Shown here: positions 1-64,000 of the stretch, piece by piece | How positions within the stretch are numbered: the first letter of the stretch is position 1 | How the letters are laid out: each line of letters opens with the position of its first letter | Source: an uncultured Winogradskyella sp. | Lineage (GTDB): Bacteria > Bacteroidota > Bacteroidia > Flavobacteriales > Flavobacteriaceae | Assembly (NCBI RefSeq): GCF_947498345.1 | Contig: NZ_CANMJY010000004.1 | Coordinates: 62,001 to 126,000 of the forward strand | Direction: 5' to 3' | DNA: 64,000 bases | Notes under the pieces: generated by a model | Databases searched by the model: none | The model's input: the letters and a program-made list of their open reading frames with translations, nothing else | What the model was told of the DNA's origin: nothing | Position numbers and translations under genes: made by a program

Positions 1-822
1 TTTTTTGGGGATGATATTTAAGTTAAAAAGTTGTTCTTGTACATTTTCAATCGTCTTTTTATCAATTATATCTTGTGCCCATTCTGTAAGTGAAAGCCAC
101 TCTTGTACATCTTCTAATTCTTGCTCGTAGCGATTTGCAATAGTTCTATCAATACTGGGTATAGATTTAAAATCTGTAGTTGTTTGATTGATAATATCTA
201 ATATAGTTCTTAATTCGTCTTCATTATTTTTAATAAAATCTTCTCGTACAGCAATAACAAAACAAGGCCAGGGAGAAGGACAATTATCTATTCTTCTAAA
301 AATACCATCATCAACTAAAGGTTTTGTGGTGAATTTTTCCCACATAAAATAATCAGCATCACCTTTTGTCAATCCTTTTTTAGCGCCGTCGAGATTTTTG
401 ATAACCTCAAAGTTGAGATCTTTTTCTAAATCCCAATCATGATTTTTTGCATTAATATATGCCATTAAATGAGAACCAGAACCATAACGGCTTATCGCTG
501 CTGTTGCGCCTTTGATGTCTTCAATAGTCTGGAATTTGGAATGTTCTGCAACATGAATACCCCATATTAAAGGAGTTTCAACAAAGGTCTGAACAATTCT
601 TGAAGGGTTACCAGCTATTATGTCCTTTACTATACCTTCAGTAAGAATTACTGCTATATCTATTTCTCCAGAGCGTAAGCCTTTACACATTTCTCCAGTA
701 CCTCCATGGTAGTCATGCCAACGTAGATTGATATCTTTAGCTTTATATTCGCCATTTTTTAGAGTTAAATACCAAGCTAAATTAAAATGCTCTGGTACAC
801 CTCCTATGTTTACTTTTTTCAT
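1..822 (-). CDS. Substrate-binding-like protein (NMT1/THI5-type PBP2 fold), partial
   Basis: Translated by eye from an open frame that runs off the left edge, so 274 N-terminal residues are visible and the C-terminus is missing. The N-terminus MKKVNIGGVPEHFNLAW and the later stretch GLRSGEIDIAVILTEGIVKD resemble type 2 periplasmic binding proteins of the NMT1/THI5/SsuA group. There is no signal peptide or lipobox. The frame is closed by TAA twelve codons upstream of the ATG with no alternative start between, so the product is probably cytosolic, as in the fungal Ca3427-like branch of this fold. It is the last visible gene of a minus-strand operon, about 100 bases after the nucleoside phosphorylase. 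The ligand is unknown; a pyrimidine- or thiamin-related ligand would be a guess. Confidence 0.75.
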   Translation of the reverse strand, partial: MKKVNIGGVPEHFNLAWYLTLKNGEYKAKDINLRWHDYHGGTGEMCKGLRSGEIDIAVILTEGIVKDIIAGNPSRIVQTFVETPLIWGIHVAEHSKFQTIEDIKGATAAISRYGSGSHLMAYINAKNHDWDLEKDLNFEVIKNLDGAKKGLTKGDADYFMWEKFTTKPLVDDGIFRRIDNCPSPWPCFVIAVREDFIKNNEDELRTILDIINQTTTDFKSIPSIDRTIANRYEQELEDVQEWLSLTEWAQDIIDKKTIENVQEQLFNLNIIPKK

Positions 823-920
823 GCTAACTAACTGCGAAAACAGAAATTTTAATTTAATTTATGACTAAATGATGTTTTAATTGTAATATTATATACTGCA
901 CAGTGTAACAATATCTTTTA

Positions 921-1793
921 TTAAATATTCACTATACGCTCCAGAGCATATAAAATCAGTTTTTCTACTGTTTTTTTTGGATCTTTACTAAAATCACCAG
1001 TGGCTCTATTGGCAATAATAGCATTTAGTGACAAGGCTTCATGCCCCAATAATTTTGAAAGACCGTAAATAACTGAGGTTTCCATTTCAAAATTTGTAAT
1101 CCTAAATTCTTTATAGTTAAAAGAATCTAGTTTAGTATTTAAGTCTGCGTCATGAAGAGGAAGTCTTAATACTCGACCTTGGGGACCATAAAAACCACCA
1201 GCAGTTCCTGTCATGCCCTTAAACACTTTATTACTCTCAAAATACTTTTCTAAGTATTTACTGTTATTGATAATTATTGGCCGCGCTTTATTTTTATCCC
1301 AATTTGTATGTTTAATAAATTCATCTTCAATCTCAGGATTGCTTATACCGCTAATCTGGTAGAAGTGTAGCATACCATTAACATCTAGACCGTGTGTACT
1401 AATTAAAAAGGCATCTACAGGAATATCTGCTTGTAACGAACCAGAAGTACCGATTCTAATAATATTAAGACTGGTTAACTCTGTCTTTGGTTGACGTGTC
1501 TTTAGATTTATATTTACCAGAGCATCAAGCTCATTTAGAACAATATCAATATTATCTGGTCCAATTCCTGTAGAAAGTACTGTGATTCTTCGATCTTTAT
1601 AATAGCCAGTTTGCGTTTTAAATTCACGCTTTTGAGTACTGAATTCAATACTGTCAAAATGCATCGTTATTTTTTCTACACGATCCTGATCTCCTACAAA
1701 AATAATTGTATCAGAAATATCTTCTGGCTTTAAATTTAAATGGTAAACGCTGCCATCTGGATTTAATATTAACTCCGAATTTTTAATTGACAT
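921..1793 (-). CDS. Nucleoside phosphorylase (PNP/UDP family)
   Basis: A 290-residue protein of the phosphorolytic nucleoside phosphorylase family, which cleaves (deoxy)nucleosides with phosphate to a base and (deoxy)ribose 1-phosphate. The early motif FVGDQDRVEKI matches the GDPxRV phosphate-binding loop. The segment STGIGPDNIDIVLNELDAL and the late FEMETSVIYGLSKLLGHEA correspond to the core and the nucleoside-binding Glu-Met-Glu region. It resembles the uridine phosphorylase side of the family more than the PNP side, but the substrate cannot be fixed by reading. Its ATG overlaps the end of the DUF1835 gene by 11 bases, so translational coupling is likely. Confidence 0.85.
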   Translation of the reverse strand: MSIKNSELILNPDGSVYHLNLKPEDISDTIIFVGDQDRVEKITMHFDSIEFSTQKREFKTQTGYYKDRRITVLSTGIGPDNIDIVLNELDALVNINLKTRQPKTELTSLNIIRIGTSGSLQADIPVDAFLISTHGLDVNGMLHFYQISGISNPEIEDEFIKHTNWDKNKARPIIINNSKYLEKYFESNKVFKGMTGTAGGFYGPQGRVLRLPLHDADLNTKLDSFNYKEFRITNFEMETSVIYGLSKLLGHEALSLNAIIANRATGDFSKDPKKTVEKLILYALERIVNI

Positions 1794-2724
1794 GTAATAT
1801 AGTCTTTACAAGTTTATTTTGATCTATGCTAAATTGAAAACCTAAACGTTCAATACCTCCATAGACCATATTATTATTTATTTCTGAAGCAAAATTATAA
1901 TGCCTTAGTAATGCTTCATGTCCTTTTCTGTTGAGTTTAATACCTGTCTCTGTTTCGTCTAAGAATATTGAAAGCCTATCTATTATGCGTCTTAATTGTG
2001 TATCACCAAAACCATAGTATCCTTGATAATTGAGGCTGTATCCTAATAGGTGATGTAAGGATTTTATTTGATTATCTCTAACAAGTCTTAGAATATTGTC
2101 TTCAAGTACGCTAAGTCCACTCTTTTGATGTGGGAAACGTTTTAAATGAGCTTTAAGGCAATTGCTCATATACTTAAAGTTAGACTTGGTTATAATATAA
2201 GGTTTAAGTATGTTATGATCTTTACCACAATAGGTTCTCCAAAGCGTTATAGCTAATTCTTTATCTTCTTTTGTTAATAAAGTTCTTTTATAGTAATGAT
2301 CCATCAATTGTTCAAGTGATAGCTCACAAAGACCTTTTAAGTTTTTTTCACCTTCAACACGACCACTACATATAAGATAAAGGGGTTTATTAATATTTTT
2401 CTGGTGCAATAAATTTATAACGCCAAGGAGGTTAATATGACAAAATAGATCGTACTCAAACCAAAGATGAATTTCAGAATATTTATCAGTATTATCTAAC
2501 TTAGATAACTCACTTTTGAGCTCTTCCGTATCTACTTCTATATCGTAATATTCTTTAAGAAAATGACGCCTAATGTTAAAAAAAGTATCTGATGCTATTG
2601 CAGCAATAGTAGGTCCTTCGCATAGCATTTCTTGCCACGTTAATATATCGTCTGTAAAGTCAAGTTCTCTTAAGTAATCTGTTAATGAGCTACCATTGGT
2701 AATATGAAGAATTTGTTTTGTCAT
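1783..2724 (-). CDS. DUF1835 domain-containing protein
   Basis: A conserved protein of unknown function. The N-terminus ILHITNGSSLTDYLRE followed by WQEMLCEGP is typical of the DUF1835 family, whose members often carry a DUF3658-like C-terminal half. I start it at the ATG at 2724 rather than the in-frame GTG at 2739. The last codons of the upstream SUI1 gene give GGAGG five bases before this ATG, and the SUI1 stop codon lies one base before it. The Gly-Gly end of SUI1 thus also serves as a Shine-Dalgarno-like site, which is uncommon in flavobacteria. No catalytic motif is recognised. Confidence 0.8.
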   Translation of the reverse strand: MTKQILHITNGSSLTDYLRELDFTDDILTWQEMLCEGPTIAAIASDTFFNIRRHFLKEYYDIEVDTEELKSELSKLDNTDKYSEIHLWFEYDLFCHINLLGVINLLHQKNINKPLYLICSGRVEGEKNLKGLCELSLEQLMDHYYKRTLLTKEDKELAITLWRTYCGKDHNILKPYIITKSNFKYMSNCLKAHLKRFPHQKSGLSVLEDNILRLVRDNQIKSLHHLLGYSLNYQGYYGFGDTQLRRIIDRLSIFLDETETGIKLNRKGHEALLRHYNFASEINNNMVYGGIERLGFQFSIDQNKLVKTILHVN

Positions 2725-2725
2725 A

Positions 2726-3058
2726 TTAACCTCCAACACGTTTTACATTAAACCCTTTTTCTTTTAGCATTTGCATAATTTTATCACGATAATCACCTTG
2801 AATAATTATCTTATCATCTTTAAAGCTTCCTCCGACACTAAGTTTAGTTTTTAATTCTTTGGCTAGTTTTTTAAAATCTTTAGTTGCACCTGTATAACCT
2901 TCAAGAATGGTTATTGGTTTTCCTTTTCGTTTTTCGTACTTACAAACAATAGGATCATCTTGAAGCCAAATATCATTTTTAGTCTTTTTTGAATCATCAG
3001 AAGGATCTTCAGAAACATGGTCAGGAAATAGATGCTTTAATTGGTCTTGTAAATCCAT
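2726..3058 (-). CDS. SUI1/eIF1-family translation initiation factor (YciH-like)
   Basis: A 110-residue protein. The first 45 residues are polar and acidic. The remainder is the SUI1 fold: RKGKPITILEGYTGATKDFK, then LAKELKTKLSVGGSFKDDKI, then IIQGDYRDKIMQMLKEKGF. This matches bacterial YciH and eukaryotic eIF1, which act at the ribosomal P site on start-site selection. The bacterial role is less settled. Its start overlaps the stop of the oxygenase by one base (TAATG), so it is almost certainly in the same transcript. Length is normal for the family. Confidence 0.9.
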   Translation of the reverse strand: MDLQDQLKHLFPDHVSEDPSDDSKKTKNDIWLQDDPIVCKYEKRKGKPITILEGYTGATKDFKKLAKELKTKLSVGGSFKDDKIIIQGDYRDKIMQMLKEKGFNVKRVGG

Positions 3059-4008
3059 TATTTTTTAATCAATCCAAGTTCTACAAGACGTTGATTTAAA
3101 AATTCACCAGCTGTGATGTCATCAAATTGTTTTGGATTATCATCATCAATACAACTATCTAATACATCTAGTTTCATTTCACTTATTGGGTGCATAAAAA
3201 ATGGAATAGAGTAACGTGATGTTCCCCAAAGTTCACGAGGTGGATTAACTACGCGATGTATAGTAGATTTTAGCTTATTATTAGTATGTCTCGATAGCAT
3301 ATCGCCAACATTAATCATTAATTCGTCTGGTTCAGCAATTGCGTCTAGCCATTCTCCATCATGGCGTTGTACTTGCAGGCCACGACCTTGAGCTCCCATT
3401 AATAGTGTAATTAAATTAATATCACCATGAGCTGCAGCCCTAACCGCATTTTTTGGTTCTTGGGTAATTGGAGGATAGTGGATTGGTCTTAGAATAGAAT
3501 TACCATTATGGATATAATTATCGAAATAAGTTTCTTCTAAATCTAAATGTAAAGCTAATGCTCTTAAAACATACTTAGCAGTCTTTTCTAACATTTTATA
3601 GGTCTGTTTACCTACTTTATTAAAAGCAGGTAGCTCTTTAACTTCAACATTTTCCGGGTATTCTTTTCTGCGTTCTTCGTCATCCTCAACATATTGCCCA
3701 AAATGCCAAAACTCTTTTAAATCTCCTTCTTTTTTTCCTTTGGCACTTTCTTTTCCGAAAGAGACATAACCACGTTGACCACCAATCCCAGGAATCTCGT
3801 AACTTTCTTTAACATCTAATGGCAAACTAAAAAAATTCTTTACCTCCCCATATAATTCATCTACTAATTCATCATCTAAAAAGTGGCCTTTTAAGGCGAC
3901 AAAACCAATGTCTTGGTATGCCTTACCTATTTCGTTTATAAATTTTTGTTTTCTATTTGGGTCATCAGAAAGGAAATCCTTTAAATCAACGCTAGGTATT
4001 CTATCCAT
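3058..4008 (-). CDS. 2-oxoglutarate/Fe(II) oxygenase, isopenicillin N synthase family
   Basis: A 316-residue double-stranded beta-helix oxygenase. The iron ligands are visible as H194-x-D196 in AAAHGDINLITLLMG and H251 in KSTIHRVVNPP. The co-substrate motif R265-x-S267 is in SRYSIPFF. The N-terminal DIGFVALKGH block is the usual DIOX_N region. Family members hydroxylate, desaturate or cyclise small molecules using O2 and usually 2-oxoglutarate; the substrate here is unknown. It is the first gene of the minus-strand operon, with a TACTTTTG promoter element about 33 bases upstream. Family assignment is firm, the reaction is not. Confidence 0.88.
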   Translation of the reverse strand: MDRIPSVDLKDFLSDDPNRKQKFINEIGKAYQDIGFVALKGHFLDDELVDELYGEVKNFFSLPLDVKESYEIPGIGGQRGYVSFGKESAKGKKEGDLKEFWHFGQYVEDDEERRKEYPENVEVKELPAFNKVGKQTYKMLEKTAKYVLRALALHLDLEETYFDNYIHNGNSILRPIHYPPITQEPKNAVRAAAHGDINLITLLMGAQGRGLQVQRHDGEWLDAIAEPDELMINVGDMLSRHTNNKLKSTIHRVVNPPRELWGTSRYSIPFFMHPISEMKLDVLDSCIDDDNPKQFDDITAGEFLNQRLVELGLIKK

Positions 4009-4040
4009 TGGTATTTTCGTTTAAAATTTTAGTCAATATA

Positions 4041-4048
4041 CAAAAGTA
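4041..4048 (-). promoter_or_regulatory. Putative -7 promoter element for the oxygenase operon
   Basis: Read on the minus strand this is TACTTTTG, a full match to the Bacteroidota -7 consensus TAnnTTTG, 33 bases before the oxygenase ATG. No clear TTG is seen at the -33 position. Confidence 0.45.
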
Positions 4049-4127
4049 ACGAAAATAGTGTTAAAAAATTGAGTCGTAATTTTTGATAACTTGACTACTA
4101 ACACTACAATTTTGATACATTTTTATT

Positions 4128-4135
4128 TACATTTG
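4128..4135 (+). promoter_or_regulatory. Putative -7 promoter element for the E1 gene
   Basis: TACATTTG matches TAnnTTTG exactly and lies 22 bases before the E1 start codon. The spacing to upstream TTG triplets is not ideal, so only the -7 element is proposed. Confidence 0.4.
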
Positions 4136-4157
4136 AAGCATTACTTAATACGAACTT

Positions 4158-6158
4158 ATGCCTACCATAACTAAAAGCATTATAGATTACGATAAAAGGA
4201 ACCTTAACAACAAGACCCTTTTAAAGCTGTATTACAATATGTTGAGACCTCGATTAATTGAGGAAAAGATGCTCATTTTGTTGCGTCAGGGAAAAATTTC
4301 TAAATGGTTTTCTGGTATTGGTCAAGAAGCTATTTCTGTAGGTGTTACTATGGCGCTTAAACCTAGCGAATATATTTTGCCTATGCATAGAAACTTAGGC
4401 GTTTTTACCACAAGAGAGATTCCTTTACACCGATTGTTTTGTCAATGGCAAGGAAAATCTAGTGGATTTACTAAGGGTAGAGATCGCTCATTTCACTTTG
4501 GAACCCAAGAGTATAATATTGTGGGTATGATTTCTCATTTAGGTCCACAACTTGGTGTAGCAGACGGAATTGCTTTGGCTAATTTATTAAAGAAAAATGG
4601 ACAAGTAACAGCTGTATTTACTGGAGAAGGAGGGACAAGTGAAGGCGATTTTCATGAAGCTTTAAACGTTGCGTCTGTTTGGCAATTGCCAGTAATTTTT
4701 TGTATTGAAAATAACGGTTATGGTTTATCTACGCCAACAAGTGAACAATATAAATGTAAACACCTAGCAGATAGAGGTAAAGGCTATGGCATAGAATCGT
4801 TTATTTTAGACGGTAATAATATTATAGAAACCTATTCTAAAGTTAAAAAATTAGCCGAAAGTATAAGGAAAAGACCTAGACCAATATTAATTGAGTTTAA
4901 AACATTTAGACGCCGAGGACATGAAGAGGCTAGTGGTACCAAATATGTACCAAAAGCTTTAATTGAAGAATGGGAAGCTAAAGACCCCATTGAAAACTTT
5001 AGAAGCTATTTGTATAGTAAAAAGATATTATCTGCTGAAATTGATGAAAAATACATCACCGAAATTAAGGCAGAAATAGACTCTTCTTTAACATCAGCTT
5101 ATGCTGAAGAAGCTATTGTACCAGATGAAGCCATTGAATTAAATGATGTTTATAGATCATTTAATTATCAAGATATTAAACCAAATTCTAAAACTAAAGA
5201 ATTGCGATTAGTTGATGCTATTTCCGAAGGTTTAAAGCAAGCTATGGAAAAGCATGAAGACTTGGTTATTATGGGACAGGACATTGCAGAGTATGGAGGT
5301 GTTTTTAAAATAACCGAAGGTTTTGTAGAACAATTTGGCAAAGGGAGAGTACGTAATACACCAATTTGTGAATCTGCAATTATTGAAGCTGGTATGGGCT
5401 TATCTATAGCTGGTATGAAAGCTGTTGTAGAGATGCAATTTGCAGATTTTGTAAGCTCTGGTTTTAATCCTATAGTCAATTATTTAGCGAAATCGCATTA
5501 TCGTTGGGAGCAACAAGCAGATGTTGTGGTTCGTATGCCATGTGGAGCAGGTGTTGCTGCAGGTCCTTTTCATTCTCAGACCAATGAAGCTTGGTTTACT
5601 AAGACTCCAGGTCTAAAAGTGGTTTATCCGGCATTTCCATATGATGCCAAAGGTTTGTTAGCAACTGCAATTAATGACCCTAATCCTGTACTTTTCTTTG
5701 AGCATAAGGCATTATATAGAAGTGTTAGACAAGATGTTCCGACAGATTATTATACGTTACCTTTTGGAAAAGCTGCACTTTTAAATGTAGGAGACGCAAT
5801 AACTGTAATTACTTATGGTGCAGGTGTACATTGGGCTTTAAAAACCTTAGAGAATAATTCAGACATCTCTGCTGATGTCATAGATTTAAGAACATTACAA
5901 CCTATGGATAAGGATACTATTTTAAGCTCGGTTAAAAAGACTGGTAAAGCTATTATTCTGCAAGAAGATAGTATGTTTGGAGGTATTGCAAGTGATATTT
6001 CTGCCATGATAATGGAAGATTGTTTTGAGTATCTCGATGCACCAGTAAAACGTGTCGCAAGTATGGAAACGCCTATTCCTTTTATTGGACAATTAGAAAA
6101 TCAGTATTTGGCTAAAAGTAAGTTTGAAAGCGCTCTAAGAGAACTTTTTAATTACTGA
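4158..6158 (+). CDS. Fused alpha/beta E1 of a 2-oxoacid (branched-chain type) dehydrogenase
   Basis: A 666-residue thiamin-diphosphate enzyme. It decarboxylates branched-chain 2-oxoacids, or possibly other 2-oxoacids, and passes the acyl group to lipoyl E2. Residues 1 to about 330 are the E1 alpha domain. The TPP motif runs from GEGGTSEGD near residue 156 to ENNGYGL near 184. Residues from about 345 are the E1 beta transketolase-like domain: VIMGQDIAEYGGVF, ending with the transketolase C-terminal domain. In many bacteria these are two genes; the fusion is common in Bacteroidota. No E2 or E3 gene is adjacent. It is monocistronic and followed by a strong hairpin terminator. Branched-chain specificity is inferred from family resemblance. 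Confidence 0.9.
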   Translation: MPTITKSIIDYDKRNLNNKTLLKLYYNMLRPRLIEEKMLILLRQGKISKWFSGIGQEAISVGVTMALKPSEYILPMHRNLGVFTTREIPLHRLFCQWQGKSSGFTKGRDRSFHFGTQEYNIVGMISHLGPQLGVADGIALANLLKKNGQVTAVFTGEGGTSEGDFHEALNVASVWQLPVIFCIENNGYGLSTPTSEQYKCKHLADRGKGYGIESFILDGNNIIETYSKVKKLAESIRKRPRPILIEFKTFRRRGHEEASGTKYVPKALIEEWEAKDPIENFRSYLYSKKILSAEIDEKYITEIKAEIDSSLTSAYAEEAIVPDEAIELNDVYRSFNYQDIKPNSKTKELRLVDAISEGLKQAMEKHEDLVIMGQDIAEYGGVFKITEGFVEQFGKGRVRNTPICESAIIEAGMGLSIAGMKAVVEMQFADFVSSGFNPIVNYLAKSHYRWEQQADVVVRMPCGAGVAAGPFHSQTNEAWFTKTPGLKVVYPAFPYDAKGLLATAINDPNPVLFFEHKALYRSVRQDVPTDYYTLPFGKAALLNVGDAITVITYGAGVHWALKTLENNSDISADVIDLRTLQPMDKDTILSSVKKTGKAIILQEDSMFGGIASDISAMIMEDCFEYLDAPVKRVASMETPIPFIGQLENQYLAKSKFESALRELFNY

Positions 6159-6180
6159 TTTAACGTTATTTAATGGTATA

Positions 6181-6222
6181 AACTAAAGAAACCAATACAG
6201 ACATGTATTGGTTTCTTTAGTT
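6181..6222. terminator. Perfect 19-bp hairpin, probably a bidirectional terminator
   Basis: The arms 6181-6199 and 6204-6222 are perfectly complementary around a four-base GACA loop. The arms begin AACTAAAG and end CTTTAGTT. It lies 22 bases after the E1 stop codon on one side and 26 bases after the last micro-ORF stop on the other, so it can end transcripts from both directions. It lacks a long T-run. Confidence 0.75.
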
Positions 6223-6248
6223 GCAATCCATTGGGTGATTAATCCAAC

Positions 6249-6320
6249 TCATAACTTAATAGTTTCTAAGTCATCATCTAAGCTATTAGATGTATTGACA
6301 ATTTTTGATAAAGCTCTCAT
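6249..6320 (-). CDS. Micro-ORF copy 1, diverged (23 residues)
   Basis: The third and most downstream of three minus-strand micro-ORFs. It starts MRALSKIVN, ends LETIKL and is acidic, unlike the other two. It shares with them the MRxL start and the upstream leader, which reads TAAACTAAACAATT just before the ATG, as at copy 2. It looks like an older duplicate whose coding part has been replaced or has diverged. Translation is not proven. Confidence 0.4.
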   Translation of the reverse strand: MRALSKIVNTSNSLDDDLETIKL

Positions 6321-6356
6321 AATTGTTTAGTTTATTGATTGATGAATTGCGCGTTA

Positions 6357-6443
6357 TTACCTATAACGTCTTTTACTGTTCCAAGTATAACTTTTTGTGT
6401 CTGCTGTTGTACCTGTTAATTGATTGTTGTTTAAAGTTCTCAT
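6357..6443 (-). CDS. Micro-ORF copy 2 (28-residue cationic peptide)
   Basis: A 28-codon ORF starting MRTLNNNQL and ending KSYTWNSKRRYR, with a strongly basic C-terminus and one tryptophan. It differs from copy 3 in only six of 87 bases. Four are synonymous third-position changes (Asn6, Gly11, Asp15, Thr16) and the other two fall in one codon, giving Ile to Ala at residue 14. That pattern favours a translated peptide under selection over a neutral repeat. I recognise no family. There is no hydrophobic segment, so it is not a typical type I toxin. Confidence 0.5.
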   Translation of the reverse strand: MRTLNNNQLTGTTADTKSYTWNSKRRYR

Positions 6444-6477
6444 AATTGTTTAATTTATTGATTGATGAATTTCGTTT

Positions 6478-6564
6478 TTACCTATAACGTCTTTTACTGT
6501 TCCAAGTATAACTTTTAGTATCTATTGTTGTGCCTGTTAATTGATTATTGTTTAAAGTTCTCAT
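6478..6564 (-). CDS. Micro-ORF copy 3 (28-residue cationic peptide)
   Basis: The first of the three in transcription order. It has 28 codons, begins MRTLNNNQL, ends KSYTWNSKRRYR, and matches copy 2 except at residue 14 (Ile). The ATG is preceded by AAAAACGAACAAAC, loosely like the leader of the other copies. The repeat period is 121-123 bases. A terminator lies at the end of the set and the 3D-domain gene runs divergently at 6684, so the three would form their own small transcript. No clean TAnnTTTG promoter was found on this strand; TATATAG near 6590 is a weak candidate. Confidence 0.5.
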   Translation of the reverse strand: MRTLNNNQLTGTTIDTKSYTWNSKRRYR

Positions 6565-6683
6565 GTTTGTTCGTTTTTAATTGATTACACTATATAGACG
6601 TCATAAAAAAGGAAATGTTACAGTACTTTGCATAACATAGTAATGATTTAACAAATTTTAACTATTAAGTGTATCTTTAATCT

Positions 6684-7097
6684 ATGAGAATAGGAACTTA
6701 TACTTTATTATTCATAACAATATTTAGTTTTAATTGCAAGTCAGAAATAGAAGAGAGTTGTAACTCAAAAATATTTCAAGTCACAGCTACAGCATACAAT
6801 TCATTTGCATATCAGACCAGTTCTAATCCTAATATTACTGCTTTTGGGGATAGTTTAAAACCTGGATATAGATATATTGCTGTATCTAGAGATTTATTAG
6901 ACTCTGGCTTAGTACATAACACTAAAGTTAAGATAGAAGGTTTTGATAGCTTTTTTACAGTAAAGGATAAAATGAATAAACGTTGGCGAAAACGGATAGA
7001 CATTTATATGGGTGTCGATGTTAAAAAAGCAAAAAAATGGGGCAAGAAAATGGTGAGCATTGAATATTGTATCCCAATAAAAGATTCTATCTTTTAA
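6684..7097 (+). CDS. 3D-domain (RlpA/MltA-like) lipoprotein
   Basis: A 137-residue protein with an N-terminal lipoprotein signal (IFSFNCKS, likely lipidated Cys). A 3D-domain follows: FQVTATAYNS opens the double-psi barrel and the conserved aspartates lie in AFGDSL, VKDKMN and RIDIYMG. 3D-domain proteins bind or cleave peptidoglycan. Here the function is probably in the envelope, but lytic activity cannot be shown. It ends four bases inside the convergent exbD gene. Confidence 0.82.
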   Translation: MRIGTYTLLFITIFSFNCKSEIEESCNSKIFQVTATAYNSFAYQTSSNPNITAFGDSLKPGYRYIAVSRDLLDSGLVHNTKVKIEGFDSFFTVKDKMNKRWRKRIDIYMGVDVKKAKKWGKKMVSIEYCIPIKDSIF

Positions 7098-7657
7098 TTG
7101 CGTTTTACCATAACTTCAGAAACTATAAAAGGATATGCTTTTTTAACGATTTTTAATTCAGCATCTGTAATTTGTTCTGGTGACTTATTAAACGTTTCTT
7201 TTATGTAACGTGCTCTTAAATCGTAAAAAGCTTTGGTAATTTCATCTTGTACGGAAATAAAAACATGATACTTAGTTAAGGCATTGTGACTTAAAGAAAT
7301 TACAGCTTTACTCGGATGATCTGATGACTTTGATAATTTTTCTCCATTACAATAATCACAATTAGATAGACCATTATTATCAACAAATGCCTTTACGATT
7401 TGTTGAATATCTTCAAGTTTAACAATTTCATTTTTAACAAAAATTTCATCATTGCTATTTAAATTGATCCTTAACAGGTTTCTTTCATTAGTACCTTTAC
7501 TACAGTCATTAGTTGGACAATCATCAGGTAATTGTCTTAGTATGCCTTTGTCAGCAGAAATAGTTGTAGTGACCAAAAAGAAAATAAGTAACAAAAAGGC
7601 AATGTCAGCCATGGATCCTGCGTTGACCGTCGCAGAATGTTTTCGAATTGATTTCAT
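7094..7657 (-). CDS. ExbD/TolR-family transport protein
   Basis: A 187-residue single-pass inner membrane protein. The N-terminus SATVNAGSMADIAFLLLIFF holds the membrane segment with the conserved Asp of the ExbD proton path. The periplasmic domain has LRINLNSNDEIFVKNE and HNALTKYHVFISVQDEI. ExbD works with ExbB and TonB to drive outer membrane receptors. No ExbB or TonB is next to it, so this is a stand-alone paralogue in this window. A Cys-rich insert near residue 100 (CDYCNGE) is unusual for ExbD. Confidence 0.88.
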   Translation of the reverse strand: MKSIRKHSATVNAGSMADIAFLLLIFFLVTTTISADKGILRQLPDDCPTNDCSKGTNERNLLRINLNSNDEIFVKNEIVKLEDIQQIVKAFVDNNGLSNCDYCNGEKLSKSSDHPSKAVISLSHNALTKYHVFISVQDEITKAFYDLRARYIKETFNKSPEQITDAELKIVKKAYPFIVSEVMVKRN

Positions 7658-7758
7658 AATATATTTATTTAAAATGTTAATATTTTCTTAATCACAATAA
7701 CAGTACCAATCTTGTTAAAGGTTATTAACAATTCTTATCAAAAACCCTTGCAATATGC

Positions 7759-7766
7759 TATTTTTG
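7759..7766 (+). promoter_or_regulatory. Putative -7 promoter element for the helicase
   Basis: TATTTTTG matches TAnnTTTG and lies 28 bases before the helicase ATG, within a TTGCAA-N10-TTGCAA context. Confidence 0.45.
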
Positions 7767-7779
7767 CAAAATTAACCTT

Positions 7780-7784
7780 GGAGG
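7780..7784 (+). promoter_or_regulatory. Shine-Dalgarno-like site GGAGG of the helicase gene
   Basis: GGAGG sits 10 bases before the ATG at 7795 in the context TTGGAGGAAATAATT. Most starts in this window show no such sequence, as expected for flavobacteria. Confidence 0.5.
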
Positions 7785-7794
7785 AAATAATTAT

Positions 7795-9303
7795 ATGTCA
7801 ACAGACACAATAAAGGAAACGGTAACTGAGAAAAGACTCTACGATTATCAAATCAAGGATCTCAATCGTATTTTCGATGTGATGCAAGATGAGTCTGATG
7901 ATTTCAATTTGCTATATCAATTGCCTACTGGTGGAGGTAAGACAGTTATTTTTTCAGAAATTGTTAGACGTTATATAGAGAAGCACAAAAAGAAGGTTGT
8001 AATTCTTACACATAGAATAGAATTGTGCAAACAAACCTCTAATGTACTTTCGGGATTTAAGGTTAATAATAAAGTTATTAATAGCAAGGTAAAAACATTA
8101 CCAGATCAAGATGAGTATGAGTGTTTTGTTGCTATGGTAGAGACTTTGAACAATCGCTTATCTGATAAAGATTTTGAACTTAAAAATGTTGGTCTGGTTA
8201 TTATTGACGAAGCGCATTATAATTCCTTTAGAAAACTCTTTAAATTTTTTGAACATTGTTTTATTCTAGGTGTAACTGCGACACCATTAAGCAGTAATAT
8301 TAAATTGCCTATGAAGGACAACTATGATAAGTTGATTGTGGGTGATGATATTTCTACCTTAATTAAAAATGGATTTTTAGCCAATGCAGACGTATATCAT
8401 TACGATGTTGGGCTAACTACTTTAAAAATAGGGATAAATGGTGATTATACAGTAAAGTCTTCTGAAGCCTTATATACTAATAGTTTAATGCAAACCAAAT
8501 TGTTATCTGCGTATGAAGAATTGGCAAAAGGGAAGAAAACATTAATTTTTAATAATGGTATATATACGTCCAAAGAAGTTTATTATACGTTTAAGAAAGT
8601 TGGGTATAATGTGCAGCATTTAGACAATACTGCAAGTAAGCAAGAACGAAAAGATATTTTAAATTGGTTTAATACCACACCAGATGCAGTGTTAACTTCT
8701 GTAAGCATTTTAACCACTGGTTTTGATGAGCCTTCTGTAGAATCTATTATTCTTAACAGAGCGACAAGATCACTGACTTTATATTTTCAAATGATTGGTC
8801 GTGGGAGTAGAATTTTTAAAGACAGAACAACATTTCAGGTTATTGACTTAGGAAATAATGTGGCACGTTTTGGACCATGGAGTCAGCCGGTAGATTGGCA
8901 ACATATTTTTAAATATCCAGATTTATATTTAGAGAATATAGTTGATGATGAGTCCCTTGAACGTGATTTTGTTTATCTCATGCCTGATGCTATAAAAGAG
9001 AAATTTAAAAATTCTGATTCCCTAGATTTTGATGTTAAAGCAGAATATAAAGATGTTATAAGCTTGGGTAAGAAATCTTTTACTGTTATAGAGCGTTCTA
9101 TTGCTCAGCATTCTAAAATTTGTATTGAAAATAGTGAAGACGTTTACGATGCAAGAGACTTAACAAAATTGCTTCAAGATGAAATTGCTTATCGCATCAA
9201 GCAATATTGCTATTGCATAATGAACAGTACACAAAATTATAAAGACTGGTTGTTTGAAGAGTACAACCGTAAATTACGTATAAGTTTTAATGGTAAGTTT
9301 TAA
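7795..9303 (+). CDS. DEAD/DEAH-box SF2 helicase
   Basis: A 502-residue superfamily 2 ATPase. Motifs in order: Walker A PTGGGKT at 44-50, DEAH at 138-141, TATP at 161-164, and motif VI as QMIGRGSR. The N-terminus LYDYQIKDL is the Q-like motif seen in restriction subunit R/RadD/Ssl2-type helicases. The C-terminal 100 residues have no motif I recognise. There is no methylase or nuclease next door, so it is not part of a visible restriction system. RadD-like DNA repair helicases are the closest functional idea. Confidence 0.87.
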   Translation: MSTDTIKETVTEKRLYDYQIKDLNRIFDVMQDESDDFNLLYQLPTGGGKTVIFSEIVRRYIEKHKKKVVILTHRIELCKQTSNVLSGFKVNNKVINSKVKTLPDQDEYECFVAMVETLNNRLSDKDFELKNVGLVIIDEAHYNSFRKLFKFFEHCFILGVTATPLSSNIKLPMKDNYDKLIVGDDISTLIKNGFLANADVYHYDVGLTTLKIGINGDYTVKSSEALYTNSLMQTKLLSAYEELAKGKKTLIFNNGIYTSKEVYYTFKKVGYNVQHLDNTASKQERKDILNWFNTTPDAVLTSVSILTTGFDEPSVESIILNRATRSLTLYFQMIGRGSRIFKDRTTFQVIDLGNNVARFGPWSQPVDWQHIFKYPDLYLENIVDDESLERDFVYLMPDAIKEKFKNSDSLDFDVKAEYKDVISLGKKSFTVIERSIAQHSKICIENSEDVYDARDLTKLLQDEIAYRIKQYCYCIMNSTQNYKDWLFEEYNRKLRISFNGKF

Positions 9304-9359
9304 CGTTTTTTTGTAAGGTATTACAATTTTATACGTTTATTTTGAAGTAGGTATGGTTT

Positions 9360-10154
9360 TTGCACCACAAGATTAAAAACAAAAACGCATCTCAAATACT
9401 AGTGAAAGCTTTTAAGTACATATTACTCATATTCTGCACATTATGTTATACTGTTGCTTTTTCTCAAGAAAAAAAGGTGAAAGACAAGGAAAATAAATCT
9501 ATCAGAATCCCTGCTGAGCCCTCTAAGATTAAAAAAGATTCTATACCAGTAAAGATCAAAGTAGCGCCAAAACTAGATAAAGATGAAAAAAAGGAGAGTA
9601 GTGGCGACTCCAAAAAAGATGAAAAGAAAAAATTTGTAATTAGAGATTCTGAAAAGCCATTCTCAATGACTGATAAGGATGGGTTAAAAAGTCCTGGTGA
9701 GATTTTTGAAAAACGTTGGAATAAAGAACTTGAAAAGGGTGGTATAATTAGAACTATGTCTGATCAATTTCTTGGTGAGCATAATGTAGATACTAAATTT
9801 GTAAACATTATATGTCGCGATCATGAATATGTAGATGGTGATCGTGTACGGATTTATGTGAATGATGTTGTTGTAAGACATAATCTGTATCTTACTAATA
9901 GTTATAGGCGTGTTGAAGTCAATTTGGCTCAAGGTAAAAATACTGTAGAAATAGAAGCCTTAAACCAAGGGGATTCGGGGCCAAATACAGCAGAATTTTT
10001 AGTTTACGATGATAAGGGCAAACTTATTTCTTCTAAGGAATGGAATTTATTAACAGGAGTAAAAGCTATCATTGTTTTCAATAACGAAAAAGTAGTGATA
10101 AAGGAAAAAACATCTGATGATGAAGATAAAAGCGATGAAGCTTCTAATAATTAG
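9360..10154 (+). CDS. Secreted protein of unknown function with charged linker
   Basis: The longest frame starts at TTG 9360. A GTG at 9402 would give a more usual signal peptide beginning KAFKYILLIFCTLCYTVAFS. After the signal peptide come about 70 residues rich in Lys, Asp and Glu. A compact C-terminal domain follows (roughly 130-245), with beta-strand-like pieces such as DGDRVRIYVNDVVV and LAQGKNTVEIEALNQGDSGP. It is likely periplasmic or surface exposed. It follows the helicase by 57 bases and overlaps the convergent pseudouridine synthase by 11 bases. No family is recognised. Confidence 0.7.
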   Translation: MHHKIKNKNASQILVKAFKYILLIFCTLCYTVAFSQEKKVKDKENKSIRIPAEPSKIKKDSIPVKIKVAPKLDKDEKKESSGDSKKDEKKKFVIRDSEKPFSMTDKDGLKSPGEIFEKRWNKELEKGGIIRTMSDQFLGEHNVDTKFVNIICRDHEYVDGDRVRIYVNDVVVRHNLYLTNSYRRVEVNLAQGKNTVEIEALNQGDSGPNTAEFLVYDDKGKLISSKEWNLLTGVKAIIVFNNEKVVIKEKTSDDEDKSDEASNN

Positions 10155-10725
10155 TTAGTAATACTTCTCCTGGTTGCATAGCTCCTAATTTATAATCCCC
10201 AATACGTATTCTCACTAATCGTAAAGTTGGAAAACCAAGTTTTGCTGTCATTTTTCGTACCTGTCTAAATTTACCTTCAGTTAATGTAATACTAAGCCAT
10301 GATGTTGTGCCATGTTTTTTATCTCTTACATAACGTTCAGTAATATGCGAAATATCATCTAAGATATAGGCATTACATTGTTTTGTATTATATGGCTGCC
10401 CATTAACAGAAATCTCAATACCTTGCTTTAATATTTCAATATAAGATGCAGTAATTATACCGTCAACCATGACATGGTATTCCTTTTCAATTTTTGAGCT
10501 GGTTATGTGGTTGCTAAACTTACCATCTGTAGTAAGTAACAATAGGCCTTCGGATTTTTCGTCAAGCCTGCCAACTGCCATAATACCATCAGGGAAATTA
10601 TATAGCGAATTTAAAAGTTTTTTGTTTCTCCGCTTATTTTGATTATTAATGAATTGACTTAAATAGCCATAGGGTTTATATATTTTATAATAACTGTGCT
10701 TCACGCTATCTAAATTAGCAATCAT
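10144..10725 (-). CDS. rRNA pseudouridine synthase, RluE-like (RsuA/RluB/E/F family)
   Basis: A 193-residue protein that isomerises uridine in rRNA. The catalytic motif GRLDEKSEGLLLLT has the nucleophile Asp55. The later block GKFRQVRKMTAKLGFPTLRLVR is the conserved family C-terminal motif. There is no S4 domain, which, with the short length, points to RluE (23S rRNA). It is convergent with the secreted protein gene. Confidence 0.88.
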   Translation of the reverse strand: MIANLDSVKHSYYKIYKPYGYLSQFINNQNKRRNKKLLNSLYNFPDGIMAVGRLDEKSEGLLLLTTDGKFSNHITSSKIEKEYHVMVDGIITASYIEILKQGIEISVNGQPYNTKQCNAYILDDISHITERYVRDKKHGTTSWLSITLTEGKFRQVRKMTAKLGFPTLRLVRIRIGDYKLGAMQPGEVLLTNY

Positions 10726-10753
10726 TTTGTGTTTAATCGTTTGTAAAAATAAA

Positions 10754-10785
10754 AAAGCGCATAGTCTTTGTAGAGTATGCGCTTT
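10754..10785 (-). terminator. Rho-independent terminator of the giant dehydrogenase gene
   Basis: The arms AAAGCGCATA (10754-10763) and TATGCGCTTT (10776-10785) enclose a 12-base loop. On the minus strand the hairpin is followed by TTTTTTATTTTT. It lies 18 bases after the stop codon at 10803. Confidence 0.85.
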
Positions 10786-10802
10786 AATAATTATATAAAC
10801 TC

Positions 10803-13800
10803 CTATTTTATTATAAGTTTTTGAACACGTTTTTTGTTTCCACTTGCTACCAATTCTACTATATATATACCAGCGCTTAGATGTTCAACATTAACAGTTT
10901 GTCTCGTATTGTATAAATCTAATGCTTTTGTTATCAATATACGCCCATTTATATCATAAAGTTTAAATTGGGTACTATTTTGTAACTGTCCAAGAATAAC
11001 GATAGCTTTTTCTTTTTCTAGATTAAAAATATTTAAATCCTCTAAAGTAGATTTTGGTGTACTGAGTGATTGGTTCGCAAACCTTAGATAAAAACGACCT
11101 GTGCCAGTTAAGTCGCTCATTGCTGTAAAGCTGTATGTAGTTGTATTTAATTGAGTTTGTGTATTGTTTAATGTATCATCTAAATATACATTTATAGATG
11201 AAGGTATATCAGTTTCAAAAATACTAATGGTAACATTTTGTCCTTGCAATGCATGTAATCCAAGAGGAATAGTAACATCGTTAATGGCATTACTACTTAA
11301 GCTTTGAACAGTAAAAGCATTACCAGAACTGTTTTCTACCAAGTATGAATATATTGAAAAATCAGGAATGCTTCCATTAAAGAATGATGCATCATAACCA
11401 GGGTCTAAACCAAGAGATGCATTGTCATTAAAATAAAAATCTGTACTATAATTTGATGCATCAGAACTAGCCAATAATTTTAAGTGCCCATGATGTGGAG
11501 ATGAAGATCTTCCCTGAATAAAATCATCACTACTTCCAGAAACCCTCATATTAGGTGTAAAGGTTACTGAGCCACCTCCAGTTTTACTTTTTACAAAAAA
11601 TGCCTGACCAGGTGCTATGAGTTCAATTACACTACCGTCGTCTATTTTAGCTTGGTTCCAAATAGTCCAGCCATTAGATGCATCGCCGTCATAACCATAA
11701 ATAGATTGATATGTAGCAATATCTAATTCATCTTTATTGAGATTAAAGAACAGGTCAAAATCTATATAAGAGGTATATGGATTTCCTATTAAATTCCAAC
11801 CATTAAATGAAGAACCAAGAGAGGTTAGAGCAACATTTACATTACCGGTTTCTATCTCACCAGTAAAAGTAAGCGTGCTGCCGTGAGTGCCATCCTCGGA
11901 ACTATCCCTTGCTGCACGATAGCCTACACCAGAACTTAATGGTAAATTACTATTGGTGCTAGCATCGTATAATTCATAATTCCCAGTAGATTCATTAAAA
12001 GGGCCAAACAATTTTTGAGATGTATTATTTGGGTTTTCAAATAAGTTTGGATTATTAGTAGCAAAATTCCCAAATGTTTCACCTGAAAGCGGAGATGCTA
12101 TTAAATCATTGCCAGTAGAACCATTAAAAGCATTAACATGTCTTTTGTATTTAATATTTCCTGTGGTTGTACCATTTACAATTAGACTAGAATACTTATT
12201 AGAGATTGAATTAAGCGTTACATCACCATTGATAATCAAATCACCATTAATAGTCAGACTACCACCTTCTAAGATTTCTATACTTGCATTAGAATATACC
12301 TGATAATTATCATTAATAACGACATGTTCATCTTCACCTATAATCAAATCACTACAGTTATCTGGTGCGGTAAATAATGCGCCATTGCTTCTGTAAAGTG
12401 TGTTGTACCCATCAGTAAATTCTGCAATCACCTCTACTTCATTGCTGTCAGAGTCCAATCCAGTGAGTATAACTGTTTGTGGGCTGCCTGTAATTGGGAA
12501 AATTTGATCATTTACAATTAAGGATCCGGTTGCAGGTGGATTTGTATAACTTACAGTCAATTGTTGAGTATAAGAATTATCCATAGTATCACAACTTGTT
12601 TGTTGGTCAACCACTATATTATCTATAGTTGTTGGATTATCAAATGGTTTAAATTGCAGAAGTGATGCTTTAGGCTCTGTATTTAAATCACCAGTACCGC
12701 TATTAGTAGTCTCACCACCTCGACCTCTTAAATGGATGTTTACTAAATCGTTAATACCATCACTATATATTTGCAGCCTCACAGCTTCAGCATATATTGG
12801 AGGTTGATTAGTGCCATCCCATTCGTAAATACCAGAATTTATCCAACCACCTACACCATCTTCAATGGTTATCCAGATTCCTTCTCTTAAATAACTAACA
12901 CGCCATAATGTATTTGGTTGTGGTTGATTTGGATAAGTACCACCAAATGTAATATAGTTAACAAACTTTGGCTCTGGCCAATCTGTCTTCCAATAGAAAC
13001 CATTGTCTATATCAACTGGCCCTAAATTTACCCCATAACTCTCTCCATATTCACCAAATTGGGTGATGACTTTATAATTACCTGCTAAAGGATCGTATAA
13101 AATATCCAGAGGTGTTCCTCGACCAGCTCCTTGAGCTACAGAACCACTAAGTTGAGCAGAGGGCAGAAGTGCTAGGTTAATCAAAGGATTAGGATTATTA
13201 CTAATGTCAGTGCTATTGGTATCTAGCTGATTAATCCATTGCTCAATTAAATCTACCGCAGGTTGGTCTATAATTGTTTTAGAAATTGGAGGCATCATTA
13301 CTGATACATCTACACTATTTATTCTGTGATATAGTATGGATTTTGAAGCATCGCCTGGGAAAACGATTTCTTCATTTGGATCAATACCCAAGGGGGTTAA
13401 TATACCGCTAGTTAATAATTCTGTAGCTTCTAATGTATTATAAACTCTTAAGTCGTAATTAGTTCTAATGCTATTATCGCGCCTATGGCAATAAGCACAA
13501 TTTAAATCTAAATAAGATCTGGCCTTTTCATCCAACGATGCGTTAGAATCTTGTAAAGATTTATTGGTGTATATGTTTGGTGTATCAGAATCGGTTATAG
13601 ACGCATCTATAATACCAAGATGACTTAGGGTTACTAATTGATTAGCTGTTATACCTGTTTCATTATAGGTGTAATCAGTATTTAAATATCTTGACTTTAA
13701 ACCAAGTCCTCCTTTATTGGCATGGTTGTGACAGTTTATACAATCTGAATTAGAAGGGAAATGCCAAGTTTGTGTTCTTGTACCACCTGTAGTTGTTGCT

Positions 13801-15674
13801 ATATCTACTGGTTCATCTAAACTTGAAGCCTGTAATACAGCATCAGTTTCGGTTTCGTTCCAGTTATAGGTTAAGAAGTACATTTCACCAGTTTCGTCTA
13901 CAACAGAGACTCTGGTTTCAACTTTCTTAGTAATAGATGGATTATTATCATCGACCTGTAAATCGAAATGTTTAACGATAACTGTACCTGCAGGAAATTC
14001 CCAATCCCCATGCTCTGAATAGTTTATTTGCTCACTTGATCCACTATGTACACCATCATTGTTTGGTACAGCGATCCAGCGTTTTTTCAATGCACCATCA
14101 GACCAAAATGACTCGTACAGTTCGTAAGGTACATAACCGTCAATAACATCTAATGTAGATAAGTCTGAGAAAATCCCCGTTTGTGAGAGTAATTGTGGAG
14201 CAGGCCCGTAATCTGCATCATCATCAATAAGTTTATAAATATTTGTACTAAAGCCTAATCTTAGGAGATAAAGTTCTTTATCGTAATCCTGACCAAAAGC
14301 AATAATATCTTCAGGCAGAAAAGTACCTATTTGTTCGTAATCTCCTGAGCTAATATCAACAGAGAAGATTTCATCACCTCCACCATAATCTGCACAAATA
14401 TATTTTCCATAAAGCTCAGGGATGCCAGTACCTCTATATACATAACCACCTGTGATAGAATTAACAATATCATGACCAAAATCCACTAGTGGTTCTGTGT
14501 GGTTCATTCCGTTAAACAAATCAGAGTAACAGCCAGGCCCTGTGATGTTTCCTTCAAATAATGGCCAACCAAAATTGGAGTTTACATCGAGAACATTTAC
14601 CTCTTCACGATTATTTAGACCAACATCTCCAATATAAAACACACCAGTTTGACTATCTTTTGTCATTCTAAACGGATTTCTAAGCCCTATACTATAATAT
14701 TCCTCAAAGAAATCTCCAGATGTATACACATCATTAGGGTTTGGAGTACTTAAATTTAATTGCCCATATATATTGGTTGTTGACCCAGGAGTAGTATCAG
14801 AAAAAGGATTGTCATTGGGTATCCAATATTCTAAGCCAGTGATTTCACCTGCAAAACCTGCATCGTTTGGTTTAGTTCTTACAGGAGGATGACTTTTAGT
14901 AGGGTCTTTATCTACATCGAGTCTTAAAACTCCACCTGCTAAATTATTTATAATATCTTGGGATCTTTTCCAAGAGGCCATGTCTCCTGTGGTAAGATAT
15001 AGAAATCCATCATCCCCAAATTCTAAACCACCTCCATAATGTGTTGTTCCATACATTCTATTTTTCAATAAAATGGTTCTCGAATTAGTAACAAAAGCCA
15101 TTGTGGTAGGATTGACTTCAAAACGCTCTAAGATTAAATAATTACCCTGATATTCATTGTCGCTGTATGAGCAACCTTGACCAGTGTATTGTCCAAAACC
15201 AGGCAGGTCTTCATCATTACTGTTCTTTGTAGCATAATATACATAGATATAATTTTTGGCATTTGTTGGGGCATCGAAATCTGGATGTATGGCAGAGCCC
15301 AAAAAACCACCATCAGAAACTAATCCAACTTCAGCAGATAGATCAAGTAAGAGGTTTTTATCCGTTGTGGCTTCATCGTTATCAAACCAAAAAATCTTAC
15401 CGTCTAATTGACCTAGCACTATTTTATTTTGATTTGGTACCGTATTAAATGTTATGGGGTAAAAAAAATGAAGATTTGGAAATGCCACTCTATAAGTTGC
15501 ATCTAAGTCATCATCAATTGCCTGAGGAAAAACACCATTTGAGTATGGTGCTATGGTTTTTGCACTAGTTAAACCAGACCCAGAAAAATAGGGAAAAGCA
15601 GCAAATAAAAATAGTGAGGCAATTAGAATAGGTAAAATTTGAATCGTCTTCGATTTGGTATTTATGTATGTCAT
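10803..15674 (-). CDS. Secreted sugar dehydrogenase fused to a diheme cytochrome c, T9SS-sorted
   Basis: A protein of about 1620 residues. I chose the ATG at 15674 because it leaves a normal signal peptide (TIQILPILIASLFLFAAF); in-frame ATGs at 15713 and 15773 would lengthen it. Domains: a glucose/sorbosone dehydrogenase-like beta-propeller (about 60-475, with GGGLEFGDDGFLYLTTGD and GLRNPFRMT); a diheme cytochrome region like the SO2930 family (about 490-820) with heme sites CINCH at 645-649 and CAYCH at 726-730; a discoidin-like and several beta-sandwich regions; and a T9SS type A tail ending KKRVQKLIIK. The family oxidises sugars with PQQ, and the fused cytochrome could take the electrons directly. 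It should be exported by type IX secretion. The substrate is unknown. Confidence 0.85.
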   Translation of the reverse strand: MTYINTKSKTIQILPILIASLFLFAAFPYFSGSGLTSAKTIAPYSNGVFPQAIDDDLDATYRVAFPNLHFFYPITFNTVPNQNKIVLGQLDGKIFWFDNDEATTDKNLLLDLSAEVGLVSDGGFLGSAIHPDFDAPTNAKNYIYVYYATKNSNDEDLPGFGQYTGQGCSYSDNEYQGNYLILERFEVNPTTMAFVTNSRTILLKNRMYGTTHYGGGLEFGDDGFLYLTTGDMASWKRSQDIINNLAGGVLRLDVDKDPTKSHPPVRTKPNDAGFAGEITGLEYWIPNDNPFSDTTPGSTTNIYGQLNLSTPNPNDVYTSGDFFEEYYSIGLRNPFRMTKDSQTGVFYIGDVGLNNREEVNVLDVNSNFGWPLFEGNITGPGCYSDLFNGMNHTEPLVDFGHDIVNSITGGYVYRGTGIPELYGKYICADYGGGDEIFSVDISSGDYEQIGTFLPEDIIAFGQDYDKELYLLRLGFSTNIYKLIDDDADYGPAPQLLSQTGIFSDLSTLDVIDGYVPYELYESFWSDGALKKRWIAVPNNDGVHSGSSEQINYSEHGDWEFPAGTVIVKHFDLQVDDNNPSITKKVETRVSVVDETGEMYFLTYNWNETETDAVLQASSLDEPVDIATTTGGTRTQTWHFPSNSDCINCHNHANKGGLGLKSRYLNTDYTYNETGITANQLVTLSHLGIIDASITDSDTPNIYTNKSLQDSNASLDEKARSYLDLNCAYCHRRDNSIRTNYDLRVYNTLEATELLTSGILTPLGIDPNEEIVFPGDASKSILYHRINSVDVSVMMPPISKTIIDQPAVDLIEQWINQLDTNSTDISNNPNPLINLALLPSAQLSGSVAQGAGRGTPLDILYDPLAGNYKVITQFGEYGESYGVNLGPVDIDNGFYWKTDWPEPKFVNYITFGGTYPNQPQPNTLWRVSYLREGIWITIEDGVGGWINSGIYEWDGTNQPPIYAEAVRLQIYSDGINDLVNIHLRGRGGETTNSGTGDLNTEPKASLLQFKPFDNPTTIDNIVVDQQTSCDTMDNSYTQQLTVSYTNPPATGSLIVNDQIFPITGSPQTVILTGLDSDSNEVEVIAEFTDGYNTLYRSNGALFTAPDNCSDLIIGEDEHVVINDNYQVYSNASIEILEGGSLTINGDLIINGDVTLNSISNKYSSLIVNGTTTGNIKYKRHVNAFNGSTGNDLIASPLSGETFGNFATNNPNLFENPNNTSQKLFGPFNESTGNYELYDASTNSNLPLSSGVGYRAARDSSEDGTHGSTLTFTGEIETGNVNVALTSLGSSFNGWNLIGNPYTSYIDFDLFFNLNKDELDIATYQSIYGYDGDASNGWTIWNQAKIDDGSVIELIAPGQAFFVKSKTGGGSVTFTPNMRVSGSSDDFIQGRSSSPHHGHLKLLASSDASNYSTDFYFNDNASLGLDPGYDASFFNGSIPDFSIYSYLVENSSGNAFTVQSLSSNAINDVTIPLGLHALQGQNVTISIFETDIPSSINVYLDDTLNNTQTQLNTTTYSFTAMSDLTGTGRFYLRFANQSLSTPKSTLEDLNIFNLEKEKAIVILGQLQNSTQFKLYDINGRILITKALDLYNTRQTVNVEHLSAGIYIVELVASGNKKRVQKLIIK

Positions 15675-16060
15675 AAAACTTCCAATAGGTAGCTTGGAAA
15701 TATTAAATTTCATAAGATTTCGATTGAGTAAATTAATAGCTAAGTAAATGTAGCTCATTAAGATACGACACAAACAAAATTTTCGACAAGAACGAATTAA
15801 ATCGGTTAAAGTTGATTCTCAGAACTTTAAAGGGAAGTAAATACTTGAATATGTTTGTTTTACATAAATGTTAAAACATATCAAATAGATGGTAAATTGT
15901 TTGCCTAATAGTATAAAGCATAGACCAGGATTATACTAAAAAATAGTACTTCTATGGAAGTATATAATTGATGTTAGCACACCTTAGCCGTAATTTAGAT
16001 AGAGAAATGAGCTAAAGACATGTGTAATAAAATAACTTTAGTTTAATGATTTTATAAATC
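15675..16060. other. Intergenic stretch of about 390 bases
   Basis: It holds the upstream region of the giant dehydrogenase and the downstream region of the membrane protein gene. I see only short inverted repeats: TACTTC-TATG-GAAGTA at 15947-15962, and GTATAA with TTATAC at 15911-15936. These could end the membrane protein transcript but lack a T-run. No ORF above 16 codons looks convincing, and no TAnnTTTG promoter was found. Confidence 0.5.
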
Positions 16061-16618
16061 TTAAAAATACTGCTTTACCTTACCCCAAAACGTTTTTGGC
16101 TTAAACATGAATTCTGCTTCAAGTTCTTCCATGGTTTTATCAGCGTTATTTATTTGATTAAACATTTTAGCTCTAATTAAATAAATTGATGGAAAAACTA
16201 TTGCCATAATTGGTAGTAAATATACTATATGAGAAGACTCGTCCATAGGGCGAATATCTGATTTAATTGCGCTTGCTATTTGAAATGAGAACATAACAAT
16301 AGGTACTAATAGCGCATGATACCACCAATGCTTACATGTAAAAAACCAGATAAGAGTTAGTAGTAAAGGAATTATCTTCATCATTAAAACCCACATAGCC
16401 ACATTAGCGCTCTCATATAACTTACTATGGTAGATTCCAAATATTGTTTCCCACTCCTTTGTATCTGGCACATACTCATGCATGTAAAAAACAAAAGGAG
16501 TACCTGCTACTAAAGTAGCTACAATACTCCCAATTAAAATCTTACGATTGTAAGTCTTTTTATCCGTGCCTAGGCTTTTTAATCTTACTTTTGTCAACTT
16601 GTGTTGTAGTCTGTCCAT
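16061..16618 (-). CDS. Four-helix integral membrane protein, unknown function
   Basis: A 185-residue protein with about four membrane segments: KILIGSIVATLVAGTPFVFY, a segment around 70-95, LLVPIVMFSFQIASAI, and LLPIMAIVFPSIYLI. The cytosolic C-terminus is KPKTFWGKVKQYF. The first 26 residues are basic and are encoded where the upstream 47-residue peptide gene is still being read in another frame. The next methionine is after the first membrane segment, so the overlap is unavoidable with any ordinary start (ATG 16618 or TTG 16597). No family recognised. Confidence 0.75.
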   Translation of the reverse strand: MDRLQHKLTKVRLKSLGTDKKTYNRKILIGSIVATLVAGTPFVFYMHEYVPDTKEWETIFGIYHSKLYESANVAMWVLMMKIIPLLLTLIWFFTCKHWWYHALLVPIVMFSFQIASAIKSDIRPMDESSHIVYLLPIMAIVFPSIYLIRAKMFNQINNADKTMEELEAEFMFKPKTFWGKVKQYF

Positions 16619-16703
16619 CTAAGTCAATAATGTTAGTTGCTTGAGCAGTAAATAACATTCCTCCGAAGATAGCGATTGCTAGTACTAGTTTTTTAGTTTT
16701 CAT
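16560..16703 (-). CDS. Small secreted peptide of 47 residues, overlapping the membrane protein gene
   Basis: Too short for routine ORF calling but well supported. An N-terminal signal peptide MKTKKLVLAIAIFGGMLF ends at TAQA, followed by a short mature part ending KIKKPRHG. It has a strong promoter match 31-60 bases upstream. Its last 59 bases overlap the membrane protein gene in another frame, so the two are almost surely co-transcribed. I have the impression that flavobacteria carry similar small secreted peptides with a basic Lys-Pro-rich end, but I cannot confirm this here. Function unknown. Confidence 0.7.
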   Translation of the reverse strand: MKTKKLVLAIAIFGGMLFTAQATNIIDLDGQTTTQVDKSKIKKPRHG

Positions 16704-16733
16704 AATTTAAGGGATTTAATTAATTAATTACTA

Positions 16734-16763
16734 CAAATGTATAGTGCATACACGGCTTGCAAA
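16734..16763 (-). promoter_or_regulatory. Promoter of the 47-residue peptide / membrane protein operon
   Basis: On the minus strand this reads TTTG, 18 bases, then TACATTTG. Both elements match the Bacteroidota consensus (TTTG/TTG at -33, TAnnTTTG at -7). Transcription would start near 16727, about 24 bases before the ATG at 16703. It is the best promoter in the window. Confidence 0.65.
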
Positions 16764-16802
16764 AATCAACTTGTGTTAAAATCCGAGAAATTTTGAAGTT
16801 TC

Positions 16803-16823
16803 AATTACGGTTTTTCCGTAATT
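16803..16823. promoter_or_regulatory. Palindrome AATTACGG-N5-CCGTAATT, candidate regulator site
   Basis: Perfect 8-bp arms around TTTTT, with the nearer arm about 40 bases upstream of the -33 element at 16760-16763. That suits an activator site for the downstream operon. It could also end the tsaE transcript, but only partially: the hairpin lies beyond the tsaE start side, not after its stop. The binding protein is unknown. Confidence 0.45.
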
Positions 16824-16861
16824 AGAGTACTTTTTTCGGTAGAATGTCAATGAAATTTTAT

Positions 16862-17323
16862 CTAAAATTTCGGTTCTGTCATAGCATTATGTTCGGTTAA
16901 AAGTTTATTATTTATGGTTAATTTGAGGGATCTTGTGTTGTTGTCAATTTTAGTGATAGTAAGTGTTTGCTCGTTATCCAATAGCTCAGAAATGCGTTCT
17001 GGCCATTCTATAAAAAGCCAATGGTTACTTGCTAAGTAATCTTCTATGCCAAAATTATAGGCTTCATCTAAAGATTCTACTCTGTAAAAATCGAAATGAT
17101 AGACTTTATCTTTAGGCAAAGTATATTCATTGACTATAGAAAATGTTGGACTCGTAGCAGTATCATTACTACCCATAGCCTTTAACAACGCATTAATAAA
17201 CGTTGTTTTGCCAGTTCCCATAGTGCCATTAAATAATAAGGTTTTAGATTCCAAGTGCTCTAAAACTTTAGTTGCAATGGCATCAATGTCTTTTAAATGA
17301 TATGTTAGGGCAATAGTTTTCAC
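16862..17323 (-). CDS. tsaE: TsaE, ATPase of tRNA t6A biosynthesis
   Basis: A 153-residue P-loop ATPase needed with TsaB, TsaC and TsaD for the universal threonylcarbamoyladenosine (t6A37) modification of tRNAs reading ANN codons. Walker A is GTMGTGKT at 33-40. The family marker SPTF is at 58-61, followed by VYHFDFYR, and the catalytic-region FIEWPER is near 104-110. Length is normal. It lies downstream of porX on the same strand, with a gap of about 130 bases. TsaD is encoded at the other end of the window. Confidence 0.93.
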   Translation of the reverse strand: MKTIALTYHLKDIDAIATKVLEHLESKTLLFNGTMGTGKTTFINALLKAMGSNDTATSPTFSIVNEYTLPKDKVYHFDFYRVESLDEAYNFGIEDYLASNHWLFIEWPERISELLDNEQTLTITKIDNNTRSLKLTINNKLLTEHNAMTEPKF

Positions 17324-17454
17324 TGTAACCTATTGTAAAATAGACCACAATGGTAACAAAAAATATTGAGAAATCCTAGAAAAAAGTGTATTTCATCGGA
17401 TTTTTTTGCCTTTAGAGGATGTTTGTTGATGAAAAATCACATAGATTGTAAAAC

Positions 17455-19008
17455 TTATTTAGGGTCTAAAACCACGAATGGAATAATCATTTCCTCCAAA
17501 GAAACACCTCCATGTTGATACGTATTTCTATAATAACTTACATAGTGATTATAGTTATTAGGGTAAGCTAAGAACAAATCACCCTTTGCAAAAATAAAAG
17601 AACTACTCATCGTAAGTGCTGGCAGGTGTACTGACTTAGGGTCTTTAATTGCAAGCACATCCTTATCCTGATAGGTTAGACTTCGGCCTGTTTTATAACG
17701 TAAGTTTAAACTTGTATCTCTATCACCTATAACTTTAGAAGGTGCTTTTACATTAATAGTACCGTGATCTGTGGTTAATATTAATTTAAATCCTAACTGT
17801 TGCGATAATTGAATCATTTCTAATAAAGGGGAGTTCTTAAACCAACTAAGTGTTAAAGAGCGATAAGCCTTATCGTTAGAGGCTAATTCCTTTACCACCT
17901 CCATTTCAGTTTTGGAGTGGGAAAGCATATCCACAAAATTGTACACGACAACATTTAAGTCGTTATCTTTTAATGACCTAAAGTTTTCTACTAGTTTTCT
18001 GCCAGATTTTAAATTAGTGATTTTATGATATTCATATTTAATATGATTTAAGCCTAATCGCTTTAATTGTTCTCTAAGAAAATCATCTTCGTGCATATTT
18101 TTGCCACCTTCATCGATATCATTTTTCCAGTATTGTGGATATAGTTTTTCCATATCAGATGGCATAAGTCCAGAAAATATAGCATTACGAGCATATTGCG
18201 TAGCTGTAGGTAAGATGCTGTAAAATGAAAGTTCTGATGCTTTTTTATAGTAATTATTTACAATAGGTTCAAAAGCTTTCCACTGATCATAACGCAGATT
18301 ATCAATGACCACTAAAAGCGTTGGTTGTTTATCACTTAATTCTGGTACAACTTTATCTTTAAAAAGCGTGTGCGACATTACTGGAGCATCAGTGTTTGGT
18401 TGAAACCAGTCTTCGTAATTTTTCTCAATAAATTTACCAAACTGCATATTGGCTTCTGTTTTTTGAGATTCTAAAATATCAGTCATTCCAACATCTTCAA
18501 TACCTTCGAGTTGTAATTCCCAATAAATTAATTTTTGATATAAATCTATCCACTCTTCAAAGGAGTTAACCATTGACAAGTCCATGGCAATTTTCCTAAA
18601 TTCTTGTTGATAATTAGATGTGGTTTTTTCGGAAACTAAACGCGAGTGGTCTAAATTCTTCTTTAAACTCAGCAAAATCTGATTTGGATTTACAGGTTTA
18701 ATCAAATAATCTGCAATCTTATTACCAATGGCTTCCTCCATAATATATTCCTCTTCACTTTTGGTAATCATTACTATAGGCAGATTTGCGCGCCTTTCTT
18801 TAATTTCATTAAGAGTTTCAAGACCTGTAAGTCCTGGCATGTTTTCATCTAAAAAAACAATATCAAAATTGGTGTCGTTAATAATCTCAAGAGCTTCAGT
18901 ACCACTTTGGCAGGTTGTGACCTTGTATTGTTTTTGTTCTAAAAAAAGAATATGTGGCTTTAATAAATCAATTTCATCGTCTACCCAGAGAATATTTATG
19001 TTGTTCAT
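17455..19008 (-). CDS. porX: PorX, T9SS-controlling response regulator with PglZ domain
   Basis: A 517-residue two-domain regulator. The receiver domain (1-120) has acidic D10/D11, the phospho-acceptor D54 in VFLDENMPG, T82 in ITKS and K104 in LIKP. After a helical linker (120-200) comes an alkaline-phosphatase-fold PglZ domain (about 210-517) with LLVVIDNLRYDQW and LTTDHGTINVKAPS supplying metal ligands. In Porphyromonas and Flavobacterium this architecture is PorX, partner of the histidine kinase PorY, controlling type IX secretion genes and cleaving oligonucleotides. PorY is not in the window. Confidence 0.92.
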   Translation of the reverse strand: MNNINILWVDDEIDLLKPHILFLEQKQYKVTTCQSGTEALEIINDTNFDIVFLDENMPGLTGLETLNEIKERRANLPIVMITKSEEEYIMEEAIGNKIADYLIKPVNPNQILLSLKKNLDHSRLVSEKTTSNYQQEFRKIAMDLSMVNSFEEWIDLYQKLIYWELQLEGIEDVGMTDILESQKTEANMQFGKFIEKNYEDWFQPNTDAPVMSHTLFKDKVVPELSDKQPTLLVVIDNLRYDQWKAFEPIVNNYYKKASELSFYSILPTATQYARNAIFSGLMPSDMEKLYPQYWKNDIDEGGKNMHEDDFLREQLKRLGLNHIKYEYHKITNLKSGRKLVENFRSLKDNDLNVVVYNFVDMLSHSKTEMEVVKELASNDKAYRSLTLSWFKNSPLLEMIQLSQQLGFKLILTTDHGTINVKAPSKVIGDRDTSLNLRYKTGRSLTYQDKDVLAIKDPKSVHLPALTMSSSFIFAKGDLFLAYPNNYNHYVSYYRNTYQHGGVSLEEMIIPFVVLDPK

Positions 19009-19009
19009 G

Positions 19010-19017
19010 TATATTTG
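19010..19017 (+). promoter_or_regulatory. Putative -7 element for the HD hydrolase gene
   Basis: TATATTTG matches TAnnTTTG and lies 25 bases before the TTG start at 19042, in the 33-base gap between divergent porX and this gene. Confidence 0.4.
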
Positions 19018-19041
19018 TTTTCTAATTAATGAGTTTCTAGT

Positions 19042-20271
19042 TTGAAGTCTAATAATAAACTTAAAATATTTAACGATCCAATTTACGGATTTATTACGAT
19101 TCCAAATTCGTTAATTTTCGATCTTATTCAACATAAATACTTTCAACGTCTACGTCGCATAAGCCAAATGGGTTTATCTTATCTGGTATATCCAGGCGCA
19201 CATCATACAAGGTTTCATCATGCTTTAGGAAGTATGCATTTAATGCAAAAAGCAATTAATGTACTTCGTTTTAAGGGAGTTACGATTTCTAAAGATGAAG
19301 AGAATGGTTTACTAATTGCTATTTTATTGCACGATATTGGTCATGGTCCTTTTTCGCATGCCATGGAGCATAGTATAGTAAATGGGATTTCTCACGAAGA
19401 AATTTCGCTAAAATTTATGGAAACTCTTAATGAAGAGTTTAACGGAAGTTTAACTTTAGCGATTTCTATTTTTAAAGGCGAATATCCTCGTAAGTTTATG
19501 TGCCAGCTCATTTCTAGTCAAATAGACATGGACAGGGCAGATTATTTGAAACGTGATAGTTTTTACACAGGTGTAGCTGAAGGCAATATTAACAGTGAAC
19601 GTTTAATAACTATGCTTAATGTTATTAATGACCAATTAGTTATTGAAGAAAAAGGAATTTACAGTGTAGAAAAATTTTTAGTAGCTAGACGTTTTATGTA
19701 TTGGCAGGTTTATCTGCATAAAACAGGTGTTGTGGCTGAGCAGTTATTAATGCGAATTTTAAAACGTGCCAAAGAGCTTGTAGAATTAGGTAATGTGCTA
19801 AATTGTAGTAAGGCATTAATATTTTTTTTAAAGTCTGACGTTACTAAAGAAAGTTTTAATTCTAAAACCTTAGCCATTTTTGCACAACTAGATGATTACG
19901 ATATTGTTGCAGCTATGAAAGATTGGAAAAACCATGACGATTTTGTGTTGCAAAATCTTTGCGAAATGATTCTTAATAGAGACTTGTTGAAAATAAAGAT
20001 GAAGAACAAACCTATTAAAACCTCAGAGCTAGTTTCTTATTCTAATGCCTTGATGGATAAATACATGATTTCAAAGAAGGAGGCAGATTATTTTGTGTTT
20101 CATGGTGAAATAACTAATGTCGCTTATCAGAATAAAAAAGCACCTATCAATATCTTACTAAAGTCTAGAAAAATAAAAACTATTATAAAAGTATCAGACC
20201 AACTTAACCTAAAAGCATTGGGCAAACCTATTACCAAATATTATATGTGCTATCCTAAAAAGAAAATGTGA
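19042..20271 (+). CDS. HD-domain phosphohydrolase (COG1078/dGTPase-like)
   Basis: A 409-residue HD protein. Metal-binding residues are visible as HH at 59-60 in HHTRFHHALGS, and H97-D98 in LLHDIGHGPFSHAMEH. It resembles the SAMHD1/dGTP triphosphohydrolase-like branch, so nucleotide hydrolysis is likely but unproven. The start is TTG; the only upstream ATG runs into a stop. It precedes lpxD in the same direction with a 50-base gap containing a promoter-like element, so it may be transcribed separately. Confidence 0.85.
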   Translation: MKSNNKLKIFNDPIYGFITIPNSLIFDLIQHKYFQRLRRISQMGLSYLVYPGAHHTRFHHALGSMHLMQKAINVLRFKGVTISKDEENGLLIAILLHDIGHGPFSHAMEHSIVNGISHEEISLKFMETLNEEFNGSLTLAISIFKGEYPRKFMCQLISSQIDMDRADYLKRDSFYTGVAEGNINSERLITMLNVINDQLVIEEKGIYSVEKFLVARRFMYWQVYLHKTGVVAEQLLMRILKRAKELVELGNVLNCSKALIFFLKSDVTKESFNSKTLAIFAQLDDYDIVAAMKDWKNHDDFVLQNLCEMILNRDLLKIKMKNKPIKTSELVSYSNALMDKYMISKKEADYFVFHGEITNVAYQNKKAPINILLKSRKIKTIIKVSDQLNLKALGKPITKYYMCYPKKKM

Positions 20272-20282
20272 TGCTTTTTTTT

Positions 20283-20290
20283 TACTTTTG
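20283..20290 (+). promoter_or_regulatory. Putative -7 promoter element for the lpx operon
   Basis: TACTTTTG matches TAnnTTTG and lies 31 bases before the lpxD TTG start. A run of T precedes it. No clear -33 TTG. Confidence 0.45.
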
Positions 20291-20321
20291 CGAAACCAAT
20301 CCATATATTAAAATCAATTAA

Positions 20322-21350
20322 TTGAAATTCACAGCACAACAAATCGCAGGTATTTTAGAAGGTACAGTAGAAGGCGACTCAAATATTGAAGTTTTTAAGC
20401 TTGCTAAAATAGAAGAAGGCACAAAGGGCTCACTTACTTTTTTAGCCAACCCAAAATATAAACCATATATATACACAACTAAAGCATCTATTACTATTGT
20501 TAACTCAGACTTTGAACCTGAGGAAGCATTAACAACGACCTTGATTAAAGTAGAAGATGCTTATGGAGCGTTTACGAAACTATTAGAGTATTATAATCAA
20601 ATCAAGCTAAATAAAACTGGTATTGAGCAACCAAGTTTTGTGTCTGATTCTGCTAAAACAGGTGATGATATATACATAGGAGCCTTTACTTATGTTGGTG
20701 ATAATGTAAAGATTGGAAACAATGTGAAGATTTTTCCTAACTCATACATAGGAGATAATGTAACAATTGGAGATAACAGTATTGTATTTTCTGGAGGTAA
20801 GATATATTCAGATTGTGTCATAGGTAAGAATTGTGTTATTAATTCTGGAGCTATTATTGGAGCAGATGGTTTTGGGTTTGTACCAAATGAAAAAGGGGTA
20901 TATTCTAAAGTGCCACAAATTGGGAATGTTATTTTAGAAAATAACGTGGATATAGGAGCCGGAACAACTATAGATAGAGCTACATTAGGTTCTACAATTA
21001 TAAGAAAAGGTGTAAAGCTTGATAACCAAATACAGATTGCACATAATGTAGAGATAGGTAAGAATACTGTTATTGCTGCTCAAACTGGTGTTGCTGGTTC
21101 TACTAAAATTGGCGAAAACTGTCAAATAGGTGGGCAAGTAGGTATAGTTGGGCATATCACCATAGGCAATAATGTAAAAATACAAGCGCAATCGGGTATA
21201 GGACGCCATGTTAAAGATAATGAGGTTTTACAGGGTTCACCAGCTTTAACCTATGGTGATTACAATAAGTCTTATGTGTACTTTAAAAATTTACCAAAGA
21301 TTGTAAAAAATATTAATGAAATTGAAAAGAAAGTAAATGGCGATAGTTAA
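20322..21350 (+). CDS. lpxD: LpxD, UDP-3-O-acyl-glucosamine N-acyltransferase
   Basis: A 342-residue enzyme that adds the N-linked hydroxyacyl chain from acyl-ACP to UDP-3-O-acyl-glucosamine, the third step of lipid A synthesis. The N-terminal uridine-binding domain (1-95) contains [11 protein letters not shown]. The left-handed beta-helix of hexapeptide repeats follows. The catalytic His is H241 in [13 protein letters not shown]. The start is TTG at 20322 and no ATG fits better. It overlaps lpxC/fabZ by 14 bases. Confidence 0.93.
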
Positions 21351-22743
21351 AACAGAAGTAAAACAAAAGACCATTGAAAAAGAAGTTACACTAAAAGGTG
21401 TAGGGCTTCATACAGGTGCTGATGTAACATTAGTGTTTAAGCCTGGTGCAGAAAATTCAGGGTTCCTATTTGAGCGTATAGACTTGGAAGGCAACCCTAA
21501 AATTGAAGCAGATGCAAACTATGTTACCAATACACAGCGTGGTACATGTTTGGAAAAAAATGGTGTAACCATTCAAACCTGTGAGCATGTTTTGGCTGCT
21601 TTGGTTGGTCTGGATATCGATAATGCAATAATAGAATTAAATGCTTCAGAGCCACCAATTATGGACGGTTCTTCTAAATTTTTTGTTGAAGCCTTAGAAA
21701 AAGCAGGAATTGTTGAACAAGATGCAGTAAGAGAAGAGTATATAGTAAAAGAAGTAGTTTCCTATGCAGATGAGGCATCTGGTAGTGAAATTATTTTAAT
21801 GCCTTCTAATGCTTATCAAGTTACTACAATGGTAGATTTTGGCACAAAAGTACTTGGGACACAAAATGCAACCATGAATGCTGTTTCAGAATTTAAAACT
21901 GAAATTGCTGATGCTAGAACCTTTAGTTTTTTGCACGAAATTGAAATGCTTCTTGAAAATGGGTTAATAAAAGGAGGCGATTTAAATAATGCTATTGTAT
22001 ATGTAGATAAAGAGTTATCGCCAGGTACCATGGAAAAATTAAGGATAGCCTTTAAAAAAGATAACATCGCAGTTAAACCCAATGGTATTTTAGATAATTT
22101 AACCTTACATCATCCTAATGAGGCTGCTCGACATAAATTATTAGATGTTGTTGGAGACTTAGCCTTAATTGGTACCAGAATAAGAGGTAAGGTGATTGCA
22201 AATAAACCAGGTCATTTTGTAAACACTCAGTTTGCAAAAAAGATGTCTAAAATTATAAAAAACGAAAGACGAAATAATGTACCCAAAGTTGATTTGAATT
22301 CTCAACCTTTGATGGATGTAAATCAGATTATGAATATGCTACCGCATAGACAACCGTTTTTGCTGTTAGACAAAGTTTTTGAACTTACAGACAATTATGT
22401 AATAGGGATGAAAAATGTCACAATGAATGAAGAATTCTTTAAAGGACATTTTCCTGGGCAACCTGTTATGCCAGGTGTTTTAATCGTTGAAGCTATGGCA
22501 CAAACTGGCGGTATTTTAGTGTTGAGTACAGTTCCAGATCCTGAAAATTATTTAACATTCTTTATGAAAATGGATAATGTAAAATTTAAGCAAAAAGTAG
22601 TACCTGGAGATACACTTATTTTTAAATGCTCGTTAATAACACCTATTAGAAGAGGTATATGTCATATGCAAGGTTATGCCTATGCTAATGGTAAATTATG
22701 CGCAGAAGCCGAACTTATGGCACAAATTTCAAAAGTAAAATAG
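21337..22743 (+). CDS. lpxC/fabZ: LpxC-FabZ bifunctional deacetylase/dehydratase
   Basis: A 468-residue fusion. Residues 1 to about 305 are LpxC, the zinc deacetylase that commits UDP-3-O-acyl-GlcNAc to lipid A. The zinc-ligand motif is CEHVLAAL with E83-H84, and [18 protein letters not shown] carries further ligands. Residues from about 320 are the FabZ hot-dog dehydratase, with [15 protein letters not shown] and [19 protein letters not shown] supplying the catalytic His and Glu. Fusion links 3-hydroxyacyl-ACP supply to its use and is usual in Bacteroidota. It starts inside lpxD and ends one base before lpxA. Confidence 0.95.
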
Positions 22744-22744
22744 A

Positions 22745-23530
22745 ATGAACCAACCCTTAGCATATGTACATCCTGGAGCTAAAATTGCCAAGAATGTAGT
22801 TATAGAACCTTTCACTACTATTCACAATAATGTAAAAATAGGTGAAGGGACATGGATTGGAAGTAATGTTACTATTATGGAAGGTGCTCGCATCGGAAAA
22901 AATTGTAACATTTTTCCTGGAGCCGTTATTTCAGCTGTTCCCCAAGATTTAAAGTATAATGATGAAGATACCACTGTAGAAATTGGTAATAACGTTACTA
23001 TTAGAGAATGTGTTACCATCAACAGAGGAACAACAGACAAAATGAAAACTGTTATTGGTGATAATTGTTTAATTATGGCGTATTGCCATATTGCCCACGA
23101 CTGTTTAGTAGGTAGTAACTGTATTTTCTCTAACAACAGCACACTGGCAGGTCATATTACCGTTGGTGATTATGTGGTTTTAGCAGGTATGACTGCAGTA
23201 CATCAATTTTGCTCAATAGGAAATCACGCCTTTGTAACAGGTGGTTCTTTAGTTCGTAAAGACGTACCACCTTTTGTAAAAGCAGCTCGTGAGCCATTAT
23301 CTTATGTCGGAATTAACTCTGTTGGTTTAAGACGTAGAGGATTTACAACAGAAAAAATCAGGGAAATACAAGATATATTTAGAATATTATATCAAAAGAA
23401 TTACAACAATACACAAGCTTCAGAAATTATTGAAGCAGAAATGCAAGCAACTCCTGAACGTGATGAGATTCTTCAGTTTATTAAGAACTCGCATCGTGGT
23501 ATCATGAAAGGTTATTTTAAATCAAACTAA
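22745..23530 (+). CDS. lpxA: LpxA, UDP-GlcNAc O-acyltransferase
   Basis: A 261-residue trimeric beta-helix acyltransferase for the first lipid A step. Hexapeptide repeats fill residues 5-190. The catalytic His is H118 in CHIAHDCLVGSNC, followed by SLVRKDVPPFVKAAREP and the C-terminal helical part beginning VGLRRRGFT. Length matches the family. It follows lpxC/fabZ with one spare base, so it is certainly in the same operon. Confidence 0.95.
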   Translation: MNQPLAYVHPGAKIAKNVVIEPFTTIHNNVKIGEGTWIGSNVTIMEGARIGKNCNIFPGAVISAVPQDLKYNDEDTTVEIGNNVTIRECVTINRGTTDKMKTVIGDNCLIMAYCHIAHDCLVGSNCIFSNNSTLAGHITVGDYVVLAGMTAVHQFCSIGNHAFVTGGSLVRKDVPPFVKAAREPLSYVGINSVGLRRRGFTTEKIREIQDIFRILYQKNYNNTQASEIIEAEMQATPERDEILQFIKNSHRGIMKGYFKSN

Positions 23531-23574
23531 AATTTTATTAATTAAAAAATATCACGTCAAGGCGTGGAACTACT

Positions 23575-24141
23575 ATGGCAAGTACATCAGATATTAGAAA
23601 CGGATTATGTATAAAATATAATCATGACATCTATAAAATCATCGAATTTCTTCATGTAAAACCAGGAAAAGGACCTGCTTTTGTTAGAACCAAACTAAAA
23701 AGTGTAACCACAGGGAAAGTTATTGATAATACCTTTTCTGCTGGTCATAAGATTGATGATGTAAGAGTAGAAACACATAAATTTCAATATTTGTATAACG
23801 ATGGGGAATTCTATCACTTTATGAATGAAGCCGACTATACACAAATTAGATTACTAGAATCCGCTTTAGATAGGCCTGACTTGATGAAAGAAGGCGAAAT
23901 CGTTACAATTCAAATTAATTCTGAAGATAACATGCCTCTTTCAGTAGATATGCCAGCAACCGTAATATTAGAAGTTACGGCAACAGAGCCAGGCGTTAAA
24001 GGTAATACAGCAACAAACGCCACAAAACCTGCAACAGTAGAAACAGGAGCATCTGTAAATGTTCCACTTTTTATTAACGAAGGTGATAAAATCAAAGTTG
24101 AGACTGAAAAAGGTACTTACAAAGAACGTATTAAAGAATAA
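23575..24141 (+). CDS. efp: Elongation factor P
   Basis: A 188-residue EF-P, which relieves ribosome stalling at polyproline. Three beta-barrel domains are expected. The N-terminal loop VKPGKGPAFVRTK has Lys32 at the position that is often modified or arginine in other bacteria. The C-terminal signature DNTATNATKPATVETGASV is seen in close form near residue 145. It lies 44 bases after lpxA in the same direction. Confidence 0.95.
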   Translation: MASTSDIRNGLCIKYNHDIYKIIEFLHVKPGKGPAFVRTKLKSVTTGKVIDNTFSAGHKIDDVRVETHKFQYLYNDGEFYHFMNEADYTQIRLLESALDRPDLMKEGEIVTIQINSEDNMPLSVDMPATVILEVTATEPGVKGNTATNATKPATVETGASVNVPLFINEGDKIKVETEKGTYKERIKE

Positions 24142-24188
24142 TTATCATTTCTGCATAAGTAGAAATCTCATTATAACAAAGAGGATAT

Positions 24189-25124
24189 TTGAAGTTTCCA
24201 AGACCACATACATTAAGAGAGATTGCCAGTTTAATTGATACTGAGTATGTCGGTGACGATGATTTCCCTGTTTTAGGTATAAACGAAATCCACGTTGTTG
24301 AGTCTGGTGATATCGTATTTGTCGATCACCCAAAGTATTATGATAAAGCTCTGGAATCTGCTGCAACTGTTGTTCTTATTAACAAAAAAGTAGATTGTCC
24401 TAAGGGAAAAGCGCTTTTGGTTTCAGATGATCCATTCAGAGATTTCAATAAGTTAACACTTCATTTCAAACCTTTTAAATCTTCAAATGTTGCTATCGCT
24501 GCCAATGCTATAATTGGTGAAGGTACCATAATTCAACCCAATTGTTTTATTGGCAATAATGTTTCTATCGGTAAAAATTGCATTATCCATGCTAATGTTA
24601 GTATTTATGATGATACTATTATAGGTGATAATGTGACTATCCACTCAGGAACTGTTTTAGGTGCAAGTGCATTCTATTATAAAAATAGACCAGAAGGTTA
24701 TGATCAACTACTCTCGGGTGGACGTGTAATTGTCGAGGATAATGTTGATATAGGATCAGCCTGTACAATAGATAGAGGCGTTACAGGCGATACTACTATT
24801 GGTAAAGGGTCTAAATTAGATAACCAAATACAGATTGGGCATGACACAGTTTTAGGTAAAAAATGTTTAATAGCTTCACAAACAGGAATTGCTGGTTGTG
24901 TGGTTGTTGAAGATAATGTTACCATTTGGGGACAAGTTGGTGTAAAAAGTGGTATTACTATATCTAAAGGTACAGTGCTATTTGCGCAATCTGGTTTAGG
25001 ACATACAACAGAAGAAGGGAAAACCTATTTTGGGTCACCAGCTCAAGAAGCAAGGGCCTTTTTTAAAGACAGGGCTTATGTAAAGAAAATCCCTGAAATA
25101 CTTAAAAAACTAAAGGACTTATAA
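24189..25124 (+). CDS. LpxD paralogue (LpxD-like N-acyltransferase)
   Basis: A second LpxD-type protein of 311 residues. The N-terminal domain has ESGDIVFVDHPKYYDKAL and the hexapeptide helix runs from about 100. The candidate catalytic His is H218 in DNQIQIGHDTVLG. It is shorter than LpxD at 20322 and lacks its longer C-terminal helix. It may take a different acyl chain length or modify a different glycan. The start is TTG at 24189. The stop codon is followed directly by the ATG of the next gene. Confidence 0.85.
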   Translation: MKFPRPHTLREIASLIDTEYVGDDDFPVLGINEIHVVESGDIVFVDHPKYYDKALESAATVVLINKKVDCPKGKALLVSDDPFRDFNKLTLHFKPFKSSNVAIAANAIIGEGTIIQPNCFIGNNVSIGKNCIIHANVSIYDDTIIGDNVTIHSGTVLGASAFYYKNRPEGYDQLLSGGRVIVEDNVDIGSACTIDRGVTGDTTIGKGSKLDNQIQIGHDTVLGKKCLIASQTGIAGCVVVEDNVTIWGQVGVKSGITISKGTVLFAQSGLGHTTEEGKTYFGSPAQEARAFFKDRAYVKKIPEILKKLKDL

Positions 25125-25535
25125 ATGTCAGCTAAAGAAATAGTTAAAGCATTTTACGATTCTGATTTGGCCAACGATCCAGATGTGGTTTCGAAGTTTT
25201 ACCATAAAGAATGTGAATTACATTGGAGCAGTAGTCAAGGCTTTATGTTTTTAGATTATGATGCTATTGTAGATTTTTTTGAAGGCACAAGAAAATCTTA
25301 TACCAATCTTAGATTTGAGTTTACACATTTTATTGAAGTAGATTCTAAAGTGTTTACTAGGCACACCTTATTTGCCAATACTATTGAAAACCCTGATAAT
25401 GAAGTTGTTTTAGCACATTTTTCAACTATTTGGGAAGTAAAGGATAATAAATTATATAGAGGCTATGAGATTAGCCAACAAGCTGATGAGAGTGATGCAG
25501 AAAGTATGGCATCATATGCAGAAAGAAAAATATAA
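25125..25535 (+). CDS. NTF2-like/SnoaL-like protein
   Basis: A 136-residue protein. The segment AFYDSDLANDPDVVSKFYHKE opens an NTF2-like cone fold, with YRGYEIS near the end. Its ATG follows the LpxD paralogue stop codon with no gap, so they are co-translated. Such proteins can be small enzymes or ligand carriers. The function in this lipid A neighbourhood is unknown. Confidence 0.78.
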   Translation: MSAKEIVKAFYDSDLANDPDVVSKFYHKECELHWSSSQGFMFLDYDAIVDFFEGTRKSYTNLRFEFTHFIEVDSKVFTRHTLFANTIENPDNEVVLAHFSTIWEVKDNKLYRGYEISQQADESDAESMASYAERKI

Positions 25536-25565
25536 AAAGAGGTCGTAATTGCATTTCAAAACTCT

Positions 25566-25573
25566 TATTTTTG
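25566..25573 (+). promoter_or_regulatory. Putative -7 promoter element for sucD
   Basis: TATTTTTG matches TAnnTTTG, 40 bases before the sucD ATG. A TTG sits upstream at slightly short spacing. Confidence 0.42.
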
Positions 25574-25613
25574 CAGAATTAAATTTATAGAACTTAAAAT
25601 ATTACTATATCAA

Positions 25614-26486
25614 ATGAGCGTTTTAGTTAATAAAAATTCAAATATTATCGTACAAGGTTTTACTGGTAGTGAAGGTACATTTCATGCTGGTCAAATGATT
25701 GAGTATGGAACCAATGTTGTTGGTGGAGTAACTCCAGGAAAAGGTGGTCAAACACACTTAGACAGACCTGTTTTCAATACAGTTTCTGAAGCTGTTGAGA
25801 AAGTAAATGCAGATACAACTATTATCTTTGTACCACCAGCATTTGCTGCTGATGCGATTATGGAAGCAGCTGATGCAGGTATAAAAGTAATTATAACTAT
25901 TACGGAAGGTATTCCTGTTGCAGATATGATTAAAGCAGCAGATTATATTAAAGATAGAGATTGTCGTTTAGTAGGACCTAACTGTCCAGGTGTAATAACA
26001 CCAGGTGAAGCAAAGGTTGGTATTATGCCAGGCTTTGTTTTTAAACAAGGTAAAGTCGGTATTGTTTCAAAATCTGGTACATTAACTTACGAAGCTGCTG
26101 ACCAGGTTGTAAAACAAGGTTTAGGTATAACAACAGCAATTGGTATTGGTGGTGATCCGATAATTGGTACTACAACCAAAGAGGCTGTTGAATTATTAAT
26201 TAATGATCCAGAGACTGAAGCAGTGGTTATGATTGGAGAAATCGGTGGGCAATTAGAAGCTGATGCTGCAAACTGGTATAAAGCGAGTGGTAGTAAAAAA
26301 CCAATAGTAGGCTTTATTGCTGGAGAAACTGCTCCTGCTGGTCGTACTATGGGACATGCTGGAGCCATTGTTGGTGGTAGTGATGATACTGCACAGGCTA
26401 AAAAGAAAATAATGAAAGCGTGTGGTATTCATGTTGTAGATTCACCAGCTGAGATTGGAAAGAAAGTCGCTGAGGTAATTGGCTAA
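25614..26486 (+). CDS. sucD: Succinate-CoA ligase subunit alpha
   Basis: A 290-residue TCA cycle enzyme subunit that, with SucC, makes succinate and NTP from succinyl-CoA. The CoA-binding Rossmann part is [40 protein letters not shown] follows. The phosphohistidine H248 is in [13 protein letters not shown]. Length is normal. SucC is not adjacent, a common arrangement in flavobacteria. It is followed by a clear terminator. Confidence 0.96.
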
Positions 26487-26525
26487 ATTTCTGTTAAAAT
26501 ATATTTAATTAACATACGTTATACA

Positions 26526-26552
26526 TCCATTGACTTTATTTTAGTCAATGGA
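26526..26552 (+). terminator. Rho-independent terminator after sucD
   Basis: The arms TCCATTGACT and AGTCAATGGA enclose a 7-base loop and are followed by TTTTTTATT. Confidence 0.88.
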
Positions 26553-26577
26553 TTTTTTATTCACTTAATCAACTGAT

Positions 26578-29544
26578 ATGAAACTTACTAAATTTTACAC
26601 ACTGTTTGTTGTTGCATTAGTACTTTTTTCAGCATGTAAAGACAATGCGAAAAAGGAATATGCCATTAATTCTGAAACTGATGCTAATGGGTTTACTTAC
26701 GAGACTGTTAACAATGATCCAACAGGTTTACGCCTGTATACTTTAGACAATGGATTAAAAGTTTACCTGGGCAAAAACGAAGAAGAGCCAAAAATTCAAA
26801 CTTTAATTGCAGTTAGAGCTGGTTCTACTTATGATCCTGCAGACAATACAGGCTTGGCTCATTATTTAGAGCATATGGTTTTTAAAGGTACTGACGATAT
26901 AGGTACAACAGATTATGAAGCTGAGAAAGAAATAATAAAAGAGATCTCAGATTTGTATGAAGCACATAAAAACGAAAAAGATCTTGAGGCTAAAAAAGCG
27001 ATATACAAAAAAATAGATTCAGTATCTCTTGAAGCTTCAAAGATTGCTATAGCAAATGAGTATGATAAGATGGTAAATTCACTTGGTGCTGAAGGTACAA
27101 ATGCATTTACATCAAATGAGCAAACCGTATACGTTAATAAAATACCATCAAACGAAATTGATAAGTGGTTAATGGTAGAAAGTGAGCGTTTTAGTCAATT
27201 AGTTCTTCGTTTATTTCATACAGAGATTGAAGCGGTTTATGAAGAATTTAATCGAGGTCAGGATAATGATGGACGCAAGCAGTACTATGCTACCTTACAA
27301 GGACTATACCCGACACACCCTTATGGTACGCAATCTACCATTGGTATTTCAGAGCATTTAAAGAACCCTTCAATGGAAGCTATTAACGCGTATTTCGATA
27401 AGTACTATGTACCAAACAATATGGCTGTTATTTTAGTTGGTGATCTAGACTTTGACGAAACTATTAAAAAAGTAAATGATGCGTTTGGTGGTTATGAAAA
27501 GAAAGAGCTTACACATCCCACTTTTCCAGATTTAGAGCCTATAACAGCACCTGTTAAAAAGGAAGTTTATGGGCCAACAGCTGAGTCGATTTATGTTGCA
27601 TTTCGCTCTAAAGGAAAAGGGTCTGAGCAAGAAGTAATGTTAACTTTGGTAGATTATATGCTGGCTAATTCTCAAGCTGGTTTAATAGATTTGAATCTTA
27701 ACCAAAAGCAGATGGTACAACAGGCTTCTTCATTCACTAATTTTAATAATGATTATGGATTTCACTTACTATATGGAAGACCTAAGGCAGATCAAACTTT
27801 AGACGATGTCAAGGACTTACTTTTAGAACAAGTTGAAAAAGTTAAAAAAGGGGAATTTGAAGATTGGCTTTTAGATGCTGTAGTCAATGATTTGCGTTTA
27901 TCTCAAATACGTCAATACGAAAATGCTTCGTCTACAGCTTATGCATATTTAGGTGCTTTCATAGGATTTCAAGATTGGAAAGATAGAATTGTGATGTTAG
28001 ATGAAATGAAAAAAATAACTAAAGAACAAGTTGTAAAATTTGCAAATGAATTTTATGGAAATAACTATGTAGAAGTTCATAAAATTCAAGGAGAGGATAA
28101 ATCTATTGTTAAAGTTGAAAACCCTGGTATCACACCAATTGAGCTAAATAGAGATAAGGAATCAGACTTTCTTAAAACATTCAATTCTAAAGCTTCACCA
28201 GATCTAAAACCTCAATTTATAGATTATAAAACGGCTATTAAAGAAAAAGAAATGGCTAATGGAGTAAAAGTCGCTTATGTGAATAATCCTAATAATGATA
28301 TTTTTAATTTAAATATCATTTTCGATATGGGTCAAGATAATGATCGAATGGTGTCATTGGCAGCGGGTTATTTAGATTACTTGGGTACAGACAAATACTC
28401 ACCAGAAGAACTTAAACAAGAATTTTACAAACTAGGTATTAGTACTAACTTCTTTTCATCGAGTGACAAAACCTATGTGGGAATTTCAGGCTTAAAAGAG
28501 AACTTGGATGCTGGTTTAGCCTTGTTAGAAAACCTATGGGATAATGCGGAGGCTAATCAAGAAACTTATGATAAATATGTTGAAAGTATATTAAAAGGAA
28601 GAGAAGATAACAAGACCCAAAAGGGTAATATTTTCTGGAATGGTTTAATGAGTTATGGTCAGTATGGTGAAAATTCGAGATTACGTAATATTTATTCTGA
28701 AGCTGAATTGAAAAAAATTACGCCAGAAGATTTAGTAAACACAATTAAGCAATTACGTAATTATAAACAACGTGCATTTTACTATGGTAATGATATAGAT
28801 GCTGCCATGGCCTCATTAGAAAAAAACCACGCTGTACCAGAAAACTTTTTGGATTATCCAGAAAAAACAGAATATGTCAATCTGGAAACTGGTGGTAATG
28901 TTTATTTTGTAGATTATGATATGGTGCAAAGTGAAATCATGTTACTTTCAAAAGGAGATACCTTTGATCCAAAAAAGATGGCAGCTTCTCGTTTATTTAA
29001 TACCTATTTTGGAAGTGGATTATCCTCTATTGTATTTCAAGAAATAAGAGAATCTAAATCTTTAGCTTATTCGGCATTCTCTAGTTATCGCAATGCGAGT
29101 GAAGCAGGGAAACCAGATTATACAATGGCTTATGTTGGTACACAGGCCAATAAATTAGAACAGGCAGTTAATGCCATGATGGATCTTATGACAAATATGC
29201 CTGAAGCTGAAGATCAGTTCAATCAGGCAAAAGAGGCAACTTTAAAGAAAATTGCAGCACAACGTATAACGAAGTCAAATATATTTTGGACTTACGAAGG
29301 TTTGAAGAAACGTGGTATTTCTAATGATAATCGTCAGGAAATGTACAATACTATCAAAAACATGACTTTAGAAGATCTAAAAACATTCTTTAACGAAAAT
29401 ATTAGTGGTAAAGAATATAACGTTATGGTGATAGGTAATAAAAAAGATATGGACTTTGAAGCGCTTAGTACTCTTGGGGAGATTAAGGAGCTGGATATTG
29501 ATTATTTGTTTAATTACAATCAGGAAGAAGAAGTGAAGCTCTAA
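26578..29544 (+). CDS. M16-family zinc metallopeptidase lipoprotein
   Basis: A 988-residue pitrilysin-type protease with two M16 halves. The signal peptide ends in a lipobox with Cys20. The active-site HxxEH is H95-Y-L-E98-H99 in LAHYLEHMVFKG, and the distal Glu lies in EAVYEEFNRGQD near 218-223. The second half, from about 540, lacks the zinc motif, as expected. It is probably anchored in the periplasm and degrades peptides. It is monocistronic, flanked by terminators on both sides. Confidence 0.92.
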   Translation: MKLTKFYTLFVVALVLFSACKDNAKKEYAINSETDANGFTYETVNNDPTGLRLYTLDNGLKVYLGKNEEEPKIQTLIAVRAGSTYDPADNTGLAHYLEHMVFKGTDDIGTTDYEAEKEIIKEISDLYEAHKNEKDLEAKKAIYKKIDSVSLEASKIAIANEYDKMVNSLGAEGTNAFTSNEQTVYVNKIPSNEIDKWLMVESERFSQLVLRLFHTEIEAVYEEFNRGQDNDGRKQYYATLQGLYPTHPYGTQSTIGISEHLKNPSMEAINAYFDKYYVPNNMAVILVGDLDFDETIKKVNDAFGGYEKKELTHPTFPDLEPITAPVKKEVYGPTAESIYVAFRSKGKGSEQEVMLTLVDYMLANSQAGLIDLNLNQKQMVQQASSFTNFNNDYGFHLLYGRPKADQTLDDVKDLLLEQVEKVKKGEFEDWLLDAVVNDLRLSQIRQYENASSTAYAYLGAFIGFQDWKDRIVMLDEMKKITKEQVVKFANEFYGNNYVEVHKIQGEDKSIVKVENPGITPIELNRDKESDFLKTFNSKASPDLKPQFIDYKTAIKEKEMANGVKVAYVNNPNNDIFNLNIIFDMGQDNDRMVSLAAGYLDYLGTDKYSPEELKQEFYKLGISTNFFSSSDKTYVGISGLKENLDAGLALLENLWDNAEANQETYDKYVESILKGREDNKTQKGNIFWNGLMSYGQYGENSRLRNIYSEAELKKITPEDLVNTIKQLRNYKQRAFYYGNDIDAAMASLEKNHAVPENFLDYPEKTEYVNLETGGNVYFVDYDMVQSEIMLLSKGDTFDPKKMAASRLFNTYFGSGLSSIVFQEIRESKSLAYSAFSSYRNASEAGKPDYTMAYVGTQANKLEQAVNAMMDLMTNMPEAEDQFNQAKEATLKKIAAQRITKSNIFWTYEGLKKRGISNDNRQEMYNTIKNMTLEDLKTFFNENISGKEYNVMVIGNKKDMDFEALSTLGEIKELDIDYLFNYNQEEEVKL

Positions 29545-29587
29545 TCTGGGTATTTATTATATTTTAACCAGAGCTATTATAAAATCT

Positions 29588-29622
29588 AACCTCATAATTT
29601 ATTTAACATGAATTGTGAGGTT
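29588..29622 (+). terminator. Rho-independent terminator after the M16 protease
   Basis: The arms AACCTCATAATT and AATTGTGAGGTT (one T-G pair) enclose an 11-base loop and are followed by a run of T to 29627. Confidence 0.87.
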
Positions 29623-29780
29623 TTTTTATTTCTTGCAACATGTAATTGGTATATTTGGTGTAGAATAACAAATGTAATTATACTATCATTTTAAGCGCAG
29701 TCAAAAACTTAATAGGGATTCTTTATAATATATTTTGTCAGCGATTAAAGGATATTAAACAAAATTAACTAACCATTATT

Positions 29781-30527
29781 ATGAAATTATTAGAAGGAAA
29801 AACAGCAATTATAACTGGTGCTAGTCGTGGTATAGGAAAAGGTATTGCTGAAGTTTTTGCACAACATGGTGCAAATGTAGCGTTTACATATAGTTCTTCT
29901 GTCGATGCAGCTAAAGCACTTGAAGCAGACTTAAACTCTAAAGGTGTAAAAGCTGTGGGTTACCAAAGTAATGCTGCTAGCTTTGATGAAGCGCAGAAAT
30001 TAGCTGAAGATGTATTAGTTGAGTTTGGTGCAATCGACATCTTGATTAATAATGCGGGTATCACTAAAGATAATCTTCTTATGCGAATGGGAGAGGAAGA
30101 TTTTGATAAGGTCATTGAGGTCAACTTAAAGTCCGTTTTTAATATGACTAAAGCAGTACAGCGCACTATGCTAAAACAACGCAAAGGCTCAATTATTAAT
30201 ATGAGTTCAGTGGTTGGAGTTAAAGGAAATGCCGGGCAAACTAATTACGCGGCTTCTAAGGCCGGAATTATCGGGTTCTCAAAATCTGTAGCGTTAGAAT
30301 TAGGATCTAGAAATATTAGAAGCAACGTCATTGCGCCAGGGTTTATAGAAACTGAAATGACAGCAAAGCTCGATGAGGAAACGGTTAAAGGCTGGAGAGC
30401 TGCGATTCCATTAAAGCGAGGAGGAACACCAGAGGATATTGCCAATGCTTGCGTATTTTTGGCAAGTGATTTAAGTGCGTATGTAACTGGGCAAACCCTA
30501 AATGTTGATGGAGGAATGCTCACTTAA
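29781..30527 (+). CDS. fabG: 3-oxoacyl-ACP reductase FabG
   Basis: A 248-residue SDR that reduces 3-oxoacyl-ACP with NADPH in fatty acid elongation. The cofactor motif TGASRGIG is at 12-19, NNAG at about 90-93, and the catalytic Ser143, Tyr156 and Lys160 are in MSSVVGVKGNAGQTNYAASK. The C-terminus YVTGQTLNVDGGM is typical of FabG. No other fab gene is adjacent; FabZ is fused to LpxC 7 kb away. Confidence 0.92.
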   Translation: MKLLEGKTAIITGASRGIGKGIAEVFAQHGANVAFTYSSSVDAAKALEADLNSKGVKAVGYQSNAASFDEAQKLAEDVLVEFGAIDILINNAGITKDNLLMRMGEEDFDKVIEVNLKSVFNMTKAVQRTMLKQRKGSIINMSSVVGVKGNAGQTNYAASKAGIIGFSKSVALELGSRNIRSNVIAPGFIETEMTAKLDEETVKGWRAAIPLKRGGTPEDIANACVFLASDLSAYVTGQTLNVDGGMLT

Positions 30528-30581
30528 TTATGCGACTGTTGATTTTTTTGATTGGTAAATCAATAAATCTAAAATTGATTA

Positions 30582-32618
30582 ATGCAAACACAAACAATTA
30601 TATATATTATCATTGCTGGGTCAGCAGCGCTTTTATTAGCGCTGTTTCAGTATATATATAGGTCGAGGATAAAATCTAATCTAAGATATACACTTGCTTC
30701 ACTTAGAACACTTTCAGTTTTCGGAATATTACTACTACTAATTAATCCAAAGTTTGAATCTAAAACATTCTATGACGAAAAACCCACTTTGGTTGTTGCA
30801 GTAGATAATTCTGAATCTATATCTTATTTAAAGCAAGAAGAAAATGTTAATTCAGTTTTAAATACCATTACATCTCATTCAGAATTAAATGAACGCTTTA
30901 ATATAGAGCGATATAGTTTTGGTAAGTCCGTTAATAATCTGGACAGCTTAAATTTTAATGAACGTCAGTCTAATATTTCGCAAGCATTAAAGCAATTTGG
31001 TGAAGTATATGCTAATCAAACAGCGCCAATTATAATAATTAGTGATGGTAATCAAACCTATGGCGCAGATTATAGTTATGTGGCAAAATCAGTAAAACAA
31101 CCCATCTATCCAGTTGTTTTAGGTGATTCTACAGTATATTCAGACTTAAGTATAAAGCAACTCAACGTCAATCGCTATGTATATTTAAAAAATAAGTTTC
31201 CTGTAGAAATTATTGCCAATTACAATGGTGCTGAAGCCATAAATACAGAACTAAAAATTTTGTCTGGTAATAATTCAGTAGTATTTAGAAAACCAATTCA
31301 ATTTAATGCTTCTAAAACCTCAGAGGTTGTTTCTACTGTGTTATTAGCTAATAGTGTAGGTGTAAAGACGTATCGTGTAGAATTATCACCTTTAACTAAC
31401 GAGAAGAATATAATCAATAATTCAAAAAATTTTGGTGTAGAGGTTATTGATCAAAAAACAAATATCGCGTTAGTTTCAGAACGATTGCATCCAGATCTAG
31501 GCGCCTTAAAGAAAGCGATTGAAAGCAATGAGCAAAGAAGTGTATCTATCTTAAAGCCAAAAGAATATTTAAGTAAAATAAATGATTTTCAGTTGGTTAT
31601 ACTTTATCAACCTAATAATAAATTTAACGAAACTCTTAATGAGATTAAGACGCAAAAACTCAATACTTTTATAATTGCAGGAGCCACAACAGATTATGAG
31701 TTTATAAATAATACACACTTAAAAATCTTATGGTCCATATCAAATCAGACAGAAGATTTTCAACCAGAATTAAATAGAAATTATAATACCTTCATTATAG
31801 ATAATTTAACTTTTGAAGATTATCCACCATTAAGATCTGAATTTGGTGGTTTCAATTTTTTGGCTCCTGCTGATGTTATTCTCTACAAAACAGTAAATGG
31901 CATTAACACTGGTGATGCAATGTTGGCTACTTATGCGTTTGATAATATGAAACATGCAGTATTGGTTGGGGAAGGGATATGGAGATGGCGTGCACAAGCC
32001 TATTTAGACTCAGAGAGTTTTAACGATTTCGATAACTTTATTGGTAAATTAGTTCAGTATCTCAGTTCTAATAAAAAACGAAGTCGAATAAATATTGATT
32101 ATAAATCATTTTATAATGGTAATGATGATGTTATAATATCCGCACAGTATTTCAATAAAAATTTTGAGTTTGATAGTTCTGCAGCATTAACCATTATATT
32201 AAAAAACAAGGAAGACAATAGTGTTAGGGAAGTACCACTTCTGTTAACTAATGGCAATTATAGGGTGGATCTCAGTGGTATTGCATCGGGTTCGTATAAT
32301 TTCACAGTTAAGCACAATATCGAATCTATTGCTGCATCTGGTAGTTTTGATGTATTAGAATATAATGTGGAGCAACAATTCTTAAATGCAGATATTGATA
32401 AACTAAAATCTATTGCAAACACAAGTTATGGGAAAACTTTTTTTAATACCCAGTACAATGATTTAATACAGAATCTTATAGCTGATAATAGATATGCAAC
32501 CATTCAGAAAAGCACTAAAAATATCGTACCTTTGATAGACTGGAAATATCTACTTGGATTAATAGTTACATGTTTATTTGCTGAGTGGTTTATTAGAAAG
32601 TATAACGGATTAATTTAA
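30582..32618 (+). CDS. Membrane-anchored VWA-like protein
   Basis: A 678-residue protein. There are two N-terminal membrane helices (about 5-25 and 38-56), a large extracytoplasmic part, and a C-terminal helix (WKYLLGLIVTCLFAEWF). A von Willebrand A-like metal site DxSxS is visible at 75-79 (DNSES), followed by IIIISDGNQTYG. Such proteins often sit with MoxR/BatA-type systems, but no MoxR is nearby. It precedes the prohibitin-like gene by 11 bases, so the two probably share a transcript and act at the membrane. The exact role is unknown. Confidence 0.72.
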   Translation: MQTQTIIYIIIAGSAALLLALFQYIYRSRIKSNLRYTLASLRTLSVFGILLLLINPKFESKTFYDEKPTLVVAVDNSESISYLKQEENVNSVLNTITSHSELNERFNIERYSFGKSVNNLDSLNFNERQSNISQALKQFGEVYANQTAPIIIISDGNQTYGADYSYVAKSVKQPIYPVVLGDSTVYSDLSIKQLNVNRYVYLKNKFPVEIIANYNGAEAINTELKILSGNNSVVFRKPIQFNASKTSEVVSTVLLANSVGVKTYRVELSPLTNEKNIINNSKNFGVEVIDQKTNIALVSERLHPDLGALKKAIESNEQRSVSILKPKEYLSKINDFQLVILYQPNNKFNETLNEIKTQKLNTFIIAGATTDYEFINNTHLKILWSISNQTEDFQPELNRNYNTFIIDNLTFEDYPPLRSEFGGFNFLAPADVILYKTVNGINTGDAMLATYAFDNMKHAVLVGEGIWRWRAQAYLDSESFNDFDNFIGKLVQYLSSNKKRSRINIDYKSFYNGNDDVIISAQYFNKNFEFDSSAALTIILKNKEDNSVREVPLLLTNGNYRVDLSGIASGSYNFTVKHNIESIAASGSFDVLEYNVEQQFLNADIDKLKSIANTSYGKTFFNTQYNDLIQNLIADNRYATIQKSTKNIVPLIDWKYLLGLIVTCLFAEWFIRKYNGLI

Positions 32619-32629
32619 AAAAGAAACAC

Positions 32630-33445
32630 ATGGATAAATTACCAAAAATTGGACTACCAATATTAGTTGGAGTTGTTATTTTAATTATAGTGATTGCAAA
32701 ATCAGCCGTAACCATTGGTTCAGGAGAGGCTGGTGTTTTGTTTAAAACTTTTGGTGAAGGTGTAGTTGTTGATGAACCACCTATGGGAGAGGGATTTCAT
32801 ATTGTAGCACCTTGGAACAAAGTATATGTATATGAAGTACGTCAACAAGAACTCTTCGAAAAAATGAAAGTATTATCATCTAATGGACTCGAAATTCAGA
32901 TAGATGCTTCAGCATGGTATGAGCCTGTATATGAAGATTTGGGGAATTTGCACCAATCCTTAGGTCAAAATTATTTGCAACGTGTTATACAACCAGCAAT
33001 TCGCTCTGCAGCCAGAAGTGTGGTTGGTCGTTATACACCAGAACAGCTCTATTCTAGTAAACGAGATGCAATACAAGATGAAATTTTTGCAGAAACCAAA
33101 AAGATTTTAGCTAAACAGTATGTGCAATTAAATGAGGTTTTGGTTAGAGACGTGACGTTGCCTAACACCATTAAAGAAGCAATTGAGCGTAAATTAAGAC
33201 AAGAGCAAGAGTCTTTAGAGTATGAATTTAGATTGGTTACCGCTGCTAAAGAAGCAGAAAAAGTAATTATTGAAGCACAAGGTAAAGCAGATGCTAACCG
33301 AATTTTAAGTGCATCATTAACAGACAAAATTCTACAGGATAAAGGAATTGAAGCTACGGTAAAACTAGCAGAATCACCTAACAGTAAGGTTATAGTAATT
33401 GGCTCAGGAGATAGTGGTATGCCAATTATTTTAGGTAACCAATAA
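32630..33445 (+). CDS. Prohibitin/SPFH-domain membrane protein
   Basis: A 271-residue protein with one N-terminal membrane helix (about 8-28). An SPFH/Band 7 domain follows: GEAGVLFKTFGEGV, GFHIVAPWNKVYVYEVRQQE, and QEQESLEYEFRLVTAAKEAE as the coiled-coil part. It most resembles mitochondrial-type prohibitins, which form ring scaffolds and modulate membrane proteases. It follows the VWA membrane gene closely. Confidence 0.88.
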   Translation: MDKLPKIGLPILVGVVILIIVIAKSAVTIGSGEAGVLFKTFGEGVVVDEPPMGEGFHIVAPWNKVYVYEVRQQELFEKMKVLSSNGLEIQIDASAWYEPVYEDLGNLHQSLGQNYLQRVIQPAIRSAARSVVGRYTPEQLYSSKRDAIQDEIFAETKKILAKQYVQLNEVLVRDVTLPNTIKEAIERKLRQEQESLEYEFRLVTAAKEAEKVIIEAQGKADANRILSASLTDKILQDKGIEATVKLAESPNSKVIVIGSGDSGMPIILGNQ

Positions 33446-33476
33446 TTTTTTTGTTAAATACTTGGAATTGTAATTT

Positions 33477-33485
33477 TATTTTTTG
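33477..33485 (+). promoter_or_regulatory. Approximate -7 promoter element for the his operon
   Basis: TATTTTTTG resembles TAnnTTTG with one extra T, and lies 27 bases before the His leader ATG. It is an imperfect match. Confidence 0.3.
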
Positions 33486-33511
33486 AAACTTTGTTAAGAA
33501 CAAAACAGAAC

Positions 33512-33565
33512 ATGAATTTTATTCAATTACATCATCATCTTCATTTAATCGCTCAAGCGTGGTGA
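33512..33565 (+). CDS. hisL: Histidine operon leader peptide (17 residues)
   Basis: A short ORF whose product begins MNFIQL and continues with HHHLHLIAQAW. Four His codons occur within five codons, directly upstream of the his operon and its attenuator hairpin. When charged tRNA-His is scarce the ribosome should stall on these codons. That would free TCAAGCG at 33553-33559, which can pair with CGTTTGA at 33601-33607. This is a textbook transcription attenuation layout. Confidence 0.9.
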   Translation: MNFIQLHHHLHLIAQAW

Positions 33566-33595
33566 AGGTGTATTGATTAAAGTCAAGATATTTTT

Positions 33596-33630
33596 AAAAC
33601 CGTTTGAGTAAATCAAGCGGTTTTTTATTT
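33596..33630 (+). terminator. Histidine attenuator: terminator hairpin and competing antiterminator
   Basis: The terminator arms AAAACCG-T-TTGA (33596-33607) and TCAA-G-CGGTTTT (33613-33624) enclose GTAAA and run into TTTTTTATTT. The 5' arm can instead pair with TCAAGCG at 33553-33559 within the leader ORF, downstream of its His codons. The terminator lies 80 bases before hisG. Confidence 0.88.
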
Positions 33631-33709
33631 CTATAAAAGGAATATCCACCAAAAGATTTACTCAAACTTAAAATTAAGTTTAATTAAAACCTGTCTTCAC
33701 AGGCACAAG

Positions 33710-34567
33710 ATGAGTAAATTAAAAATTGCTGTACAAAAATCTGGTCGTCTTCACGATGATTCCATGAAAATCTTAAAAGAAATTGGAATATCAGTAGACA
33801 ATGGAAAAGATCAATTAAAAGCATCCGCTAGAAATTTTCCTTTAGAAGTTTTTTATCTACGAAATAGTGATATACCACAATATCTAAGAGATGGCGTTAT
33901 AGATGCCGCTATTATTGGCGAAAACGTATTGATTGAAAAAGGAAATGACTTAAAAGTTGTAGAGCGATTGGGTTTCTCTAAATGTCGTGTATCAATTGCG
34001 GTTCCTAAATCTTCTGAAGCTAAATCTTTAAAGGATTTAGAAGGCAAGCGTATAGCGACTTCTTATCCAAATACTGTAAATCAATTTTTAGAAAAAAATA
34101 ATATAAATGCCAATCTTCATATTATTAATGGTTCCGTAGAGATTGCACCAAACATTGGTTTAGCAGATGGCATTTGCGATATTGTTTCTAGTGGTAGTAC
34201 TTTGTATAAAAATGGATTAAAAGAGATTGAAGTACTCTTAAAATCTGAAGCTGTATTGGCTACTTCACCAAAGATTTCAAAAGAGAATCAAGAAATTATA
34301 AATAAAATTCAATTTCGTTTAAAGTCCGTATTGCGAGGACGAGAAAATAAATACGTGTTATTGAATGCGCCAAATGATAAGCTTGACAAAATTGTTGAAA
34401 TTCTGCCAGGTATGAATAGCCCCACAATATTGCCATTAGCAAAAGAAAGCTGGAGTTCATTACACTCAGTAATTAATAAGAATGACTTTTGGGATGTCAT
34501 TGACGAGTTAAAAGCTAATGGAGCTGAAGGAATTCTTGTTTGTCCAATCGAAAATATGGTGCTGTAA
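33710..34567 (+). CDS. hisG: HisG, ATP phosphoribosyltransferase (long form)
   Basis: First enzyme of histidine synthesis, joining ATP and PRPP; 285 residues. The N-terminus KLKIAVQKSGRLHDDSM and the PRPP-loop region ADGICDIVSSGSTLYKNGLK are typical. The length, and the C-terminal ACT-like part from about 210 (KYVLLNAPNDKLDKIVEILPG), indicate the long, His-inhibited form that needs no HisZ. It is first in the operon after the attenuator. Its TAA overlaps the hisD ATG by one base. Confidence 0.95.
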   Translation: MSKLKIAVQKSGRLHDDSMKILKEIGISVDNGKDQLKASARNFPLEVFYLRNSDIPQYLRDGVIDAAIIGENVLIEKGNDLKVVERLGFSKCRVSIAVPKSSEAKSLKDLEGKRIATSYPNTVNQFLEKNNINANLHIINGSVEIAPNIGLADGICDIVSSGSTLYKNGLKEIEVLLKSEAVLATSPKISKENQEIINKIQFRLKSVLRGRENKYVLLNAPNDKLDKIVEILPGMNSPTILPLAKESWSSLHSVINKNDFWDVIDELKANGAEGILVCPIENMVL

Positions 34568-35853
34568 TGATACTGATTGAGAATCCAAAAAGAAATGATT
34601 GGTCACGTATTCTGAAGAGACCAACCAAAACAGTAGATGATATAGAGTCTATCGTCAATACAGTATTTAATGACATAAAAGAAAATGGGGATACTGCATT
34701 AAAAGAATACACGCTAAAGTTCGATAAAGTAGAATTAAATTCTTTAGTTGTTTCAGAAACCGAAATCATTCAAGCTTCGAATTCTGTTTCTGAGGAATTA
34801 AAACAAGCCATCCGATTAGCAAAATCAAATATTGAAAAGTTTCACAAAGCTCAAAAAACAGAACGCGTTTTTCAAGAAACTATGGATGGTGTAGAATGTT
34901 GGCAAGAAAAAAGACCAATTCAAAAAGTAGGTTTATACATTCCTGGGGGAACAGCACCATTATTTTCAACAGTTTTAATGTTGGCTGTACCAGCAAATAT
35001 TGCTGGTTGTAAGGAGATTGTACTGTGCTCACCACCAAACAAAGAAGGAAAAATAGCCAATGAAATTTTGTATACAGCACAGCTATGTGGTGTAACTAAA
35101 ATTATTAAAGCCGGTGGAATTCAAGCAGTAGCCGGTTTAACCTTTGGTACAGATTCAATTCCGCAAGTCTATAAAATATATGGTCCAGGAAACCAATATG
35201 TTACAGTTGCCAAACAAATAGCAACTAAATATGGCGTAGCGATTGATATGCCTGCCGGACCAAGCGAATTATTAGTTATGGCTGATGAATCTGCTAATCC
35301 TGCATATGTAGCTTCAGACTTGTTAAGTCAAGCTGAGCATGGTTCTGATAGCCAAGTGATTTTGGTCACAACTTCAAAAACATTTGCAGAAGATGTAAAT
35401 ATAGAAGTATATACCCAACTAGAACAATTACCTCGAAAAGACATGGCTTCTGATGCTATAAACAATTCAAAATCAATTGTTGTTAAAGATTTTGAAACGG
35501 CACTAGAATTAATTGATACATACGGACCAGAACACTTTATAGTTGCTACTAAGAATGATGATTTCTTTGTTAATAATATAGGTAATGCAGGCTCAGTATT
35601 TATAGGCAATTACACACCTGAAAGTGCTGGTGACTATGCATCTGGTACTAATCACACATTACCAACTAACGGATTTTCTAAGGCTTATTCAGGTGTTAAT
35701 CTCGATAGTTTTCAAAAGAGTATGACATTTCAAAAGATATCGCAAAAAGGGATTCAGAATATAGGTTCAGCAATAGAATTAATGGCAGAAGCTGAAGGTT
35801 TACAGGCACATAAAAATGCTGTGACATTGCGTTTAAAAGATTTAAAATCATGA
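34567..35853 (+). CDS. hisD: HisD, histidinol dehydrogenase
   Basis: A 428-residue zinc enzyme that oxidises histidinol to histidine in two NAD+ steps. Typical blocks are [37 protein letters not shown], and [17 protein letters not shown], with zinc-site residues around [13 protein letters not shown] start at ATG 34567, overlapping the hisG stop as TAATG; the frame also has a TTG at 34540. It overlaps hisC by four bases. Confidence 0.95.
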
Positions 35854-36884
35854 ATATAGAAAATCTTTTACGAGAAAATATCAAAGTAATTAAGGCTTAT
35901 TCATCAGCAAGGGATGAATACAAGGATGCATCGTCAGATATGGTATTTATTGATGCTAATGAAAACCCTTTTCAGACGAATGTTAATCGTTATCCAGACC
36001 CGCAACAATCCAAAGTTAAACAACGTTTGGCTGATATAAAAGATGTTAAAGCAACGCAGATTTTATTAGGTAACGGAAGTGATGAAGTTTTAGATTTATT
36101 GTTTAGAGCATTCTGCGAGCCAAAACAAGATAACGTCATTACATTACCACCAACTTATGGTATGTATAAAGTATTAGCAGACTTAAATGCTATTGAAATA
36201 AAAACGGTTCTATTAGATGAGAATTTTGAACCTAAAGTTTCAGAAATTATTGAGAATCAGAATGATAATTCTAAAATCTTGTTCTTGTGCTCACCAAATA
36301 ACCCAACAGCCAATAGCTTTAGTGCCAATAAAGTTGAGCAGTTATTAAATGAATTTAAAGGGATTGTTGTTATTGATGAAGCTTATATCGATTTTTCTAA
36401 TCAGGAAAGTTGGATGAGTAAATTGAATGATTTCCCTAATCTCATTATAACACAAACACTTTCTAAAGCCTATGGATTAGCAGGAATAAGACTCGGTATT
36501 TGCTATGCTTCAGAGTATATTATTTCAATTCTTAATAAAATTAAACCACCTTATAATGTGAATCAGTTAACTCAGGATAAAGCTTTGGAACGATTAACAC
36601 GCTTAGATGAAGTTAATAATGAAGTTGATTCTATTCTAAAAGAACGAGAAGATTTAATAACTAAGCTTTCCAAAATACCATTCGTTGAAACTGTTTATCC
36701 ATCTGATGCAAATTTTGTTTTGGCTAGAGTAGATGATGCTAAAATGCGTTATTCGCAGTTAATAGATAATGGTGTAGTGGTACGAAACAGAACAACTCAG
36801 CCACTTTGTGAAAATTGTTTGCGCTTTACGATAGGAACAGAAGAAGAGAATAAAACATTAATTACGATTTTAAACCAACTATAA
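35850..36884 (+). CDS. hisC: HisC, histidinol-phosphate aminotransferase
   Basis: A 344-residue fold-type I PLP enzyme that transaminates imidazole-acetol phosphate with glutamate. [17 protein letters not shown] at the front binds substrate. The PLP Lys is K206 in [16 protein letters not shown]. The ATGA overlap with hisD and the one-base overlap with hisB show translational coupling. Confidence 0.95.
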
Positions 36885-38017
36885 TGAAACCAGTACTTTT
36901 TATAGATAGAGATGGTACTTTAATTAAAGAACCAGCAGATGAGCAAATAGACTCTTTTGAGAAGCTAGACTTCTATCCAAAGGTGTTTCAATACTTAAGT
37001 AAAATTGCTAAAGAATTGAATTTTGAAATTGTAATGATTACCAATCAAGATGGCTTAGGTACGGAAGTCTATCCTGAAGATACCTTTTGGCCAGTGCACA
37101 ATTTTGTATTAAAAACATTTGAAAGCGAAGGTGTTGTCTTTGAAGAACAATTTATAGATAAAACATTTGCAAAGGATAATGCACCAACCAGAAAACCTAA
37201 TACGGGCTTATTAACTAAATATTTCTCTGATGAATATGATTTAGAAAATTCGTTTGTAATTGGTGACAGATTAACAGATGTAGAATTGGCTAAGAATCTG
37301 GGGGCAAAAGGTATTTTTATTAATGATGACACTAATTTAGGGACAGATGAAGTCACCGTTAGTGATAATATTTTACAAGATTATATCGCTTTAGAGACTA
37401 ACGATTGGGAAGCGATTTATAGATTTCTAAAAACAACTGAACGTATTGGTGCTATTGAGCGTAACACTAATGAAACAAAAATTAAGATAGACCTAAATCT
37501 AGACGGTACTGGAAAGAGTGCAATAGATACTGGTATCGCTTTTTTTGACCATATGTTAGACCAGATTGCACGTCATGGTCAAATGGACTTGAATATTAAA
37601 GTAGATGGTGATTTAGAAGTCGATGAACATCATACCATCGAAGATACGGCTATTGCCCTAGGAGAAGTTTTTGCAAAAACACTTGGTAACAAATTGGGTA
37701 TTGAACGTTATGGATTTTCATTACCTATGGATGATTGTTTAGCACAAGTGGCGATTGACTTTGGTGGTCGTAACTGGTTAGTTTGGGATGCGGAATTTAA
37801 TCGTGAAATGATTGGGAAGATGCCCACAGAAATGTTTTATCATTTCTTTAAATCCTTCACAGATGGTGCAAAATGTAATTTAAATATTAAAGTTGAAGGT
37901 AATAATGAACACCATAAAATTGAAGCCATATTCAAAGCTTTTGCAAAAGCTATTAAAATGGCTGTAAAGCAAGATATAGAAAAAATGATTTTGCCATCAA
38001 CAAAAGGAATGCTGTAA
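36884..38017 (+). CDS. hisB: HisB, bifunctional histidinol-phosphatase / imidazoleglycerol-phosphate dehydratase
   Basis: A 377-residue fusion. The N-terminal HAD phosphatase (1 to about 170) has the nucleophile motif FIDRDGTL (D8, D10). The C-terminal dehydratase (about 180-377) has [16 protein letters not shown] and [13 protein letters not shown] as manganese sites, plus a second HH block [13 protein letters not shown]. It catalyses the sixth and eighth steps of the pathway. The fusion is like that of enterobacteria. Confidence 0.95.
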
Positions 38018-38598
38018 TGGATTTAAAAATAGTTAATTACGGTGCTGGTAACATTAAGAGTATTCAATTTGCTTTTAAGTGTTTGGGATATGATGCGGTA
38101 TTATCTGATAATCCAGATGAGATATTTAAGGCAGATAAAGTGATTTTTCCAGGTGTAGGTGAGGCTAGTTCAGCGATGAAAATGTTAAAAGAGAGTGGGT
38201 TAGATACGCTTATTCCAAAATTGAAACAACCAGTCTTAGGAATTTGTTTAGGAATGCAATTAATGTGTAATCATACAGAAGAAGGAGATACCAAAGGCTT
38301 AGGAATTTTTAATGTTGATGTAAAGCGATTTTCAAATGCTGTAAAAGTACCTCAGATGGGATGGAATACCATTAATAATTTAAAATCCAATTTATTTAAA
38401 GACATAAGAGAAGAAGAATACATGTACCTTGTACATAGTTATTATGCTGAGAATTGTGATGAAGCCATTGCAACTTCAAATTACGACATAGAATATGCTT
38501 CAGCATTAGAGAACGATAACTTCTTTGGAGTGCAGTTTCACCCAGAAAAGAGCGGAAAGACAGGTGAGCGATTGTTACAAAATTTCCTTGACTTATAA
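38017..38598 (+). CDS. hisH: HisH, glutamine amidotransferase subunit of IGP synthase
   Basis: A 193-residue class I glutaminase that feeds ammonia to HisF. The nucleophile is C77 in LGICLGMQLM and the His/Glu pair is in FGVQFHPEKSG. It overlaps hisB by one base. Downstream is the only sizeable gap in the operon (93 bases), which holds a REP-like repeat. Confidence 0.95.
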   Translation: MDLKIVNYGAGNIKSIQFAFKCLGYDAVLSDNPDEIFKADKVIFPGVGEASSAMKMLKESGLDTLIPKLKQPVLGICLGMQLMCNHTEEGDTKGLGIFNVDVKRFSNAVKVPQMGWNTINNLKSNLFKDIREEEYMYLVHSYYAENCDEAIATSNYDIEYASALENDNFFGVQFHPEKSGKTGERLLQNFLDL

Positions 38599-38611
38599 AT
38601 AAAAGTGATTT

Positions 38612-38635
38612 GTCACGCTGAGCTTGTTGAAGCGC
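38612..38635 (+). repeat. REP-like repeat, first half
   Basis: The segment begins GTCACGCTGAGC and continues TTGTTGAAGCG. It closely matches, from memory, a dispersed repeat common in Bacteroidota genomes (CGCTGAGCTTGTCGAAGCG). Only this copy was noticed in the window. Confidence 0.55.
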
Positions 38636-38665
38636 CACAAACTAAAGATAAATATTAATTAAAAG

Positions 38666-38690
38666 AGATTCCCACTTTCGTGGGCAATGT
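38666..38690 (+). repeat. REP-like repeat, second half, hairpin before hisA
   Basis: GAGATT is followed by the hairpin CCCAC-TTTC-GTGGG (38671-38684), as in the common Bacteroidota repeat that pairs this with the CGCTGAGC half. The hairpin ends 8 bases before the hisA ATG at 38692 and may reduce initiation there. Confidence 0.5.
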
Positions 38691-38691
38691 T

Positions 38692-39435
38692 ATGAGAATA
38701 ATACCTGCCATAGATATCATAGATGGAAAGTGCGTAAGACTAACCAAAGGAGATTATGATACAAAAAAGATATATAACGAAAATCCACTAGAGGTAGCTA
38801 AAGAATTTGAAGCGTCTGGTATAGAATATTTGCATCTTGTAGATTTAGATGGCGCTAAGGCTAAGCATATTGTAAACTATAGGGTTTTAGAAACTATAGC
38901 TGCAAAGACAAATTTAAAAATTGATTTTGGTGGAGGTTTAAAATCTAACGAAGATTTAAATATTGCATTTAATAGTGGCGCAAGACAGATAACAGGTGGT
39001 AGTATTGCAGTGAGTGACAGAGAGACTTTCGAAAGTTGGTTGTCAAAATACGGGCCACAAAAAATAATTTTAGGCGCCGATAGTAATGACGGTAAAATTG
39101 CTATAAACGGTTGGCAAGACAATAGCAAAGAAGAAGTTGTTTCGTTTGTAAAAAACTATCAAAGGAAGCATGTACAGTATGTGATTTGTACAGACATTAC
39201 AAAAGATGGTATGCTAAAAGGCCCATCAATTGAGCTTTACAAAACGATTATAAATACCTGTAGTAATAAAAGTGGAGCACAGTCCATAAAGCTTATTGCA
39301 TCAGGTGGAGTTTCCGATATTAAAGACCTGCAAGATTTAAAAGCTATTGGTTGTGAGGGAGCTATAGTTGGAAAAGCCATTTATGAGAATAAAATAAGTT
39401 TAAGAGCTTTAGAAAAATTTATAGTCAATAATTAA
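38692..39435 (+). CDS. hisA: HisA, ProFAR isomerase
   Basis: A 247-residue beta/alpha-barrel isomerase for the fourth pathway step. The front catalytic Asp8 is in [13 protein letters not shown], with the phosphate loops DFGGGL and [12 protein letters not shown] start at ATG 38692; the frame also allows GTG at 38680, but that would be inside the repeat hairpin. It is followed by hisF after two bases. Confidence 0.93.
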
Positions 39436-39437
39436 TT

Positions 39438-40193
39438 ATGCTAACAAAACGAATTGTTCCCTGCTTGGATATTAAAAATGGACGTACGGTGAAAGGTGTC
39501 AACTTTGTTGATTTACGTGATGCTGGTGACCCAGTAGTTTTAGCCAAACAATATGCAGAATTAGGAGCAGATGAACTGGTCTTTTTAGATATAGCTGCAA
39601 CTCTTGAGAATAGAAAAACTATGCACGATATGGTTTTAAAAGTGGCAGAACAGGTTAATATCCCATTCACTGTAGGTGGAGGAATTTCTTCTGTTGATGA
39701 TGTTGATGATTTATTGCACTGCGGAGCAGATAAAGTATCTATAAACTCTTCAGCTGTGAAGCGTCCAGAACTCATTAACGAACTTTCTAAAAAATTTGGG
39801 AGTCAGTGTGTCGTCGTCGCTATTGATGCAAAACAAATAGATGACGAATGGTTTGTACATTTAGCAGGAGGAACTATTCCAACAGATATTAAATTATTTG
39901 ATTGGGCAAAAGAAGTTGAAGAAAGAGGAGCTGGAGAAATTCTATTTACCTCTATGAATCACGATGGGACTAAGGCTGGTTTTGCCAATGTGGCTTTAGC
40001 TAAGCTTTCAGAATTGGTTAATATTCCGATAATTGCTTCAGGTGGTGCAGGAACGATTCAGCATTTTATTGATACATTTAAAGATGGTAAAGCAGATGCT
40101 GCCTTGGCCGCTAGTGTTTTTCACTTCGGAGAAATACCAATATTAGAATTAAAAAAAGAGTTACAAAAGCAGAATATAGAAGTACGGTTATGA
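39438..40193 (+). CDS. hisF: HisF, imidazoleglycerol-phosphate synthase cyclase subunit
   Basis: A 251-residue beta/alpha barrel that, with HisH, makes IGP and AICAR. The catalytic Asp11 is in [13 protein letters not shown] and Asp130 in VVVAIDAKQ. The phosphate loops TVGGGISS and [11 protein letters not shown] are present. It overlaps hisIE by four bases. Confidence 0.96.
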
Positions 40194-40789
40194 ATATAGA
40201 TTTCAATAAAAATTCGGATGGTTTAGTGCCAGCAATTATACAAGATATAAATACTAAGAATGTATTAATGCTGGGTTATATGAATGAAGAAGCCTTAGAA
40301 AAAACAAAAATATCGGGTTTAGTAACATTTTTTAGCCGCACTAAAAATAGATTATGGACCAAAGGTGAGGAAAGTGGTAATGTTCTTAATTTAGTTGACA
40401 TTCAACTTGATTGTGATAAAGATACACTTTTGGTATCTGTAAATCCAAAAGGGCCAACATGCCATAAAGGAACGGATACATGCTGGAATGAGGGCAATAT
40501 CCAATCTTTTGGATTTCTCTCAAAATTAGAAGATGTCATCTCTTCTAGAATTGAAAATACCGATGCACAAAAATCTTATGTAGCATCATTGTTTGCAAAA
40601 GGCATAAATAAAATTGCACAAAAGGTCGGCGAAGAAGCTGTAGAAGTAGTTATTGAAGCAAAAGATAATAATGATAATTTATTCCTTGAGGAAAGTGCGG
40701 ATTTAATGTTTCATTATTTAATATTATTACAAGCTAAAGGCTTCAATCTAAATGATATTGTTAATGTATTAAAGGCAAGGGAAAAGTAG
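40190..40789 (+). CDS. hisIE: HisIE, PR-AMP cyclohydrolase / PR-ATP pyrophosphatase
   Basis: A 199-residue fusion for the second and third pathway steps. The HisI half (1 to about 105) has the zinc site [13 protein letters not shown] then [10 protein letters not shown]. The HisE half (about 110-199) has [19 protein letters not shown] and [14 protein letters not shown], the MazG-like metal motif. It is the last his gene; truA follows after 33 bases and may share the transcript. Confidence 0.96.
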
Positions 40790-40822
40790 TTATATTGTAA
40801 GCGCAAAGCAAGACACTAATTA

Positions 40823-41608
40823 ATGTTTGATAAACGTTTTTATTATCTTATAAAAATTCAATATTTAGGATATCGTTTTCATGGATGGCAAAAGCAACCC
40901 GATGTTAAAACCATTCACTTAATGATTGATAGAACTCTAAAGTATATTCTTGGCAATATTCGCTTTAAGACCCTAGGTGCTGGTAGAACAGATGCTATGG
41001 TTTCAGCAAATGAAGCTGCGTTGGAGTTGTTTATTTATAACGCCCCAATTAAAGACTTTGATGAATTTTTGGCACTTTTTAATCATAATTTGCCCCAAGA
41101 CATTAGAGCACTGTCTATTAAGGAAGTTGATAATAAATTTAATATTATTCAAGATTCTAAATTGAAGGAGTATCATTATGTGTTTTCTCAAGGGCAAAAA
41201 AATCATCCTTTTTGTGCTCCAATTCTATCGACAATTTTAGAGCCTCTTAATGTTGAATTAATGAAGGAAGGAGCTAAATTATTTGAAGGCACTCACAACT
41301 TTAAAACCTATTGCTACAAAGCAACTGATAATGGGGAGTATTATAGAACTATAGAATCTTCTGAAATAGTAGATAATGCAATTTATACCGCGAATTTCTT
41401 TCCCGAAAAATCGTATATTTTTAAAGTAAAAGGCAAAGGTTTTATGCGTAATCAGATACGACTTATGTTTGGTTGTTTAATTAAATTGGGTAGAGGAGAG
41501 GTGACATTAGCTTATATTGAAGATACCTTAAAAGCAGATAGTGTAGAAGTGATGGATTATATTGCTCCAGCTTCTGGTCTAATTTTACATGCTGTAAATT
41601 TTGAATAA
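40823..41608 (+). CDS. truA: TruA, tRNA pseudouridine(38-40) synthase
   Basis: A 261-residue enzyme that makes pseudouridine at tRNA positions 38-40 in the anticodon arm, including tRNA-His. The catalytic Asp57 is in GAGRTDAMVSA, with KGKGFMRNQIRLMFG in the second half. In enterobacteria loss of TruA derepresses his attenuation, so its place behind the his operon is suggestive. The start is ATG 40823. A terminator follows. Confidence 0.93.
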   Translation: MFDKRFYYLIKIQYLGYRFHGWQKQPDVKTIHLMIDRTLKYILGNIRFKTLGAGRTDAMVSANEAALELFIYNAPIKDFDEFLALFNHNLPQDIRALSIKEVDNKFNIIQDSKLKEYHYVFSQGQKNHPFCAPILSTILEPLNVELMKEGAKLFEGTHNFKTYCYKATDNGEYYRTIESSEIVDNAIYTANFFPEKSYIFKVKGKGFMRNQIRLMFGCLIKLGRGEVTLAYIEDTLKADSVEVMDYIAPASGLILHAVNFE

Positions 41609-41644
41609 AAAAAGGAACCAGTTATAATTACTAATTCCTTTTTT
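41608..41644. terminator. Bidirectional terminator between truA and a convergent gene
   Basis: A-run plus GGAA (41608-41617) pairs with TTCC plus T-run (41635-41644). The A/T runs give a U-tract on either strand. Confidence 0.75.
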
Positions 41645-41663
41645 AAAATTGGTTGGTTAATAG

Positions 41664-42098
41664 TTATTTTATCCAATTTTTAGTAATAGCATTTTTTGCA
41701 AACCAAACCAAAAATGCAGCAAATACAATAATAATGTAAGCCATTATTTTGTTTGCGCTAAAATCTACACCGTTTAAATCTGCGATAAATAAAAAATACA
41801 CCATTTGTATGGTTGCAGCTAAAAAGGATAAGGTTAAAAGTAACTTTGCAATTTTTTTTCTAAACAAGAGCAACAAGCAACCTATTGCACCAGCGAAAAC
41901 TGCAATAGCAAATAATGCTGTATACCAAGTGGGTAAATTAGTCATAACTTCAATTTGCTCAGTAGTATAAGCATCTGTAAATGCTTTAGTCTTGTATGCT
42001 TGACTAACGTAGCCATGCACACCTAGACTATTCCAAACTAGAGCTAATACGCTTACAATCCAAAACCAAATAGGTGGTTTGTTTAAAGAATTTGTCAT
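41664..42098 (-). CDS. Four-helix small membrane protein, unknown function
   Basis: A 144-residue protein with four membrane helices: WFWIVSVLALVWNSLGV, WYTALFAIAVFAGAIGCLLL, LLLTLSFLAATIQMVYFLF, and AYIIIVFAAFLVWFA. This is a common flavobacterial type, with no known activity. It is flanked by terminators on both sides, so it is its own unit. Confidence 0.72.
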   Translation of the reverse strand: MTNSLNKPPIWFWIVSVLALVWNSLGVHGYVSQAYKTKAFTDAYTTEQIEVMTNLPTWYTALFAIAVFAGAIGCLLLLFRKKIAKLLLTLSFLAATIQMVYFLFIADLNGVDFSANKIMAYIIIVFAAFLVWFAKNAITKNWIK

Positions 42099-42210
42099 AA
42101 TAAAGTTGATTTAATTTAGTTAGTTTTTTGCAGAAAAAACTGCCATTTAGATTAACAATGTATAAAAAAAAAAATAAGAGTTAGTTTTTAGACCAACAGT
42201 AATACAATAA

Positions 42211-42241
42211 AAAAAGGCGAAAACTAAGTTTTCGCCTTTTT
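42211..42241. terminator. Strong bidirectional hairpin terminator
   Basis: AAAAAGGCGAAAAC and GTTTTCGCCTTTTT form a perfect 14-bp stem around TAA. It ends the small minus-strand gene at 42261. Confidence 0.9.
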
Positions 42242-42260
42242 AAATTTCATTTATTTATAG

Positions 42261-42482
42261 TTATTCTACTACATGCAATTTTGGTTCTTTATCTACAAAT
42301 TTACCGTTTATAGACTCACCTAAAATGATGACTTCTTTAGAACGCTCGTACATCTTTATTGCGCGATGCATCTGTAATTTAGTGCCACTGTATAGTTTAA
42401 CACCTGATTTTGAACCTTTGTTACGGATTTCAATATAAAATCCATCTTTTAGTTTTGTTGGTCTTGTTGCTGGTCTACCCAT
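42261..42482 (-). CDS. Small basic protein, conserved-looking, unknown function
   Basis: 73 residues from ATG 42482 (a longer frame to 42533 has a less likely N-terminus). It begins MGRPATRPTKLKDGFYIEI and has RAIKMYERSKEVIILGE in the middle. The MGRP start with many Lys/Arg suggests nucleic acid or ribosome contact, but this is a guess. It has its own terminator. Confidence 0.72.
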   Translation of the reverse strand: MGRPATRPTKLKDGFYIEIRNKGSKSGVKLYSGTKLQMHRAIKMYERSKEVIILGESINGKFVDKEPKLHVVE

Positions 42483-42650
42483 AAAATTAGTGTGTGTTTT
42501 AAAAGTTGTGCATAATACTGAAAATTCTATCACTACGCAAGTTTATTTTTAACTATTCTAAACAGAGTGTTTAAGAAGCCGAGGATTAACTCATTTTAAC
42601 ATAAAATAAAAAAGGTTTTTATATTTTTAGCTATTAAAAAAATCATAAAA

Positions 42651-43328
42651 ATGAGCACAACCATACCAAAGGAAACCCTTACATTCTTTAAGAATTTAAC
42701 CAAAAACAACGATAGAGATTGGTTTAATGCCCATAAACCAGAATTTAAAGCTATAGAAACTAAAGTGAAAAGTGCTTATAACCATTTAGGTGAATTAATA
42801 AATGCTCACGATCAAATAGAGAAAATTAAGATTTTTAGGATATATAGAGACGTCCGTTTTTCTAAAAACAAGCTACCTTACAAAACTCACTTTGGCGGTT
42901 CTTTTGCTCGTAAAAAACCAGAACTTAGAGGTGGCTATTACTTACATATTCAACCCAATAATGAATCATTTATAGCTACTGGTTTTTGGGAACCTAATAA
43001 AGAAGACCTTTTTAGAATAAGGAAAGAGTTTGAAATGGATGATAGCGAAATGCGAGCTATTTTGAATAATAAAAACTTTAAAACTACTTGGGGCGGATTC
43101 GTTGGAGATGAACTAAAAACTGCACCTAAAGGATTTGATAAAGTTCATCCTGCAATAGATCTAATACGTAGAAAGCAATATATATTTACTAAGAAATACA
43201 CGGATAAAGAGGTTCTTGCAGAAGGTTTTCTTGATGATGTAAATGAAGCATTCAAACAAATTAGGCCTTATTTTGATTATATGAGTGATGTACTCACAAC
43301 TAATCTCAATGGGGAGTCTTTGTTATAA
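42651..43328 (+). CDS. DUF2461 domain-containing protein
   Basis: A 225-residue protein of the DUF2461 (TIGR02453) family. Diagnostic pieces are NNDRDWFNAHKPEF, FRIYRDVRFSKNKLPYKTHFG and GGYYLHIQPNNESFIATGFW. It is widespread and its function is unknown. It is followed by a hairpin terminator and faces the SDR gene. Confidence 0.9.
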   Translation: MSTTIPKETLTFFKNLTKNNDRDWFNAHKPEFKAIETKVKSAYNHLGELINAHDQIEKIKIFRIYRDVRFSKNKLPYKTHFGGSFARKKPELRGGYYLHIQPNNESFIATGFWEPNKEDLFRIRKEFEMDDSEMRAILNNKNFKTTWGGFVGDELKTAPKGFDKVHPAIDLIRRKQYIFTKKYTDKEVLAEGFLDDVNEAFKQIRPYFDYMSDVLTTNLNGESLL

Positions 43329-43333
43329 ATACT

Positions 43334-43358
43334 AAAGCCGAACATAGTGTTCGGCTTT
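43334..43358. terminator. Bidirectional terminator between DUF2461 and SDR genes
   Basis: AAAGCCGAACA and TGTTCGGCTTT form an 11-bp stem around TAG, with TTTTT on the plus strand and TTTA on the other. Confidence 0.85.
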
Positions 43359-43379
43359 TTAGTTTAGGTTCAGTATGTT

Positions 43380-44129
43380 TTAAATCTGACTTAATCCACC
43401 ATCAACTTCTAATTCTACACCATTTATATAAGATGCATCATCAGAAGCTAAGAACAAGGCTGCATTGGCAATTTCTTCTGAGGTGCCAAAACGACCTAAT
43501 GGTACAGATTCTGCAAATCCTTTACCCATTTCTTCAACAACATCTTGTGGTAAACCCATTTTACCATAAATAGGTGTGTCAATTGGTCCTGGGGCAATTG
43601 AATTAACTCTAATGCCTCTAGATTTAACTTCAGAAGTTAACACACGAGCATAAGCTCTCAGAGCCCCTTTACTGGCTGAGTATATGCTTAATCCATCAAA
43701 CCCTTTTTGATGTACAATAGAGTTTGTAAATAGTATGGTTCCATTATCATTAATATGTGGTAAAGCTTCTTTTATTGCGATAATTGGCCCCTTTACATTG
43801 ATATCAAATATTTGGTTGTAATGTTCTGCCGTTACTTCTGTTGTTGGAGTAGGAGGTGCAATACCAGCATTTAGAAATAAAATGTCAATTTTACCATAAT
43901 GGTTTGTGGCTTGTTCAATTAGACTTTTATTGTCTTCATCCTTTGAAACATCTGCTACTACTGTTATAAAATCTCCTTCTAACGTTTTTGCAACTTCTTC
44001 CAGAGCTTCTTTTCGTCTTCCAGATAGTACTACTTTTGCATCTTCTTTTAGATATAGCTTAGCGGTAGCTAATCCTATTCCGCTGTTTGCACCTGTGATT
44101 ACTGCAACTTTGTCTTTTAACTTATTCAT
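43380..44129 (-). CDS. Short-chain dehydrogenase/reductase
   Basis: A 249-residue classical SDR: cofactor motif TGANSGIG at 12-19, NAG in FLNAGIA, catalytic Tyr and Lys in SIYSASKGALR, and the ending YINGVELEVDGG. It is of the glucose 1-dehydrogenase-like type; the substrate is unknown. A palindromic operator just upstream (44143-44164) matches one before the adjacent TetR gene, so it is probably induced by the TetR ligand. Confidence 0.9.
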   Translation of the reverse strand: MNKLKDKVAVITGANSGIGLATAKLYLKEDAKVVLSGRRKEALEEVAKTLEGDFITVVADVSKDEDNKSLIEQATNHYGKIDILFLNAGIAPPTPTTEVTAEHYNQIFDINVKGPIIAIKEALPHINDNGTILFTNSIVHQKGFDGLSIYSASKGALRAYARVLTSEVKSRGIRVNSIAPGPIDTPIYGKMGLPQDVVEEMGKGFAESVPLGRFGTSEEIANAALFLASDDASYINGVELEVDGGLSQI

Positions 44130-44142
44130 AATGTGTTATTTT

Positions 44143-44164
44143 ATTTGAAACAATCGTTTCAAAT
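44143..44164. promoter_or_regulatory. TetR operator upstream of the SDR gene
   Basis: Palindrome ATTTGAAAC-AATC-GTTTCAAAT, 14 bases before the SDR ATG. The same pattern TTTGAAA-N6-TTTCAAA is found before the tetR gene. Confidence 0.75.
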
Positions 44165-44177
44165 TAGATTAAAAAAA

Positions 44178-44759
44178 TTATTTTAAATTTTGCAAAGTTG
44201 TATTAATTAAACCTTGCAATTGATCTTTGTCATTTACCAAAATACCTGTCATTCTGAAACCTTGCATTGACGAAAATAAATATAGGGCATATTCTTGCTT
44301 AGACTTGCTTTTATTAATGCTTTCACCCTTCTGTCCTTTTTCAATTAAATCTTCGAGAAGCTCTATTGTACCTTTTTGGTTGTTCAATAAAAAATTTTGA
44401 ATTGCCATATTCTGATTGGCCATTTCAGATTTGCAATTAACAATAAGACACCCTTTGGTTTTAGTATCACTCAGCGTTTCTTTTAAATACATATTAAATA
44501 AAGATTTAATAGCATTTATAGGACTGTTAGATGCTAATAACACTTTAGAGATAATACGCTGGTACTTATTTTCGTATAGCTTTAAACATTCCAGATACAG
44601 ATTATGTTTGCTCTCAAAAGAATTGTAAATACTCGACCTGTTAAGACCTGTAACATCTACTAAATCTTGCATTGAGGTGGCATTATAACCTTTAGTATGA
44701 AATACTTCCGTAGCCTGCTTTAGGACATTTTCTCTATTAAAAATTTCAGTTTTTGGCAT
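44178..44759 (-). CDS. TetR/AcrR-family repressor
   Basis: A 193-residue regulator. The N-terminal helix-turn-helix is seen in VFHTKGYNATSMQDLVDVTG and NRSSIYNSFESKHNLYLECL. The C-terminal ligand domain includes TKGCLIVNCKSEMANQN, as in several AcrR-like repressors. It sits directly upstream of the SDR gene on the same strand. Matching operators before both genes suggest autoregulation and control of the SDR. Confidence 0.9.
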   Translation of the reverse strand: MPKTEIFNRENVLKQATEVFHTKGYNATSMQDLVDVTGLNRSSIYNSFESKHNLYLECLKLYENKYQRIISKVLLASNSPINAIKSLFNMYLKETLSDTKTKGCLIVNCKSEMANQNMAIQNFLLNNQKGTIELLEDLIEKGQKGESINKSKSKQEYALYLFSSMQGFRMTGILVNDKDQLQGLINTTLQNLK

Positions 44760-44762
44760 TTT

Positions 44763-44784
44763 ATTTGAAATGGACGTTTCAAAA
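44763..44784. promoter_or_regulatory. TetR operator upstream of tetR itself
   Basis: ATTTGAAA-TGGACG-TTTCAAAA, the same 22-base layout as at 44143, only four bases before the tetR ATG. Binding there would block its own transcription or translation. Confidence 0.7.
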
Positions 44785-44839
44785 TTATATAATTTTTAAT
44801 TACTTCAATGTTAAAAATTTTATAAATCTAATATTTTGC

Positions 44840-45256
44840 TTAGATAGCCTTTAATATCTGAGGTTTGATAAATACCTGAATATTGTTAATAAGCCGTTCT
44901 TTTACAATATTCATCATGCGCTTGTTTAAAGCAGAAGAGTTTTCGATATACAATTCATACTCCTCAATAGTAAATTGCCCTATAATCATGCCTTTAACAG
45001 AATTTCTAAATTTCATATCCTTATGAATAGCATTATCTATATAGTCTAACTGTTTTGGTAATGTTAGATCATAAAATACATTCTTTCTTTTGGTAATGTA
45101 ATTTCTAAAAACTGCAATGAATAAATTGTGCTGCATTTTTATGATTGGACGTAAAGTCTTATTCTGAAATAATTCTTCAGAACTCATAGCATCATAAATT
45201 TTTGCAGAAGTTATAATTGGCCTAAGAGATAGTAGGTCTTCAGTGCGAGTTGCCAT
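44840..45256 (-). CDS. Hypothetical cytosolic protein
   Basis: 138 residues, mostly helical by composition, without signal or membrane segment. The pattern LRPIITSAKIYDAM and KRKNVFYDLTLPKQLDYIDN is not one I recognise. It has its own start region facing the divergent DUF72 gene, and ends 80 bases before tetR. It may be lineage-specific. Confidence 0.6.
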   Translation of the reverse strand: MATRTEDLLSLRPIITSAKIYDAMSSEELFQNKTLRPIIKMQHNLFIAVFRNYITKRKNVFYDLTLPKQLDYIDNAIHKDMKFRNSVKGMIIGQFTIEEYELYIENSSALNKRMMNIVKERLINNIQVFIKPQILKAI

Positions 45257-45413
45257 GGTGAAGTGATTAAGGATTAATTTGGAATTAAATTTAAAGATTA
45301 CACCATAGCGTATGGTTGAAGCTCAAATATGTTGTTAACGGTCTTATTAACATTGGTGATTTTTTCATTCAAAAAACTTATGCATTTCAATTCTTATAAT
45401 GTGCTTTAAACTA

Positions 45414-45421
45414 TATCTTTG
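45414..45421 (+). promoter_or_regulatory. Putative -7 promoter element for the DUF72 gene
   Basis: TATCTTTG matches TAnnTTTG, 16 bases before the ATG, giving a short leader. Confidence 0.45.
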
Positions 45422-45437
45422 GTTAAAATAACAACAC

Positions 45438-46331
45438 ATGAAATTTGGAAGTGTAGATAATCCTGAAATCATAGATTTTACTTTGCCACCTGATCATCAG
45501 GATACTATTAAGGTATTAAAGAAAAACTCTGCTGACAAAACTAATGTTTTTGTTGGTTGTGCGAAATGGAATAGAGCAGATTTAAAGGGCTTTTATCCTA
45601 GAGGAACTAAGGATGAATTAGAATACTATTCGCGTCAGTTTAATTCTATTGAATTAAATGCCACATTTTATAGAATTTTTCCACCAGAGCAATTTGTGAA
45701 GTGGTATGATAAAACACCAGATAGTTTTAAGTTCTTCCCAAAGCTCAATCAAGAGATTAGTCACTGGAAGCGTTTAAATGATGATGTTGCACCTGTAGTT
45801 GACAATTACTTATATAGTGCTGTAAATCTAAAAGAAAAGTTAGGCTGCGTTTTTTTACAAATGCACAGTAACTTTGCTCCAAAGGATTTTGATCGTGTAA
45901 TTAATTTTGTTGAAGGTTGGCCAAGGGAAATTCCTCTAGCTGTTGAGTTTAGGCATACCAATTGGTACAATGATAAAGCCATAGCTGAAGATTTATATCA
46001 GCTTTTAGAAGAGAATAATATCTCAAATATTATAGTAGATAGTGCTGGCAGACGCGATATTATGCATATGCGGTTAACCAACTCCAGAGCTTTTGTACGC
46101 TACGTTGGTGCTAACCATCAAAGTGATTATACACGTTTAGATGACTGGGTAGAGCGTTTAAAGGTTTGGAAAGATAATGGTATAAAAGATATTAACTTCT
46201 TTGTGCATCAAAATATTGAAAAAGAGTCGCCTTTACTTTCTGCTTACTTAATTAAGCAATTAAATTCTAAATTAGGGACTGATTTGAAGATTCCTAATGA
46301 AGATTCTGATAGGCAACAAACATTACTTTAA
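45438..46331 (+). CDS. DUF72 domain-containing protein (YecE-like)
   Basis: A 297-residue TIM-barrel-like protein of the DUF72/YecE family. Marker pieces: VFVGCAKWNRADLKGFYPRG, YYSRQFNSIELNATFYRIF, and VEFRHTNWYND. Function is unknown; proposed barrel enzyme. It precedes the thioesterase by 32 bases. Confidence 0.9.
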   Translation: MKFGSVDNPEIIDFTLPPDHQDTIKVLKKNSADKTNVFVGCAKWNRADLKGFYPRGTKDELEYYSRQFNSIELNATFYRIFPPEQFVKWYDKTPDSFKFFPKLNQEISHWKRLNDDVAPVVDNYLYSAVNLKEKLGCVFLQMHSNFAPKDFDRVINFVEGWPREIPLAVEFRHTNWYNDKAIAEDLYQLLEENNISNIIVDSAGRRDIMHMRLTNSRAFVRYVGANHQSDYTRLDDWVERLKVWKDNGIKDINFFVHQNIEKESPLLSAYLIKQLNSKLGTDLKIPNEDSDRQQTLL

Positions 46332-46363
46332 AAATTCTTATTGTTTATATTTAATTACTTTAA

Positions 46364-46759
46364 ATGAGATTTCACACACGTAAATGGGTAAAACCCGAAG
46401 ATTTAAATCCTAATGGCACTTTATTTGGCGGTCAACTATTAGCATGGATAGATGAAGAAGCTGCGCTTTATACCATTATTCAACTTGAAAATTCTAAGAT
46501 TGTCACCAAATACATGTCAGAAATTAACTTTATGGCATCAGCCAAAAAAGGGGACATTGTAGAGATTGGTATAGAAGTTACTAAGTTTGGTAAATCGTCT
46601 ATAACAATGAAGTGTGAAGCCAGAAATAAAATGACCAGAGAAACTATTCTTACTGTCGATAATATTATAATGGTAAATTTAGGCGAAGATGGTAAACCGA
46701 GACCGCATGGTAAAACCGAAGTTGAGTTTGTAAAAGACCGATTAGAAGGAAGAAACTAA
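46364..46759 (+). CDS. Acyl-CoA thioesterase (hot-dog fold)
   Basis: A 131-residue hot-dog protein of the YciA/ACOT group. The catalytic region is NPNGTLFGGQLLAWIDEEAA, with VEIGIEVTKFGKSSITMKCE in the central strand. It hydrolyses acyl-CoA; chain preference unknown. It overlaps the convergent mechanosensitive channel gene by four bases. Confidence 0.9.
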   Translation: MRFHTRKWVKPEDLNPNGTLFGGQLLAWIDEEAALYTIIQLENSKIVTKYMSEINFMASAKKGDIVEIGIEVTKFGKSSITMKCEARNKMTRETILTVDNIIMVNLGEDGKPRPHGKTEVEFVKDRLEGRN

Positions 46760-47994
46760 TCAGAATTTGCTACTGTAAGTTCGTATACTTCAAGATCAAA
46801 AAACTTTACTGAAGCCAGAACATGATCAAAAATATCTCCCATAATGTATTCGTAATTTTGCCAACGAATATCACTACTAAAAGTATAAATTTCCATAGGA
46901 ATACCTTGAGGTGTTGGTTCTAACTGTCGTACCATTAATGTCATATTTTTATTGATAGCCGAGTGGTTTTCCATATAGGTTTGAAGATACTTTCTAAAAA
47001 CACCAAAGTTGGTTAGATTACGACCATTGATTAAAACAGACTTATCAACTCCATTTTCAATATTATATGCTTTAATTTGGTTTGAGCTACTTTCTATATA
47101 ATCAGAAACCAATTCAATGCTTTTAAAGCGTTCTACATCTGCATCATCTAGAAACTTTATAGTAGACGTTTTAATAATTACGGCACGTTTGATGCGTCTC
47201 CCACCAGAATTAGACATGCCTCGCCAATTCTTAAACGAATCAGAAATTAAAGCGTAAGTAGGTATGGTCGTTATAGTCTTATCCCAATTCTGTACTTTAA
47301 CTGTAGCTAATGTAATTTCGATGACGTCACCATCTGCGCCAAATTTTTCAAAAGTAATCCAGTCTCCAATACGTACCATATCGTTTACGGCTACTTGTAT
47401 ACTGGCTACAAAACCTAATATGCTATCGCGAAAAACTAAAAGTATAACAGCAGATGCAGCACCTAATGAGGTGGCAAACTTCCAAAATGTAATGCCAGTC
47501 ATTATAGCGAATATTGAAAAAACACCTAGAAGCCAGGCAAAAATCATAAATACCTGAATGTAACTATGAATAGGTTTATCCTTATATCTTGGCAGTGTTT
47601 TTAAATAATCTCTTACAGAGTGAAAAAAGCTTCTTAGAATACGAAGCGTAAGAAGTATTGCTATGACTTTTAAGGTTTTTTCTATAATATCTTCAGTATA
47701 TGCAAAATCAGAAAAAACCTGAGGCACAAATTCAATCAGCAGAATCAAAGGGATAATATGGGCAACATTTCTAGGTAACTTATTCTTTATAAGAATATCG
47801 TCAAAACTGCTTTTAGTTCTTTTGGCGATTGCAGTAGAAAACCTCCAAAGCAATCGCTTAGTTATAAAATCTACAATAAACGCAATCACTACTAATGCTA
47901 ATAGAAGTGCAAGCATATTAAGATACTCTGCAGTAGTTTCAGAAATGCCTTGTTCTATAAGTAAATCGTATATGTAGTGTCTTATATTAAGCAT
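46756..47994 (-). CDS. Mechanosensitive ion channel, MscS family
   Basis: A 412-residue channel. Membrane helices lie in the first 200 residues (LNMLALLLALVVIAFIVDF, VFMIFAWLLGVFSIFAIM, FATSLGAASAVILLVFRD). The MscS beta domain follows: GDWITFEKFGADGDVIEITL and TIPTYALISDSFKNWRG. It is related to YbdG-type channels, larger than E. coli MscS, and protects against osmotic downshock. It overlaps the DUF3817 gene by eight bases. Confidence 0.9.
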   Translation of the reverse strand: MLNIRHYIYDLLIEQGISETTAEYLNMLALLLALVVIAFIVDFITKRLLWRFSTAIAKRTKSSFDDILIKNKLPRNVAHIIPLILLIEFVPQVFSDFAYTEDIIEKTLKVIAILLTLRILRSFFHSVRDYLKTLPRYKDKPIHSYIQVFMIFAWLLGVFSIFAIMTGITFWKFATSLGAASAVILLVFRDSILGFVASIQVAVNDMVRIGDWITFEKFGADGDVIEITLATVKVQNWDKTITTIPTYALISDSFKNWRGMSNSGGRRIKRAVIIKTSTIKFLDDADVERFKSIELVSDYIESSSNQIKAYNIENGVDKSVLINGRNLTNFGVFRKYLQTYMENHSAINKNMTLMVRQLEPTPQGIPMEIYTFSSDIRWQNYEYIMGDIFDHVLASVKFFDLEVYELTVANSD

Positions 47995-48280
47995 GGGATT
48001 TTTTTAAATATTTTTTATCGATATAGAATGTGCCAAACGGAATTACGGATGCAATTAATACTACCCATAAGGTTCTGGTAGACCATTTCATGTCTTTGCT
48101 TATTAGAATTGCTATTACTACATAGACCATAAATAAAATACCATGTGGCATACCAAGCATTCTCACATATTGTGGGTCGCCGCCAAAATACTTTATAGGT
48201 GTAGCAATAAATAACAAAAGAATATAAGACAAACCTTCTAATAAGGCAACAATTCTAAATGTAGGAAGCATTTTAGACAT
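47987..48280 (-). CDS. DUF3817 membrane protein
   Basis: A 97-residue membrane protein. ALLEGLSYILLLFIATPIKY and GMPHGILFMVYVVIAILI match the DUF3817 family, with about three helices and the RxxALxEGxS-type start. It probably forms an operon with the mscS-like gene. An in-frame Met at residue 4 is an alternative start. Confidence 0.87.
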   Translation of the reverse strand: MSKMLPTFRIVALLEGLSYILLLFIATPIKYFGGDPQYVRMLGMPHGILFMVYVVIAILISKDMKWSTRTLWVVLIASVIPFGTFYIDKKYLKKSHA

Positions 48281-48296
48281 AAAAGATATTTTTTTG

Positions 48297-48304
48297 CAAA
48301 AGTA
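48297..48304 (-). promoter_or_regulatory. Putative -7 promoter element for DUF3817-mscS
   Basis: On the minus strand TACTTTTG, a match to TAnnTTTG, 17 bases before the ATG. Confidence 0.45.
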
Positions 48305-48416
48305 CTTCAGAATTAAGGAATAGCCATGCGATTTTAACAGCTTTTAAAGACTATATCAAATTATTTTTGAAGTGTATTGAAAGAATAAATATTATCTTAG
48401 ACCCAAAATAACGATA

Positions 48417-48881
48417 ATGAAAAATTTAATTATACTAACATTTATCTTTAGCCTTTCTGCTTCAACCTTTGTGTCGGCACAATCTAAACCGACACAAAAG
48501 GAAACATTTCAAGGGACATATAATGCAATGAAAGCTTTAGTTAAATCTAAAAAGTTTAAATACGTAGGTGAAGTTGTTTTTGAAGGATTTGAAAGAGAGC
48601 GGTTAAATAATGAAGATGAATCTAATTGTTTAACTATTGAAGATTCTAAAGCTACTGGATTAATATTTGATTTGGGTGAAGATGATAGAGCCACACTAAT
48701 TATGGATAAAATTATAAACTATAGCGTAAACTTTAATGATGATTTGCAAAATATATCAATTGCGTTTGCTGTTAATAAAATTAAAATTTTAATTGATATT
48801 AAACCAAATGGTAATGCTTTCTTAACTATTAAAAATGGTATTAAGGATATTACACAAATGGGGAAGTTACAGGCACTTTAA
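48417..48881 (+). CDS. DUF4251 domain-containing secreted protein
   Basis: A 154-residue protein with the signal peptide FIFSLSASTFVSAQ. The rest resembles DUF4251 (VKSKKFKYVGEVVFE, VNFNDDLQNISIAFAVN, IKPNGNAFLTIKN). It is presumably periplasmic, of unknown function. It is followed by a hairpin shared with the convergent gene. Confidence 0.83.
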   Translation: MKNLIILTFIFSLSASTFVSAQSKPTQKETFQGTYNAMKALVKSKKFKYVGEVVFEGFERERLNNEDESNCLTIEDSKATGLIFDLGEDDRATLIMDKIINYSVNFNDDLQNISIAFAVNKIKILIDIKPNGNAFLTIKNGIKDITQMGKLQAL

Positions 48882-48898
48882 TTTGTAGAATATAATTA

Positions 48899-48937
48899 CC
48901 AACCAGCAATTTGTTTAAAGCGCAATTGTTTGGTTGG
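48899..48937. terminator. Hairpin terminator after the DUF4251 gene
   Basis: CCAACCA...CAATT pairs with AATTG...TGGTTGG, with small bulges, followed by TTTTTTTATTT on the plus strand. The convergent gene's stop at 48915 lies inside the hairpin. Confidence 0.78.
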
Positions 48938-50150
48938 TTTTTTTATTTAATAGCGTAACATTTTCAACAGTACCTATTCCAAGAAATTTATATCTAACAC
49001 CAGCAATCTCACCAATAGATTCTTCGTAGGTTTTTGTAAATACTTTACGGCCTTCAAAAAATACATTTACCTGTTTATTAATACATTCTATTGTTATAGT
49101 TTTAAAATCGGTTAATTCTATTGCAAGGGAAGACAAATCTTCGGTTTTACCATCTAAATCTTTATCGCTCAGCATTCCTCTTAATTCAGACGAGCAGCCA
49201 ATAAGGGATAAAGGAATTATTAAAGCACTCTTTGTTCCTACGACTATAACTGAAGTACTTTGACATACAGCCCATTTGTCGTTATAGATGCTTTTAATTT
49301 CTGCACTTAAACTAAAATTATCTCCAGAAAAACCTTCAAATTTATCAATATATTGAAATGTAGTTGTTAAGGGTGCTTTGCTACGCTTTACTTCCTCTTT
49401 AATAGCTTCAGAAAATTTTAACTCCTTTAGGTTGCTGATGTATTTTGGTATAGGCTTATAATCTATAGTTCCTAACCAGCCATTGGATTTTATAAATAAA
49501 TCATGCTCTTTAAGGGTATTTCCATTAACTAGCAACTTTGCTCTAAAATATCCAGGATAATAGTAAATCCCTGTGGCCTGTTTTTGCTCTGAATTGATTT
49601 TAATGGTTTTGGTTGGATCCCAAAACTGTTGAATATAAATACTGTCAGAGTCTATATTGCTTATATCAAAATCAAAAACCACACTGTTAGGAATAGATGC
49701 AGTTACGCTATGGCTAATAAACTTAATTTGAGAAGAGTCTATTTCTTTGTTATAATGTTTAAAGGCAAAATTTAAAAAGAGTGCAGCAACCAAAAACACT
49801 AATCCTACTATTAAAGTTTTTGAGAGATTAAAACGAATTGATTTTTTTGGGTGTAACGTTACATTTTTGGTTAGGGTCAAACTTGTTTTAAAATCTCTCC
49901 AGTTTTTATATCCTATAAATTGCGAAAGTGTATTTAAAGTACTAATGCTTGGTGCATTGTTATAGTTTACTTTTCCCCAAATACGTTTTAAAGTAGTCGT
50001 ACTAATTAATACGCCTGTTTTATTATAGATAGCTTCGCTCAATTCAGAAAAGACGTTGTTATGCCAATTCTCTGAGCTACCCCAATTAAGTTTTGCCTCA
50101 ATTTTTTGAAGACACTTTTGTACTGTATCGTATTCAGGATATTTATTCAT
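48915..50150 (-). CDS. Single-pass membrane protein with N-terminal cytosolic and C-terminal LamG-like domain
   Basis: 411 residues. The N-terminal 95 residues are cytosolic and helical ([17 protein letters not shown] looks like a DNA-binding or partner-binding domain). One membrane helix follows at about 110-128 ([19 protein letters not shown]). The outer part ends in a concanavalin/LamG-like sandwich ([37 protein letters not shown]). The layout suggests a transmembrane signal or regulator protein. The divergent neighbour encodes a secreted protein of similar fold. Confidence 0.62.
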
Positions 50151-50267
50151 GTTAATGCAAAGGTTATAAAAAAAACAATTTGTACAACATTGAACACTTT
50201 TGAACGAACTTGTTTTCTATTCTAAAATAAGATTCAAAAGATTTATGGAATCTAAATATCTATCATC

Positions 50268-51383
50268 ATGAAAAAAACATTCACAACGCTATTTTTGCCC
50301 CTATTTGTGTTAGCATTAAACGCACAGAAAGTAATTCCGCTAGATACTATGAATTGGGATATTAATGCCAAATCTTATGAGTTTGTAGATTTTAAAGGGA
50401 AAAAAGCTATCCTTATAGATCAAGGTGTACTTGTTCTAAAAGACAAAAACTTCTTAAATGGAATTATTGAGTTTGATATGTTTCTGCCAGAAGAACGGAC
50501 CTATCCTGGTGTGTTTTTTAGAGCAGACAAAAACTTCTTAAATGGAGAACAATGGTTTGTTAGAACGCACTTGTCTGGTCTAGAAGATTGTAACCAGGCA
50601 GCACCTGCAACCAACGGAATTACACCTTTTCAATTTTATTTTGGATCTAAATATTCTTTTGCTTACGATTATAAATATAATGATTGGACACATGTTAAAG
50701 TGGTGGTAAATGAAGATAAAGCTCAGGTGTATTTAGATTATTCTGAGACACCGAATTTGTCATGGAAATTATTTAATAAGCCAAAAGCCGGCGGAATACT
50801 AATAAGAGGTAGTAGACTTCCTATCCATATTGCAGACATTAAAATTGATGAAGACAACTACCAATTAAAAGACTTTAAACCAATTGAAAATAAACAAATA
50901 GAAGGGCTTATTCAATCCTGGGAAATTTCAGATAAGTTTAAAGAGTCTGAATTAGATACAATAGATAATGTGAAAAATGTTATTTCAAAAAGAACCTGGG
51001 GTCATACCATTTTTGTTGAAGAAGGTGTAGCAGCAAATATCTCAAGAAAAGTTGTGAGATATGACGATCAGCCAAAATTGAATACCGTTTTTGCAAAGCT
51101 GACAATTAATTCTGAAAAAGAACAAACAAAGTTTTTTGATTTTGGCTATAGTGATAGAGTTGTAGTTATTTTAAACGGTAAACCAGTGTATAAAGGAACA
51201 AATAGGTGGCGAACAAGAGATTATAGATATTTAGGTACTATAGGTTTATTTGATGGTGTATACTTAAACCTAAAAAAGGGTGAAAATGTATTATTGATGG
51301 CAGTTTCAGAAGATTTTGGTGGATGGTTAATAACAGGCAAATTTAAAGACTCCAGTGGATTAACAATCAATAATAAAAATTGA
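50268..51383 (+). CDS. Secreted LamG/concanavalin-like protein
   Basis: 371 residues with a signal peptide ending LALNA. The first half resembles the glycan-binding concanavalin fold (GIIEFDMFLPEERTYPGVFF, WTHVKVVVNEDKAQVYLDY). The second half is a separate beta domain with VVILNGKPVYKGTNRWRTRD. No catalytic residues are recognised. It is divergent from the single-pass membrane protein gene, and the two may be co-regulated. Confidence 0.7.
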   Translation: MKKTFTTLFLPLFVLALNAQKVIPLDTMNWDINAKSYEFVDFKGKKAILIDQGVLVLKDKNFLNGIIEFDMFLPEERTYPGVFFRADKNFLNGEQWFVRTHLSGLEDCNQAAPATNGITPFQFYFGSKYSFAYDYKYNDWTHVKVVVNEDKAQVYLDYSETPNLSWKLFNKPKAGGILIRGSRLPIHIADIKIDEDNYQLKDFKPIENKQIEGLIQSWEISDKFKESELDTIDNVKNVISKRTWGHTIFVEEGVAANISRKVVRYDDQPKLNTVFAKLTINSEKEQTKFFDFGYSDRVVVILNGKPVYKGTNRWRTRDYRYLGTIGLFDGVYLNLKKGENVLLMAVSEDFGGWLITGKFKDSSGLTINNKN

Positions 51384-51444
51384 AACAGGATTTTGCTATT
51401 ATTCTCTTATCTTTGTTTTAAGTTTATTGAAGATAACTACACTT

Positions 51445-51465
51445 ATAATCCTTTCCTTGGATTAT
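51445..51465 (+). terminator. Weak terminator after the LamG-like gene
   Basis: ATAATCC-TTTCCTT-GGATTAT is a 7-bp stem followed by GTTTTTAG. Confidence 0.5.
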
Positions 51466-51564
51466 GTTTTTAGGTTGTAATTCCATTCATTGTTAAGTTA
51501 ATTAACTTGTTTGCTTTATTATTATTTTCATAGGCAAGCATTTATTTTAATTTTAAAACAACTC

Positions 51565-52020
51565 ATGGGTAGATCACAACAAACATTCAGTAAAAGCGAA
51601 AAAGAAAAAAAGAGATTAAAGAAAAGAGAAGATAAGCGTAAGAAGATGGAGGCGCGTAAACTTGAAAAAGAAGAAAATGGTTCGGCAGGCATTCCCATGG
51701 CTTATGTAGACCATAATGGAAATCTTACTGATACACCACCAGATCCATCAACGAAGATAAAAGTTAAAGCTAAGAATATTGTGCTTGGTGTTCCTCAAAA
51801 AGAGGATAGTGATGAGGAATTTGATCCGGTTAGAAAAGGTAAAGTCTCATTTTACGATAGCTCAAAAGGTTTTGGTTTTATTATCGATACAGAAACTAAC
51901 GAAAAACATTTTACTCATGTTAGTGGTATCATTGATGAGATTATTGAAAATGACAAAGTCACTTTCGAACTCGAAAAAGGTCAACGAGGTATGAATGCTG
52001 TAAAAGTAAAAAAGGTCTAA
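51565..52020 (+). CDS. Cold-shock-domain protein with basic N-terminal extension
   Basis: 151 residues from ATG 51565 (the longer frame to 51511 has an unlikely N-terminus). Residues 1-40 are very rich in Lys/Arg/Glu (KEKKRLKKREDKRKKMEARK). The C-terminal cold-shock domain has GKVSFYDSSKGFGFIID and HFTHVSGIID, with RNP-like aromatic motifs. It binds single-stranded nucleic acid. The long 5' leader holds a perfect palindrome, AAGTTAATTAACTT at 51495-51508. Confidence 0.85.
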   Translation: MGRSQQTFSKSEKEKKRLKKREDKRKKMEARKLEKEENGSAGIPMAYVDHNGNLTDTPPDPSTKIKVKAKNIVLGVPQKEDSDEEFDPVRKGKVSFYDSSKGFGFIIDTETNEKHFTHVSGIIDEIIENDKVTFELEKGQRGMNAVKVKKV

Positions 52021-52042
52021 AAAGCAAACTCAGAGTACTAGA

Positions 52043-52075
52043 AAATGCCATTATCTTATATTGATAATGGCATTT
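52043..52075 (+). terminator. Rho-independent terminator after the cold-shock gene
   Basis: AAATGCCATTATC and GATAATGGCATTT form a perfect 13-bp stem around TTATATT, followed by TTG and T-rich sequence. Confidence 0.85.
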
Positions 52076-52282
52076 TTGTTTTATTACTATTAAGTTATAT
52101 GTCTAAATATAAGTTCAGTTACAAAAGGATTACGCTAAGTATATAGATATGATGTACGACATTGAATATGTATTTCGTCGAATTTTTAAGTCTTTTTATC
52201 GATAATTGATTTAGATTTTATATGTTTGACCTCCCAAATTGATAGAAAAGGTTAATTCTTTTTCTTATAAAAACATAAACCA

Positions 52283-52717
52283 ATGAAAGACCTACTCAAG
52301 TTTGTGCACATAATGTGCTTCGTTTTTTTGATTAGTAGTTGTACATCTGATTCAATACAAAATACTACTAATACAAATGATTCACTTGTGCAATCACAAT
52401 CTATGCAACCTCAGTTTAATGATCCATGCATTGATCAAAATCCAGTTACAAGAGTTATTAATAATGGAACTACAGCTTTTGATTTTCAAGTTATTGACAG
52501 CGAAGGTGTTATATTAGTTGATATTCCTAATATACCTCCAAGTACAACGACATCTTGGGCAAATTTTGCTGAAGGTGAAGTTCTTTTTTCTGTTTCAAAC
52601 AATGCAGCATTAGTCAATGATGATAAAATACTGCTTCAGATGGACGCATGCATGGCTTATGAAATAGAGATTGATGGAAATAATGAAATTGTATCGTATA
52701 CACCAACTATACTTTAG
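52283..52717 (+). CDS. Small lipoprotein of unknown function
   Basis: 144 residues with a lipoprotein signal (CFVFLISSCTSD, lipidated Cys20). A low-complexity Ser/Thr/Asn/Gln linker is followed by a small beta-rich domain (TRVINNGTTAFDFQVIDSEG). It overlaps the convergent methyltransferase by 11 bases. No family recognised. Confidence 0.65.
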   Translation: MKDLLKFVHIMCFVFLISSCTSDSIQNTTNTNDSLVQSQSMQPQFNDPCIDQNPVTRVINNGTTAFDFQVIDSEGVILVDIPNIPPSTTTSWANFAEGEVLFSVSNNAALVNDDKILLQMDACMAYEIEIDGNNEIVSYTPTIL

Positions 52718-53921
52718 TACAAATCACTATAACTTTAGAATTATCATTAATTGTTGTAAAAAATAAATAGATATTCCCTCCATCTTTTATTTTTAGTTTT
52801 TTTCTGATATCACTGACAGATAAGGGGAAATTTCTTGTCGTTACATTAGCTTTAATGATTTTTTCTTTAACAAAGATTTTTTTGTTGAAAGCAATAGTCT
52901 TTTCAATTTTAAAACGTCTTCCAGGGAAATCTATTAGGTGCTCAGAAGTATATAAATGTGAATGTTTATGTAATTTCGAAATATTGAGTTGATTACCAAT
53001 AGAGGTAAATGCACCAGCTTTTAAAATAGCAGCATTGGGTTCGTATAGATAGGTGAGTGGCATAGAATACTCAATTTTGGCATTCTGCTCCTCATCATAG
53101 AGAAATTCAAATACTTGCTGACTGGATTTAGAAATGTTTACAGTCTTAATTCTAAAATCCCATTTAGAATTGCGATCTAAAATCCATAGTAATTCTTTTA
53201 CCTCATTGTTTACAGCTACAATATGTAACGCTTTAACATGTTGTAAATCATTTTTTGTGGCTTTAATATCTAACAATGGAGATGTCTTAACCATCGCATG
53301 CTTAGCATACTTTAAAAAGACCACTTGAAGAGTTTTTACATTTGGTGTGCAATCTGATAGCATAAACACCTTTTTCTTAGTATGATCTCGACGTGAAGGA
53401 TCAATATAAATCCAATCAAATGTTTGGTCTATACGGTTTAAAGCATCAATACCACTTTCGTTAAAACAGTCTATGTTAGAAACATTTAAAGCTTTATAAT
53501 TGTGTTTTGCAATTTGTGATAGTGCAGAATTAATCTCGCAATGCACTACAGAATCTATACTTTTTGAAAAAAAATAAGCATCTACACCAAATCCACCTGT
53601 AAGGTCGATTAAGGATTTACCGGAAACTAAATTTGTTTTATATCTCGCTGTAGTTTCTGAAGAAGTTTGCTCTATGTTTAATTTATTAGGGTAGTATATG
53701 TTTTTTTCGCTAAACCAGGTTGGCAATTTTTTTTCGCAAGATTTTTTAGCTTCAATTTGCTCAATGATATCTTTAGGATCTATATAGTTAAAAGGAATCC
53801 CTTTTAATAGTAAACTCGCGATGTCAGTCTTAAGATTAGAATTTATAAATTCTTGAATTTCAATATTTAAAATTGAAGTATTCAAATGTGTATTATAAAC
53901 CTTTTGTGAGTTTACCCACAA
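52707..53921 (-). CDS. SAM-dependent methyltransferase with THUMP-like domain
   Basis: A 404-residue class I methyltransferase. SAM motif I is LIDLTGGFGVDAYFFS, with the acidic motif at VVHCEINSA and YIDPSRRD as the later catalytic-region motif. The C-terminus matches the THUMP-like/PG_1098 ferredoxin-like type, so RNA is the probable substrate. The long frame overlaps the AI-2E gene by 29 bases. A TTG at 53888 (giving NTSILNIEIQEF after the Met) would remove the overlap and fits the TTG use seen elsewhere. Confidence 0.85.
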   Translation of the reverse strand: MWVNSQKVYNTHLNTSILNIEIQEFINSNLKTDIASLLLKGIPFNYIDPKDIIEQIEAKKSCEKKLPTWFSEKNIYYPNKLNIEQTSSETTARYKTNLVSGKSLIDLTGGFGVDAYFFSKSIDSVVHCEINSALSQIAKHNYKALNVSNIDCFNESGIDALNRIDQTFDWIYIDPSRRDHTKKKVFMLSDCTPNVKTLQVVFLKYAKHAMVKTSPLLDIKATKNDLQHVKALHIVAVNNEVKELLWILDRNSKWDFRIKTVNISKSSQQVFEFLYDEEQNAKIEYSMPLTYLYEPNAAILKAGAFTSIGNQLNISKLHKHSHLYTSEHLIDFPGRRFKIEKTIAFNKKIFVKEKIIKANVTTRNFPLSVSDIRKKLKIKDGGNIYLFFTTINDNSKVIVICTKV

Positions 53922-54981
53922 CTTTATATTCAGATAAAAACTCTTTTAAAACCACTTTAATTGCTGTGTAAACAGGGATGGCTACTATCATTCCTATAAT
54001 ACCAAATAAAATACCAGCAATTATAATAACTAAGAAAATTTCTAGAGGGTGTGACTTTACACTCTTAGAAAATATAAATGGTTGACTAAAGAAATTGTCT
54101 ACCAATTGAGCGATAATGAAGCCTATCATTACATAGGTGGTTTTTGGTAAAATAACTTCACTAAAACTTTCCCCCAAATTGCTAGACATACTTAGTAAAA
54201 GCATTAAAAAACCACTAACTAACGGTCCAACATATGGTACCAGATTTAATAAAGCACATAAAAAAGCAATAACTACAGCATTATCAATTCCAAAAATTAG
54301 TAGTACAATGGTGTAGATAATAAACAGAATTAATATTTGAAATATTAGACCAACAAAATAACGCGACAATAGATCTTTTATCTTAGTGAAGGAACGCTTT
54401 GTGCGCTTTTCATTCCCACTTGGTATAAACGTTAAAAGACCATCTTCAAATAAACGACTGTCTTTAAGAAAGAAAAAAGAAATGAACAAGACCGAAAACA
54501 GACCTATACTAAAGCTTCCTAAGCCACTGATTAAGCCATTAAAAAAGTTGGGAATCATTGAGAAATCTAGCTTAGATAATAAGTTAGAATCCTTTATAGA
54601 TTGCTCTACATCAATATTTTTGAATTCAAAATATGTTAAAATCTCATTGTAAAGATTTTCAACATTGGTTTCTAATTGTTGAAGGTCTAAAAGTGATAAC
54701 TTCTGGCCTTGATCTGTTATTAACGGAATAAACATACCAATTAATCCTACTAATAAACCTATAAATACAACCATAGTAACCACTACAGCAATCGTATTAT
54801 TGAATTTTAATTTGCGCCTTAAAAACAAAACAATTGGCCTTCCAATTAACGAAATCACTGCAGCGACAGTAATATAAACAATAACAGATTGTATTTTATA
54901 TAGAAAAAAGAGCACTAATACAATGGCTAGTAAAATACCTATTGCCCTTAAAATACCGTTTGCTATTATTTTTGAATTCAT
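53893..54981 (-). CDS. AI-2E family transporter
   Basis: A 362-residue membrane protein with about eight helices. Marker regions are LISFFFLKDSRLFEDGLL, CALLNLVPYVGPLVSGFLML, and IIAGILFGIIGMIVAIPVYT. Family members export small molecules or act as Na+/H+ antiporters. It lies downstream of the SpoU methyltransferase and upstream of the THUMP-like methyltransferase, all on one strand. Confidence 0.88.
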   Translation of the reverse strand: MNSKIIANGILRAIGILLAIVLVLFFLYKIQSVIVYITVAAVISLIGRPIVLFLRRKLKFNNTIAVVVTMVVFIGLLVGLIGMFIPLITDQGQKLSLLDLQQLETNVENLYNEILTYFEFKNIDVEQSIKDSNLLSKLDFSMIPNFFNGLISGLGSFSIGLFSVLFISFFFLKDSRLFEDGLLTFIPSGNEKRTKRSFTKIKDLLSRYFVGLIFQILILFIIYTIVLLIFGIDNAVVIAFLCALLNLVPYVGPLVSGFLMLLLSMSSNLGESFSEVILPKTTYVMIGFIIAQLVDNFFSQPFIFSKSVKSHPLEIFLVIIIAGILFGIIGMIVAIPVYTAIKVVLKEFLSEYKVVGKLTKGL

Positions 54982-55006
54982 GGTTTAAATATAACTAAAT
55001 TCTTAT

Positions 55007-55510
55007 TTAAGAGTTAAGTTGTTTTACAATTTCATATAAGGTAATACTTGTAGCCTGTACTACATTCATACTACTATTGTTACCATACATGTTTATATGT
55101 ACAATGGCATCAGATTGCTTAAGAATAGTTTCTGAAACGCCAAAACTTTCATCACCAAAAATTAATACTATTGGTCGACTTGTATCGATTTTAAAACCCG
55201 TAAGTTCTATGCTGTTTTCTGTAATTTCTAAAGCGATAACGTAATGATTATTGGTTTTTAATTTTTCTATAACCTCATTGATATCAGCTTCAACTTTATA
55301 GTTAACATAGCGTTCTGTAGAACGCGATGTTTTGGTCATACGCTTTCCTAGTGGAATATCATCACCACAAAAAATAAGTTCTGTAATACCAAAAGCATCA
55401 GCTATACGAAACAAGCTCCCGATATTTGGTGCATTACTTATATTATCACATACTAAAGTAATAGGGTTTTTTCGTTTTTTAAAATTGGAAGTATAGTGGG
55501 TGAGCTGCAT
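55007..55510 (-). CDS. SpoU/TrmH-type RNA 2'-O-methyltransferase
   Basis: A 167-residue SPOUT protein. Motif 1 is VCDNISNAPNIGSLFRIADA, motif 2 IVLIFGDESFGVSE, and motif 3 SMNVVQATSITLYEIV, forming the trefoil knot. It lacks an extra N-terminal domain. The target could be tRNA or rRNA. Confidence 0.9.
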   Translation of the reverse strand: MQLTHYTSNFKKRKNPITLVCDNISNAPNIGSLFRIADAFGITELIFCGDDIPLGKRMTKTSRSTERYVNYKVEADINEVIEKLKTNNHYVIALEITENSIELTGFKIDTSRPIVLIFGDESFGVSETILKQSDAIVHINMYGNNSSMNVVQATSITLYEIVKQLNS

Positions 55511-55562
55511 TTATCTCTCTGGAAGAATATAATATAATTTATGTGGCTAGGCATTTAGTCAT

Positions 55563-55895
55563 CTATTTTACCATAGTTCGATTAAACATACTTGACTTTT
55601 TTTTCATTTCTGTAAAAAACCAAATTGGTATAGAAAAGGTGAGTGTTGAAATATAACCAAAATCCCACAGCAAAACTGTGGCAATGGCAGCAAGTACAAA
55701 ACCTATTATTACAAATGTATAATCATCATCGGCATATAATCTATTGATGTGTTTTTTTGTAAAATTTCCACAATGTTTACAACGTTCATTAAATTCGTTC
55801 GAACCCCTTTCCATCAGTAAACCGTGTCTGTCTTTTGCTTTAGTTTTAATAGTATTGTCTTTTTTGCAAGAACTGCAACGGTAACTTAGTTTCAT
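55563..55895 (-). CDS. Zinc-ribbon small membrane protein
   Basis: 110 residues. The N-terminus has two CxxC pairs (C7/C10 and C39/C42), likely one zinc ribbon. Two helices follow (about 59-76 and 80-95). There is no known family name. It lies between the DUF4159 and SpoU genes on the same strand. Confidence 0.7.
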   Translation of the reverse strand: MKLSYRCSSCKKDNTIKTKAKDRHGLLMERGSNEFNERCKHCGNFTKKHINRLYADDDYTFVIIGFVLAAIATVLLWDFGYISTLTFSIPIWFFTEMKKKSSMFNRTMVK

Positions 55896-55905
55896 GTATT
55901 AGTTT

Positions 55906-56577
55906 TTAATTCTCAAAAGCATACTTTACAATGTTCGCCCCCATTTTTAGAGCTTTCTCTCTCACTTCTTCTGGGTCATTATGTACTTCCTGGTCTTCCC
56001 AGCCGTCACCTAAGTCGCTTTCAAAAGTAAAGAGTACTACGAGTCTGCCTTCATGAAAAATACCAAAAGCCTGTGGTGCTTTACCATCGTGCTCGTGTAT
56101 TTTTGGTAAGCCGTTTGGAAAATTATATACAGCACTGAAAATTTTGTGATTCTTCGGAATTTCTTTCAGCTCGTTATTTGGAAAAACTTTTTTTAGTTCT
56201 TTAGTAATGTATGGTTCCATACCATAATTGTCATCGATATGTAGAAAACCTCCAGAGATCAAATAATTTCTTAGATTATCAGCAGCATCATCTTCAAAGA
56301 AAACATTACCATGACCTGTCATATGCAACAGAGGAAACTGAAAAATATCTGTACTACCAACTTCTACAGTCTGAATGTTTTCATTAATATTAGTATCAAT
56401 ATTGTCATTACAATACTTTACCAAATTTGGTAGCGCTGTTGGGTTACTATACCAATCTCCACCACCTTTATATTTTAACACAGCAACATCTTGAGCAGCA
56501 AGAAAGCTAGTTGTTAAACTCATCATAATTCCTAAGAGTAGTGTAAGTGGGCGTATATTTTTCGACTTAGATATCAT
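55906..56577 (-). CDS. DUF4159 domain-containing protein
   Basis: 223 residues with a signal peptide (LLLGIMMSLTTSFLAAQ). The domain is a ThuA/glutaminase-like fold: LKYKGGGDWYSNPTALPNL, MTGHGNVFFEDDAADNLRNY, and GGFLHIDDNYGMEP. Function is unknown. It is divergent from the DUF1223 gene with only 25 bases between the start codons. Confidence 0.88.
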   Translation of the reverse strand: MISKSKNIRPLTLLLGIMMSLTTSFLAAQDVAVLKYKGGGDWYSNPTALPNLVKYCNDNIDTNINENIQTVEVGSTDIFQFPLLHMTGHGNVFFEDDAADNLRNYLISGGFLHIDDNYGMEPYITKELKKVFPNNELKEIPKNHKIFSAVYNFPNGLPKIHEHDGKAPQAFGIFHEGRLVVLFTFESDLGDGWEDQEVHNDPEEVREKALKMGANIVKYAFEN

Positions 56578-56602
56578 AATGTAAATTTAAAAAAGAAATT
56601 CT

Positions 56603-57328
56603 ATGAAATCTGCACTATTAACATTATTTATAATACCGATTCTTTTCTTTTCTTCATTAATTGATAAGCCTCTTGAGTCCAGAAATGTAGTTGTGTTAGA
56701 ATTATTTACTTCGCAAGGTTGTTCTAGTTGTCCACCAGCAGATAAATATTTAAACGACGTTAAGAGTGATAAGGTTATTGCGCTATCATATCATGTAGAT
56801 TATTGGAATTATATAGGTTGGAAAGACCCATTTAGTAAATCTGTATATACTGAGAAGCAACGTTTATATGGTGCTAAGTTTAATAGTCGTACGATTTATA
56901 CACCTCAATTGATCATTAACGGAAGTGAGCATATTGTCGGTTCTGACAAGCGTCTTGTTAATCAAAAAATAAAGGAATACTCAAAAAAGGACAATGCTAA
57001 TAGTATTTTATTGTCTGAAGTTTTACAATCTGAAAGCCTAATAAAGTTCAATTACAATATTGAAGGAGATGTAGACGATAAATATATACGAACTATTTTG
57101 GTAATCAATCAACGAAAGACTTATGTGAAACGTGGAGAAAATAGAAATAAAGAGCTTATAAATACTAATATCGTTGTCAATGAGCAGCGCTTTAAGCTTG
57201 AAAAACCTATAGGTAAAGGTTCAGTGATAATACCTGAGATTGTTAAATCTTCGGACGATTTATCTTTAATAATTGTCATTGAAAATACGGCTTTAGATAT
57301 AACAACAGCAGCACAAAAAGCTTTGTAG
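56603..57328 (+). CDS. DUF1223 thioredoxin-like secreted protein
   Basis: 241 residues with a signal peptide. The thioredoxin-like motif CSSCPP (C40, C43) follows VVLELFTSQG, and GWKDPFSKSVYTEKQRLYG is a DUF1223 signature. It is probably periplasmic and redox active. Its stop codon abuts the convergent rsmE stop. Confidence 0.87.
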   Translation: MKSALLTLFIIPILFFSSLIDKPLESRNVVVLELFTSQGCSSCPPADKYLNDVKSDKVIALSYHVDYWNYIGWKDPFSKSVYTEKQRLYGAKFNSRTIYTPQLIINGSEHIVGSDKRLVNQKIKEYSKKDNANSILLSEVLQSESLIKFNYNIEGDVDDKYIRTILVINQRKTYVKRGENRNKELINTNIVVNEQRFKLEKPIGKGSVIIPEIVKSSDDLSLIIVIENTALDITTAAQKAL

Positions 57329-58033
57329 TTATTCGTTGATGAATGCTACGGAATGACAAGCCACTATAGCTGCAGTTTCTGTTCTAAGTCTTGTATTGCC
57401 CAATGTTACAGGAATAAAGTTAGTAGCTAGGGCTATTTTAATTTCATTACTACTAAAATCCCCCTCAGGACCAATTAAAATGATAATATCTTTATTGGTT
57501 TTAAGTTGAGTTTTTAAAGATTTTCGGTCGGTGTCTTCACAATGCGCTATAAATTTATGACCAAAAACTTCTTGTTTAATAAACTCTTTAAATGCAACAG
57601 GTGGATTCAGTTTAGGTAAATAGCACTGTAGGGATTGTTTCATTGCTGCTTGAAGAATCTTTTCAAAGCGTTCTTTTTTTATAACTTTACGTTCACTATT
57701 ATCACAGATTATTGGTGTGATTTCTTCAATACCAATCTCAGTTGCCTTTTCTAAAAACCATTCGTAACGGTCATTCATTTTAGTAGGTGCAACCGCTAAA
57801 TGCAGATTGTATTTCCGTTTAGGTTGTAAACTTTGCGAGATGATATTAACTGTGCAATGCTTCATATCAGCTTGTATTAATTGAGCTTTAAATAAATGAC
57901 CTTTTCCGTTGGTAATATGTAATTGGTCACCAATGCTTTTACGGAGTACTTTTACGATGTGCCGACTTTCGTCTTTATCAAAGTTAAACCTTGTATCGTT
58001 TTCGGTAATATTTGGGTTATAGAATAGTTGCAT
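57329..58033 (-). CDS. rsmE: RsmE, 16S rRNA m3U1498 methyltransferase
   Basis: A 234-residue SPOUT enzyme. An N-terminal PUA-like part (DESRHIVKVLRKSIGDQLH) is followed by the knot motifs ATEIGIEEITPIICDNSERK, LIGPEGDFSSNEI and LGNTRLRTETAAI. It methylates U1498 in the ribosomal P site region. It overlaps the peptidyl-prolyl isomerase stop by one base. Confidence 0.94.
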   Translation of the reverse strand: MQLFYNPNITENDTRFNFDKDESRHIVKVLRKSIGDQLHITNGKGHLFKAQLIQADMKHCTVNIISQSLQPKRKYNLHLAVAPTKMNDRYEWFLEKATEIGIEEITPIICDNSERKVIKKERFEKILQAAMKQSLQCYLPKLNPPVAFKEFIKQEVFGHKFIAHCEDTDRKSLKTQLKTNKDIIILIGPEGDFSSNEIKIALATNFIPVTLGNTRLRTETAAIVACHSVAFINE

Positions 58034-58662
58034 TACTTAACAGCTTCTGTATATTTTAAAACTGTTATTTCTTCAATAGGCTTAGGGTCAAAGGTCTTTA
58101 AGACTATATAATACCAGTTTTTGTCAGCAATGTCTAAAGTAAAGATATCATTGGTTTTATGATGCTTCACTGCGTCTTCAAATTGAGGATGCATTTGTCC
58201 TTCAGGAAACCAACCTAAATCACCACCGCGTTTGGCATTAAGATCCATGGAATGTAGTTTAGCTAATGCATCAAATTTATAACCTTCATTGTATTGATTT
58301 AGTATTTTATTTCTTTTATCATTAATCTCGTTGAGTGTCATTTTATTGCCATCAAAATAGATATAGCTTACTCTATAATGCAGTACTTTGTTTTTGTCAA
58401 TAATCTTATAATATGTTTTCTTATAATCTGTCTTTACGATTTGCTTTCCACCTTTTGAGAGCCTAAAAAGATCGTCAGCCAAACGTGTTTTGTGCTTTTC
58501 TTTATTAAAAGTAAAGAGTTTACTTTTATTCACTTTTTTATGAGTTTTTGCGAATGTTTTGGCTTCTTCTGTTGTAGTTATAGAATCTAGCTCCTGCTCT
58601 AAAGATTCTTGAGATAAACTGATGATTGGAAAAAATAATAACAGTATTAATAATCGTTTCAT
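58033..58662 (-). CDS. Parvulin-type peptidyl-prolyl isomerase
   Basis: 209 residues with a signal peptide (LLILLLFFPIISLSQ). The rotamase domain is at about 100-200 with KRGGDLGWFPEGQMHPQFE, the conserved PpiC/SurA-type core. It is a periplasmic folding helper for outer membrane or secreted proteins. It is coupled to rsmE by a one-base overlap. Confidence 0.88.
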   Translation of the reverse strand: MKRLLILLLFFPIISLSQESLEQELDSITTTEEAKTFAKTHKKVNKSKLFTFNKEKHKTRLADDLFRLSKGGKQIVKTDYKKTYYKIIDKNKVLHYRVSYIYFDGNKMTLNEINDKRNKILNQYNEGYKFDALAKLHSMDLNAKRGGDLGWFPEGQMHPQFEDAVKHHKTNDIFTLDIADKNWYYIVLKTFDPKPIEEITVLKYTEAVK

Positions 58663-58747
58663 TTTTTATAGAGATTGATTGTGTCACAAAACAACTAAAT
58701 TTTAAAATGTAATAGGAGTAATATAGTTTAGCTTATTAACAGATGTT

Positions 58748-58954
58748 TTAACAATTTCGGTTTTTTTTCGAGTAATGTTTAAATAGACTTATAAAAATAT
58801 TTAAAATGAAAAATAATTGGGCAATTAATCCGATTAAAACCAAAGTTGTAATTAAAATATTGGATTTAGATGTATCGTCAAATAAAGGGAATTCAGATTT
58901 ATAGAATCTATTTAATAAACAATATCCGATAAAATATGCAGGAATTACCAACAA
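58748..58954 (-). CDS. Small two-helix membrane protein
   Basis: 68 residues from a TTG at 58954, one base after the stop of the preceding small gene. The start is uncertain because the frame is also open upstream. It has two helices (LVIPAYFIGYCLLN and ITTLVLIGLIAQLFFILNIF) and a basic end. Function unknown. Confidence 0.45.
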   Translation of the reverse strand: MLVIPAYFIGYCLLNRFYKSEFPLFDDTSKSNILITTLVLIGLIAQLFFILNIFISLFKHYSKKNRNC

Positions 58955-58955
58955 A

Positions 58956-59216
58956 CTAAGTATTATATGTATTAGAGAGAGGTCTATTTAGAGCAATGTT
59001 TGATTTTGAAAACATACAATATACAAACCCTAAAATCAAATAAAATAAACACAAAACAATGGTAATATGCCAATAAGAAATAACATAAAAGGTGTCATGT
59101 ACATTTATATCTAAAACTGAGTCTCCAATTTTTGCTAAAACTATATATCTATAAATTAAAATAACCAGTGAAGTAAACCATAAGTAGTAATAAGGTTTTG
59201 AAAGATGTTTTTTCAT
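58956..59216 (-). CDS. Small membrane protein with COX1-like His motif
   Basis: 86 residues with two helices. The motif VHDTFYVISYWHITIVL resembles the DTYYVVAHFHY region of heme-copper oxidase subunit I. It is far too short to be an oxidase, but the likeness suggests a membrane fragment of that fold or a derived family. Its ATG lies one base after the tsaD stop codon, so it is probably in that transcript. Confidence 0.6.
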   Translation of the reverse strand: MKKHLSKPYYYLWFTSLVILIYRYIVLAKIGDSVLDINVHDTFYVISYWHITIVLCLFYLILGFVYCMFSKSNIALNRPLSNTYNT

Positions 59217-59217
59217 A

Positions 59218-60240
59218 TCATATCTTCAATCTAGCTGTTGCTATCACATCAAAACCTGAGAAATCTTTATTTAAATATTTTAAATAACCAACAATGCCAA
59301 TCATAGCAGCATTGTCTGTAGTGTATTCAAATTTTGGAATATAAGTCGTCCAACCATGTTTGCGCTCGGCTTCTTTTAATGCTTTTCTAATACCAGAATT
59401 TGCAGAAACGCCTCCACCAATAGCAATATGTTTAATACCAGTTTGTTTTACAGCTAGTTTTAGTTTGTCCATCAAAATACCAATAATTGTATATTGAATT
59501 GAGGCACAAATGTCATTTAAATGTTCTTCAATAAAGTTTGGATTGGCTTTGGTTTCGCGTTGTACAAAATAGAGAATTCCTGTTTTTAATCCAGAAAAAC
59601 TAAAATTAAGATCATCAACTTTGGGCTTGGTAAATTTATAAGCCTTAGGGTTGCCTAACTGAGCACGTCGATCAATCTCTGGACCTGCAGGATAGCCAAG
59701 ACCTAATACTTTGCCACTTTTATCATAAGCTTCACCAACGGCATCATCAATAGTTTCTCCTAAGACTTCCATTTCAAAATGATGACTCACTTTTACAATT
59801 TGTGTATGTCCACCAGAGATGGTCATAGCTAAAAATGGGAAAGGAGGCTTTTTATGTTCGTCTTCATCAATAAAATGAGCCAGAATATGAGCTTGCATAT
59901 GATTTACATCAATCAAAGGTATATCTAGCCCATAGGCTAAAGATTTTGCAAACGAAGTACCAACTAAAAGAGAACCCATTAAACCTGGTCCCCGAGTAAA
60001 AGCAATAGCACTTAATTGTTCTTTAGTAATACCAGCTTTTTCTATTGCTTGATGCACTACAGGAACTATGTTTTGCTGATGTGCTCTTGAGGCTAATTCT
60101 GGGACGACTCCTCCAAATTCTGCGTGTATTTTTTGGTCAGCTACAACATTGCTTAAAATTCTATCGTTACATAATACAGCAGCCGAAGTATCATCGCAAG
60201 AGGATTCAATACCAAGGATATAAATATTTTCTTTTTCCAT
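59218..60240 (-). CDS. tsaD: TsaD, tRNA threonylcarbamoyladenosine transferase
   Basis: A 340-residue enzyme for the last step of t6A37 formation. I start at ATG 60240, giving MEKENIYILGIESSCDDTS. The metal ligands are H114 and H118 in DVNHMQAHILAHF. Nucleotide-binding pieces are GPGLMGSLLVG, AIGGGVSANSGIRKAL and FEYTTDNAAM. Length is normal. TsaE is encoded at 16862. Confidence 0.94.
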   Translation of the reverse strand: MEKENIYILGIESSCDDTSAAVLCNDRILSNVVADQKIHAEFGGVVPELASRAHQQNIVPVVHQAIEKAGITKEQLSAIAFTRGPGLMGSLLVGTSFAKSLAYGLDIPLIDVNHMQAHILAHFIDEDEHKKPPFPFLAMTISGGHTQIVKVSHHFEMEVLGETIDDAVGEAYDKSGKVLGLGYPAGPEIDRRAQLGNPKAYKFTKPKVDDLNFSFSGLKTGILYFVQRETKANPNFIEEHLNDICASIQYTIIGILMDKLKLAVKQTGIKHIAIGGGVSANSGIRKALKEAERKHGWTTYIPKFEYTTDNAAMIGIVGYLKYLNKDFSGFDVIATARLKI

Positions 60241-60358
60241 AGTCGATGATGGCACTATAATTGTTAATTTTACAGGATATAATCCAATACCTTATGAAAC
60301 AACGTATTATTACATGCAAAGGTAGTGAAGATTTCATCAATTTTTAAGCGTTAATCTT

Positions 60359-63300
60359 ATCAAAAAAGTACTCAAAATAATAAGTAAGATAGTAGGCATA
60401 TTTTTGCTGCTCTTTCTTATTGTTTTCTTAATCTTGGGGATTCCTGCTGTACAAACCAAACTTGGTAAATATGCAACAAAACGTCTCAACGAAGATTTTA
60501 AAACCGATATTAATATAGGCAAAGTTGGGCTTCAGCTTAACGGAGATATAGAGCTTAAAGAGATTCTTATTAAAGATTATAAAAAAGATACACTTATAGC
60601 TATAGGTGAATTAAATAGTTCTATTATTAGTTTTAAAAATCTATATAATAGTAAATTGAATTTTGGTGATATTGATATTGAAGACTTAGTCTTTAATCTC
60701 AAAACTTACGAAGGAGAAGACGACACAAATCTCGATGTTTTTGTTGCTAAGTTTGATGATGATAACCCTAGGCAAGGACCAAGTAAATTTTTATTTTCTT
60801 CTAGTGATGTATCCATAGAAAATGGAATCTTTAGATTAACTGATGAAAATCTGGAAACACCTAAAGTTTTTGAGTTTAGTAATTTGAATGCTAACACCAC
60901 CAATTTCTTAATTAATGGACCAGATGTAAGTTCTCGGATTAATAAATTTAGTTTTACAGATAGTAGAGGTATTAGTATAGCGAATCTAATGGCTAATTTT
61001 GAATATACCTTAGATCATATGAACTTTGGTGATTTAAATATAAAGACCAAGGGTTCTGAGTTAAAAGGAAATTTAAGATTTAATTACAAACGTGAAGATT
61101 TAAAAGACTTTACTGATAAAGTAAATGTAATTGCCAGCTTTAGGGATTCTAAAGTTTCACTGACAGAGCTAAACGTGTTTTTTGATGAGTTTGGTACTAA
61201 TCAACGTGCAAGTCTTAATGCTGATTTATTGGGTACGCTAAATAATTTAGAGGCCAAGAACCTTAATGTTAGTACAACCAGAAATACAAGAATTATTGGA
61301 GATATAGCTTTTAAGAATTTATTTAGTAAGGAAGCTGATAGTTTTACTTTAAATGGTAGATTTAAAAATTTGGCATCTAATTATAATGATCTTGTAGCAT
61401 TACTCCCAAATATTCTTGGTAAGTCTATTCCGACTGTACTATCTAAAGTAGGTAATTTTAAAATTAATGGAACATCTCATATTACATCTAAGCGAATAGA
61501 TGCTAATATAGAGATTGATACCGATTTGGGGTTTGTAAAATCTGACTTAGAGCTTACAGAGATTGACGATATAGACAATGCAAGTTATATTGGTAATATC
61601 GTTTTCGATGAGTTTAATATTGGAGAATTAATTGAAGACCCAAAGGTTAAATATGTATCAGCTAATGTAGATGTTGACGGTAAAGGTTTTACATTAGATA
61701 ATCTACGGACTGATGTAAAAGGAGATGTGTTTAGTCTAGAATACAACGACTATACTTACGAAGGTATTAATGTTTCAGGGGATTTAGGAAACAAAGTTTT
61801 TAACGGAAAATTAAAGGCCAACGATCCAAATCTTAAAATGGATTTTAATGGTTTGGTTGACTATGCTGAAGAACAAAAAAAATTCGATTTTAAAGCAAAT
61901 GTTGGTTATGCCAATCTTAAAGTTTTAAACTTTGTAACGAGAGATAGTATATCCGAATTTAAAGGTTTAGTTAATATCACTGCTACAGGTTCTAGTTATG
62001 ATAATGCAAGCGGAGCAATTAATATTAAAAATACAATCTATAAGAATCAAGACAGTAGTTATAAGTTTCAGGATTTTGATATTGTTTCTACCTTTAAAGC
62101 TAATGAACGCACGATTTCCGTAAATTCACCCGATATTATTAATGGTAAGATTACGGGGCAATTTAAGACTAGGGATATCTTAAAGTTGATTGAAAATTCT
62201 ATTGGAAGTATTTATACTAACTATGTTCCTAACGATGTAGAAGAAGGGCAGTACATTAATTTTAAATTTAATATTTATAATAAAATAGCAGCTGTATTCT
62301 ACAAAGATCTCACCTTGGCAAGTAATACCTTTATTCAAGGTCGTATTGAAACCGAAGAAAAGGGATTTGAGCTTACATTCAACTCTCCAGAGATTAGGTT
62401 TCAAGAGTATTTTGTAAACAATATCAATGTAACAGTAGATAATAGTAATCCTATTTATAATACGTTTATTGAAATTGATACCTTGAGCACTGGTATTTAT
62501 AACGCTTCAGATTTTAGTCTTATTAATGTTACTAAACGAGATACCTTACTCATTAAATCAGAGTTCAAAGGTGGTTTAGGTAATAGAGATCAATTCAACC
62601 TTAATCTGTTTTATACTATAGATGAAGCCAATAAATCTATCATTGGTTTTAGGAAATCTGATATTTTATTTAAAGGTTATGATTGGTTTATCAACTCTGA
62701 AAAAAACTCATTTAACAAAATACGTTTTGACAGACAGTTTAAAGCTTTCGATATTTTTCCAATAACGATTAATCAAGGCAATGAAGAGATTGAACTCTCT
62801 GGTATTATCAGTGATAAAACCAACAAAAATTTAAGAGTCGATTTTAAGGATGTGCAATTAGTGAAAATTACACCGCGCATAGATAGTTTAGCATTAAAAG
62901 GTGTTGTTAATGGTAAAGTAGATATTACGCAAGCCAATGGAATATATTTACCCAAATCTAATATAGAGGTTAGTAATCTTTTTGTAAATAATTACGATTT
63001 AGGCAATTTAACAGCCAAATTAGAAGGCAATAATTCAATCACTAATTATAAAGCAGATGTGTCATTGATTAATGATAATTTAACCTCTCTATCAGCAAAA
63101 GGGATCATTGATGTTGCAGAGCGTAACCCAACAATTAATTTAGATGTTGCTTTTGAAGAGTTCTTACTAGATCCTTTAAATCCGCTAGGGGAGGGAGTTA
63201 TTAGTAATATAAGAGGATTGGTTTCTGGTAATGCAAAAGTTTCTGGGAGTCTTAAGAAACCGAGTATAGACGGTGAGCTCCTATTAGACAGAGCAGGTTT

Positions 63301-64000
63301 GTCTATTCCATATCTTAATGTGGATTATGGTTTTGATTTCGATTCTAAAGTAACCCTTCGAGATCAACGTTTTATCTTTAATAATGTCGCTATGACAGAT
63401 TCAAAATACTTCTCACAAGGAAGATTAAATGGTTACATTGAACACAATAATTTTTCAGATTGGGAGTTAGGCCTTGACCTTTCTACCAATCGCCTTTTGG
63501 TATTAAATACTGAAGAGTCTGAAGACGAACTCTATTACGGCACAGGCTTTATATCCGGAACCGCAAAGATTAACGGGCCTACAGATCAACTGGTTATTAA
63601 AGTAGAAGATGGAAGAACAGAATCTGGTACAGAATTCTTTATTCCACTTAATGATTCTGAAAGTTTTGGCGATAACTCTTTTATACACTTCCTAACTCCA
63701 GAAGAAAAAGCAGCAAGAATAAGTGGCGAAATACAAGAACAAATTGCCGTTAAAGGATTAGTCTTAGATTTTGATTTAAATGTAAATCAAAACGCTACGA
63801 TAGAAATTGTAATAGATAAAGACTCAGGAAGTACTATAAAGGGCAAGGGAGAAGGTAATTTAAACTTTTTGATTAATACCAAAGGTACATTTAACATGTG
63901 GGGAGATTTCTCTGTATTTGAAGGTACATATAACTTTAAGTATCGAGGTTTAGTGGAAAAGCGGTTCGATGTAGAAGAAGGAAGTATAGTTTGGGAAGGC
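60359..64000 (+). CDS. TamB-like translocation/assembly protein, partial
   Basis: An open frame to the right edge, at least 1214 codons. The N-terminus has a membrane anchor (IVGIFLLLFLIVFLILG) preceded by basic residues. A long series of beta-rich repeats follows, and the edge sequence YRGLVEKRFDVEEGSIVWEG matches the TamB/DUF490 domain. TamB-like proteins span the periplasm and are implicated in outer membrane protein assembly and lipid transport. The frame is open from 60329, but there is no ATG, GTG or TTG before TTG 60404, which lies in the membrane segment. ATC at 60359 is used only as a nominal start. It is divergent from tsaD. Confidence 0.82.
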   Translation, partial: MKKVLKIISKIVGIFLLLFLIVFLILGIPAVQTKLGKYATKRLNEDFKTDINIGKVGLQLNGDIELKEILIKDYKKDTLIAIGELNSSIISFKNLYNSKLNFGDIDIEDLVFNLKTYEGEDDTNLDVFVAKFDDDNPRQGPSKFLFSSSDVSIENGIFRLTDENLETPKVFEFSNLNANTTNFLINGPDVSSRINKFSFTDSRGISIANLMANFEYTLDHMNFGDLNIKTKGSELKGNLRFNYKREDLKDFTDKVNVIASFRDSKVSLTELNVFFDEFGTNQRASLNADLLGTLNNLEAKNLNVSTTRNTRIIGDIAFKNLFSKEADSFTLNGRFKNLASNYNDLVALLPNILGKSIPTVLSKVGNFKINGTSHITSKRIDANIEIDTDLGFVKSDLELTEIDDIDNASYIGNIVFDEFNIGELIEDPKVKYVSANVDVDGKGFTLDNLRTDVKGDVFSLEYNDYTYEGINVSGDLGNKVFNGKLKANDPNLKMDFNGLVDYAEEQKKFDFKANVGYANLKVLNFVTRDSISEFKGLVNITATGSSYDNASGAINIKNTIYKNQDSSYKFQDFDIVSTFKANERTISVNSPDIINGKITGQFKTRDILKLIENSIGSIYTNYVPNDVEEGQYINFKFNIYNKIAAVFYKDLTLASNTFIQGRIETEEKGFELTFNSPEIRFQEYFVNNINVTVDNSNPIYNTFIEIDTLSTGIYNASDFSLINVTKRDTLLIKSEFKGGLGNRDQFNLNLFYTIDEANKSIIGFRKSDILFKGYDWFINSEKNSFNKIRFDRQFKAFDIFPITINQGNEEIELSGIISDKTNKNLRVDFKDVQLVKITPRIDSLALKGVVNGKVDITQANGIYLPKSNIEVSNLFVNNYDLGNLTAKLEGNNSITNYKADVSLINDNLTSLSAKGIIDVAERNPTINLDVAFEEFLLDPLNPLGEGVISNIRGLVSGNAKVSGSLKKPSIDGELLLDRAGLSIPYLNVDYGFDFDSKVTLRDQRFIFNNVAMTDSKYFSQGRLNGYIEHNNFSDWELGLDLSTNRLLVLNTEESEDELYYGTGFISGTAKINGPTDQLVIKVEDGRTESGTEFFIPLNDSESFGDNSFIHFLTPEEKAARISGEIQEQIAVKGLVLDFDLNVNQNATIEIVIDKDSGSTIKGKGEGNLNFLINTKGTFNMWGDFSVFEGTYNFKYRGLVEKRFDVEEGSIVWEG

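What the first reader, a model, noticed from the sequence alone, without database searches (positions are those of the whole stretch)
6249..6564. Three tandem micro-ORFs with coding-type divergence, no known family
Two 28-codon minus-strand ORFs lie 121 bases apart and differ at only six bases. Four of these are synonymous and the other two fall in a single codon, which suggests selection on the peptide. A third 23-codon ORF shares the MRxL start and leader. The peptides are cationic (KSYTWNSKRRYR end) with no hydrophobic stretch. The set ends at a perfect hairpin terminator and is divergent from the next gene, so it looks like an independent transcript. The peptides may be signals, antimicrobial or RiPP-like precursors, or RNA-binding peptides. 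No modification or export gene is adjacent.
Basis: partly seen in the sequence, partly recalled or inferred. Interest (0 to 1): 0.78.

Follow-up and report, generated by a model that had tools for sequence, protein, structure and literature searches.

The report
Stress-type micropeptide operon in marine flavobacteria
Marine flavobacteria carry a family of tiny positively charged peptides, encoded in short repeated gene arrays behind a stress-type promoter, and the same eight-residue tail ends other, otherwise different micro-genes; the family matches nothing in the libraries searched, and what it does is still to be tested.

Summary
The two 28-codon ORFs belong to a protein family ("P28": MRTLNNNQ...WNxKRR[YF]R) found in 108 of 299 sampled Flavobacteriaceae genomes. 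It evolves as protein: 180 copies, tandem-pair pN/pS 0.26, W21, N22 and R25 invariant. The third ORF is a second conserved peptide, not a decayed copy. Upstream of the arrays lie GTTAA direct repeats, a dyad, and GTAAC-N16-CGTC, an ECF-sigma-like core, in 109 of 123 arrays (at most 1 in shuffles). GTTAA repeats also precede 27 of 30 genes of a kinase family that neighbours some P28 copies. The tail WNxKRR[YF]R also ends other micro-ORFs of 18-51 aa (159 tail matches, P28 included, against 4 reversed controls in 299 genomes). No accepted match in Pfam, NCBIfam, PHROGs, Rfam or PDB. Best reading: envelope-stress-induced soluble peptides whose basic aromatic tail binds RNA or a regulator, working like, but not members of, DUF1127 small proteins. 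Coding status and promoter conservation are shown by sequence; sigma use, regulators and target are inferred.

The parts
6645..6662 (-). GTTAAAATTTGTTAAATC, GTTAA direct repeats (OmpR/PhoB-type response-regulator box, inferred)
   Evidence: GTTAA-N4..7-GTTAA upstream of 106 of 123 arrays, shuffle maximum 3; same repeats upstream of 27 of 30 kinase genes; binding not tested
6623..6642 (-). dyad TACTATGTTATGCAAAGTAC (regulator site, possibly PadR-like or HTH_34-like; tentative)
   Evidence: strict dyad in 64 of 123 arrays, shuffle maximum 0; own-genome search at up to 2 mismatches 12 matches against 7 reversed, so other sites are unsure
6595..6622 (-). TGTAAC-N16-CGTCTA, ECF-sigma-like promoter core
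   Evidence: GTAAC-N16-CGTC in 109 of 123 arrays, spacer always 16; the form is recalled from known ECF promoters; sigma dependence not tested
6478..6564 (-). P28 copy 1, MRTLNNNQLTGTTIDTKSYTWNSKRRYR
6444..6472 (-). spacer leader with ATCAATCA-type sequence before copy 2
   Evidence: the motif, or AATCAATTA, is upstream of 75 of 123 first copies, shuffle maximum 5
6357..6443 (-). P28 copy 2, MRTLNNNQLTGTTADTKSYTWNSKRRYR
6249..6320 (-). P22, second conserved peptide, MRALSKIVNTSNSLDDDLETIKL
   Evidence: short form pN/pS 0.32 over 55 distinct sequences
6181..6222 (.). perfect 19-bp inverted repeat, probable terminator shared with the convergent gene ending at 6158
   Evidence: comparable hairpins after 73 of 122 arrays, 0.7 expected; strongest element of the folded transcript; not listed

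Best explanation
The locus is a short stress operon of micro-genes. Shown by sequence: it encodes two copies of a 28-aa cationic peptide (P28) and one 23-aa peptide (P22); both are under purifying selection; the upstream region carries conserved GTTAA repeats, a dyad and GTAAC-N16-CGTC; a hairpin ends the unit. Inferred from the form of these sites and from other genes that carry them: an ECF sigma factor transcribes the operon together with an OmpR/PhoB-type response regulator, perhaps with a third regulator at the dyad, in an envelope-stress response. Inferred mechanism: the peptides stay in the cytoplasm, and the C-terminal module W-N-x-K-R-R-[YF]-R binds RNA (or the ribosome), or an acidic site on a regulatory protein, to adjust the response. 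Tandem copies raise the dose; P22, or the 44-aa peptide in its place, is a partner made from the same unit. It works like the arginine-rich DUF1127 small proteins, without being one. My confidence is about 0.97 that the peptides are genes, 0.85 that the promoter is ECF-type, and 0.35 for the RNA-or-regulator-binding step.
For: Coding: pN/pS 0.26 in 63 tandem pairs, third positions freest. Spread: 108 of 299 family genomes. Promoter: 109 of 123 with spacer always 16; composite pattern 34 matches against 1 reversed in 15 genomes, also before a CarboxypepD_reg-type envelope protein in 7 of 10 Winogradskyella genomes. Response regulator: a P28 type lies before a kinase and an OmpR-type regulator in 7 of 7 loci, and GTTAA repeats precede 27 of 30 such kinase genes. 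Tail shared by other micro-ORFs. Partner peptide: the 44-aa ORF follows a P28-type ORF in 30 of 30 loci held. Analogy: DUF1127 proteins bind RNA (PMC10253847, passages) or the kinase PhoR (PMC12501420, abstract and passages).
Against: No expression or binding data. The kinase is in only 31 of 299 family genomes, 22 of them with P28, so it cannot be the partner in most. The core before the own ECF sigma gene has spacer 17, not 16, and ends only about 10 nt before its ATG; the loose core is not enriched genome-wide (10 against 6 reversed). The dyad elsewhere in the genome is near background (12 against 7). P28 and P44 do not match as profiles. Two Winogradskyella genomes (G001, G006) have the composite site before the envelope gene but no P28 hit.
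Confidence: 0.45

Rival explanations
1. Nascent-chain regulators: the tail, which ends at the stop codon, stalls the ribosome or slows release under some condition and so controls the following gene, as leader peptides do. Free arrays would be derived from such leaders.
For: Conserved C-terminus at the stop codon with variable N-terminus; micro-ORFs lie just before a kinase, an ABC ATPase (L302, L353, L379), the 113-aa secreted protein and genes in DUF1348 operons. The RYR end resembles a recalled drug-arrest motif.
Against: The commonest setting is an array followed by another micro-ORF and often a hairpin (73 of 122), with no gene to control; N-terminal residues are also conserved.
Confidence: 0.2
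2. Direct regulators of sensor kinases: P28 binds a histidine kinase, as DUF1127 proteins bind PhoR, and gives feedback on the pathway whose regulator activates it.
For: P28 type beside kinase and regulator in 7 of 7 loci; GTTAA repeats at both; co-occurrence 22 of 31, Fisher p 4e-5, not corrected for relatedness; DUF1127 precedent.
Against: Kinase absent from most P28 genomes (22 of 108 have it).
Confidence: 0.15
3. Secreted signal or antimicrobial: the C-terminal octapeptide or whole peptide is exported and acts on other cells.
For: Tandem copies and shared C-terminus; loose core matches before ABC-transporter genes in the own genome.
Against: No signal peptide or leader recognised by eye; no modification or export gene adjacent; tail nearly the same across genera, unlike specific signals.
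Confidence: 0.1
4. Non-coding RNA: the repeated unit acts as RNA and the ORFs are incidental.
For: 5' coding part conserved at synonymous sites (pS 0.35 against 0.64 in the tail); repeated leaders; window transcript folds better than shuffles (z -3.5).
Against: pN/pS 0.26; consensus fold only -1.5 kcal/mol, one compensatory pair of 11; no Rfam match.
Confidence: 0.03

Closest known systems
DUF1127 (YjiS-like) arginine-rich small proteins, such as CcaF1 and the Agrobacterium SDPs
   Same: Small, basic; CcaF1 is made from an operon with a stress-sigma promoter, repeated elements and a terminator; SDPs are under 50 aa and bind the kinase PhoR
   Different: No Pfam match of P28 or P22 at E up to 10 or of a P44 member at 0.01; different phylum; P28 itself repeated; tail fixed at the C-terminus
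Ribosome-associated small basic proteins (bTHX, SRA; recalled)
   Same: Short, basic, Trp-containing (recalled)
   Different: No PDB chain at E below 1 for P28 or P44 profiles; patchy distribution; stress-type promoter
Arrest or leader peptides (TnaC, ErmL types; recalled)
   Same: Short ORF before genes in some settings; key residues near the stop
   Different: Mostly free arrays with several copies; no downstream gene

Membership tests
DUF1127 small proteins | Sequence match to the Pfam DUF1127 profile | tested here: not met
   0 Pfam families at E up to 10 for P28 and P22; none for a P44 member at E up to 0.01
DUF1127 small proteins | Binds RNA or a sensor kinase | not testable with these tools
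   needs CLIP, pull-down or two-hybrid
ECF-sigma-dependent promoter | -35-like GTAAC/GAAC and -10-like CGTC at fixed spacing | tested here: met
   109 of 123, spacer 16 in all 109
ECF-sigma-dependent promoter | The same core before the sigma gene (autoregulation) | tested here: inconclusive
   own-genome match before an ECF sigma gene has spacer 17 and lies close to the ATG
RprY-type response regulator (linked regulator in the own genome) | Score above the NCBIfam RprY cut-off | tested here: not met
   228 bits against 370; best hit but not an equivalog
Arrest/leader peptide | A regulated gene follows the ORF | tested here: inconclusive
   true for some micro-ORFs, not for most arrays
RiPP precursor | Modification enzyme nearby | tested here: not met
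   none recognised among neighbours; distant enzymes not searched

The most novel reading that the evidence does not exclude
The octapeptide WNxKRR[YF]R is a portable C-terminal module that Flavobacteriaceae attach to many micro-ORFs with different N-termini (18-51 aa) in stress, transport, two-component and detoxification operons: a family-wide micropeptide regulatory code, acting on the ribosome or on one common RNA or protein target, with the tandem P28 arrays as its stress-induced high-dose source.
Probability: 0.27. Interest if true: 0.9.

Novelty: new variant of a known kind. Interest (0 to 1): 0.72.

Why it matters
A strongly conserved protein family with a dense promoter matches no curated family in the libraries searched. 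It gives a concrete, testable entry to stress regulation in Flavobacteriaceae and shows that tandem copies plus codon-level selection can reveal genes below usual annotation sizes. If the shared tail acts in trans, it would be an unusual case of one short peptide module reused across many operons.

Tried and rejected
Chance ORFs: rejected. Third ORF as a decayed P28 copy: rejected. Structured RNA: not supported, though the window transcript folds better than shuffles. Phage, plasmid or viral cargo: no match in phage and plasmid records and no confirmed relative in viral contigs (20 pattern matches, none confirmed). Homology to a solved structure: none at E below 1. PHROGs: none for P28; one P44 at E 0.016, not followed. 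NCBIfam on 19 P44 members: best E 0.041, single members. The defence library (padloc) was not searched. The linked kinase as universal partner: rejected. P28 and P44 as one family by profile: not supported. Outside the family: in 296 phylum genomes one weak hit (G633) without a matching start-to-stop ORF. Structure of P28: too short for the tool; P44 gives a single helix, mean pLDDT 79, pTM 0.35, which says little. Paper searches listed no paper that I recognised as describing these peptides; the library is open-access only and residue strings are rarely printed, so this is weak evidence of absence.

Full report
1. What is there. On the minus strand two 28-codon ORFs (6478-6564, 6357-6443) and a 23-codon ORF (6249-6320) follow one another; the second and third stand behind a repeated A-rich leader. 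The 28-mers differ at six bases: four synonymous, two in codon 14. A perfect 19-bp hairpin closes the unit. Upstream lies a divergent 137-aa gene with no Pfam or NCBIfam match; downstream is the convergent end of a gene that looks by eye like a 2-oxoacid dehydrogenase.

2. Family. The 28-mer has three matches in the own genome. In a draw of 60 genomes 33 matched at E up to 1: the own genome, 30 of 36 same-genus relatives, and two order-level hits (E 0.5 and 0.9) that I take as chance. With a profile, 108 of 299 family genomes match at E up to 0.01, or 97 of 249 good-quality ones, in 86 of 236 genera; the weakest of these may be chance. A phylum draw gave 7 of 296: four strong and two weak within the family, one weak outside it, and the outside hit has no matching start-to-stop ORF. 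A scan of named genomes found 412 pattern matches, 337 with a relative, of which the best 80 were kept. Kept titles include Winogradskyella, Lacinutrix, Olleya, Psychroserpens, Mangrovimonas, Algibacter, Flavivirga and Seonamhaeicola; some bear only order- or phylum-level names.

3. It is protein. From the loci then held I took 180 distinct copies (229 before removing duplicates): 165 of 28 aa and 15 of 29 aa. The scan was ungapped, favoured M at position 1 and required a start codon, so length and start uniformity are partly by design. Entropy by codon position is 0.51, 0.54 and 0.88 bits; pN/pS is 0.26 over 63 tandem pairs and 0.39 over all pairs; M1, W21, N22 and R25 never vary. Codons 2-10 are also conserved at synonymous sites (pS 0.35 against 0.64 in codons 21-28), which suggests an added nucleotide-level constraint there. 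On 20 aligned sequences the consensus fold is -1.5 kcal/mol with one compensatory pair of 11; the window transcript folds better than 100 shuffles (z -3.5), with the terminal hairpin as its strongest element.

4. The third ORF. After the last P28, a second small ORF passed a loose filter in 92 of 123 arrays: 57 of 22-27 aa (M[KR]xLSKI[VI]NTSxSxDDDLETI type), 33 of 43-45 aa (mostly MKxxxKISRxLNxITQEN...WKGxKRYAH type, a few diverged), and two of 38-39 aa that are probably spurious. pN/pS is 0.32 for 55 distinct short forms and 0.61 for 28 of the 44-aa form, a weaker signal. A 44-aa profile hits 49 of 299 family genomes, 45 of which also have P28; the four without P28 are weak hits. In 30 of 30 loci held from that search a P28-type tail ORF ends 27-229 nt upstream. 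Profile comparison gives no significant P28-P44 relation, though one 43-aa ORF has a P44-like start and a WNSKRRFSY end (L365).

5. Promoter. Upstream of 123 arrays: GTAAC-N16-CGTC in 109 (spacers of 13-20 were allowed and only 16 occurred), GTTAA-N4..7-GTTAA in 106, the strict dyad in 64; maxima in 20 dinucleotide shuffles were 1, 3 and 0. Related arrays are not independent, so the counts overstate the weight. A composite GTTAA...GTAAC-N16-CGTCTW pattern gave 34 matches, some overlapping, in 15 genomes against 1 for the reversed pattern. Besides P28 it precedes a CarboxypepD_reg-type envelope protein in 7 of 10 Winogradskyella genomes (read from fetched loci), a 113-aa secreted protein in two and an ankyrin-like secreted protein (named by eye) in two. 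The looser core alone has 10 own-genome matches against 6 reversed, so single matches are unreliable. Among them are an ECF sigma gene, with spacer 17 and close to its ATG, one gene with an ABC_tran match and two that look by eye like ABC-transporter genes. The dyad at up to 2 mismatches has 12 own-genome matches against 7 reversed; two of the regions hold an HTH_34 regulator and a DUF4870-PadR pair, so the PadR link is only a lead.

6. Two-component link. A sister P28 type (ITERD/ISERD) lies 77-100 nt before a histidine kinase followed by an OmpR-type response regulator in 7 of 7 loci, with a long hairpin between them in the own genome. The regulator's best NCBIfam hit is RprY at 228 bits, under the cut-off of 370. 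The kinase sensor part is found in 31 of 299 family genomes, 22 of which have P28. GTTAA-N4..7-GTTAA lies within 330 nt upstream of 27 of 30 of these kinase genes, most without a micro-ORF, against at most 2 in 50 mononucleotide shuffles.

7. The tail elsewhere. The tail alone, searched as DNA, gives 159 matches in 92 of 299 family genomes against 4 reversed controls (summed from the table) and 32 against 0 in 40 relatives. Most are P28. I fetched 40 stretches around selected matches, not all; eight matches in them lack a start and look like chance. Other settings are 18-20-aa ORFs just after a DUF1348 gene in an operon led by what looks like a TetR gene (six loci: L051, L216, L346, L347, L355, L361; DUF1348 and CMD confirmed by Pfam for L361, others by eye), P28-like ORFs before an ABC ATPase (L302, L353, L379; by eye), 35-41-aa ORFs (L283, L285, L349, L360, L370) and a 51-aa ORF (L340). 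Over all loci held there are 261 tail ORFs with an ATG: 228 of 28 aa, 16 of 29 and 17 of other lengths; these loci were partly chosen by the tail, and the nearest ATG was used, so the 16-aa entry is an internal ATG and L360 is given too short.

8. Reading. The peptides are real. Site form and companions point to envelope stress. The basic aromatic tail, constant across settings, is the likely contact surface. I favour RNA or ribosome binding because no single protein partner that I tested follows P28 across genomes; kinase binding and nascent-chain control are close rivals. DUF1127 small proteins are the nearest working model: CcaF1 is a 71-aa RNA-binding protein in a stress-sigma operon with four sRNAs and a terminator (PMC10253847, passages); others bind the kinase PhoR (PMC12501420, abstract and passages). 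The peptides fail the DUF1127 sequence test.

9. Limits. There are no expression data. Sigma, response-regulator and repressor assignments come from site form and neighbours, not from binding tests.

Noticed in passing
L051, L216, L346, L347, L355, L361: An 18-20-aa tail peptide sits just after a DUF1348 gene and before a CMD-, isochorismatase- or hydrolase-like gene (L346 differs downstream) in an operon led by a TetR-like gene.
   Followed up: partly
L056, L061, L139, L049, L361, L209, L210: A 113-aa secreted protein without Pfam match follows P28 in some genera, lies in a DUF1348 operon in L361, and has the composite stress promoter alone in Winogradskyella.
   Followed up: partly
L023:2695-2775 (own genome, minus strand): Between the sister P28 and the kinase a long hairpin encloses ATCAATCA repeats and is followed by T-rich sequence; it could be an attenuator (by eye).
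   Followed up: no
L169 (own genome C10, about 15,850): ECF sigma gene with a 136-aa possible anti-sigma gene after it (no Pfam match) and a GTAAC-N17-CGTC core close to its start.
   Followed up: partly
genome G064: Ten P28 matches in one genome, spread over several contigs.
   Followed up: partly
L283, L285: A 35-aa tail peptide is convergent with what looks by eye like an RNase G gene in two Winogradskyella genomes.
   Followed up: no
window 7097-7657 (-): ExbD/TolR-type gene, beyond the divergent gene.
   Followed up: no
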